This document shows positions 1 to 39,315 of a stretch of 39,315 nucleotides of DNA, in pieces (within the stretch, counting starts at the first letter, position 1; each line of letters starts with the position of its first letter). Source of the stretch: Paracoccaceae bacterium (GTDB taxonomy: Bacteria; Pseudomonadota; Alphaproteobacteria; Rhodobacterales; Rhodobacteraceae). The stretch is from assembly GCA_902633655.1 (NCBI GenBank), contig CACPHA010000011.1, forward strand, positions 1 to 39,315, given 5' to 3'. The position numbers and the translations under genes were made by a program. The notes below the pieces were generated by a model. That model saw nothing but the letters and a program-made list of their open reading frames with translations. It did no database searches and was not told the DNA's origin.

Positions 1-720
1 AGCAAACCATTCGCCTCCGATGCTGTGCAACAAATCGGCTCTAAGCGGGCTTATATTCACAAAGTCAATGTTTTCTGCTGCGGCAGAAATTAATTTTTCC
101 CGCTGGTAGTGTCGCCCTGTTCCGCCTTGGCTGATCTGCCCGTTTTTAAGCGGTATTCCTCCAAAGCAGACAAAAAGCTCAGTATGTTCACGGATAGAAT
201 CCCAACTTGTACAGGTGTCCAGATAGTCCCTAAAGCTTCCCAAAATATGGGGAACTATCGCTTCTGCTGCGGCAAAACTGTAAGTGAATTTCGACCGTGT
301 ATAACCGCCTGCACAATTGAGAAAACGATGAAGTTGGCTTTGCGCATGATGGAAACGGCCGGCACTGGCCCATCCGTAAGACCCGCCAAAAATCGCACGA
401 TTGCCATAGTTTTTTCTAACCCTATCAATTTCAACAGCAACAAGTTTGCTTGCTTCATCCCAGCTCACAGCGACAAAAGGATCAACGCCACGTAAATCTG
501 CGCGGTGACCGGGGCCCCCATCAAGCCAACTTTTGCGTACCATGGGGGCATCAATGCGCGATGGCCCATCCTGAACATCAATTAGCCCAGCTGCAATCGG
601 AGAAGGATCTAAATCATGCTCAAAAGGCAAAAGTTCCTGAACACGCCCGTTGCTGACACGTGCTCTATAAGTACCCCAATGGGAACTGGTTAAAGGTAAT
701 TCCTCTAATTCTTTTTCCAT
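1..720 (-). CDS. Molybdopterin-dependent oxidoreductase, BisC/TorA/DMSO-reductase family, N-terminal 240 aa (continues past left edge)
   Basis: Reverse-strand reading frame from ATG at 720 is open to base 1 (missed by the ORF track because no stop lies in the window). Translation MEKELEELPLTSSHWGTYRARVSNGRVQEL...GVDPFVAVSWDEASKLVAVEIDRVRKNYGNRAIFGGSYGWASAGRFHHAQSQLHRFLNCAGGYTRSKFTYSFAAAEAIVPHILGS, typical of the family, with a Ser at the Mo-ligand position (TYSFAAAE). No Tat signal at the N-terminus. Confidence 0.88.
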   Translation of the reverse strand, partial: MEKELEELPLTSSHWGTYRARVSNGRVQELLPFEHDLDPSPIAAGLIDVQDGPSRIDAPMVRKSWLDGGPGHRADLRGVDPFVAVSWDEASKLVAVEIDRVRKNYGNRAIFGGSYGWASAGRFHHAQSQLHRFLNCAGGYTRSKFTYSFAAAEAIVPHILGSFRDYLDTCTSWDSIREHTELFVCFGGIPLKNGQISQGGTGRHYQREKLISAAAENIDFVNISPLRADLLHSIGGEWFA

Positions 721-758
721 AAAGTTTCTTTTCAATTCGGCTGCTAATTCCGATACTT

Positions 759-2840
759 CTATTTAATCTCTAGGCCCAATGCCTCACTTCTTCTTTCACT
801 AATAGTCTTGGTAATTCGGTCGACAATCATAGCAATAATCGCCATAGATATGCCCGCAATAAAGCCTTTCCCCATATTCCCATCGGTTAAACCAATAAAT
901 ACAATTTGCTCCAACCCGTTTGTTCCTATCAATGCAGCAATAACTAGCATCGCAATTCCATACATAATTGTTTGATTTAATCCCAACATTATTACAGGCA
1001 GTGCTAGTGGTATTTTTACTAGAAAAAGTAATTGCATTTTCGTTGAGCCCATCATTTTTGATGCATCAATTACTTCGCTTGGTAAATTTCTAATTCCATG
1101 TTCAGCATATCGAATGGAAGGAACTATAGCATAAATGATAATTGCTAGAAGCGCAGTAAAATCACCAATTTTAAAAAGCATGACAAACGGAATTAAAATC
1201 ACAAACAAAGGAATGGTCTGTAAAGTATCATTTATAGGCCTAATGATGGCTGATACAATTGAATTATGTGCGGCCCAAACACCTATAGATGTGCCCACAA
1301 TAAAGCAAAAAACTACAGCTATTCCACAAAGATAAACTGAAATCATAGCTTCTGGCCACATTCCAACGCTAACAATAAACCCAAGGCCCAAAAAGGTGCC
1401 CAGTGCTAGTTTATACCCACCGATTTGCCATGCAAAAAAACTATAAATTAATAGAAGAGGCGGCCAAGGCATACGAGTTAAACCAAAATATAAAAAAATC
1501 ATCAATAAAATAATAAACACAAAAATATCATTTTTTTTATTTTTCAAAAACCAAATAGATAATGCTGAAAACGATGTAAAATAAAATATCTTATGAATCA
1601 TCTCTAGCGGAAACCCCCAAGTAAAAGGGCTCACCGCTTGTTCCAATCCAATTTTAGTCGGTAACATTATAAAAAATAATGTATAATTCTTAAGTTGTTT
1701 GATTTCCGTTCTAAAGGCTTTTACAAATGTTTCAAATAAATCATTGATATGGCTTGCGACCCACACACTTAAATCGTACGGCCAATCATCTAAGACTACA
1801 AAAAATCTTGCTAACAAAAATAAGATTGTACTTCCAAGAATAGCAAAGCTTAGATAATTTTTTTTAGAATTTTTAGAAAATCCCGGACCCTTTGTGTCTT
1901 TATCAGATTGCAGAGCAAAACCTGAGGTTATCCTATCAATTATTATAGCCATCAAAGCTATTACTAATCCTACAACCAAGCTCTGCCCAACTTCAGCTTT
2001 TCTTATGTAATACAAAACTTCCCACCCAATATCAGCTGTCCCTCCGATTATTGCAGCAATAATAACCATGCTCAAAGCTGCCATAGTTGATTGGTTAATT
2101 CCTAAAAGTATTTGTTTTTTACATGAAGGAAGCATTGCTTGCCAAAAAAGTTGTTTTGAATTCGCACCAGACATAATTGCAGACTCAATAATATGATCAG
2201 GAACTCTTTTAAGCCCGAGAATCGTGTTTCTTACCATGGGAGGGAAAGAATATAAGACACTAGCAATCAAGCCCACTACTGTTCCAAATCCAAATAAAAG
2301 TAAGATTGGCAGTAAATACGCAAACGTAGGAACGGTCTGAAATATATCTAGGATAGGCATTATTATTTTTTCCGCCCTTTTTGAAAAAAATCCCCAAACT
2401 CCTAATCCAAATCCAATAAATATTGCCATGGGAACAGATATTAGTACTAAAGCTAGGGTATTCATACTTTCTTCCCAATACCCGATTAAAACCATGTAAA
2501 AAATAGCAGAAAAGGTAAATAAGGCTAATCTAAGACCCGAAGATAAGTAGGCTGTGAAGGTTACTAAAAACATTACTACTACCCATGGAATACTGTGTAA
2601 GAGCAATTGGGCTGCTATTATCGGCCAGCTTAACAACCAAGATATCTTCAGGAAAAACCAACCAAAGTTATCAATAAATTTTTCCATTGAAAAATTTATC
2701 CAGTCTGCAAAAGGGACAATAAACTCCTTGGGATATTTCGTTGACCAACCCCAATTTTCTTTAAAAATTAAAAAAATTACAGTTATAAAAATGATCCCGA
2801 TCCAACTCAACGTTTTCTTTTCCAGGATTTGAGATTTCAT
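759..2840 (-). CDS. Glycine betaine/proline/TMAO-type ABC transporter permease, two fused BPD_transp_1 domains (693 aa)
   Basis: Two permease repeats, each with an EAA-like region (VPDHIIESAIMSGANSKQLFWQAMLPSCKKQILLGINQSTMAALSMVIIAAIIG and LPSEVIDASKMMGSTKMQLLFLVKIPLALPVIMLGLNQTIMYGIAMLVIAALIG). Confidence 0.92.
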   Translation of the reverse strand: MKSQILEKKTLSWIGIIFITVIFLIFKENWGWSTKYPKEFIVPFADWINFSMEKFIDNFGWFFLKISWLLSWPIIAAQLLLHSIPWVVVMFLVTFTAYLSSGLRLALFTFSAIFYMVLIGYWEESMNTLALVLISVPMAIFIGFGLGVWGFFSKRAEKIIMPILDIFQTVPTFAYLLPILLLFGFGTVVGLIASVLYSFPPMVRNTILGLKRVPDHIIESAIMSGANSKQLFWQAMLPSCKKQILLGINQSTMAALSMVIIAAIIGGTADIGWEVLYYIRKAEVGQSLVVGLVIALMAIIIDRITSGFALQSDKDTKGPGFSKNSKKNYLSFAILGSTILFLLARFFVVLDDWPYDLSVWVASHINDLFETFVKAFRTEIKQLKNYTLFFIMLPTKIGLEQAVSPFTWGFPLEMIHKIFYFTSFSALSIWFLKNKKNDIFVFIILLMIFLYFGLTRMPWPPLLLIYSFFAWQIGGYKLALGTFLGLGFIVSVGMWPEAMISVYLCGIAVVFCFIVGTSIGVWAAHNSIVSAIIRPINDTLQTIPLFVILIPFVMLFKIGDFTALLAIIIYAIVPSIRYAEHGIRNLPSEVIDASKMMGSTKMQLLFLVKIPLALPVIMLGLNQTIMYGIAMLVIAALIGTNGLEQIVFIGLTDGNMGKGFIAGISMAIIAMIVDRITKTISERRSEALGLEIK

Positions 2841-2857
2841 AAATTTTTCTTTTCAAT

Positions 2858-3916
2858 TTAATTTTCTGCCGTTGCTAAAGCGGTAACGAAACTTTGGGCA
2901 TTTGCCATCCCAAGCCTTTTACCATCATCATCAACAACAACTACACCAATTGTTTTTTTTGAAAGTAACGGTAGCATCTTAGCTACGGGCATATCAAATG
3001 GTACTTCTTCAGCTGTTTGTGATATTTTCTTGCTTTTATCTATAATGTCGGAAGCCTGCAGAACACTTTCCCAGGGGACATCTTTAGTGAAGTCCTTTAT
3101 GTAATTGTCTTTAGGGTTTAAAATAAGATCTACCGGCTTACCAATTTGTACTATTTGTCCGTCTCGCATTATAGCCATTCTATCGGCAATTCTTAAAGCC
3201 TCTTGAAAGTCGTGAGTTATAAACACTACCGACTTTTTTTGAACTGACTGAATTCGTAGAAACTCGTCCTGCATTTGCTTTCTTATCAATGGATCCAACG
3301 CAGAAAAGGGCTCGTCCAAAAACCAAACATCAGGTTCTACGGCTAGTGATCTTGCTATTCCGACCCTCTGTTGCTGGCCACCTGATAACTCCATGATAAA
3401 ATTGTTTTCTCTCCCATTTAAACCTACTAATTCGATTACTCTTCCAGCTTTATTTAGCCTTTCTTTTTCCTTCAAGCCCTGCAATTTTAAAGGAAACGCG
3501 ATATTTTCAATGACAGTAAGATGGGGTAAAAGGCCAAAATTCTGAAAAACCATCCCCATTTTGTGCCTTCGTATTTCAATTAATTCCTTTTCACTTTTTT
3601 CTAAAAGGTTCTCCCCATCAAGAAGAATTTCGCCTGCATTTGGTTCAATTAGGCGAGAGAGGCAGCGAACAATGGTGGATTTACCAGAACCTGATAATCC
3701 CATTATTACAAAAATTTCACCAACATGAACATTGAAGCTTACATCAGCGTTTGCTACAATGTGACCCTGGTTTGATAATTTTTTGCTTAAGATTGCAGGA
3801 TCTTTTTTTACATGTAAATTGTTTAAGAAGTAATGATCGGGATCCTCGCCATAAACTTTCCATAAGTTTCTACACGACAATTTTATCTTTTCAGAAAATT
3901 TTAGATCATTTTTCAT
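2858..3916 (-). CDS. Glycine betaine/TMAO-type ABC transporter ATP-binding protein (ProV/TmoV-like)
   Basis: Walker A GLSGSGKST, signature LSGGQQQRVGIARSLA, Walker B DVWFLDEPFSALDP; C-terminal extension resembling a reduced CBS region. Confidence 0.93.
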   Translation of the reverse strand: MKNDLKFSEKIKLSCRNLWKVYGEDPDHYFLNNLHVKKDPAILSKKLSNQGHIVANADVSFNVHVGEIFVIMGLSGSGKSTIVRCLSRLIEPNAGEILLDGENLLEKSEKELIEIRRHKMGMVFQNFGLLPHLTVIENIAFPLKLQGLKEKERLNKAGRVIELVGLNGRENNFIMELSGGQQQRVGIARSLAVEPDVWFLDEPFSALDPLIRKQMQDEFLRIQSVQKKSVVFITHDFQEALRIADRMAIMRDGQIVQIGKPVDLILNPKDNYIKDFTKDVPWESVLQASDIIDKSKKISQTAEEVPFDMPVAKMLPLLSKKTIGVVVVDDDGKRLGMANAQSFVTALATAEN

Positions 3917-3930
3917 TTATATTTCCAAAA

Positions 3931-3966
3931 AATATACTGAGGAGCCTTACAGCCTCTCAGTATATT
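3931..3966 (-). promoter_or_regulatory. Intercistronic inverted repeat between the SBP and ATPase genes
   Basis: Perfect 11-bp arms AATATACTGAG (3931-3941) and CTCAGTATATT (3956-3966), 14-nt loop, in the proX-proV gap. Confidence 0.75.
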
Positions 3967-3985
3967 CTGTAATAATCAATGAGCG

Positions 3986-4924
3986 TTAATGCATCCAATG
4001 TTCCCAAATCTTTTTATTTTCGGCTATCCATTCAGCAGCTACTTCTTCCACTTTTCTACCTTTTTCATCCACTTCTAAAATAGCTGCATTTTCATCAGCA
4101 TTGGTCAATTGCATAGCTTTAAACATTTCATAAGCAGCTGGCCATTTATCTTGAAAACCTTTTGATACTACTTTTTGAACTTTTGCTTGTTCAAAACCAC
4201 AAGCTGTGTCTTTCTCTTGGGACTCCTCAACGCATTTGCCATCGGTGGGGTTCCATTCCACCCAATTAAAATCATATGCAGCAAATATCCAATGGGGTTG
4301 CCAAAACATCATAATTACTGGTTCCTCTGCTGACAGTGCAGATTTTAATTCGGCAACCATCGCTCCTTCACTACCACCTGGGATTGGTTCGAAAGGCATT
4401 TCTATGCTTGCTATCATATCTCTTGAACGTGTTCCCCAACTGGCCGGATATGTTACCAGTCTACCTTTTGGAAAAGTCTCAGCAGAACCAAAAGTTTGGG
4501 CACAATCATACAAAGCCTTATACTCCGGAAGACCCGGGCATCTTTCTTCCATATATGGCGGGTAAATCCAGCCCTCTTTAGGAGAAAGCCCCAATTCTCC
4601 AACTACAACAATATCTCCTTTGTCGACCAAGCCATCATACAAATCGCCAACATTATTTGTCCAAACTTCTGTAGATAAGTGAATATTGCCTGAAGCGATT
4701 GCAGGATGCTGAGTGATCGCATCTGAGACTACTATTTCTACGTTATATCCCATCTCCTTTAAGAGACCCGCTGCTACATGTGTTGAAAAATGCTGACCAG
4801 TCCAATCTTGAATAGTTACTTTAATTGGGTCATCGTTTTCGGGCGCATTACCTGCAAAGAGCGTCTGGCTGGAAACCAAAATTGCAGTCGCAGCAATACT
4901 GGCAACTTTCGACAAATTAAACAT
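3986..4924 (-). CDS. Quaternary-ammonium/TMAO-type ABC transporter substrate-binding protein (ProX/TmoX-like)
   Basis: Signal peptide MFNLSKVASIAATAILVSSQTLFA; IKVTIQDWTGQHFSTHVAAGLLKEMGYNVEIV; multiple Trp residues (DWTG, EVW, EGWIYPPY, ASWGTRSRD) compatible with an aromatic cage. Confidence 0.88.
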   Translation of the reverse strand: MFNLSKVASIAATAILVSSQTLFAGNAPENDDPIKVTIQDWTGQHFSTHVAAGLLKEMGYNVEIVVSDAITQHPAIASGNIHLSTEVWTNNVGDLYDGLVDKGDIVVVGELGLSPKEGWIYPPYMEERCPGLPEYKALYDCAQTFGSAETFPKGRLVTYPASWGTRSRDMIASIEMPFEPIPGGSEGAMVAELKSALSAEEPVIMMFWQPHWIFAAYDFNWVEWNPTDGKCVEESQEKDTACGFEQAKVQKVVSKGFQDKWPAAYEMFKAMQLTNADENAAILEVDEKGRKVEEVAAEWIAENKKIWEHWMH

Positions 4925-5032
4925 TTAATTCTCCCTATATTAGGTTAGGCAAGCGGAAATAAAATTCAACTCACATCTTTTTTGTGGATAAAGGCTTACC
5001 AGTAGAAAGTTTTTTGTGTCAACGGTTAAATA

Positions 5033-5044
5033 TTGAACTTTCAA
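5033..5044. promoter_or_regulatory. Candidate BetI-type operator
   Basis: TTGAACTTTCAA (5-bp arms, 2-nt centre) in the divergent gap; close to the BetI-box core TTGAACGTTCAA as I recall it. Confidence 0.45.
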
Positions 5045-5097
5045 AAACTTCAAATTATCGTTAGTAAATAAGACATCCCCGTGAGATCAGCACTAGA

Positions 5098-5790
5098 ATG
5101 AAGATTAACTCAATCAGATCAATACGTCGAACTGAGCTTTCTAAGGCAGCTTTTGAGGCAGTGGTTCAATTTGGGTTACGAGGAACAACACTTGATCGGG
5201 TAGGTGATATTGCCGGGGTCTCCAAGGGCGTTGTTCTTCACCATTTTAAAGACAAGAGTAATTTACTAGAAGCTGTTTTTCGGCGCTCAAACTCAATTTT
5301 GAGTGAGTCAGTCGTTGAGCTGTACCGATATGCAGAATCTTCACACGAACGTTTATGGTGCGTAATAATCGCCAACTTTGCATCTGTAATATTTAATAAG
5401 CGAGTATGTCAGGCTTGGGTTTCATTAATTTCAGAGGTACCCCATAATAAACAATGTCAGAGAATTCAAATTGCCTGCAACGCGCGTATTCAAAGTAATT
5501 TGACCTATTCGTTGAAGAATTTTCTTGGAAACCAGGATGCAAAAGACGCAGCTCGTCACTTAGGGACGCTGATTGATGGAATATGGGTAAGAAGCGGACT
5601 ACTTGTAGATCCGGTTGATAGTTCAAGGGCAATTTCCGAAATACAATTTGCAGTAAGTAAGATTATCCCCAACGGTGCAATCAGCCAGGAGAAGCATATA
5701 ATAGCCCGAGAAAAAATCGAGAGCATAGCTTCCATAGTTCTAGGCTCCAGAGCCTTCCAAGAAAAATTGCTTAAAGTAATCAGTAAATAG
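5098..5790 (+). CDS. betI: TetR-family transcriptional regulator, BetI-like
   Basis: N-terminal HTH AAFEAVVQFGLRGTTLDRVGDIAGVSKGVVLHHFKDKSNLLEAVFR; C-terminal half ARHLGTLIDGIWVRSGLL typical of BetI. Confidence 0.85.
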   Translation: MKINSIRSIRRTELSKAAFEAVVQFGLRGTTLDRVGDIAGVSKGVVLHHFKDKSNLLEAVFRRSNSILSESVVELYRYAESSHERLWCVIIANFASVIFNKRVCQAWVSLISEVPHNKQCQRIQIACNARIQSNLTYSLKNFLGNQDAKDAARHLGTLIDGIWVRSGLLVDPVDSSRAISEIQFAVSKIIPNGAISQEKHIIAREKIESIASIVLGSRAFQEKLLKVISK

Positions 5791-6018
5791 CGCCGCCAAA
5801 GCTATAACTTAATTTAAAATAGTATTGGCACGAAATCTCAAGGCATAGAGATTAATGCGGTGATCCCAACACACTTATAAACCGGCCTCCTTTTTGTGAA
5901 AACGTGAGTTCTTGACTAACAAATAATTTTGCGGATCTATTTGATTTAAAATTTATCTACTTGTTTTAATTGTCAGAATAATTCAGCATAAACGACATAG
6001 TTTGAAAGGAAAAACCAT

Positions 6019-7254
6019 TTGACGAAGATCCAGGAGATGCCGGCCGTAGCGCGAGGCTTCATATCAAATCTTGAATTAAATGTACCAAAGCATCCGGCTT
6101 GGACCTTGCCCAAACCAGCTGGAAAAAGACGTGTATCGATTGTTTCCACTGCGGCTATTTCGAAACGCGGAGACAAACCCTTTTCTTGGCTTGCCCGAGA
6201 TCACAGGATAATAAATAAAAGTGACCGAGATCTCGTTATGACACATGTGGCGGTGGAATTCGACCGCTCCGCGTGGCAGCAAGATTTAAATGTTATTTTC
6301 CCTATCGATCGCCTTAATGAAATGGCCGATGATGGAGAAATTGGCTCCGTTGCAGAGGAGCACTATTCCTTTATGGGAGCAGCCGACCCAGTCACAATGG
6401 AAAAATCTGCTCGACAGGTTGCAAGTAAAATGAAAATTGAAGGAGTAGACACCGTTTTTCTGATACCCATATGACCGTTTTGCACGCGCGCCGTGTGCGG
6501 GCTCGCTCATTATTTTGAAGAAGAAGGTTTAGCAACAGTTCTTGTGGGATTTGTGAGAGAACAGATTGAGAAAATGGTGCCCCCACGCGCACTGTTTTTA
6601 GATTTTCCTATGGGCCGGGGAATGGGAAAACCAAATGATCCAGACTTCCAAAAACGGGTAATTCGCTCGGCCTTCGAGTTACTCGATAAAAAGATTGGCC
6701 CAGTGCTTAAGAATTTTCCTGAAGTAATTCCCGTTCGGAGAGGGCGTATGGGATATGCGCTTCCACCAGAACTTGTCTTAACTAAGAGTGACGTTGGCGA
6801 TATTGCAAGAGTCTTGTCAGATGTGACTAATGAGATTGAAGAGCTACGCCCAGCTTATGACAAAGCCGTTGCGTGCAGAGGGCGAACAACGGTTGGAGCT
6901 AGTGAGCTGTCCATAGAAAGCTTCGTTCCATTTATTGGGGAGTTTTTAAGTGGTCATGTACCCCAAAGCCCCAGAAAAGGATTACCAGCCATACCGCTTC
7001 TTAAATTAGTGGTTGAAGACTTAGAGGCCTATTATACCGAGACACGCACACATCGCGATGGGATTGATGATCTGGAACTGATGGGTAAATGGTTCTGGGA
7101 GGAGACCAAAGCCGGCCACTTGCTTTTACTCCTTGAAGCAGTTTCGGTCGCATCAGAAAACAAAATTTTGCTACAAATTGTTGAAATGTCTTTGATGGCA
7201 CCAAGGTTCTGGTCGGAAGGCCCACTACCGGGGACATCTGCAGCTGGCTGGTAA
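6019..7254 (+). CDS. Selenocysteine-containing glycine/sarcosine/betaine/D-proline reductase B-family protein (PrdB/GrdB-like), Sec at codon 152 encoded by TGA 6472-6474
   Basis: Track ORFs 6019..6474 and 6493..7254 share a frame. Readthrough of the TGA gives ...KIEGVDTVFLIPI-U-PFCTRAVCGLAHYFEEEGLATVLVGF..., a UxxC motif. Upstream block DLNVIFPIDRLNEMADDGEIGSVAEEHYSFMG matches the PrdB-like pattern. TTG start at 6019 preceded by GAAAGGA. selA, selB and tRNA-Sec lie just downstream. Confidence 0.92.
6475..6501 (+). promoter_or_regulatory. Candidate bacterial SECIS stem-loop directly 3' of the Sec UGA
   Basis: GCACGCG (6482-6488), loop CGC (6489-6491), CGTGTGC (6492-6498): 7 pairs including one G.U, extendable by three T.G pairs (6479-6481/6499-6501); apical loop 15-17 nt after the UGA. 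Confidence 0.65.
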
Positions 7255-7474
7255 GACTGGTTACTTAATTTCAAAAATTAAGCTTAATTTGAGAGTATTT
7301 AAAAAAAATTATTGTGAAAATGCAAAGGATACTAGTCGTTTATCTTTTGCTCAATTCGTAGGCATAGAGTAAATTTTACACAGTTTTCAGCGATGAAATT
7401 CAAGATACAAGATTTAAAGGAATGTTTAAAGACACTCTGAAACGTTAGTGTATTAACGTTTTAGGTATTTAATA

Positions 7475-8541
7475 ATGTCAAATTTTCCGTCTCTCACAAG
7501 TAGGGCAACATCAGCAGGCTGCGCAGCCAAGATTTCGCAGGCAGACCTTTCAAAAGCGCTGGCGTACTTGCCAAAGGCAGATGATCCAAATCTAATTGTG
7601 GACCACACAGGATCTGATGATGCGGCAGTACACCGCCTCTCCGATGATTTAGCATTAGTGAAAACCGTGGATGTTTTTCCACCCATCGTTGATGACACGT
7701 TTGATTATGGCCAAATAGCAGCCACCAGCGCATTAAGCTTTGTTGGTTGGCAGGTTGAAGTTTTAGGCGTAAGCCAGCTTGGAGCGGTTTTGCGAGGTGC
7801 GGCACATGTTTGTGGTCAAGCGGGCATTAAAATTGCAGGAGGCCATTCAATAGTTGATAATGAGCCAAAATTCGGTCTATTTGTAACTGGCTTGGTGCAT
7901 CCCAAAAATATCATCAGTAATTCAGGAGCTTCACCCGGCGATTTTTTGGTTTTAACCAAAAAAATAAGTACAGATATTTTAACGACTGCAGTAAAAAAAG
8001 GAAAATTGGCAAAAAACGGTCTTAACGAAGCGCTTGTATCTATGACCAATCTTAATGCCGTAGCAGCCCAAGCGATGCTCAAATAAAAGATTAAAGCTGA
8101 AACAGATGTCACGGGCTTTGGTCTGCTTGGCCATCTTGGAAGTATGCTAAGGGCATCCTCTGTTAATCGTCGTAAAATACTTGGTGCCCGCTTGTCTTTT
8201 CAAACATACCAATTTTTTAAGGCGTAGAAGGGCTTTGCCCCTTGGGAACTCGAAGAAATCTTGAAAATGCAGCTCCTCTTACCACATTTGATTCCAATTT
8301 GAATGACAGAAAACAACTCTTACTAGCAGATGCGCAGACTTCCGGTGGATTGCTAATGGCAGTCGCCCAAAACCGCCTTAAGAAACTACTTAATGAAATG
8401 GAAATAAATAAAGTTGGACCTTGCGCCGTGATTGGCCAAGTTACCAAATCAAAACGCCCAGCTAGCATATACATTGGGCCAGAGCTGGCCGAAGATTTAC
8501 CACCAAGATCAAATCAAGCCACGATAACGTGTTGTGGTTAA
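7475..8541 (+). pseudogene. selD: Degenerate selenide, water dikinase (selenophosphate synthetase)
   Basis: SelD-like pieces SAGCAAKIS...DDAAVHRL...AATSALS...GQAGIKIAGGHSI (7475-8086), then TDVTGFGLLGHLGSMLRASS after an in-frame TAA at 8084-8086, then a frame change and TRRNLENAAPLTTFDSNLNDRKQLLLADAQTSGGLLMAVA (track ORF 8242..8541). The motif expected between SALS and VGWQV is missing. Confidence 0.85.
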
Positions 8542-8556
8542 GAAGATTAAAATAGT

Positions 8557-8652
8557 TGGCGAAAGAGAGTGGGAGTCGAACCCACCAGAGACGTGGTACG
8601 CCCCTCACTAGATTTGAAGTCTAGGCGCCCCACCGGGGTGCGATCCTCTTCC
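8557..8652 (-). tRNA. selC: tRNA-Sec, anticodon TCA
   Basis: Minus strand GGAAGAGGATCGCACCCCGGTGGGGCGCCTAGACTTCAAATCTAGTGAGGGGCGTACCACGTCTCTGGTGGGTTCGACTCCCACTCTCTTTCGCCA: 8-bp acceptor GGAAGAGG/TCTCTTTC, anticodon stem CTAGA/TCTAG with TCA (8615-8617), long variable arm, T-arm GTGGGTTCGACTCCCAC, encoded CCA. Confidence 0.97.
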
Positions 8653-8676
8653 TTATTATTATTCATATTCTCTCGA

Positions 8677-10584
8677 TCATAGACGGGGTATTGAGCCACG
8701 AATGCGACGATGATCGCCTACACGTTCAGTAAATCCTACATGATCAAAATACTCTAAGACAGAAATCACAAAATTTCTGCCCATATTAACTTCATCCCGA
8801 TACTTAGCTGTCGTAAATAGACCGTCAGCAGATGTACAAGCCAGTTGTTGCGCGCTGCCTTTAAGTTTTATAATCAAACTCGAAGGCACGTAGCGATTTT
8901 TCTCCAGCATTACAATTTCCCCTAGTTTTACACCCATTTTCAAAGATTTTTCCAGTAACTTCACTTCAACGCCGATTTCTTTAGCCACCTCGTATAGGCT
9001 AGAGGGACTGCCAAAATCCGGCGCTAGAAGAGTTTGTGCAAGTGCTAAAATAGACCGGTCGTGCTCCGATACATATATATCATGCGAGTGGAGATGAAAC
9101 CGATTGCCCCGTGCGCCCAAAATCCTTTCAAAAACCATAAATTTGAGGGCTGTCTCAAGCGTATCTGCATCGATAGGTATTTTGAGCAATATCTGTAAAT
9201 CATTGACGCTTGCCCCTAAAAGGCTCGGTTTCAATTTGTGAAAACTGGCTAAACATGCCATAATGTTATTCAATAATCTTTGCCATTGAATTTCGGAAAA
9301 AATCCTTCTTGTTGGCAAATTTCCAACACACCTCAGACCAAGCGAAGCGGCGAGCGCAGTAATTTGTGGGGTTGGAAGGTTGTGCGATACCGAAAATAGC
9401 TTTAAGGAAACGCCAATTTTACTTGTCTTTGCCAACGATAGGAGTCTATCGCAAGTGGTCTCGCCATTCATGGAATTTAGAATTTCCATCCTCATGGCCC
9501 GTGCGCGACCTCGTTTAGGCGAAAAAGGATCTATTACGCTTCCACCTGCTATCGTACGTTGCGCAGATGTATCTCGAAGAACAAAACGGTCTCCGTGAAC
9601 AACAAAAACATCACGTGGCAGTACCAGTTGAGCCAGGTTAGTAGTACCCGCTTTGATGTGACCACCACGCAAAACAGCTACGCGCACAGGGAGATGGTCG
9701 GCTCCAATATGAAGGTGCATTTGCGTCCAATGTTTCAATGAACTAGTTTCAGTCTCTAAGACGTGCAAATTCACATCGACCCGCCTTGTTGGAACGTTAA
9801 GACTAGATTCAGCCAGCCATGCACCACGCTTTATAGACCGCTCGCTTACGCCACGCCCTACGATATTCAACGCGCAGCGTTCACCAGCTTTTGCTTCATT
9901 ACGTATTTGATTATAAACTCTGATCTCACGGACGCGTACTGTTGACCCATCATTCAAAAGTGTTAAGATCTCAGATGTGCAAAGTTTGCCAGAAAATACT
10001 GTACCAGTCACTACCAAGCCAACGCCTTTGAGCCCGAAAGCCCTGTCAATTGCCATTCGGAAATAACCATCTGTCGACTTGGGTTTAATAGATTTAGCGC
10101 GCTGGTTAAGGGCTGCGTTCAGCTTATCAATCCCAATATTCTTGGGAGCGCAAACGGGAAAGACAGAAACATGCCCATCTTTTTTAAAAAGACTACTAAC
10201 CTGCATATTTACTTCTGAGATGCGATCTGGTGACACCCGGTCGATCTTGGTCAGCGCTACCATAATCTGACTTATACCCAGCATTTCTAGTATAGCATAG
10301 TGTTCGCGCGTCTGCCGCATAATACCATCATCGGCAGCCACTACTAAAAGACCCAAATCAATTCCTGCAACACCCGCTAACATATTGCGGATGAACTTCT
10401 CGTGCCCAGGCACATCAACAAATGCAAGAATTTCACCATTGTGCATAGTTTTATAGGCAAATCCCAGATCTAACGTTAATCCACGGGCCTTTTCCTCCGG
10501 TAGCCGGTCAGTATCTATTCCCGTCAGAGCTTTGATCAATTCAGTCTTACCGTGGTCGACATGCCCTGCCGTTGCAACAATCAT
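8677..10584 (-). CDS. selB: Selenocysteine-specific translation elongation factor SelB
   Basis: [59 protein letters not shown], with C-terminal winged-helix region. Confidence 0.97.
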
Positions 10585-11975
10585 TCGAAATTTAAACTTT
10601 TAAGGTTATTAATAAATTGGTTTTGGTCCTCGAGACAACGAAGGTCAAACCATAACGCGCCTTTGTTAATACGGCCAATAACCGGAATCTGTAGATCCCG
10701 AAAAGCACTTGAAAGGCTTTCAAGTGCTTTGCCTGTTCGACGCTGACTGGCTGTGGTAATTTTCAGCCCTACGCTAGCCAGTCGTTTAATGGGAAGCGCG
10801 CCACTACCAATCTGACTTTCGACAGGTTCTATACTAACCACGAATCCAGGGCATTGAGCTTGTACCTTAGAAATAAGGCAATTGGCCATTCGCCTGATGT
10901 CCTCTTCTTTTCGAATTAACAGACGAAGCGTTGGCAGCTCTGCTGCCAACTTTTGAGGATTTTCGTAGAGCCTAAGTACTGCCTGAAGTGCTGCTAAGGT
11001 CATTTTATCGGCTCGCATTGCACGGATTAATGGATTGCTCTTAATCCTTTTAACCAAGTCATCCCGCCCTGCAATGATACCACACTGAGGCCCTCCTAGA
11101 AGTTTATCACCACTAAATGTCACAAGGTCTGCACCAGCCTTAAGAGTATCAGTTACAGTTTTCTCTTCTGGCAAATTATAGCTCTTAAGATCAATCAAAT
11201 TGCCACTGCCCAAATCGCTAATCAGTGGTAGATCGTGACAATGAGCTATTTCGGCTAGCTGCTTTTCACTCACGCTGCTCTTAAAGCCTTGGATTTCAAA
11301 ATTACTTGTATGGACTTTCATAAGTAATGCGGTTTTTGCGTTAATCGCCATTTCAAAGTCTTTTTCATGTGTTCGATTAGTTGTACCCACCTCTACCAGC
11401 TTACAACCCGCATGCGCCATGATATCAGGCATACGAAATGATCCACCAATCTCAACCAATTCACCGCGAGACACAGGAACCTCCTTGCGCCGGGCAAGGC
11501 TGCTTAAGGTAACTAAAACCGCTGCTGCATTGTTATTTACGACAATTGCGCGTTCTGAACCTGTCAATTGACAAATCAAATCTTCGCAATGCTTATTGCG
11601 ATCTCCACGCTGCCCAGTCTTTAAGTCCATTTCAAGGTTGGTTGGCCGAGCTGCGGCTTCTATAACCGCATCAATGGCCGCCAAAGGTAAGCTCGCCCTT
11701 CCAAGGTTTGTGTGAAGTACAACACCTGTAAGGTTAAATAATGGCCGCAATGATGGCTGAAAAGCGTTGAATGTTTCTTCTCGAAGATCCTTGATAAGAG
11801 TTTTGTATTCTGTCGATTTGCCAGTCAAAAGTGAGCTTCGAGCCTTTTGGATAACATTTTGGGCACATCTGGTTACAACTCGCGCACCATAATCATCGAC
11901 AAGAGACACAATTTTAGGATCGTTCAAAATACGATTTATAGACGGTATCTTATTCAAGCTATTAATTTTATTCAT
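10581..11975 (-). CDS. selA: L-seryl-tRNA(Sec) selenium transferase SelA
   Basis: [42 protein letters not shown]-lysine motif [19 protein letters not shown]; 4-bp overlap with selB. Confidence 0.97.
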
Positions 11976-12010
11976 TACATGGATTGTCCTAGTCGTTTAG
12001 ATGGACGTTA

Positions 12011-12041
12011 ACAATTTTCTTACCAACGGTAAGAATATTGT
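12011..12041. promoter_or_regulatory. Large imperfect palindrome (candidate operator) in the selA/GMC-oxidoreductase divergent region
   Basis: ACAATTTTCTTACC-AAC-GGTAAGAATATTGT: 13 of 14 positions complementary, 3-nt centre. Confidence 0.7.
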
Positions 12042-12143
12042 CAAAGGGGAAAGTTACCGATACATCAGTCGAAGGCTTTCATAAATAAACGGGGGGCTCT
12101 TCTTTTACTGAAGATTTAGGCTAAGGGACTTAGTTGCCAAAAA

Positions 12144-13799
12144 ATGGAATTCGACTTTATCATAATTGGTGGAGGTTCAGCAGGTTGCGTGCTTGCAAAC
12201 AAGCTGAGCGCAGATCCTCAGAATAAAGTATTATTGCTTGAAGCTGGACCACAAAACAATTCAATCAACCTCAGAATGCCAGCTGCCGTTTTGTCAAATC
12301 TCAAAGGAACAAAATACAATTGGGCATTTCAGGGTGAGCCTGAACAACAATTAAACGGTCGCCGTATCCAACATGACCGAGGTAAAACTCTCGGCGGTTC
12401 TTCCTCCATAAATGGAATGGTATTCATCCGCGGCCATGCAATGGATTTTGATGGCTGGCGACAAGCCGGTTGCGTGGGCTGGGGTTATGAAGATGTATTA
12501 CCGTATTTTAAACGCATGGAAAATTATAGTGCGGGGGACGATGCATTTCGCGGATCGGGTGGGCCGCTAAATGTCCAGCGCCCAAGCCCGGCAAACCCTC
12601 TTATAAAAGCATTTATAGATGCGGGAAAGCAAGCAGGGTATCCATTGACAGACGATATTAATGGATATCGCCAAGAAGGCTTTGGTCTTCTTGATAGCTC
12701 CGTTTACCAAGGCGAACGCTGGAGCAGTGCTAAGGCCTACCTTGATCCTGTTCGTAAAAATAGCAATCTGAAGATCGTGACAGACGCTTATGTACAGAAA
12801 TTGAAATTCAGTGGAAAGATGGTCAGCGGAGTCACCTATAAAGATCACTTAGGAAAGATGCAAAATATAGGTGTGCGTAAGGAGATACTACTATGTGCTG
12901 GCGCTGTCGGCAGCCCACAAATTCTAATGCTTTCCGGAATTGGGCCGTCACGGCACCTAGAAAAAATTGGTATTAGTGTCATCGCAGATGTCCCTGGCGT
13001 TGGTCAAAACCTTAATGAACATCCCGACTTTGTTTTAAAGTACAAATGTAAAAAACCTGTATCACTCTGGCCAAAAACAAAACCATTGGCGAGAACTATC
13101 GCCGGCATTCAATGGCTTTTGGCGAGAAATGGAATTTGCGCTTCTAACCATTTTGAGGTGGTAGCCTGCATCCGCTCTTCTGCAGGTGTTGAGTATCCGG
13201 ATATCCAACTCACTCTATCCCCAGTTGCAGTTGACGACGATACTTGGTCCCCCCTGAAAGAACACGCTTTTCAAATCCACATTGGACTTATGCGCGCTAA
13301 GAGCAGAGGGCACATTGAACTGCGCTCACCAGACCCGATGGCGCACCCCAAAATTTTTGTCAATTATCTTTCCGACCCATGGGACAGGGACACAATACGC
13401 CAGGGGGTTAAGCTTGTACGGGAAATTGTAAGTCAATCAGCTATGGCTAATTTAACAGGTGAAGAGCTTTTCCCAGGCAAAGGTGTACAGAATATCGCTG
13501 ATCTTGATGCATGCCTCAATAGCCATGTTGCAACCCAGTGGCACCTCTCTGGAACTGCTAGAATGGGGTCGCTAGCCGATAAAGGAGCTGTGGTTGATCC
13601 GCATGGGCAGCTTTATGGAATTGGCGGCTTACGGGTAGTTGATGCCTCCATCATGCCAACCGTTACCAACGGAAATACAAATGGACCAACCATTATGATC
13701 GCAGAAAAAATCAGTGATCATATACTTGGCAAGCCAGCCCTGCCAAGGGCCCAAACAGATATTTGGAAAAACTCAGACTATAATACTGCACAACGATGA
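12144..13799 (+). CDS. GMC-family FAD oxidoreductase (choline/alcohol dehydrogenase-like)
   Basis: FIIIGGGSAGCVLANKLS, GKTLGGSSSINGMVFIRGHAMDFDGW, C-terminal VVDASIMPTVTNGNTNGPTIMIAEK. Confidence 0.93.
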   Translation: MEFDFIIIGGGSAGCVLANKLSADPQNKVLLLEAGPQNNSINLRMPAAVLSNLKGTKYNWAFQGEPEQQLNGRRIQHDRGKTLGGSSSINGMVFIRGHAMDFDGWRQAGCVGWGYEDVLPYFKRMENYSAGDDAFRGSGGPLNVQRPSPANPLIKAFIDAGKQAGYPLTDDINGYRQEGFGLLDSSVYQGERWSSAKAYLDPVRKNSNLKIVTDAYVQKLKFSGKMVSGVTYKDHLGKMQNIGVRKEILLCAGAVGSPQILMLSGIGPSRHLEKIGISVIADVPGVGQNLNEHPDFVLKYKCKKPVSLWPKTKPLARTIAGIQWLLARNGICASNHFEVVACIRSSAGVEYPDIQLTLSPVAVDDDTWSPLKEHAFQIHIGLMRAKSRGHIELRSPDPMAHPKIFVNYLSDPWDRDTIRQGVKLVREIVSQSAMANLTGEELFPGKGVQNIADLDACLNSHVATQWHLSGTARMGSLADKGAVVDPHGQLYGIGGLRVVDASIMPTVTNGNTNGPTIMIAEKISDHILGKPALPRAQTDIWKNSDYNTAQR

Positions 13800-13870
13800 T
13801 TGAAGGTGCTCCAAATGTTCAAGCATTTAAACTATTTCAGCAATGAAACTTGCAAAATTGGAGTTAAGTT

Positions 13871-14253
13871 ATGTTAGGCTATCCGATGTTAGGTGAAAGC
13901 AACTTAAAACGTCCAGCTAACTTCTTCGATGCTTTGCTAGAACCTTTAGGGTTATGTTCTACAAAATTTACTAAAGTGTATATTGGCTATGCAACCAAGA
14001 AAACCCATCTGCGATTGAGTTTTATGCAACACTTCCAGTCAACAAAAAGCGAGCCAAATCGGGCAATGGGACAATGATCGCTTTTCGCGTAGAAACGCGT
14101 GGGCAAGTAGATGGGTTTTATAAAGTTGGACTAAAAAGTGGCGATGTTTATAAAGGTAGGCCAGGCTTACGTCCTGAAGATGGAGACGAATATTACGCAC
14201 ACATTAGAGATCCGGCGGGAACAAACTATGTGCTTTTTGCAGTAGTCAGTTAA
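13871..14253 (+). pseudogene. Frameshifted VOC (glyoxalase/bleomycin-resistance) family protein
   Basis: First half MLGYPMLGESNLKRPANFFDALLEPLG in the track ORF; second half in another frame: AIEFYATLPVNKKRAKSGNGTMIAFRVETRGQVDGFYKVGLKSGDVYKGRPGLRPEDGDEYYAHIRDPAGTNYVLFAVVS*. Confidence 0.75.
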
Positions 14254-14266
14254 ATATTTATTAGAT

Positions 14267-15418
14267 ATGGAAAATCTGCCAACTTTGGTCGTTAATAAAA
14301 TAAAAAAAGTTTATATTGGGAGTAATGAACTTTCCCCATTTCACGATTGCTATGCCGATGACAACTTAATTTTACGTTTGGCCGCCGGACGGTATTTTGC
14401 CCATTACGCTGGCGAGAATACAGAAACTTGTTATTGGGCTCTTCGAAAGACAGCAGCACTTTATGACGTTCCAGAGCGGCCAATCGAAATTTCAGGAAAA
14501 GATGTCGTACCATTTTTGGAAAAGATTCTTACACGTACCGTTGCAGACATGAACGTAGGACGGGGGCGCTATACCCTAGCTTGCACGCATTTTGGTGGTA
14601 TTTTTATGGACGGTATTGTTTTTCGGTTAGCAGTTGATAAGTTCTGGTTTGTTCAGCCAGACGGGGATTTAAAGACTTGGCTCCTGGCCCACCAAGAAGG
14701 TTATAGGGTAAATATAACTGATCCAGGTTCTCGCGTACTACAGATACAAGGACCTAATTCATTCCAAATTTTGAGTGATTTAACGGATGGAGCACTTGAC
14801 CATCAATTTGGATATTTTCATTCCGGATTTTTCACGCTGGATAACCAAGAAGTTTATATTTCAAGAACAGGTTGGAGTGGCGAACTTGGTTATGAAATTT
14901 ACACGCAAGGCACTACAACCAATTGCACTCGTCTCTGGAAACGCATTTGTGATATCGGATTTAATCACGGGATGGTATTCAGCAGTATGCAATCATTAAA
15001 CATACGTCGCATCGAAGCTGGCATTTTTGATAGTGGAAGCGATTTCGATGATTCCTTAACACCTTACGAAGTTGGCTTAATTAAATTTGTTGATTTCAGA
15101 AATAAGAGCTTCAAAGGGCGAGATGCGTTGTTAAGCTCACCTAAAAGTATCCGCTTATATGGCATAATCTGCAAGGAGTCCGTCCCAGCCGCAGGAGACA
15201 AAATCTTTTACGAAGGAACTCAAGTGGGAGAGGTAACTACAGGAGCGTGGTCACCTTATTTTAAGGCCGGCATAGGATATGTACTTCTTCACAATCCCAA
15301 CGAATGGGCCCGAAGATCTTTACTGAAAAAAAATGGGACAGACCAAACTTTTCCAATCGAAATTACATCATTGCCCTTCTATGACAAAGACAAGATCATT
15401 CCACGAAAAATTACATAA
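14267..15418 (+). CDS. Aminomethyltransferase (GcvT) family protein
   Basis: GRGRYTLACTHFGGIFMDGIVFRLAVDKFWFVQPDG, VLQIQGPNSFQIL, SRTGWSGELGYEIY, fold typical of GcvT/DmdA-like folate-dependent enzymes. Confidence 0.85.
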   Translation: MENLPTLVVNKIKKVYIGSNELSPFHDCYADDNLILRLAAGRYFAHYAGENTETCYWALRKTAALYDVPERPIEISGKDVVPFLEKILTRTVADMNVGRGRYTLACTHFGGIFMDGIVFRLAVDKFWFVQPDGDLKTWLLAHQEGYRVNITDPGSRVLQIQGPNSFQILSDLTDGALDHQFGYFHSGFFTLDNQEVYISRTGWSGELGYEIYTQGTTTNCTRLWKRICDIGFNHGMVFSSMQSLNIRRIEAGIFDSGSDFDDSLTPYEVGLIKFVDFRNKSFKGRDALLSSPKSIRLYGIICKESVPAAGDKIFYEGTQVGEVTTGAWSPYFKAGIGYVLLHNPNEWARRSLLKKNGTDQTFPIEITSLPFYDKDKIIPRKIT

Positions 15419-15551
15419 ATTTTCTAGTTGTTCAAGCAAGAGAAATTTTATTTGATGCAAGTCTTAAAATAAAAAGTTAGGCCCCAATGGACGGTTCCTA
15501 ATAATTCAATTATCATTCTAATCGGTATGAGGAAAGGTATTGATCGGCACT

Positions 15552-16757
15552 ATGGCATTTGATTTATCCCGAATTCCGGCAGATTTTTTTGAAGATCCTT
15601 TTCCCTATTACGCTAGTTTACTTGATGGTCCTCCTTTTATGTTTCAGGAAGATGGTTCAGTTTTAATTTCAAGACACGCTTTGTTGAGTGCGGTATACAA
15701 GGATGTTAACGGGTTCAGTTCGGATAAAAAACTCTCCTTTGGCCCTAAATTTGGAGTCGATTCGCGACTATATGAGCATCATACAAATTCACTAGTTTTC
15801 AATGATCCACCTCTACATACCCGCGTACGAAAAATTATAACAGGTGCGCTAAACCCTAGAGCGATCCGGGTCATGGAACCAGGACTACGCCGGACCATAT
15901 CAATTTTGTTGGAAAGGATGGGGAAAAAGAATGCTCAAACAGGCAGCGTCGATATCATCGAAGATTTTGCTAGCCAAATTCCCATACAAATAATCGGTGA
16001 TTTGCTTGGCATACCATTTGATGAACGTGATCCACTACGCGATTGGTCACTCGCAATACTTGGAGCGCTTGAACCGACTGTTAGTGAACCCCAAATGGAA
16101 ATAGGGAATGAGGCTGTGGAAGAATTCCAATCTTATCTTAGGACGCTAGTGGAGGTACGTAAGAAAGAGAAAAAGGATCCGGAAACTGATGTTTTAACGC
16201 GTTTGATAGTTGCACAGGGAGCCGCGGAACTTTCGGAAACTGAGCTATTGCAAAATTGTATATTTATTTTGAATGCTGGTCACGAAACAACTACTAATCT
16301 AATAGGCAATGCACTATTTATGCTTTGGCGTCATCCTGATCAAAAAGTGCTTTTACTGGATGAACCTGATCTCATTGATGGTGCAGTGGAAGAAGTTTTG
16401 CGGACCCAATCCCCTAATCAATTTGGCAACAGACAGACGACTAAGTTAATCGAAATCGATGGTTTGGTTTTAAAGAAAGATGTTAATATTCACATGTGCA
16501 TAGGTGCAGCAAACCGGGACCCAGATGTATTTGAAAAACCAAACATGTTTAATATACGACGCAAAAACGCGAGGAACCACCTGGGGTTTGCCGCAGGTCC
16601 ACATGTCTGCGTAGGTTTAACACTAGCTCGCCTGGAAGCAAAAATTGCAGTGACCGAATTTTTAAAACGTTTTGGCGGATATATTATTAAGGACTACTCC
16701 TTCATTTCTAAACGGGTTCGGTTTCGGGGATTCGTATCTCTGCCAGCATCACTTTAA
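15552..16757 (+). CDS. Cytochrome P450
   Basis: I-helix NAGHETTTNLIGNAL, heme motif FAAGPHVCVGLTLARLEAK; ATG at 15552 preferred over the TTG at 15540. Confidence 0.95.
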   Translation: MAFDLSRIPADFFEDPFPYYASLLDGPPFMFQEDGSVLISRHALLSAVYKDVNGFSSDKKLSFGPKFGVDSRLYEHHTNSLVFNDPPLHTRVRKIITGALNPRAIRVMEPGLRRTISILLERMGKKNAQTGSVDIIEDFASQIPIQIIGDLLGIPFDERDPLRDWSLAILGALEPTVSEPQMEIGNEAVEEFQSYLRTLVEVRKKEKKDPETDVLTRLIVAQGAAELSETELLQNCIFILNAGHETTTNLIGNALFMLWRHPDQKVLLLDEPDLIDGAVEEVLRTQSPNQFGNRQTTKLIEIDGLVLKKDVNIHMCIGAANRDPDVFEKPNMFNIRRKNARNHLGFAAGPHVCVGLTLARLEAKIAVTEFLKRFGGYIIKDYSFISKRVRFRGFVSLPASL

Positions 16758-17134
16758 GTCATCGTGTTATTGAAAACATTACGTACAAAATAAAAGAGAC
16801 GCCAAACGCCTTAACTTTCCAGTGTTAAAAAATCTCTTGGGTACATCAACGCTTGAATAAAGGATCAATTTTGCGGCATTAGCCTGAGAAGTTTATATTT
16901 ACGTGACAATCGGCTGAATTGAGCTAGGGTGCAAACGCTTAATAAAGGGTTGACGCCTTCTGTATATCAGCGCATTCATACCGATGCCAGGATGGTAGAT
17001 CGGAGGTTAGGACCCCGCTAAGGTTTGACCGACAGTTGACTTGTCCGAAGGGTAAAAAAAGTAAAAGCTTGCCTATGATTAGGCACCGGAACAAAAAGTA
17101 GTGGTGAGCCGGCACCGCAAAATGGGAGATTAAA

Positions 17135-18073
17135 ATGAAGAAGAAAATTCTTGCAGCTGGAATTGTTGCACTTATGGGAACTAGCGCAATTGCACAGGAA
17201 ATCGGTGCAACATTCTCAAAATTTGATGATAACTGGCTGACCGTGCTACGTAACGGTATGGTTGAATATGCTGGGTCGATCGATGGTCTTTCCTATCAGC
17301 AGGTTGATGCTACTGACGATATTGCAAAGCAGATTGACCAGGTGAAAAACTTTGTAGCCTCTGGCGTTGACGCAATAATTGTTAATATTGTTGACACATC
17401 GGCCGGTGCAGCTGTATCAGCTGCCGCTGGAAATGTACCATTGGTTTATGTGAACCGCGAACCAGACAACGTAAATGACTTGCCTTCTACACAAGCTTTT
17501 GTAGCGTCAAACGAAATAGAGTCTGGAACTTTGTCGGCGTTTGAGGTTTGTAAAAATCTAAGGGCAGCTGGTAAAGGTAATGGTGCTCGTGGTTATTTGA
17601 TGAATGGCCAGCTAACAAACCAAGCGGCAGTCCAACGGTCTAAGGACGTTTACGATGTAATCGGTATGGACATGTGTAACTTCATGGAAATTATTGCGGA
17701 ATCGCCTGCTAACTGGTCTCGCGATGAAGCCCAAGATCTCATGACAAACTGGATGTCATCTGGCGAGCCTTTCGATTTTGTCCTTGCAAACAACGATGAA
17801 ATGGCTATTGGCGCAATACAAGCCATGAAGGCTTCTGGAATTGATATGGCTGAAGTTCAAGTAGGAGGCGTTGACGCATCGCAGGACGCTCTACTTGTAA
17901 TGGCTGCAGGTGATTACGATGTGACCGTATTCCAAGACTCGGTAGGTCAGGGAACTGGCTCAATAGATGCTGCAATCAAGCTGGCGGCTGGCGCAAAAGT
18001 GGATAAGAAAGTCTATATCCCGTTTGTCTTGGTCACACCAGCTAATATGGGCGACTTCCTCGACAAAAACTAA
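17135..18073 (+). CDS. Sugar/inositol ABC transporter substrate-binding protein (IbpA/MocB-like)
   Basis: Signal peptide; IGATFSKFDDNWLTVLRNGM, NNDEMAIGAIQAMKASG, GGVDASQDAL; followed by permease and ATPase genes and iol genes. Confidence 0.88.
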   Translation: MKKKILAAGIVALMGTSAIAQEIGATFSKFDDNWLTVLRNGMVEYAGSIDGLSYQQVDATDDIAKQIDQVKNFVASGVDAIIVNIVDTSAGAAVSAAAGNVPLVYVNREPDNVNDLPSTQAFVASNEIESGTLSAFEVCKNLRAAGKGNGARGYLMNGQLTNQAAVQRSKDVYDVIGMDMCNFMEIIAESPANWSRDEAQDLMTNWMSSGEPFDFVLANNDEMAIGAIQAMKASGIDMAEVQVGGVDASQDALLVMAAGDYDVTVFQDSVGQGTGSIDAAIKLAAGAKVDKKVYIPFVLVTPANMGDFLDKN

Positions 18074-18151
18074 GTGCAATTTAAGCACTGGGTTATTGTG
18101 GGCGGCGTCGAAAGCGCCGCCCTTTGCTCACCAAAGTCCTGAAAGGGAGGC

Positions 18152-19237
18152 ATGGCAATGGCAGAAACAAGTCACGGCACAGGAGGCTTGACCTTTGATA
18201 AATCAAAAAGGTCTTGGCCAAGTGAATTAAACATCCTGTTAGCCTTGATCATAATTATAGTTGTATTCGAGATCATTGGTCAAACCGCGCCGTATATGCG
18301 CGGTCAAAGCTTCCTTTTCGATACCAAGGACCGCTTTGACAGCATTTTTAACGAGGCTCGTTTAAAGATAATTATCCTACAAGTCGCCATTATTGGCATC
18401 ATCGCACTGGGGGTAACTCAGGTTATAATTACCGCTGGGATTGACCTTTCCTCTGGCCCATTGGTAGCGGCAACAGCAATGATAGCCATGAGTTTTGCCC
18501 AAACAGAATTAGTAAACGGCTACCCGAACCCCAAAGCGGTATTTGGGGTATGGGCCATGGACCTTCCTGTCATCATACCAGTCGTGGCCGGGCTGCTATT
18601 TGGCGCCATGATCGGCGCGATCAACGGCACCTTTATTGCTGTTTTTCGCATTCCTCCGTTTATTGCCACCTTGGGTATGTTTTTGATCTGTCGCGGTATC
18701 GCGTTGTGGTGGTCGGGAGGTAATCCAATCTCGTTTCCAACAGAACAATATGCCTTTATTGGGTCAGGTATGATGCCGGTTGTATGGTTTGTTGTGCTCG
18801 CTGTGATATTTCAATTGATCATGAGCTATACTGTTTACGGAAAACATACTTACGCCATAGGGTCGAACGAAGAGGCCGCTCGCATGTCCGGTATTAACGT
18901 AAAACGCCATAAAATCAGAGTCTATATGGTAGCTTCCACTCTTGCGGCCTTTGCGGGAATTGTGCTCAGTTCGAAAGCAGTGACTGCACAGGCAGGAATG
19001 GGTGAGTTTTACGAACTGTTCGCCATCGCAATGGCTGTGATAGGCGGAATCAGTCTGACAGGCGGACGAGGCTCTATTGTAGGCACAGTACTCGGTGCTA
19101 TGGTGATAGGCGTTATCCGATCTGGCTTTACCTATGTCAAACTTGACGGCTCCTATCAAGTGATGGCTATGGGCGGGATCATTATTGCAGCGGTTGTCCT
19201 GGATCAATGGCGTCAGAAAAGGGCTGCAGCAAAATAA
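18152..19237 (+). CDS. Sugar/inositol ABC transporter permease (BPD_transp_2, IatP-like)
   Basis: GVTQVIITAGIDLSSGPLVAATAM, FRIPPFIATLGMFLICRGIALWWSGG, YAIGSNEEAARMSGINV. Confidence 0.9.
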   Translation: MAMAETSHGTGGLTFDKSKRSWPSELNILLALIIIIVVFEIIGQTAPYMRGQSFLFDTKDRFDSIFNEARLKIIILQVAIIGIIALGVTQVIITAGIDLSSGPLVAATAMIAMSFAQTELVNGYPNPKAVFGVWAMDLPVIIPVVAGLLFGAMIGAINGTFIAVFRIPPFIATLGMFLICRGIALWWSGGNPISFPTEQYAFIGSGMMPVVWFVVLAVIFQLIMSYTVYGKHTYAIGSNEEAARMSGINVKRHKIRVYMVASTLAAFAGIVLSSKAVTAQAGMGEFYELFAIAMAVIGGISLTGGRGSIVGTVLGAMVIGVIRSGFTYVKLDGSYQVMAMGGIIIAAVVLDQWRQKRAAAK

Positions 19238-19254
19238 TTTAGAAGGGGCTTAAC

Positions 19255-20055
19255 ATGAGCGATCTTGAACCAGGCAGAACAGCGGACATTATACTTGAAA
19301 CCCGGGGCTTAACTAAGCATTATGGTGGTGTTCACGCGCTGGAAGACGCTAATTTTGTTCTTCGGAAAGGTGAGCACATTGCCATCGTTGGCGATAATGG
19401 CGCGGGCAAGTCAACATTCGTCCGACAGATAACGGGAGTTGAACAACGGACCCGCGGTGATATTATATTTGACGGTGGCAGTGTCAATTTTGCAGGGCCG
19501 CTAGAGGCACGTGAAGCTGGCATTGAAACTGTCTTTCAGACGCTTGCATTGGCTGACGACTTAGACGTCCCCGATAATATTTTTCTGGGGCGGGAAATGA
19601 CAAAATGGAATTGGCTTGGGCCGTTTCGCCTTCTTGACTACAAAGCTATGCGTGAGGCAACTATAGAAGGGCTAAATAAGACCGCTGTGAAAATACCCAA
19701 CATTCGAAATACAATTAAGAATATGTCTGGCGGGCAGCGCCAGTGTGTTGCAATTGCTCGAACGGCCTCCTTCTTCTCGAAGTTGACAATTATGGACGAA
19801 CCAACTGCTGCTCTTGGCGTGCAGGAAACTGCTCAGGTGGAAACTATAATCAAAGCTCTAAAAGAAGCAGGTGAACCACTTATACTGATTAGTCACAATA
19901 TGCGACAAGTCTTCGATTTAGTCGATCGTATCATTGTGTTCCGGCGGGGCCGGATTTGCGCCAATCTAAATCATCAAGATACAGATCCACAGGACGTTGT
20001 GGCCTATATCACTGGTGCCAAAACTGGCAAGGAGTATGAGGCAACGGCTTTATGA
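19255..20055 (+). CDS. Sugar/inositol ABC transporter ATP-binding protein (single-NBD, IatA-like)
   Basis: Walker A GDNGAGKST, signature MSGGQRQCVAIARTASF, Walker B LTIMDEPTAALG. Confidence 0.92.
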   Translation: MSDLEPGRTADIILETRGLTKHYGGVHALEDANFVLRKGEHIAIVGDNGAGKSTFVRQITGVEQRTRGDIIFDGGSVNFAGPLEAREAGIETVFQTLALADDLDVPDNIFLGREMTKWNWLGPFRLLDYKAMREATIEGLNKTAVKIPNIRNTIKNMSGGQRQCVAIARTASFFSKLTIMDEPTAALGVQETAQVETIIKALKEAGEPLILISHNMRQVFDLVDRIIVFRRGRICANLNHQDTDPQDVVAYITGAKTGKEYEATAL

Positions 20056-20840
20056 GCGCAGCGGTGTACAAAAACACAAAGTCTATTATAGCAGGCGGCA
20101 GTCAAGGTCTGGGCTTCGCGATTGCTGAAAGTTTGATTGTAAAGTGGTGTCAGCACTTTATTCTGGCGGCGCGGGACTTGGAAAAAGGTCAATGCGCTGC
20201 TAGGGTACTCACAAATCAAGGTTCCTCTGTCCATTTCCATAAAACGGATTTGTCAGATACTCAAAGCGTTATGTCTATGGTTGACTTTGCGGAAGATAAG
20301 ATTGGTGGAGTTAATGCTTTGATCAACGAAAGCGCATTTACTGATCGCGGGTCTATCGTCAACACCACAGAGGAAGAGTGGGACAGGGTCATAGCAACCG
20401 ACGCCCGAGGACCATTTTTTGCGATACAAAGCGTTGCGAAGCGCGAGGTAAAAGCAGGATCTAGGGCAAGTATCGTAAACATATTAACGATGTCGTCTCA
20501 TTGTGGTCAGACTTTTTTGGCCGGTTATTCAGCATCGAAAGCAACGCTTAGCAACATGACCAAGAATGCAGCCCATGCCTTGCGCAGCTATAAAATTCGA
20601 GTGCGTGGGATAAACATCGGCCGGATGGATACCCCAGGCGAAGATACGATCCAAAGGAAATGGCATGGTGCAAAAGATTGCTGGCCTGAAAAGGCCAAGA
20701 TATCGCAACCTTTTGGTCAGCTTATCAAACCAGAAGAAGTTGCCTGCCTTGTAAGTTATCTTTTAAGCGACCAGTCGGGTGTGATAACTGGATCTATTAT
20801 CGACTTTGATCAAAATATCGCTGGTTCATTTCCAGAATAG
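20052..20840 (+). CDS. SDR-family oxidoreductase
   Basis: GGSQGLGFAIAESLI cofactor motif, YSASKATLSNM catalytic motif. Confidence 0.85.
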   Translation: MSAAVYKNTKSIIAGGSQGLGFAIAESLIVKWCQHFILAARDLEKGQCAARVLTNQGSSVHFHKTDLSDTQSVMSMVDFAEDKIGGVNALINESAFTDRGSIVNTTEEEWDRVIATDARGPFFAIQSVAKREVKAGSRASIVNILTMSSHCGQTFLAGYSASKATLSNMTKNAAHALRSYKIRVRGINIGRMDTPGEDTIQRKWHGAKDCWPEKAKISQPFGQLIKPEEVACLVSYLLSDQSGVITGSIIDFDQNIAGSFPE

Positions 20841-20847
20841 GAAAATT

Positions 20848-21840
20848 ATGGGACTAAAATTTGCAATATTGGGTGCGGGTCGGATCGGGATTGTCCATGC
20901 CCAAGCAATACGTATGATCTCGGGTGCCAAACTTGTTGCAATGGCAGAAACTTCTGAAAAAGCCGCTAAATCAGCGCAACTGGCATTTGGATGTGACCTG
21001 CGTAGCATTGATCAGATTGCCGAATCACCTGATATCGATGCTGTAATCATATGCACACCAACGGATACGCATGCTGATCTGATCGAAAAATTTGCAATGG
21101 CGGGTAAAGCGATTTTCTGCGAAAAACCCATTGATTTGGATGTCGCAAGAGTTCGCGAGTGCCTCACCGTTGTACATAAATGTAAAACAAAATTTATGGT
21201 AGGTTTTAATCGACGGTTTGATCCAGACTTCATGGCTTTAAAATCAGCTATTGATGACGGTCATATTGGCGATATTGAGATGATTGCAATCACCTCTCGT
21301 GATCCAAGTGCCCCACCTTATGAATATATCAGTCGCTCAGGTGGTATTTTTCGTGACATGACAATCCATGATTTTGACATGGCGAGGTGGCTTTTTGGAG
21401 AAGAGGTCGAAAGCGTTCAAGCCGTCGCCTCAGTGCTGACAGATCCCAAAATTGGCGAACTGAATGATTATGACAGTGTTAGCGTCATACTTTGCACTGC
21501 ATCTGGACGGCAATGCACTATTTCTAACTCACGCCGGGCCACCTATGGGTACGACCAGCGCATCGAAGTGCATGGATCACAAGGTATGGTGCAAGCAAAA
21601 AATACCAAAAATTCCAACATCGAAATTGCTGGTTCGAAAGGTTTTAAATCACCACCATTGTTAGATTTTTTCATGACACGGTATCAAGCTGCTTATGCAA
21701 ATGAGATTGCCGCATTTGTAAAAGCTATTGCCCAAAACTCAGAACCACCAACATCAGGAAACGATGGATTAAAAGCACTACTTTTGGCAGACTCTGCAGC
21801 CCTTGCCGTGCAAACTGGAAAATCGATAAAGCTTGCGTGA
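20848..21840 (+). CDS. Gfo/Idh/MocA-family dehydrogenase (inositol 2-dehydrogenase-like)
   Basis: AILGAGRIGIVHAQAIRMISGAKLVAMAE, FCEKPIDLD, FMVGFNRRFDPDFMALK; ATG at 20848 preferred over track start. Confidence 0.85.
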   Translation: MGLKFAILGAGRIGIVHAQAIRMISGAKLVAMAETSEKAAKSAQLAFGCDLRSIDQIAESPDIDAVIICTPTDTHADLIEKFAMAGKAIFCEKPIDLDVARVRECLTVVHKCKTKFMVGFNRRFDPDFMALKSAIDDGHIGDIEMIAITSRDPSAPPYEYISRSGGIFRDMTIHDFDMARWLFGEEVESVQAVASVLTDPKIGELNDYDSVSVILCTASGRQCTISNSRRATYGYDQRIEVHGSQGMVQAKNTKNSNIEIAGSKGFKSPPLLDFFMTRYQAAYANEIAAFVKAIAQNSEPPTSGNDGLKALLLADSAALAVQTGKSIKLA

Positions 21841-21847
21841 GGTAAAA

Positions 21848-23035
21848 ATGTCTTTAAAAAACCGCACTTCTAATAAGGGATATTTTACGGAGGAAAGCTG
21901 TCCAAAGGATGTATTTCTCACTTTAATTTCTGAGAGCTTAGGCGTTCGAGACCTGAGATTTTCTGAGCAAGTCGAAGATAGCATTCCGATTTATTCTGCG
22001 GCCAAAGTTGGAGAAGTCTTGAGTTCAAATGCGCGCCAAGAATTGCTAGCCGAATGGGCGTATGTGCTTGGCGAGCGGTCGGGCATTGTTTTGCTCAAGC
22101 AGGCGATTAGTGATCTTTCCGTTATTGATGAGGTAACAGATGTGTTTAACAAAGTCATTGAAAAAGAGCGCCAAAGTGATTCTGGAGGTGATCATTTTGG
22201 AGAGCGCGGCGCAAATGACCGAATCTGGAATTCGTTGCAAAAATTATGCTTGAGCCATCCGTCCTTGTTTGCACGTTATTTTTCCAGTCAATCTATTGCG
22301 GCAATTTGTGAGGCCTGGCTTGGCCCATGGTCTCAAATGACAAGCCAAGTCAATCTTGTTCGTCCAGGAGGTAAGCCACAGACCTGTCACAGGGATTACC
22401 ATCTTGGTTTTATGAGTTCAGATCAGGTCAAAAGTTTTCCTAAGCATGCGCATCTTTGTTCTGGTGTTTTAACCCTTCAAGGTGCAATTGCCCACTGTGA
22501 TATGTCTATTGAGAGTGGACCGACCAAGCTTTTGCCAAACTCGCAACGTTTTGCACCTGGATATATTGCTGCACAGATGCCAGAATTCCGCGGAATTTTT
22601 GAAGAAAACTATGTTCAATTGCCACTGGAAAAAGGTGACGCAATCTTTTTTAGTCCAGCGCTTTTTCATGCTGCTGGTGAAAACCGATCAAAGGATGTTG
22701 ATCGCATGGTAAATCTATTACAGGTATCTTCCCCTATGGGTCGTTCGCTTGAGTGTATTGACCGGCGCTCCATGGTCAGCGCTTTATTTCCAGTTTTGAA
22801 ATCGTTGAGTCTTTCTGACGGTCAACTTGATGCAGTGATTGCAGCGTCCGCGGAGGCATATCCATTTCCTACAAATCTTGACACGGATCCTCCGATCGGT
22901 GGGCTTGCCTCAGAAAGTCAAGCACAGCTGTTGGCGCGAGCGGTTGCGGAAAATATGAGTACCAAAGATTTTGAAATAGCTTTAGAAAAAAACTACTGTA
23001 GGCGTTTACCACAAAAACACATGATAAATCGATAA
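21848..23035 (+). CDS. Phytanoyl-CoA dioxygenase (PhyH) family Fe(II)/2OG oxygenase
   Basis: LVRPGGKPQTCHRDYHLGF (HxD), AIFFSPALFHAAGENRSKDVDRMVN (distal His and Arg). Confidence 0.8.
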   Translation: MSLKNRTSNKGYFTEESCPKDVFLTLISESLGVRDLRFSEQVEDSIPIYSAAKVGEVLSSNARQELLAEWAYVLGERSGIVLLKQAISDLSVIDEVTDVFNKVIEKERQSDSGGDHFGERGANDRIWNSLQKLCLSHPSLFARYFSSQSIAAICEAWLGPWSQMTSQVNLVRPGGKPQTCHRDYHLGFMSSDQVKSFPKHAHLCSGVLTLQGAIAHCDMSIESGPTKLLPNSQRFAPGYIAAQMPEFRGIFEENYVQLPLEKGDAIFFSPALFHAAGENRSKDVDRMVNLLQVSSPMGRSLECIDRRSMVSALFPVLKSLSLSDGQLDAVIAASAEAYPFPTNLDTDPPIGGLASESQAQLLARAVAENMSTKDFEIALEKNYCRRLPQKHMINR

Positions 23036-23066
23036 GGCAGGCGCTTCTATGGGGGCTTAGTTCAAA

Positions 23067-24137
23067 ATGACAAGCAAATATTCTTTGCATAATGCAAGAA
23101 GAAGCGACTGGCAAAATGAAGGTCTAGCATCACCTAGATGGTTCAAGCCAAAAGTAGATCGTGATGAAATTCGAATTCTAATGCAGAAATCAGACCAGAT
23201 TGCCCTTAGAGATACAATCATCTGGCTTGGTGGGCTAGCCCTTAGCGGGTATTTAGGCGTTTTACTTTGGCCCTCGTGGTGGTCTCTGCCAATTTGGATG
23301 TGTTACGGCGTACTTTACGGATCTGCTTCGGACTCACGCTGGCATGAATGCGGTCATAGGACGGCCTTTAAAACAGAATGGATGAACAATGCTGTCTATC
23401 AAATTGCTAGTTTCATGTTAATCCGAAATCCAGTTGTCTGGAAAGCAAGCCATGTGAGACATCATACGGATACGATTATAGTTGGACGCGATCCTGAAAT
23501 AGTAGCCATGCGCCCACCAGATCTTTTACGTATTTTCTTAAATTTATTTGGGCTTATTGATACCTATATTCTGTTGAAACGGATGGGACTTCACATCGTA
23601 GGGCGTCTCCACCCAGATGAGTTAACATACGTGCGCAAAGAAGATCGACCGCGCGTCTTTTTCATAGCCCGAATTTGGTTAGGTATCTATACCTTCACAA
23701 CAGTTATAGCACTATGGTCAAGCTCAATTTTACCTTTTTTTCTGATCGGATTTCCACGCTTATATGGCGCTTGGCACCACGTTATGACTGGTCTGCTGCA
23801 ACATCTTGGACTGGCGGAAAATGTCACAGACCACAGGTTGAATACGCGCACAGTGCTTATGAACCCGATTAGTCGATTTATCTACCTAAATATGAATTAT
23901 CATTTGGAGCATCATCTTTTCACAATGGTGCCTTATTATAATTTGCCAAAACTACATAGTCTTATAGAAAAAGAGGTGCCAGTACCGGACAAATCGATCT
24001 TTACCGCATTTAAGCGGCTTTTACCTGTACTTATAAAGCAGCTCCGCTATCAGAATGCCGTGATTATTCCCAAACTGCCGAAAGGAGCGACCCCCTATGG
24101 TCCTGAGGTTGAAAAACTCAAACCACATGCGATCTAA
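23067..24137 (+). CDS. Membrane fatty-acid-desaturase/hydroxylase superfamily protein (MocD-like candidate)
   Basis: Histidine boxes HECGHR, HVRHHTD, MNYHLEHHLFTMVPYYNLPKLH. Confidence 0.9.
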   Translation: MTSKYSLHNARRSDWQNEGLASPRWFKPKVDRDEIRILMQKSDQIALRDTIIWLGGLALSGYLGVLLWPSWWSLPIWMCYGVLYGSASDSRWHECGHRTAFKTEWMNNAVYQIASFMLIRNPVVWKASHVRHHTDTIIVGRDPEIVAMRPPDLLRIFLNLFGLIDTYILLKRMGLHIVGRLHPDELTYVRKEDRPRVFFIARIWLGIYTFTTVIALWSSSILPFFLIGFPRLYGAWHHVMTGLLQHLGLAENVTDHRLNTRTVLMNPISRFIYLNMNYHLEHHLFTMVPYYNLPKLHSLIEKEVPVPDKSIFTAFKRLLPVLIKQLRYQNAVIIPKLPKGATPYGPEVEKLKPHAI

Positions 24138-24143
24138 TCCAAG

Positions 24144-25286
24144 CTAAGTACGGAACATCGGGGGACGAGCCTCCGTCCAAGCTCCATTGTTTTTGGCAGA
24201 GTAAACAGCTGCATAGACTGCGGCCATTGAACGAACTCCATCCTCTGCCAATGGCAAGGCGTCTCTTGGTTTCCCTCGAATTGCATCAGCCAGATCACAG
24301 TACATATTTGCCACTGCTAATGGGAAACCCTCCGGATGCGCGATTGCAGCTCGACTTAAACGTTCGGCTTCTGTGTGAAGGCCATTCTCGCCCTTCTCAA
24401 TTATCTGCGTTCTGCCACCAAGAGGAGTGTAGATTAATTGGTTTGGATGTTCAGAAAACCATCTTAGGCCTCCAATTTCTCCAAAAATCTGCAGTTCAAA
24501 TCCATGTTGACGACCGATTGCAACTGACGACGTCCAAAGACGACCTACCGTCCCTTTGGTCAGTCTAAAATTGACCATTGCATCATCTTCAAGCTGCCGG
24601 CTTGCAATAGTTGACGCAAAATCAGCAGACAAGTTTTTGATCTGATCATCACAAACAAAACTTGCCATATGCAGTGCATGAATACCGCAATCTGCGAATT
24701 GACCAGAGACGCCGGCCATTTCAGGGTCATAACGCCAACGTACGCGGGGATTATCGGCGTCAGCAGCGTTGCCATGGTGACCATGACTAAAATTCGTTAC
24801 GACTAATCGAATTTTACCAAGTTCCTTTGCCCTTACCATAGCTCGAGCTTGACGCACCATTGGATAAGCAGAGTAGCAATAATTCACAGAGCAAATTTTT
24901 CCATATTGTTTAGCAATTCGTGTAATTTCTTCTCCTTCTTCCACAGTCATCGTCATAGGCTTTTCACAAAGCACATTAAATCCAGCCTCCAGGAAAGCCT
25001 TCGTTATCTCAAAGTGAGTACTGTTTGGTGTTGCAACAGTTACAAGATCTAAGCGATCTGTCCGATCCTTTTCACAAGCAAGCATCTCTTTCCAATCTCC
25101 ATATGCTCGAGATGCATTTATGCCTAATTTTCGAGCATACTTCCGACCTGCTTCAGGCCTATGATCCAAAGCTCCGGCTACAAAATCAAAAAGGCCATCT
25201 GCTTGTGCACCTAGTCGATGCGCATGACCAATCTGACTTCTTTCACCGCCACCAATCATTCCCCAGTTTAATTTTGCCATATTCAA
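24144..25286 (-). CDS. Gfo/Idh/MocA-family oxidoreductase
   Basis: WGMIGGGERSQIGHAHRLGAQ, VLCEKPMTMTVEEGEEI, GVSGQFADCGIHALHMASFV. Confidence 0.9.
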   Translation of the reverse strand: MNMAKLNWGMIGGGERSQIGHAHRLGAQADGLFDFVAGALDHRPEAGRKYARKLGINASRAYGDWKEMLACEKDRTDRLDLVTVATPNSTHFEITKAFLEAGFNVLCEKPMTMTVEEGEEITRIAKQYGKICSVNYCYSAYPMVRQARAMVRAKELGKIRLVVTNFSHGHHGNAADADNPRVRWRYDPEMAGVSGQFADCGIHALHMASFVCDDQIKNLSADFASTIASRQLEDDAMVNFRLTKGTVGRLWTSSVAIGRQHGFELQIFGEIGGLRWFSEHPNQLIYTPLGGRTQIIEKGENGLHTEAERLSRAAIAHPEGFPLAVANMYCDLADAIRGKPRDALPLAEDGVRSMAAVYAAVYSAKNNGAWTEARPPMFRT

Positions 25287-25292
25287 TCACCC

Positions 25293-26186
25293 TCAGACAA
25301 AACCAATTCTTTCCAAATATTCACGATTTTTTTGGGCATCGCCAAAACTATCAGGATTAAGTGTTGGATCACAATCCTGTTCAATTGTGCACCAACCTTC
25401 AAACCCTTTTTCAAGCAACAAATGGCGTACAGCTGGAAGATCAACTTCGCCCTCTTCTAAAGTACAAAAAATACCCATTCCACATGCGTCATAGAAACCA
25501 GTCCGGTTTTCGATCACTTTCGATTTCACTTTTGGGTCAGTTGATTTAAAGTGCACATAAGTGATCCTATCCATATACCGCTTCATAAAATCCACTGGAT
25601 CGAAACCGGCATAGGTACAATGACCAGTATCAAGGCATAGTTTCATTAGATCAGGATCAACTTCTTCCAACAGCCGTTCAACTTCAGGCTCAAAATCCAT
25701 AAAACCTCCCGCATGGGGGTGGAGTTCAGGGATAAGTCCGTACTCGTCAGCGCCCATTTTTGCAATAGAAACAAGACGGTCACGATAGGACGTCCACTCA
25801 TTTTCATCCATTTGCTCTGCTTCATTTCCCCGACCCGCAGTGGGCGCGCGACGTGGAGAAATGGAGTCAATCAGCACGAAATGATCTGCGCCGTGCGCCG
25901 TAAGTGCTTCGCAGGTACGCTTTGCACCGTCTAAAACGTCCTCCCACTTATCAGGATCATGAAAGGGCCGAAAGACAACACCACCAATCAGCTCCAGGCC
26001 AAATTCATCAAGGGCTTCTGAAAATTCCACCGGATCCTCGGGCATAAATCCGACTGGACCCAGTTCGATACCCTTATAACCAGCTGCTGAACATTCGCTA
26101 AGCACCTTGCGCCAACTCGGGTTCCGTGGATCATCTGCAAACTCAACTCCCCATGAGCAAGGAGCATTTCCAATCCTGATTGACAT
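25293..26186 (-). CDS. TIM-barrel sugar isomerase/dehydratase (IolE/IolI/MocC-like)
   Basis: MSIRIGNAPCSWGVEF...YKGIELGPVGFMP...LIPELHPHAGGFMD...KLCLDTGHCTYAGFDP...GWCTIEQDCDPT; ATG at 26186 preferred over track start. Confidence 0.85.
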   Translation of the reverse strand: MSIRIGNAPCSWGVEFADDPRNPSWRKVLSECSAAGYKGIELGPVGFMPEDPVEFSEALDEFGLELIGGVVFRPFHDPDKWEDVLDGAKRTCEALTAHGADHFVLIDSISPRRAPTAGRGNEAEQMDENEWTSYRDRLVSIAKMGADEYGLIPELHPHAGGFMDFEPEVERLLEEVDPDLMKLCLDTGHCTYAGFDPVDFMKRYMDRITYVHFKSTDPKVKSKVIENRTGFYDACGMGIFCTLEEGEVDLPAVRHLLLEKGFEGWCTIEQDCDPTLNPDSFGDAQKNREYLERIGFV

Positions 26187-26196
26187 ACGGTTCTCC

Positions 26197-27300
26197 TCAA
26201 ACTTGACGCACAGATGTCCATGATCCACTTTTAGCAGAGCTGTGAACAGCATCTATTACTTCGGCAACTGCAAGCCCATCACGAAATGTCGGCCATACTG
26301 CCTGCTCTGTCTCAATGGCATTCAGGAAGTCCTTGGCTTCAATGATAATTGTATCCTGATAACCAGTGCCATGTCCCGGGCCCAGACAAAAGGATTCGTA
26401 ATCTGGGTGTTGTGGACCCGCCAGTATTTTTTGAAATCCCTGAACCGAAGTGTCGCTAGAGGGCTTATAAAGCCAAAGTGCATTTTGATCTTCTTGATCA
26501 AACCTAATTGCGCCTTTCGTCCCATATATGTCATAAGCGTACCCCATTTTTCGTCCCATTGCGATCCGGCTAGAATAAATGTGCCCCATCACTCCACTTG
26601 AAAACCGACACATAATAGAAGCATGATCATCATTCGTTACTTTGCCACCAGGTCGACCTCTATGGACTGTTTCAAGATCTGAAGAGACCTTTTCAATCGG
26701 TCCCATCAAAGCAAGCGCAGCATTAATAGGGTGTGGAGCAAGATCACCCATATTTCCGTTAGCAAGACCTTCACAGCGCCACGTAAACGGGTCTTCCGGT
26801 CGGGCCAAGAAATCTTCTTCGTGCATACCGCGGAACCATGTAATATCACCAATTTCTCCACGTTCTATCAATTGACGAGCAAATTGACTCACCGGCGTTC
26901 GTATGTAATTAAACCCGACCATATTGGTAACATTGGCACTTTCAGCTGCATCAACCATCGCTCGAGCATCTTCTAAAGTCGATGCCAATGGTTTTTCACA
27001 AAGCACAGGTTTATCTAGTGATAGTGCAGCTTCTGCAATCGCTCGATGGGTATCTTGAGGAGAAGCAATTACCACGGCTTCCACCTTTGGATCTGAAACC
27101 AGCTGTTCCCAATTCAATGCTGCGTTTTCAAAGCCATATTTTGTTTTATAAACCTCTGCGCTTTTAATTGACGTTGCGGCGACTGATTGAAGCTTTGGGC
27201 GTAATTTCGTATTGAAAATTGCAGCAACAGCAGACATCGCCACTGCATGTGCTTTACCCATATATCCACCGCCAACGATGCCTATTCCAATATCCGTCAC
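26197..27300 (-). CDS. Gfo/Idh/MocA-family oxidoreductase
   Basis: IGIVGGGYMGKAHAVAMSAV, VLCEKPLASTLEDARAMV, MGDLAPHPINAALALMGPI. Confidence 0.9.
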   Translation of the reverse strand: MTDIGIGIVGGGYMGKAHAVAMSAVAAIFNTKLRPKLQSVAATSIKSAEVYKTKYGFENAALNWEQLVSDPKVEAVVIASPQDTHRAIAEAALSLDKPVLCEKPLASTLEDARAMVDAAESANVTNMVGFNYIRTPVSQFARQLIERGEIGDITWFRGMHEEDFLARPEDPFTWRCEGLANGNMGDLAPHPINAALALMGPIEKVSSDLETVHRGRPGGKVTNDDHASIMCRFSSGVMGHIYSSRIAMGRKMGYAYDIYGTKGAIRFDQEDQNALWLYKPSSDTSVQGFQKILAGPQHPDYESFCLGPGHGTGYQDTIIIEAKDFLNAIETEQAVWPTFRDGLAVAEVIDAVHSSAKSGSWTSVRQV

Positions 27301-27329
27301 ACCCTAAGCACCCCAAGCTCAAATAATAT

Positions 27330-27343
27330 TGCAACCGGTTGCA
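27330..27343. promoter_or_regulatory. Candidate LacI-family operator in the divergent iol promoter region
   Basis: Perfect 14-bp palindrome TGCAACCGGTTGCA centred on CG, between divergent 26197..27300(-) and iolD(+); a LacI-family gene lies at 32029. Confidence 0.7.
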
Positions 27344-27425
27344 GAAACTGTAAACATGATGGCAATTGTCTGCAAGAGACAATAAATTTGTTTGAAATTT
27401 GTCTTATCCGGTTTTTGGGAGAAAT

Positions 27426-29294
27426 ATGGTGGGTGTTTCTTATATTCGTTTGACCACAGCGCAAGCTTTAATCAAATGGTTAGCCAATCAATTCATCGAA
27501 ATTGGTGGAAAAGAGCAACGTATTTGTGGTGGAGGTTTTGGAATTTTTGGACATGGAAATGTCACCTGCCTGGGTGAGGCATTAAATACCCACAAGGAAG
27601 AATTACCCCTTTATCGTGGACAAAACGAGCAAAGTATGGGTTTTGCAGCAGCTGGCTATTCCAAACAGTGGCTTAGGCAGCGATTTATGTTTTGTACTGC
27701 GTCCGCGGGACCTGGAACATTGAACCTTGTCACAGCTTCGGCACTCGGGCATGCGAACCGTTTACCGATGCTTTTTTTATGCGGAGACACCTTTCTAACT
27801 CGACTTCCAGATCCTGTATTACAACAGATGGAAAATTTCAACGATCCAACCTTTGGAGCAAATGATGCTTTTAAGCCAATTACTCGTTATTGGGATCGTA
27901 TCACACATCCTGCCCAGATCATTCAATCCCTGCCAAATGCATTAGCTACTCTACTTGATCCAGCTGACTGCGGTCCCGCCTTCCTTGGCTTGCCACAAGA
28001 TGTACAAGGTTGGTATTATGACTATCCTAATACTTTTTTTGAAAGAAGATTGCATCGAATTCGTAGGCAATCTCCAGATCCTAAAGAAATTTTGGATGCT
28101 AGATACATCTTGAAATCCGCAAGACGCCCAATGATCATTGCAGGCGGCGGTGTTCAGTATTCATGCGCTACAGAAGAGCTCAATGATTTTGCAGTCAAAC
28201 ACCAAATTCCAGTCGTTGAAACCATTGCAGGGCGAGCAAATATGCTGCATCAAGATGCGTTCAACTGTGGGCCAATTGGGGTAACTGGTTCAAATTCCGC
28301 CAATAAACTTGCGGAAAAAGCCGATGTAATCCTTGCTGTAGGGACACGACTTCAAGATTTCACAACGGGTTCTTGGGCGGCGTTTGACCATGCGGCGAAA
28401 TTCGTATCTATCAACGCAGGTCGCTTTGACGCCGGCAAGCACCAATCTCAACCCGTTGTTGGTGATGCAAAAGTATCTTTAAAGGCGTTGTCAGCATCGC
28501 TTGATTATAGTGCGCCTAAGGAATGGGTTTCTTTTGCGCATGAAGAGAGCAAAAAATGGGATGCCTATGTGGCGGCCAATGTATCTTATGGCCATAATAA
28601 GCCAAATTCCTATGCACAGGCGATCGGCGTGGTGAACGCACTTTGTGACAGCCGAGATAGGGTTGTTGCGGCGGCAGGCGGGCTTCCAGCTGAAATCACG
28701 GCTAATTGGCGTACGCTTGACCTTTGCACAGTAGACGTTGAGTTTGGTTTCTCCTGTATGGGATATGAAATCGCAGGGGCATGGGGCGCCCGTATAGCAC
28801 AAGCTGAGAGAGAACCAGAGAGAGATACTATTTCTTTCTGCGGCGATGGTTCTTACCTCATGCTGAATTCCGACATTTATTCTTCTGTCCTCAGTCAGAA
28901 GAAACTCATTATCCTTGTGCTTGATAATGGTGGCTTTGCGGTTATCAACAAGCTACAGAATAACACCGGAAACGATAGCTTTAACAATCTTTTTATTGAT
29001 TGCCCCACGATCAAAGAGGCCTTTTCTGTGGATTTTGCAGCCCATTCGGCTTCCATGGGTGCATTATCAGAAAAAGTGACTTCTCCAGAAGAATTAAAAG
29101 AGGCTTTTAGGCGTGCAAAAGCTAGCCATAAAACCTATGTCATTGTGATGGATGTAGATGCTCATGAAGGATGGACAGACGAGGGTCACGCTTGGTGGGA
29201 GGTTGGAACTCCGTCAATCAGCGACAACGAAAAAGTGCGTCAAGGTCACGCGGATGTCGAAGCAGGACGGTTAAAGCAGCGTAGAGGTGTTTAA
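27426..29294 (+). CDS. iolD: 3D-(3,5/4)-trihydroxycyclohexane-1,2-dione acylhydrolase (ThDP-dependent) IolD
   Basis: FGIFGHGNVTCLGEAL, YRGQNEQSMGFAAAGYSKQ, ThDP-binding region FCGDGSYLMLNSDIYSSVLSQKKLIILVLDNGGFAVINKLQ. Confidence 0.95.
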   Translation: MVGVSYIRLTTAQALIKWLANQFIEIGGKEQRICGGGFGIFGHGNVTCLGEALNTHKEELPLYRGQNEQSMGFAAAGYSKQWLRQRFMFCTASAGPGTLNLVTASALGHANRLPMLFLCGDTFLTRLPDPVLQQMENFNDPTFGANDAFKPITRYWDRITHPAQIIQSLPNALATLLDPADCGPAFLGLPQDVQGWYYDYPNTFFERRLHRIRRQSPDPKEILDARYILKSARRPMIIAGGGVQYSCATEELNDFAVKHQIPVVETIAGRANMLHQDAFNCGPIGVTGSNSANKLAEKADVILAVGTRLQDFTTGSWAAFDHAAKFVSINAGRFDAGKHQSQPVVGDAKVSLKALSASLDYSAPKEWVSFAHEESKKWDAYVAANVSYGHNKPNSYAQAIGVVNALCDSRDRVVAAAGGLPAEITANWRTLDLCTVDVEFGFSCMGYEIAGAWGARIAQAEREPERDTISFCGDGSYLMLNSDIYSSVLSQKKLIILVLDNGGFAVINKLQNNTGNDSFNNLFIDCPTIKEAFSVDFAAHSASMGALSEKVTSPEELKEAFRRAKASHKTYVIVMDVDAHEGWTDEGHAWWEVGTPSISDNEKVRQGHADVEAGRLKQRRGV

Positions 29295-30271
29295 TGGATC
29301 TAATCAAAAATATCAAGGAAAAGCCATTTGTCGTTTTTGGACGGGCCGGGATTGATTTGTTTGCTGATCCGGTCGGCACATCGGCAGAAGTAGCCGAAAA
29401 CTTTCGCTCCGATATTGGCGGATCATCGGCCAATATTTGTGTCGGCCTTTGTAAACTAGGGCATTCCTCCTCATTGGTCACTTCTGTTTCAGATGATGTA
29501 GTGGGTCGGTTCTGTTTTAAACGCCTTCAGCACTACGGCGTTGATACTAAATACATTAAAACGATTAGTGGGGAATATCGCACCTCTCTTGCACTCTATG
29601 AAAGCAAGATTGAAGATTTTCAGCTTTGTATCTATCGAAACAATGCCGTGGACTTTCAGGTTACTAATGCAGATGTAGATTTTGTCGATTATCAGGCCTT
29701 TGGCGCATTGATCACGGCGGGTACTGTATTTGCGAACGAGCCATCTCGTGGGTCAACGTTTCGCGCATTCGAGCATGCGAAGAAGGCCGGACTACCTATA
29801 ATCTTTGATATTGATTACAGACCGTACTCTTGGCCTTCTGCGAAAGCTGCTTCAGATATCCTAACACGCGCCGGGGAGGCAAGTGACCTCATAGTTGGAA
29901 ATGACGAAGAATTTGGTTTTATGGCTGGGAGCTATGACGGGGGTCTAGAAAAAGCTCGTGACCTTGCTACTCAAGGAAAGCTAGTAATCTTTAAAATGGG
30001 TGAGAAGGGAGCAATCACCTTTGCGGATGGTAAAGAGATTCGTACAGGAATTTATCCGGTCACTATTCTAAAACCCAATGGTGCGGGTGATAGTTTTCTG
30101 GCAGGGTTGTTGGCGTCTCTCGCAAATGGATTTGATTTAAAACAGGCCGTTTTGCGCGGATCTGCTTGCGCTTCTATAGTAGTCGCAAATCCCGGCTGTG
30201 CGCCTGCCATTCCGGATCACTCAGAATTAGAGGCCTTTTTACAAACCCATGACGGCCCAACCCCCGTTTAA
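29294..30271 (+). CDS. iolC: 5-dehydro-2-deoxygluconokinase IolC (PfkB family)
   Basis: FGRAGIDLFADPVGTSAEVAENFRSDIGGSSANICVGLCKLG, NGAGDSFLAGLLASL. Confidence 0.93.
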   Translation: MDLIKNIKEKPFVVFGRAGIDLFADPVGTSAEVAENFRSDIGGSSANICVGLCKLGHSSSLVTSVSDDVVGRFCFKRLQHYGVDTKYIKTISGEYRTSLALYESKIEDFQLCIYRNNAVDFQVTNADVDFVDYQAFGALITAGTVFANEPSRGSTFRAFEHAKKAGLPIIFDIDYRPYSWPSAKAASDILTRAGEASDLIVGNDEEFGFMAGSYDGGLEKARDLATQGKLVIFKMGEKGAITFADGKEIRTGIYPVTILKPNGAGDSFLAGLLASLANGFDLKQAVLRGSACASIVVANPGCAPAIPDHSELEAFLQTHDGPTPV

Positions 30272-30285
30272 TTAGGAGTAAAAGG

Positions 30286-31122
30286 ATGCATATTGCACCG
30301 TATGACAATAAAAACAAGCCAGTTGTAGATATTGACGACCCCTCAGTTCCGTTAAATTACTTCAATATTGTGAAGCTCCAAGAAGGGCAGGTTTTTAAAT
30401 ATCAAGTCCCCGGGTACGAAACTTGTATAGTACCTGCCACCGGGAGTGTTGATGTGGATATCGAAGGTGACATCTTTATGGGTCTTGGTAATCGCGGTGA
30501 CGACGTATGGCATGGCGAACCCGAGGGTGTCTACGTTCCTTCAGGAGCAAAAGTAACATTGACTTGTATATCAGCGACAACTGAAACTTTTGTCGCTGGC
30601 GCGAAATACGGTAAAGTTTTAGATCCTTTTGAGGTGCGTGAGCATGACCTTGTCCAATATGGAAGTGATGATACTAAAACGCATCGAAAAATTAAACACA
30701 TTCTGGGTCAAAAGCAGCATGATAAAGTTGGTCGTTTACTGGTGAGTGAATTATTTACTGTTGGGCAAGGCGGCTGGTCAGGTTTTCCATCCCACAAACA
30801 TGATACCAACCGTTTGCCAGATGAAACACGTCATGATGAAACCTATAATTTTCGCTTTAAGCCTAAGTGGGGATCAGGCCTTCAAATGTTACAAAGGACC
30901 GATAACAAACCGGGTGATGCCTATCACATTATAGAAGGGTCGACTATCTGTATTGATAATGGGTACCACCCTTGCGCTGTTCTGCCAGGCTATGAGATGT
31001 ATTATTTCACAATTCTTGGAGGACTAACACAGCGATCTTTGGTACAGTATTTTCAACCGACACATGCCTACCAGGTGGAAACCATCCCTGGCATAAAAGA
31101 CATGATTGCAAAATTTAGATGA
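30286..31122 (+). CDS. iolB: 5-deoxy-glucuronate isomerase IolB
   Basis: GRLLVSELFTVGQGGWSGFPSHKHDTNRLPDETRHDETYNFRFKP. Confidence 0.93.
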   Translation: MHIAPYDNKNKPVVDIDDPSVPLNYFNIVKLQEGQVFKYQVPGYETCIVPATGSVDVDIEGDIFMGLGNRGDDVWHGEPEGVYVPSGAKVTLTCISATTETFVAGAKYGKVLDPFEVREHDLVQYGSDDTKTHRKIKHILGQKQHDKVGRLLVSELFTVGQGGWSGFPSHKHDTNRLPDETRHDETYNFRFKPKWGSGLQMLQRTDNKPGDAYHIIEGSTICIDNGYHPCAVLPGYEMYYFTILGGLTQRSLVQYFQPTHAYQVETIPGIKDMIAKFR

Positions 31123-31955
31123 GTGTCGCCACTCTTAGTGATGTTCTACAACCAGCCTTGGCAAAGGGTTACGCAGTCGCAGGCATGGTTACACTAGGCT
31201 GGGAAGATATGCGGGCGTTTGTGGAGGCCGCAGAAGAAGAAAACGCACCTTTGATTTTGCAATCAGGGCCCAGTTGTAGAGAGCACACACCCCTTCCTAT
31301 TTTGGGTAAAATGTTCCGTTTTCTTGCCGAGCAGGCCTCAGTACCAGTAGTCGCTCACCTCGACCATGGTTATACGCATGGCGAATGCAAAATGGCATTA
31401 GAAAGCGGCTTTACCTCTTTAATGTTCGATGGATCGCGTAAACCACTTGCCCAAAATATTGACGAAACTGCAGCTATTTCTGAAATGGCCCATAAAGCGG
31501 GAATTTCCTGCGAGGGTGAAATTGGATTTGTTGGATATGTGAATGGAGAAATTTCGAATGGAACAAATCCGATCGAGGCCGCAAAATTTGCCCGCGAGAC
31601 AGGAGTTGATGCGCTTGCGGTATCTGTCGGCAACGTACATCTACAACAGAAAAAAGAGGGTGGATTGGACGAAGACCTAATTTACAAAATTGGCGCCTGC
31701 ACAAATTTGCCGTTAGTTATTCACGGTGGCTCAGGAGTGCCCGTAGAACAACGCAAACATCTTTCGCGCTATAGTTCCATCTGCAAATTCAATATTGGTA
31801 CTGAGCTTCGCATGGCATTTGGGTCAGCACTAAAAGATGCTGTTTCTCTTGATCCATTTCGCTTCGATCGCGTTCAAATTCTTAAGGATACCCATCATCC
31901 GGTCAAAATGGCGGCACGGGAAGTTATTCAGACACTTTTCACTAATTATGCTTAA
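31119..31955 (+). CDS. Class II fructose-bisphosphate aldolase family protein (IolJ-like)
   Basis: VPVVAHLDHGYTHGECKMALESGFTSLMFDGSRKPLAQNI, LVIHGGSGVP, SICKFNIGTELRMAF; 4-bp overlap with iolB. Confidence 0.88.
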   Translation: MSVATLSDVLQPALAKGYAVAGMVTLGWEDMRAFVEAAEEENAPLILQSGPSCREHTPLPILGKMFRFLAEQASVPVVAHLDHGYTHGECKMALESGFTSLMFDGSRKPLAQNIDETAAISEMAHKAGISCEGEIGFVGYVNGEISNGTNPIEAAKFARETGVDALAVSVGNVHLQQKKEGGLDEDLIYKIGACTNLPLVIHGGSGVPVEQRKHLSRYSSICKFNIGTELRMAFGSALKDAVSLDPFRFDRVQILKDTHHPVKMAAREVIQTLFTNYA

Positions 31956-32028
31956 CTGAGGAGCCACAATTGACCCGCGGAGGTAAGTCATCAGGCCCTG
32001 TTTATCGTAAATTTAGGTGGGCAAAAAA

Positions 32029-33024
32029 ATGACACCTACGTTGAAGGATGTTGCTGAACTTGCCGGCGTATCTCGTTCAGCAGTGTCCCGCACCTTTACC
32101 GAGGGAGCTTCAGTATCGGAACGAATGCGGCGAAAAGTTGAGCTGGCTGCGCAAAAATTAGGATATTCTCCTAATGCGCTTGCCTCCTCATTAACAACAG
32201 GACGCACAAAGCTTGTTGGCCTAGTGTCAAACAACTTTCAAAATCCAATCTTTCTCGAGGTATTTGATCTTTTTACTAAGACTCTGCAAGAGAGGGGATT
32301 AAGGCCGCTCATTGTAAATCTGTCTGACGAAGTCGAGCCTGAAAATTCACTTCTGATGCTGAGGCAATATTCGGTTGACGCTATCGTAGTTGCCTCATCC
32401 ACCCTGCCTACGAGCTTTGCAAGCGCTTTTAACGATTCTGATATTCCAGTAATTCACACATTTGGCCGCTTTGACTCCTTTCCCAAAGTACATGTTGTTG
32501 GCATCGACAACATCGAGTGTGGTCGGATGGCGGCAAGAACACTCATTGCTAGGGAATACAAAAGTATCGGCTATCTTGGCGGCCCTGAAGGATCCACCTC
32601 AGCCCAAGATCGGCATCGTGGCTTTATGGAGGAAGTCGTATTACACCCCGCGATTAAAGCTAGAGCGCGTTATTCTGCAGGGTATTCCTTTGAAGCTGGG
32701 CGAATTATCATGCTTGAGGAGCTTTCTGAAAAGCCCGCGGAGGCCTATTTCTGCGGTGACGACATACTTTCGATTGGAGCACTCTCGGCTATGCATACGC
32801 ACGGGCTCAAACCATCCAAAGACATCGGAATCATAGGTTTAAATGATATGCAAATGTCTGGCTGGCAAAGCTTTGACCTCACCACCATTAGGCAGCCAGT
32901 CAAAAAGATCATAAAAGCATCTGTGGACCTCGTTGAGGAAATACTGCTGGAACCCAACAAGGAGCCAGAGGCGCTTATCTTTCCATGTGAAATCGTTGAA
33001 CGGGGAACATTGAGGAAAGAATAA
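32029..33024 (+). CDS. LacI-family transcriptional regulator
   Basis: N-terminal HTH TLKDVAELAGVSRSAVSRTFTEGASVSERMRRKVELAAQKLGYSPNALASSL; ATG at 32029 preferred over GTG at 32017. Confidence 0.95.
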   Translation: MTPTLKDVAELAGVSRSAVSRTFTEGASVSERMRRKVELAAQKLGYSPNALASSLTTGRTKLVGLVSNNFQNPIFLEVFDLFTKTLQERGLRPLIVNLSDEVEPENSLLMLRQYSVDAIVVASSTLPTSFASAFNDSDIPVIHTFGRFDSFPKVHVVGIDNIECGRMAARTLIAREYKSIGYLGGPEGSTSAQDRHRGFMEEVVLHPAIKARARYSAGYSFEAGRIIMLEELSEKPAEAYFCGDDILSIGALSAMHTHGLKPSKDIGIIGLNDMQMSGWQSFDLTTIRQPVKKIIKASVDLVEEILLEPNKEPEALIFPCEIVERGTLRKE

Positions 33025-33069
33025 CTAAAAAGTAGTGCCAATATCACTGTAAGGAAACATAAATCATAC

Positions 33070-33103
33070 TTATTTCAAACTTAAAACTTTATGTTTGAAA
33101 TAA
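33070..33103. promoter_or_regulatory. Inverted repeat upstream of the aryl-CoA operon (candidate MarR-family operator)
   Basis: Perfect 11-bp arms TTATTTCAAAC (33070-33080) and GTTTGAAATAA (33093-33103), 12-nt spacer, 47 bp upstream of the operon's first ATG. Confidence 0.7.
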
Positions 33104-33149
33104 TGTATTCATGTGATACTTTTGTGGAGAGTATCGATGGAGTTTTTTC

Positions 33150-35444
33150 ATGAGAATTGCTTGCTTGGGTGGTGGGCCTGCCGGATTATATTTCGCCATT
33201 TCGATGAAGCTACGTGATCCCACCCATGACATCACAGTAATTGAAAGAAATAAATCTGATGACACATTTGGGTGGGGTGTTGTCCTATCCGACGAGACGC
33301 TTGAAAATCTTACCGTTAATGATCCTAAAAGTGCAGAAGCTATTAAAAATCATTTCGCCTACTGGGACGATATTGCTTTACACCACAAGGGTGAACATCT
33401 CGTTTCATCTGGTCATGGGTTTTGTGGAATAGGACGTAAACGTCTTTTGATGCTGCTACAAGCACGTGCGCGGGAGCTGGAGATTCAACTACATTTTGAA
33501 ACAGAGATTGAAAGTGCTGAGAGTTATAAAGAATCATATGATCTTGTAGTTGCAAGCGATGGTTTAAATTCAGCAACTCGCCTTCTCTATGAGGATACTT
33601 TTAAACCCGAGATCGATCTCCGCCATTGCCAATTTGTCTGGTTAGGGACAGAACAGCGTTTTGATGATGCCTTTACTTTCATTTTTGAAGAAACAGACAA
33701 CGGTTGGATTTGGGCTCACGCCTATCAGTTTGATAATCAAACGGCGACATTTATCGTCGAATGCTCTCAGGATACGTTCGATGCTTTTGGCTTTGGAAAA
33801 ATGAGCCAAGCCGAAAGTATCTCCATATGCGAAAATATTTTCAAGGATCATCTCAAAGATCACACATTAATGACAAATGCACACCACGTTCGTGGATCTG
33901 CGTGGATCAGGTTTCCGAGAGTTTTATGCGAAAAATGGAGCCATGAAAATGTCGTGCTCTTAGGAGATGCAGCTGCTACAGCACATTTTTCCATTGGATC
34001 TGGCACGAAATTGGCGCTGGAATCAGCGGTTGCACTTGCAGACTGCCTACACTCCGAGCAAGATATGGTATCATCCTTTCAGCGCTACGAAGACGAGCGC
34101 AGACTTGAAGTACTTCGACTTCAATCTGCCGCGCGTAATTCCATGGAGTGGTTTGAGCGGGTAGAGCGTTATCTAAATCTTGATCCGGTACAACTAAATT
34201 ACTCAATGCTCACCCGCAGTCAGCGGATAAGTCATGAAAATCTGCGCGCCCGGGACAAAGGCTGGCTTGAAGGGGCGGAACGCTGGTTCATGAAGCAGTC
34301 GGGAGTTAACACAAATGCACCGCTTCGTGCGCCTATGTTTGCGCCGATATCTCTTAGGAAAATGTCCTTGAAAAACCGTGTCGTGGTTTCACCTATGGCA
34401 CAATATAAGGCGAAGGATGGATGCGTCACCGATTGGCACCTCGTCCATTACGGCGAAAGGGCAAAGGGCGGCGCGGGGTTAATTTTTACCGAAATGACCT
34501 GTGTTTCCGCTGAGGGCCGTATTACGCTAGGTTGCCCTGGTCTATATACAATTGAACACGAATCAGCATGGCGTCGATTGACAGACTTTATACATAGCGA
34601 AAGCGATGCCAAAGTGTGTTGCCAAATTGGCCATTCTGGCCGAAAAGGCTCTACTCAGTTGGGATGGGAAAAAATGGATGCCCCATTGCCAGAAAAGAAT
34701 TGGGGAATTATTAGTGCTTCTGCGATTAGCTGGTCCAACGAGAACGCAGTACCGCGTGAAATCACCCGTGATGAAATGAATGAAGTAAAGGCTCAGTTTG
34801 CGGCATCAGCATCCATGGCTGATAGAGCAGGATTTGACATGATAGAGTTGCATGCTGCCCATGGTTACCTGCTTTCATCCTTTATCTCCCCGGCTTCAAA
34901 CATAAGGAGTGATAAATACGGCGGGTCACTGGATAATCGTCTGCGCTGGCCGCTGGAGGTTTTTTCCGTCATGAGGGCCGAATGGCCAATAAATAAGCCA
35001 ATGTCCGTTCGGATATCTGCTAACGACTGGTTGGATAAAGATGGTATTACTCCGGAAGATGCCGTTATTATTGCTCAGGCTTTTGCAAATGCGGGTGCTG
35101 ACGTCATCGATGTCTCCGCAGGCCAAACATCTATAGATGCAAAGCCAGTTTACGGCCGAATGTTTCAGACACCCTTCAGCGATCGTATTCGAAACGAAGC
35201 TAATCTTAAGACTATCGCGGTGGGCAATATTTATGAGGCTGACCATGCCAACTCAATTCTGATGGCAGGTCGCGCTGATCTGGTGGCAGTAGGGCGACCT
35301 CATCTTTCTGACCCTTATTGGACACTGCGTGAAGCCTCAAAGATTGGGGACAGAGTAGCACCAGATTGGCCGCTACCATATCTGGCAGGGCGTGATCAAA
35401 CATGGAGACTTGCTGATCGTGAGGCCGAGGCTTTAAGCGCATGA
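33150..35444 (+). CDS. Bifunctional aryl-CoA monooxygenase/NADH:flavin oxidoreductase (salicylyl-CoA 5-hydroxylase / 2-aminobenzoyl-CoA monooxygenase-reductase-like)
   Basis: N-terminal FAD monooxygenase [18 protein letters not shown]...[32 protein letters not shown]-terminal OYE domain [45 protein letters not shown]. Confidence 0.93.
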
Positions 35445-36157
35445 GACGAGTTTTGGTAACCGGAGGGGGAACCGGCATTGGTAATGCAATCGCCTGTGCG
35501 TTCTATGAAAATGGCGATAAAGTTGTGATCGCCGGACGCCGTCAAAACGTTCTTGAGAGAACGGCAAAAGACCGCATGGCCTATAAACGTGCGGATATAA
35601 CCATAGAGGCGGATGTAGAAGCACTTTTCGATACGTCTTATGACATTGTTATTGCAAACGCGGGCTATGGGGTGTCAGGAAGAGTTGCAAGTCTCTCTCT
35701 TCAAGACTGGAAAGCAACACTTGATGTAAATTTGACGGGCACGTTCCTAACATTTCGTCAAGCTTTGCGGGTTAATCCAACTGTTTCTCGACTAATTGCT
35801 ATTGCCTCTACAGTTTCTCTAAAAGGAAATGCTTCGGTTCCAGCGTATACCGCTGCAAAACATGGTGTACTAGGCCTAGTGCGGTCCGTTGCTCTGGATA
35901 TCGCCAAAAAGAACGGTACCTGCAATGCAATTTGCCCAGGTTTCACGGATACCAATCTTGCCGAAAATGCTATAAAAGGATTAATGCAGCGATTTGATAT
36001 GACGCGGGAATTGGCAACGGCAAAAGTGGCGTCCGGTAATCCAAGAGGAGATTTAATTTCTCCGAATGAAGTGGCTGCTACCGCGCTTTTTCTCGCATCG
36101 CCGGGAGCAGCCGCCATTAATGGCCATGCGCTCTCCGTTTCCGGCGGTGAGATATGA
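35441..36157 (+). CDS. SDR-family oxidoreductase
   Basis: [42 protein letters not shown]. Confidence 0.92.
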
Positions 36158-36621
36158 AGCAGAACTCTATCTACAAAAAAGAAAAGGACACAAAAACACG
36201 CTTAAGGCTCTGGCTCAGACTTTTAAAGCTTAGTTCTGGAATTGAGGCTGAGCTGAGAAGAAGACTGAAAGCAGATCACGGAACTACTCTTCCCCGCTTC
36301 GATGTTTTAGCCGCTTTATTTCGCTATCCTGAGGGTTTAAAGATGAGCGAACTCTCCACCCACCTGAAGGTATCGAATGGAAATGTTACGGGCATTTTAG
36401 ATCGTTTAACGGAGGAAGGGTTGGCGTTAAGAACGGCTATGCCGGGTGATCGTCGCGCTCACCTTGCCCGCCTGACACCTAAGGGTCAGGCGGTCTTTTC
36501 TTGCTTAGCAGAGTATCATGAGAACTGGATTAACGACCTTTTTAAGGGCCTAACTTCAGACGAGGCAAAAGCTCTTACCGGCTCTCTAGAAAAGGCGATT
36601 TCAGTACAGGAGCAAAAATGA
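36154..36621 (+). CDS. MarR-family transcriptional regulator
   Basis: [67 protein letters not shown]. Confidence 0.93.
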
Positions 36622-37421
36622 AACCTTTTAAACCCAAATATTTTCGCTGTTATGTTGAAGATGGCATCGCACGTATCGCGCATGAGAGACCTGAACGAAA
36701 GAACCCCTTTACATTCGACAGCTATGCGGAACTACGTGACTGGTTTCGCGCTATTGTATACGATGAGGATATCCACGCCGTAGTCATCCTTCCAAATGGT
36801 GGGAATTTTTCTTCTGGGGGCGATGTTCACGATATAATCGGGCCTCTAACAGGTATGTCTATGAAAGAGCTTTTAGCCTTCACTCGCATGACGGGGGACC
36901 TCGTAAAGGGAATGATTGGTTGCGGCAAACCTATTATTGCAGCTGTTGATGGGGTTTGCGCCGGTGCAGGTGCCATCATGGCGATGGCCTCCGATCTACG
37001 TCTTGCCACGCCTGAAGCAAAAACTGCCTTTCTATTCAATCGTGTTGGGCTAGCTGGCTGCGATATGGGCGCTTGTGCGATCCTTCCTCGTATAATTGGC
37101 CAAACACGGGCAGCAGACCTGCTCTATTCCGGTCGTGCAATGTTGGCTGACGAAGGTTTGTCTTGGGGATTTTTCAATCGCGTTGTATCAACAGACGAGC
37201 TTGAAGCAGAGGCTTTAAAGCTTGCAGGGCGAATTGTCAGCGGGCCTACATTTGCCAATTCAATGACAAAGACAATGCTTTCGCAAGAGTGGTCGATGAG
37301 CCTCGAGCAGGCCATTGAGGCCGAAGCACAAGCTCAGGCAATTTGTATGCAAGGTAAAGATTTTCGCCGCGCCTATGAAGCGTTTACTGCCAAAGAGAAA
37401 CCACTGTTTAAGGGGGATTGA
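36618..37421 (+). CDS. Enoyl-CoA hydratase/isomerase family protein
   Basis: [51 protein letters not shown]. Confidence 0.93.
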
Positions 37422-38572
37422 TGGCTGATCGAAGCTTTGTCGAATGGCCCTTTTTTGGGAACGATCACCGTACCTGGGCTGAAAAAGTAGAAGAGGTCGC
37501 AAAAGGACTAAGCGTTGATCATAGCAATATCGATGTTGCTTGCCAGGAATTGGTCAAAACGCTAGGCGAAGCCGGCGTACTCCGTCCCACTGCAAGTGAA
37601 AACGGTAGATTTGACGTAAGAAAACTTTGTCTCGCCCGTGAAGTCCTTTCCCGTCACAGCGGTCTCGCAGATTTTAGTTTTGCCATGCAGGGGCTTGGAA
37701 CAGGCGCGATTACACTTTTTGGTAACGATGATCAAAAAGCTTATTGGCTTCCTAAAACAAAATCGGGCCAAGCAATTTCAGCTTTTGCACTTACTGAACC
37801 AGGTTCAGGTTCAGATGTCGCAAATTCTTCTATGACAGCTAAAGGAGACGGTAATGAATATGTATTGAATGGTGAAAAGACTTGGATATCCAACGGAGGC
37901 ATAGCGGACCTATATACAGTCTTTGCTAGAACCGGCGAGGGTCCTGGGGCTAGGGGTTTAAGTGCTTTTTTAGTTACACCAGATGCATTGGGTTTCGAGA
38001 TTGTAGAACGGCTAGAAACCATAGCACCTCACCCCCTCGCCACCCTGAGGTTTAATAACTGCCGCATACCCAAATCCGCCCTAATTGGTGAGCTCGGTGA
38101 AGGCTTTAAAATTTCTATGGCTGTACTTGATGTATTTCGTCCAACCGTTGCCGCTGCGGCACTTGGATTTGCAAGACGGGCGTTTGATGAGGCGCTGACC
38201 AGGGTAAAAACTCGCCACGTGCAAGGCGCACCTTTATTCGATTTACAGATGGTCCAAGGCCATATCGCAGATATGGCCCTGAATATCGATGCGGCTGCTT
38301 TGCTAATTTATCGCGCCGCTTGGGCCAAAGACAATGGAGCCTCACGCATTTCTCGAGAGGCTGCAATGGCCAAGCTCTTTTCAACTGAACAAGCCCAAAA
38401 AGTGATCGACAAAGCTGTTCAACTTTTTGGAGGTGATGGCGTTCGCTCAGGAATGCCAGTTGAACAGCTTTATCGCGAAATTAGAGCATTGCGGATTTAC
38501 GAAGGCGCCAGTGATGTTCAAAAAATTATTATCGCCCGCCAGTCTTTGAGCAACTTTAATGGAGGGATTTGA
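37418..38572 (+). CDS. Acyl-CoA dehydrogenase family protein
   Basis: [85 protein letters not shown]. Confidence 0.94.
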
Positions 38573-39315
38573 TGTTAGGGAAAAGTGCGCATATTGATAC
38601 ATTCGCCCGTGACAATTTGCCAGCGGCGAGCCTTTTACCAGAATTCAAGTTAGAAAGCTTTCGATATCCTGAAAAACTCAATGCAGGCTATGAGCTGACG
38701 GATGCCATGGTTGAAAAGGGTTTCGGCGATCACACGGCCCTAATTGGCAACGGGCGTCAGCGTACATACAAAGAGTTGGCAGATTGGACCAATCGAGTAG
38801 CACATGTTTTGAAGGATGATCTAGGCGTAGTTCCCGGAAATAGGGTACTAATTCGGTCAGCAAATAATCCTGCCTTGGTAGCATGCTGGCTCGCTGCAAC
38901 TAAAGCTGGTGCAGTTGTTGTGAATACAATGCCAATGCTCAGGGCGGGTGAACTTAAGAAATACATCGAAAAGGCCGAGATTTCATACGCACTTTCCGAC
39001 ACAAGACTGATTGATGAGTTACTGGAATGCGCAAAGACCTCTAATTCACTACGGACAGTGGTTGGTTTTGATGGAAGCTCTAACCATGATGCGGAACTTG
39101 ATCGGCTGGCGCTTGAAAAACCGGTTGGCTTCGACACCGTTAGAACTGGACGCGATGATGTAGCCCTTTTAGGTTTTACATCTGGTTCAACAGACGAGCC
39201 GAAAGCAACAATGCATTTTCATCGTGATCTACTTATTATCGCAGATGGCTACGCAAAAGAAGTTTTAGGGGTTAAACCCAACGACATTTTCATAGGTTCT
39301 CCACCCCTGGCATTT
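38572..39315 (+). CDS. AMP-dependent acyl-CoA ligase, benzoate/2-aminobenzoate-CoA ligase-like, N-terminal 248 aa (continues past right edge)
   Basis: ATG at 38572 overlaps the preceding TGA; open to window end; translation includes TALIGNGRQRTYKELADWTNRVAHVL, LLGFTSGSTDEPKATMHFHRDLLIIADGYAKEVLGV. Confidence 0.88.
   Translation, partial: MLGKSAHIDTFARDNLPAASLLPEFKLESFRYPEKLNAGYELTDAMVEKGFGDHTALIGNGRQRTYKELADWTNRVAHVLKDDLGVVPGNRVLIRSANNPALVACWLAATKAGAVVVNTMPMLRAGELKKYIEKAEISYALSDTRLIDELLECAKTSNSLRTVVGFDGSSNHDAELDRLALEKPVGFDTVRTGRDDVALLGFTSGSTDEPKATMHFHRDLLIIADGYAKEVLGVKPNDIFIGSPPLAF

What the first reader, a model, noticed from the sequence alone, without database searches (positions are those of the whole stretch)
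6019..7254. Hidden selenoprotein: PrdB/GrdB-family reductase split by an in-frame Sec TGA
Seen: two track ORFs lie in one frame separated by a single TGA (6472-6474). Readthrough gives DTVFLIPI-U-PFC-TRAV, a UxxC redox motif where the D-proline/glycine/betaine reductase B family carries Sec. tRNA-Sec, selB and selA lie within 6 kb. Established: bacterial PrdB and GrdB/GrdH are Sec proteins of anaerobic Stickland-type reductases. Here the gene sits among aerobic-style genes (P450, PhyH dioxygenase, desaturase), and no PrdA, GrdA, GrdC/D or GrdE gene is visible in the window. The protein (about 411 aa) has a C-terminal segment of roughly 150 aa that I cannot match to the short PrdB subunit. Inference: a stand-alone Sec reductase/thiol-redox enzyme acting on a betaine- or proline-like compound. 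Related Sec proteins may already be known from marine Proteobacteria, so novelty lies mainly in function and context.
Basis: partly seen in the sequence, partly recalled or inferred. Interest (0 to 1): 0.88.

Follow-up and report, generated by a model that had tools for sequence, protein, structure and literature searches.

The report
PrdB-like selenoprotein lacking PrdA partner
This marine bacterial gene is read through a UGA 'stop' codon to make a selenium-containing enzyme related to, but distinct from, a subunit of the anaerobic enzyme D-proline reductase; selenoproteins of this type have been counted in seawater since 2005, but what this lineage does, apparently without the usual partner subunit, is still unknown.

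Summary
Window 6019-7254 is one 411-codon gene interrupted by a single in-frame TGA (6472-6474). All 19 close relatives in which the site is covered, plus more than 30 distant full-length ones, carry TGA at that exact place. Cys homologues exist. The codons after the TGA form a covarying SECIS-type hairpin, and tRNA-Sec, selB and selA lie beside it. It is a real selenoprotein (about 0.97).

The family call needs correction. It is homologous to PrdB: the Sec column coincides with true PrdB. But it scores 102 bits against the PrdB cut-off of 300, carries an extra conserved helical domain of about 160-180 residues, and lives in genomes with no detectable PrdA/GrdE (0 of 18, with a working positive control). 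It is therefore a PrdA-independent PrdB-like selenoenzyme. Selenium metabolism is unlikely as its role, because 12 of 14 genomes found with the Cys form lack SelB.

The betaine/proline substrate guess is not supported: that context is local to this genome. Neighbours elsewhere (glutathione transferase-like genes, CoA-transferases, molybdenum hydroxylases) point to catabolic redox chemistry.

Sec 'PrdB' was already reported as the third most abundant Sargasso Sea selenoprotein family. New here are the split from PrdB, the domain, the hosts and the partner-free state. Unexpectedly, selD in this window is a pseudogene.

The parts
6019..7254 (+). PrdB-like selenoprotein gene, 411 codons, TTG start (relatives start at the same codon with ATG, GTG or TTG), one internal UGA
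6004..6010 (+). Shine-Dalgarno-like GAAAGGA 8 nt before the TTG start (inference from sequence)
6472..6474 (+). UGA codon for selenocysteine (residue 152); Cys in homologues L026-L031, L034, L114-L119
6472..6483 (+). UxxC (U-P-F-C) active-site motif; same column as Sec in annotated PrdB (U-G-T-C)
6487..6501 (+). Core of the SECIS-type hairpin: stem 6487-6491/6497-6501 with loop CGUGU; G.G mismatch in the stem in this lineage; loop starts 20 nt after the first base of UGA
6049..6687 (+). PrdB-homologous region (residues 11-223), matches TIGR04483 below its cut-off
6721..7206 (+). C-terminal all-helical domain (residues about 235-396), conserved in the long form, no Pfam/NCBIfam match, confident AlphaFold model
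5098..5790 (+). BetI-like TetR-family regulator upstream; not conserved beside relatives of the gene
7475..8541 (+). selD pseudogene: 42-nt in-frame deletion, TAA at 8083-8085, frameshift near 8190-8230, in-frame TAG and a 5-codon gap, relative to intact selD of L001
8557..8652 (-). tRNA-Sec gene (selC), Rfam RF01852 69 bits
8677..10584 (-). selB, Sec-specific elongation factor, intact
10581..11975 (-). selA, L-seryl-tRNA(Sec) selenium transferase, intact

Best explanation
Window 6019-7254 encodes a PrdB-like selenoenzyme that works without the pyruvoyl partner PrdA. (1) UGA 6472-6474 is decoded as Sec by the neighbouring SelA/SelB/tRNA-Sec through the hairpin just downstream (shown by sequence evidence; about 0.97). 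(2) Sec152 and Cys155 form a UxxC redox pair at the N-terminus of a helix, as in PrdB: Sec is the attacking nucleophile and Cys resolves the intermediate (inferred from homology; about 0.8). (3) Since carrier genomes have no PrdA/GrdE, the long form, with its own helical C-terminal domain, reduces a small electrophilic organic substrate by itself, in aerobic catabolism or detoxification (inference; about 0.5). (4) The Se-S bond is re-reduced by glutathione or another thiol, perhaps through the GST-like protein encoded next to several members (weak inference; about 0.3). The substrate is unknown.
For: Same-position TGA in all close relatives and more than 30 distant full-length ones. Cys in short and long homologues, the long Cys group nested inside the long Sec clade in trees. 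Synonymous-site constraint only after the UGA. Hairpin covariation: 41 double-changed cells, 0/500 shuffles, covariation score 0.389 against at most 0.164 when slid. selB and selA beside the gene in all marine-clade loci where the contig reaches, tRNA-Sec in every one. True PrdB aligns with Sec in the same column. PF09338 absent from 18 carrier genomes but found in two control plasmids. SelB over cut-off in 4/4 Sec hosts tested and in only 2/14 Cys-form hosts. GST-like genes 33-122 nt upstream in L002, L004, L081, L084, L087 and 1.5 kb away in L115 against about one GST per 240 kb.
Against: Nothing here shows catalysis or a substrate. The GST link comes from a few lineages, and the L002/L004 protein only just matches GST models. 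UxxD paralogues lack the resolving Cys. selD is broken in this genome and no other copy is in its 55%-complete assembly, so Sec supply in this organism is unproven. The hairpin in the window alone is not more stable than shuffles (z -0.9).
Confidence: 0.55

Rival explanations
1. It is a general thiol/selenol oxidoreductase or antioxidant enzyme acting on protein disulfides, glutathione conjugates or peroxides, not a C-N/C-X cleaving reductase.
For: UxxC motif; aerobic hosts; GST-like neighbours. Sargasso Sea selenoproteins are mostly thiol-dependent oxidoreductases (PMC1088965).
Against: Homology is to PrdB, not to thioredoxin-fold proteins. No solved structure resembles the confident model. 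Paralogues sit next to CoA-transferases, acyl-CoA dehydrogenases, enoyl-CoA hydratases and molybdenum hydroxylases, i.e. catabolic genes.
Confidence: 0.28
2. It is a true D-proline/betaine/glycine reductase subunit whose partners lie elsewhere in the genome (Stickland-type reduction).
For: Sequence homology and identical Sec column; betaine/choline genes in this window.
Against: PrdB score 101.9 against cut-off 300, GrdB/F/H far lower. PF09338 (PrdA/GrdE) absent in 18 carrier genomes including several at 93-100% completeness, with the positive control working. Extra C-terminal domain. Aerobic gene surroundings.
Confidence: 0.04
3. It works in selenium metabolism itself (e.g. selenium delivery to SelD), which is why it lies in the sel locus.
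For: Adjacent to selA, selB, selC and often selD in the marine-clade loci and in about ten other long-form loci.
Against: Cys forms occur in genomes without SelB (12 of 14); many Sec members lie away from sel genes; co-location is also expected for the selenoprotein that travels with its decoding kit.
Confidence: 0.08
4. The TGA is a true stop or a sequencing error, or the gene is a pseudogene.
For: The adjacent selD really is a pseudogene.
Against: Same TGA in dozens of independent genomes, Cys counterparts, purifying selection after the TGA, covarying hairpin, sel genes alongside.
Confidence: 0.02

Closest known systems
D-proline reductase subunit PrdB (TIGR04483; Terrisporobacter, Peptoclostridium, Enterococcus)
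   Same: About 29% identity over residues 9-228, Sec (Cys in Enterococcus) in the same column, UxxC motif, conserved H76, D89 and R190 region
   Different: 102 against 300-bit cut-off; no PrdA in carrier genomes; extra C-terminal helical domain; aerobic hosts; UPxCTRA instead of UGTCHRS
GrdB/GrdF/GrdH (PF07355; glycine, sarcosine, betaine reductase protein B)
   Same: Weak homology around the Sec site (32 bits to PF07355, above its cut-off)
   Different: GrdB is larger and has a pyruvoyl or other protein B partner plus GrdA, GrdC and GrdD; no PF09338 member found in carrier genomes
Sec 'proline reductase PrdB' family of Sargasso Sea and GOS metagenomes (PMC1088965, PMC2398784)
   Same: Marine, UxxC, PF07355; probably includes this clade
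   Different: Those papers took the D-proline reductase function from PrdB by name; no hosts, C-terminal domain, partner test or sel-locus linkage was found in the passages read. Their sequences could not be compared here
Alphaproteobacterial Cys 'glycine/sarcosine/betaine reductase selenoprotein B family protein' (RefSeq name; L124, L125)
   Same: PrdB-like core of about 210 residues with Cys at the Sec position
   Different: Short form without the C-terminal domain; mostly in organisms lacking SelB
Fluoroacetate reductase FarB/FarE (PMC10838667)
   Same: GrdB-family selenoprotein recruited to another C-X bond (C-F)
   Different: Anaerobic, two-component, GrdB-type

Membership tests
Bacterial selenoprotein | In-frame UGA conserved in homologues, with Cys counterparts | tested here: met
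Bacterial selenoprotein | SECIS hairpin shortly after UGA | tested here: met
   Synonymous constraint and covariation; single-sequence folding alone inconclusive
Bacterial selenoprotein | SelA, SelB and tRNA-Sec in the genome | tested here: met
Bacterial selenoprotein | Functional SelD | tested here: inconclusive
   selD in the window is a pseudogene, no other copy in the 55%-complete assembly; most relatives have intact selD
Bacterial selenoprotein | Se in the purified protein | not testable with these tools
   -
D-proline reductase PrdB | Score above the TIGR04483 equivalog cut-off (300 bits) | tested here: not met
   101.9 bits
D-proline reductase PrdB | Encoded with the pyruvoyl proprotein PrdA (PF09338) | tested here: not met
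   0 of 18 carrier genomes, positive in 2 control records
D-proline reductase PrdB | Sec at the UxxC column of PrdB | tested here: met
D-proline reductase PrdB | Length about 240 aa without C-terminal domain | tested here: not met
   411 aa; annotated PrdB proteins 238-242 codons
D-proline reductase PrdB | Reduces D-proline to 5-aminovalerate | not testable with these tools
   -
GrdB/GrdF/GrdH (protein B of glycine/sarcosine/betaine reductase) | Scores above NCBIfam cut-offs | tested here: not met
   28-47 bits against 65-800
PF07355 superfamily | Score above the Pfam gathering threshold | tested here: met
   32 bits against 22, but only residues 80-148

The most novel reading that the evidence does not exclude
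The abundant marine Sec 'PrdB' is a misnamed, large family of aerobic, partner-free selenoenzymes (homologues in 50 of 385 sampled alphaproteobacterial genomes, up to four per genome, including UxxD paralogues) that reductively cleave C-X bonds of activated catabolic intermediates such as CoA esters or glutathione adducts, and in many lineages it is the selenoprotein that keeps the Sec machinery in the genome.
Probability: 0.3. Interest if true: 0.8.

Novelty: new variant of a known kind. Interest (0 to 1): 0.52.

Why it matters
Sec-containing 'proline reductase' was the third most abundant selenoprotein family in the Sargasso Sea data and stayed prominent in later ocean surveys, named after an anaerobic Stickland enzyme. 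The data here show that a lineage of this kind in marine Alphaproteobacteria lacks the partner that D-proline reductase needs, carries an extra domain, and is locked to the selABC locus in culturable bacteria (Roseovarius). The question of what selenium does in aerobic ocean bacteria becomes testable with a deletion and an enzyme assay. Annotation pipelines also stop such genes at the UGA.

Tried and rejected
Betaine/proline substrate from context: rejected as unsupported, because the flanking genes are not conserved. Membership in PrdB or GrdB: rejected on score, length and missing PrdA/GrdE. The first two PF09338 searches had no positive control; repeated with plasmid records that carry prdA. 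Single-sequence RNA folding: uninformative (synonymous-shuffle tests mixed). Rfam: no SECIS family matched above chance near the UGA. Fold search of two AlphaFold models against the PDB: no match at E <= 0.001 even with mean pLDDT 87.9, so no functional hint. PDB sequence search: nothing convincing. FdhA: no full-length match with an internal TGA among the 17 genomes in the rows shown (output cut off), so Sec-FdhA does not obviously explain the sel genes, but I did not inventory all selenoproteins.

Full report
WHAT IS THERE. The frame 6019-7254 contains one internal stop, TGA at 6472-6474; read-through gives 411 aa. tRNA-Sec (8557-8652, -), selB (8677-10584, -) and selA (10581-11975, -) follow downstream on the opposite strand.

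IS IT A SELENOPROTEIN? A scan of GTDB contigs found 20 relatives. In all 19 where the site is covered, at 74-81% identity, the TGA is at the same codon and similarity continues to the C-terminus. Start codons vary (ATG, GTG, TTG) at one fixed position, often with a purine-rich site before it. A profile search over 385 alphaproteobacterial genomes found homologues in 50, with more than 30 full-length forms carrying TGA in place. Cys stands there in short homologues (NCPVC) and in three full-length ones (PVCPNC, L114-L116). In trees the long Cys group sits inside the long Sec clade.

THE SECIS. Codons 156-159 and 161, immediately after the UxxC motif, are invariant in all 19 gapless full-length sequences; none of 133 comparable 4-/6-fold codons outside residues 153-170 is. 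Across 53 distinct sequences, a 5-bp hairpin at a fixed distance, with loop CGUGN in nearly all, shows CG/GC, GC/AU and CG/UA double changes: 41 double-changed cells against 10 in shuffles (0 of 500 as high), covariation 0.389 against at most 0.164 for slid versions. Much of this rests on the difference between the long and short clades, so it is few evolutionary events; but the loop is shared and the distance fixed. The window itself has a G.G mismatch in this stem, and folding of the window alone is not unusual. dN is about 0.12-0.20 with saturated dS both before and after the TGA.

WHAT FAMILY? Pfam PF07355 is matched at 32 bits over a short stretch. The PrdB equivalog TIGR04483 is matched at 101.9 bits against a cut-off of 300; GrdB-type models are far below theirs. 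Annotated PrdB proteins from plasmids (L123, L126, L127) align with Sec/Cys in the same column (UGTC against UPFC), but end near residue 235 of the window protein. The remaining part is conserved throughout the long form (down to 35-42% identity), matches no Pfam or NCBIfam model, and is modelled as helical (mean pLDDT 87.9, pTM 0.89 for the whole chain). No solved structure matches at E <= 0.001.

PARTNERS. D-proline reductase needs the pyruvoyl proprotein PrdA (established: Kabisch 1999 and Bednarski 2001, as cited in PMC13188914 and PMC10838667). PF09338, which covers PrdA and GrdE, was not found in any of 18 carrier genomes, several 93-100% complete, while the same search found it in both control records. 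This excludes the normal D-proline, glycine or sarcosine reductase architecture as far as sequence search can.

NEIGHBOURHOOD. In the marine clade (window and L001-L019) every locus has tRNA-Sec, and selB and selA wherever the contig reaches; selD is adjacent in many, as a free gene or as an oxidoreductase-SelD fusion. About ten of the other long-form loci also lie near selA/selB. Recurrent neighbours: GST-like genes 33-122 nt upstream on the same strand (L002, L004, L081, L084, L087) and 1.5 kb away beside a Cys form (L115), against about one GST per 240 kb in ten genomes (158 matches in about 38 Mb); molybdenum hydroxylases; SDR enzymes; TauD dioxygenases beside long Cys forms; class III CoA-transferases beside most short Sec forms. 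The choline/betaine genes of this window recur only in part: L034 (short Cys form) has a ProX-like transporter and a DMGDH-like enzyme, L032 (Sec) a DMGDH-like enzyme; a GcvT-type gene lies within about 7 kb in window, L013, L016 and L019.

NOT SELENIUM METABOLISM. SelB above cut-off was found in 4 of 4 Sec hosts tested but in only 2 of 14 hosts from which the Cys form was taken, so the Cys form works where Sec is not made.

SELD. The window's selD has a 42-nt deletion, a TAA, a frameshift, a TAG and a 5-codon gap relative to L001, too many lesions for sequencing error. No other selD was found in the 55%-complete assembly. SAR116 relatives without adjacent selD carry fused versions elsewhere, so a trans copy is possible here but unproven. 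Whether this organism still makes Sec is open; the selenoprotein, selA and selB look intact.

HOW IT PROBABLY WORKS. Shown by sequence: UGA recoding signals, homology to PrdB, UxxC, absence of PF09338 partners in the genomes examined. Inferred: Sec attacks, Cys resolves, a thiol re-reduces. Speculative: substrate class and the role of the GST-like partner. A GrdB relative has been linked to C-F bond cleavage (PMC10838667), so the superfamily can take up new C-X bonds.

KNOWN OR NEW. Sec 'PrdB' with UxxC was reported with 42 genes in the Sargasso Sea (PMC1088965) and 235 Sec and 110 Cys forms in GOS (PMC2398784). [quoted passage not shown] In the literature searched I found no account of the long form, its domain, its sel linkage or its lack of PrdA; only open-access papers were searchable. 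I rate it a new variant of a known kind.

Noticed in passing
window 7475-8541: selD is a multiply broken pseudogene next to intact selA, selB, selC and an intact selenoprotein gene; no other selD found in the partial genome.
   Followed up: partly
L101:2564-3286, L102:15457-16092, L104:14101-14826: Paralogues with UGA conserved but the resolving Cys replaced by Asp (U-P-L-D): a Sec protein of this family without the second half of the UxxC pair.
   Followed up: partly
genomes G374, G389, G480, G488, G573, G650: Up to four PrdB-like genes per alphaproteobacterial genome, most with an in-frame TGA.
   Followed up: no
L097, L099-L105: Short-form Sec or Cys homologues are followed within a few hundred nt by a class III CoA-transferase, sometimes also with an acyl-CoA dehydrogenase nearby.
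   Followed up: partly
L003:11326-13527 and similar in L005, L006, L011, L018, L068, L081, L083, L084, L086, L087, L092: Oxidoreductase-SelD fusion occupies the selD place beside the selenoprotein gene, and where tested (L003, L018) scores above the SelD cut-off; it is probably the working SelD there.
   Followed up: partly
L032: Sec homologue at 35-37% identity with selABCD, tRNA 2-selenouridine synthase MnmH, a choline-kinase-like gene and a DMGDH-like gene in one cluster.
   Followed up: partly
L123 (Terrisporobacter glycolicus plasmid pTG1, 21 kb): Plasmid carrying prdCAB together with selD, selA and selB: proline reductase and most of its selenium kit on one small replicon; prdB plasmids of nearly the same size occur in several other Terrisporobacter.
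   Followed up: no
L016 and L019: Same locus order and close sequences in MAGs labelled Porticoccaceae and Opitutia: horizontal transfer or misbinning.
   Followed up: no
window 14267-15418: GcvT/DMSP-demethylase-like gene with relatives near the selenoprotein gene in L013, L016 and L019.
   Followed up: partly
window 24144-31955: ORFs resembling an inositol catabolism cluster (Gfo/Idh dehydrogenases, IolE-, IolD-, IolC- and IolB-like), by reading only.
   Followed up: no
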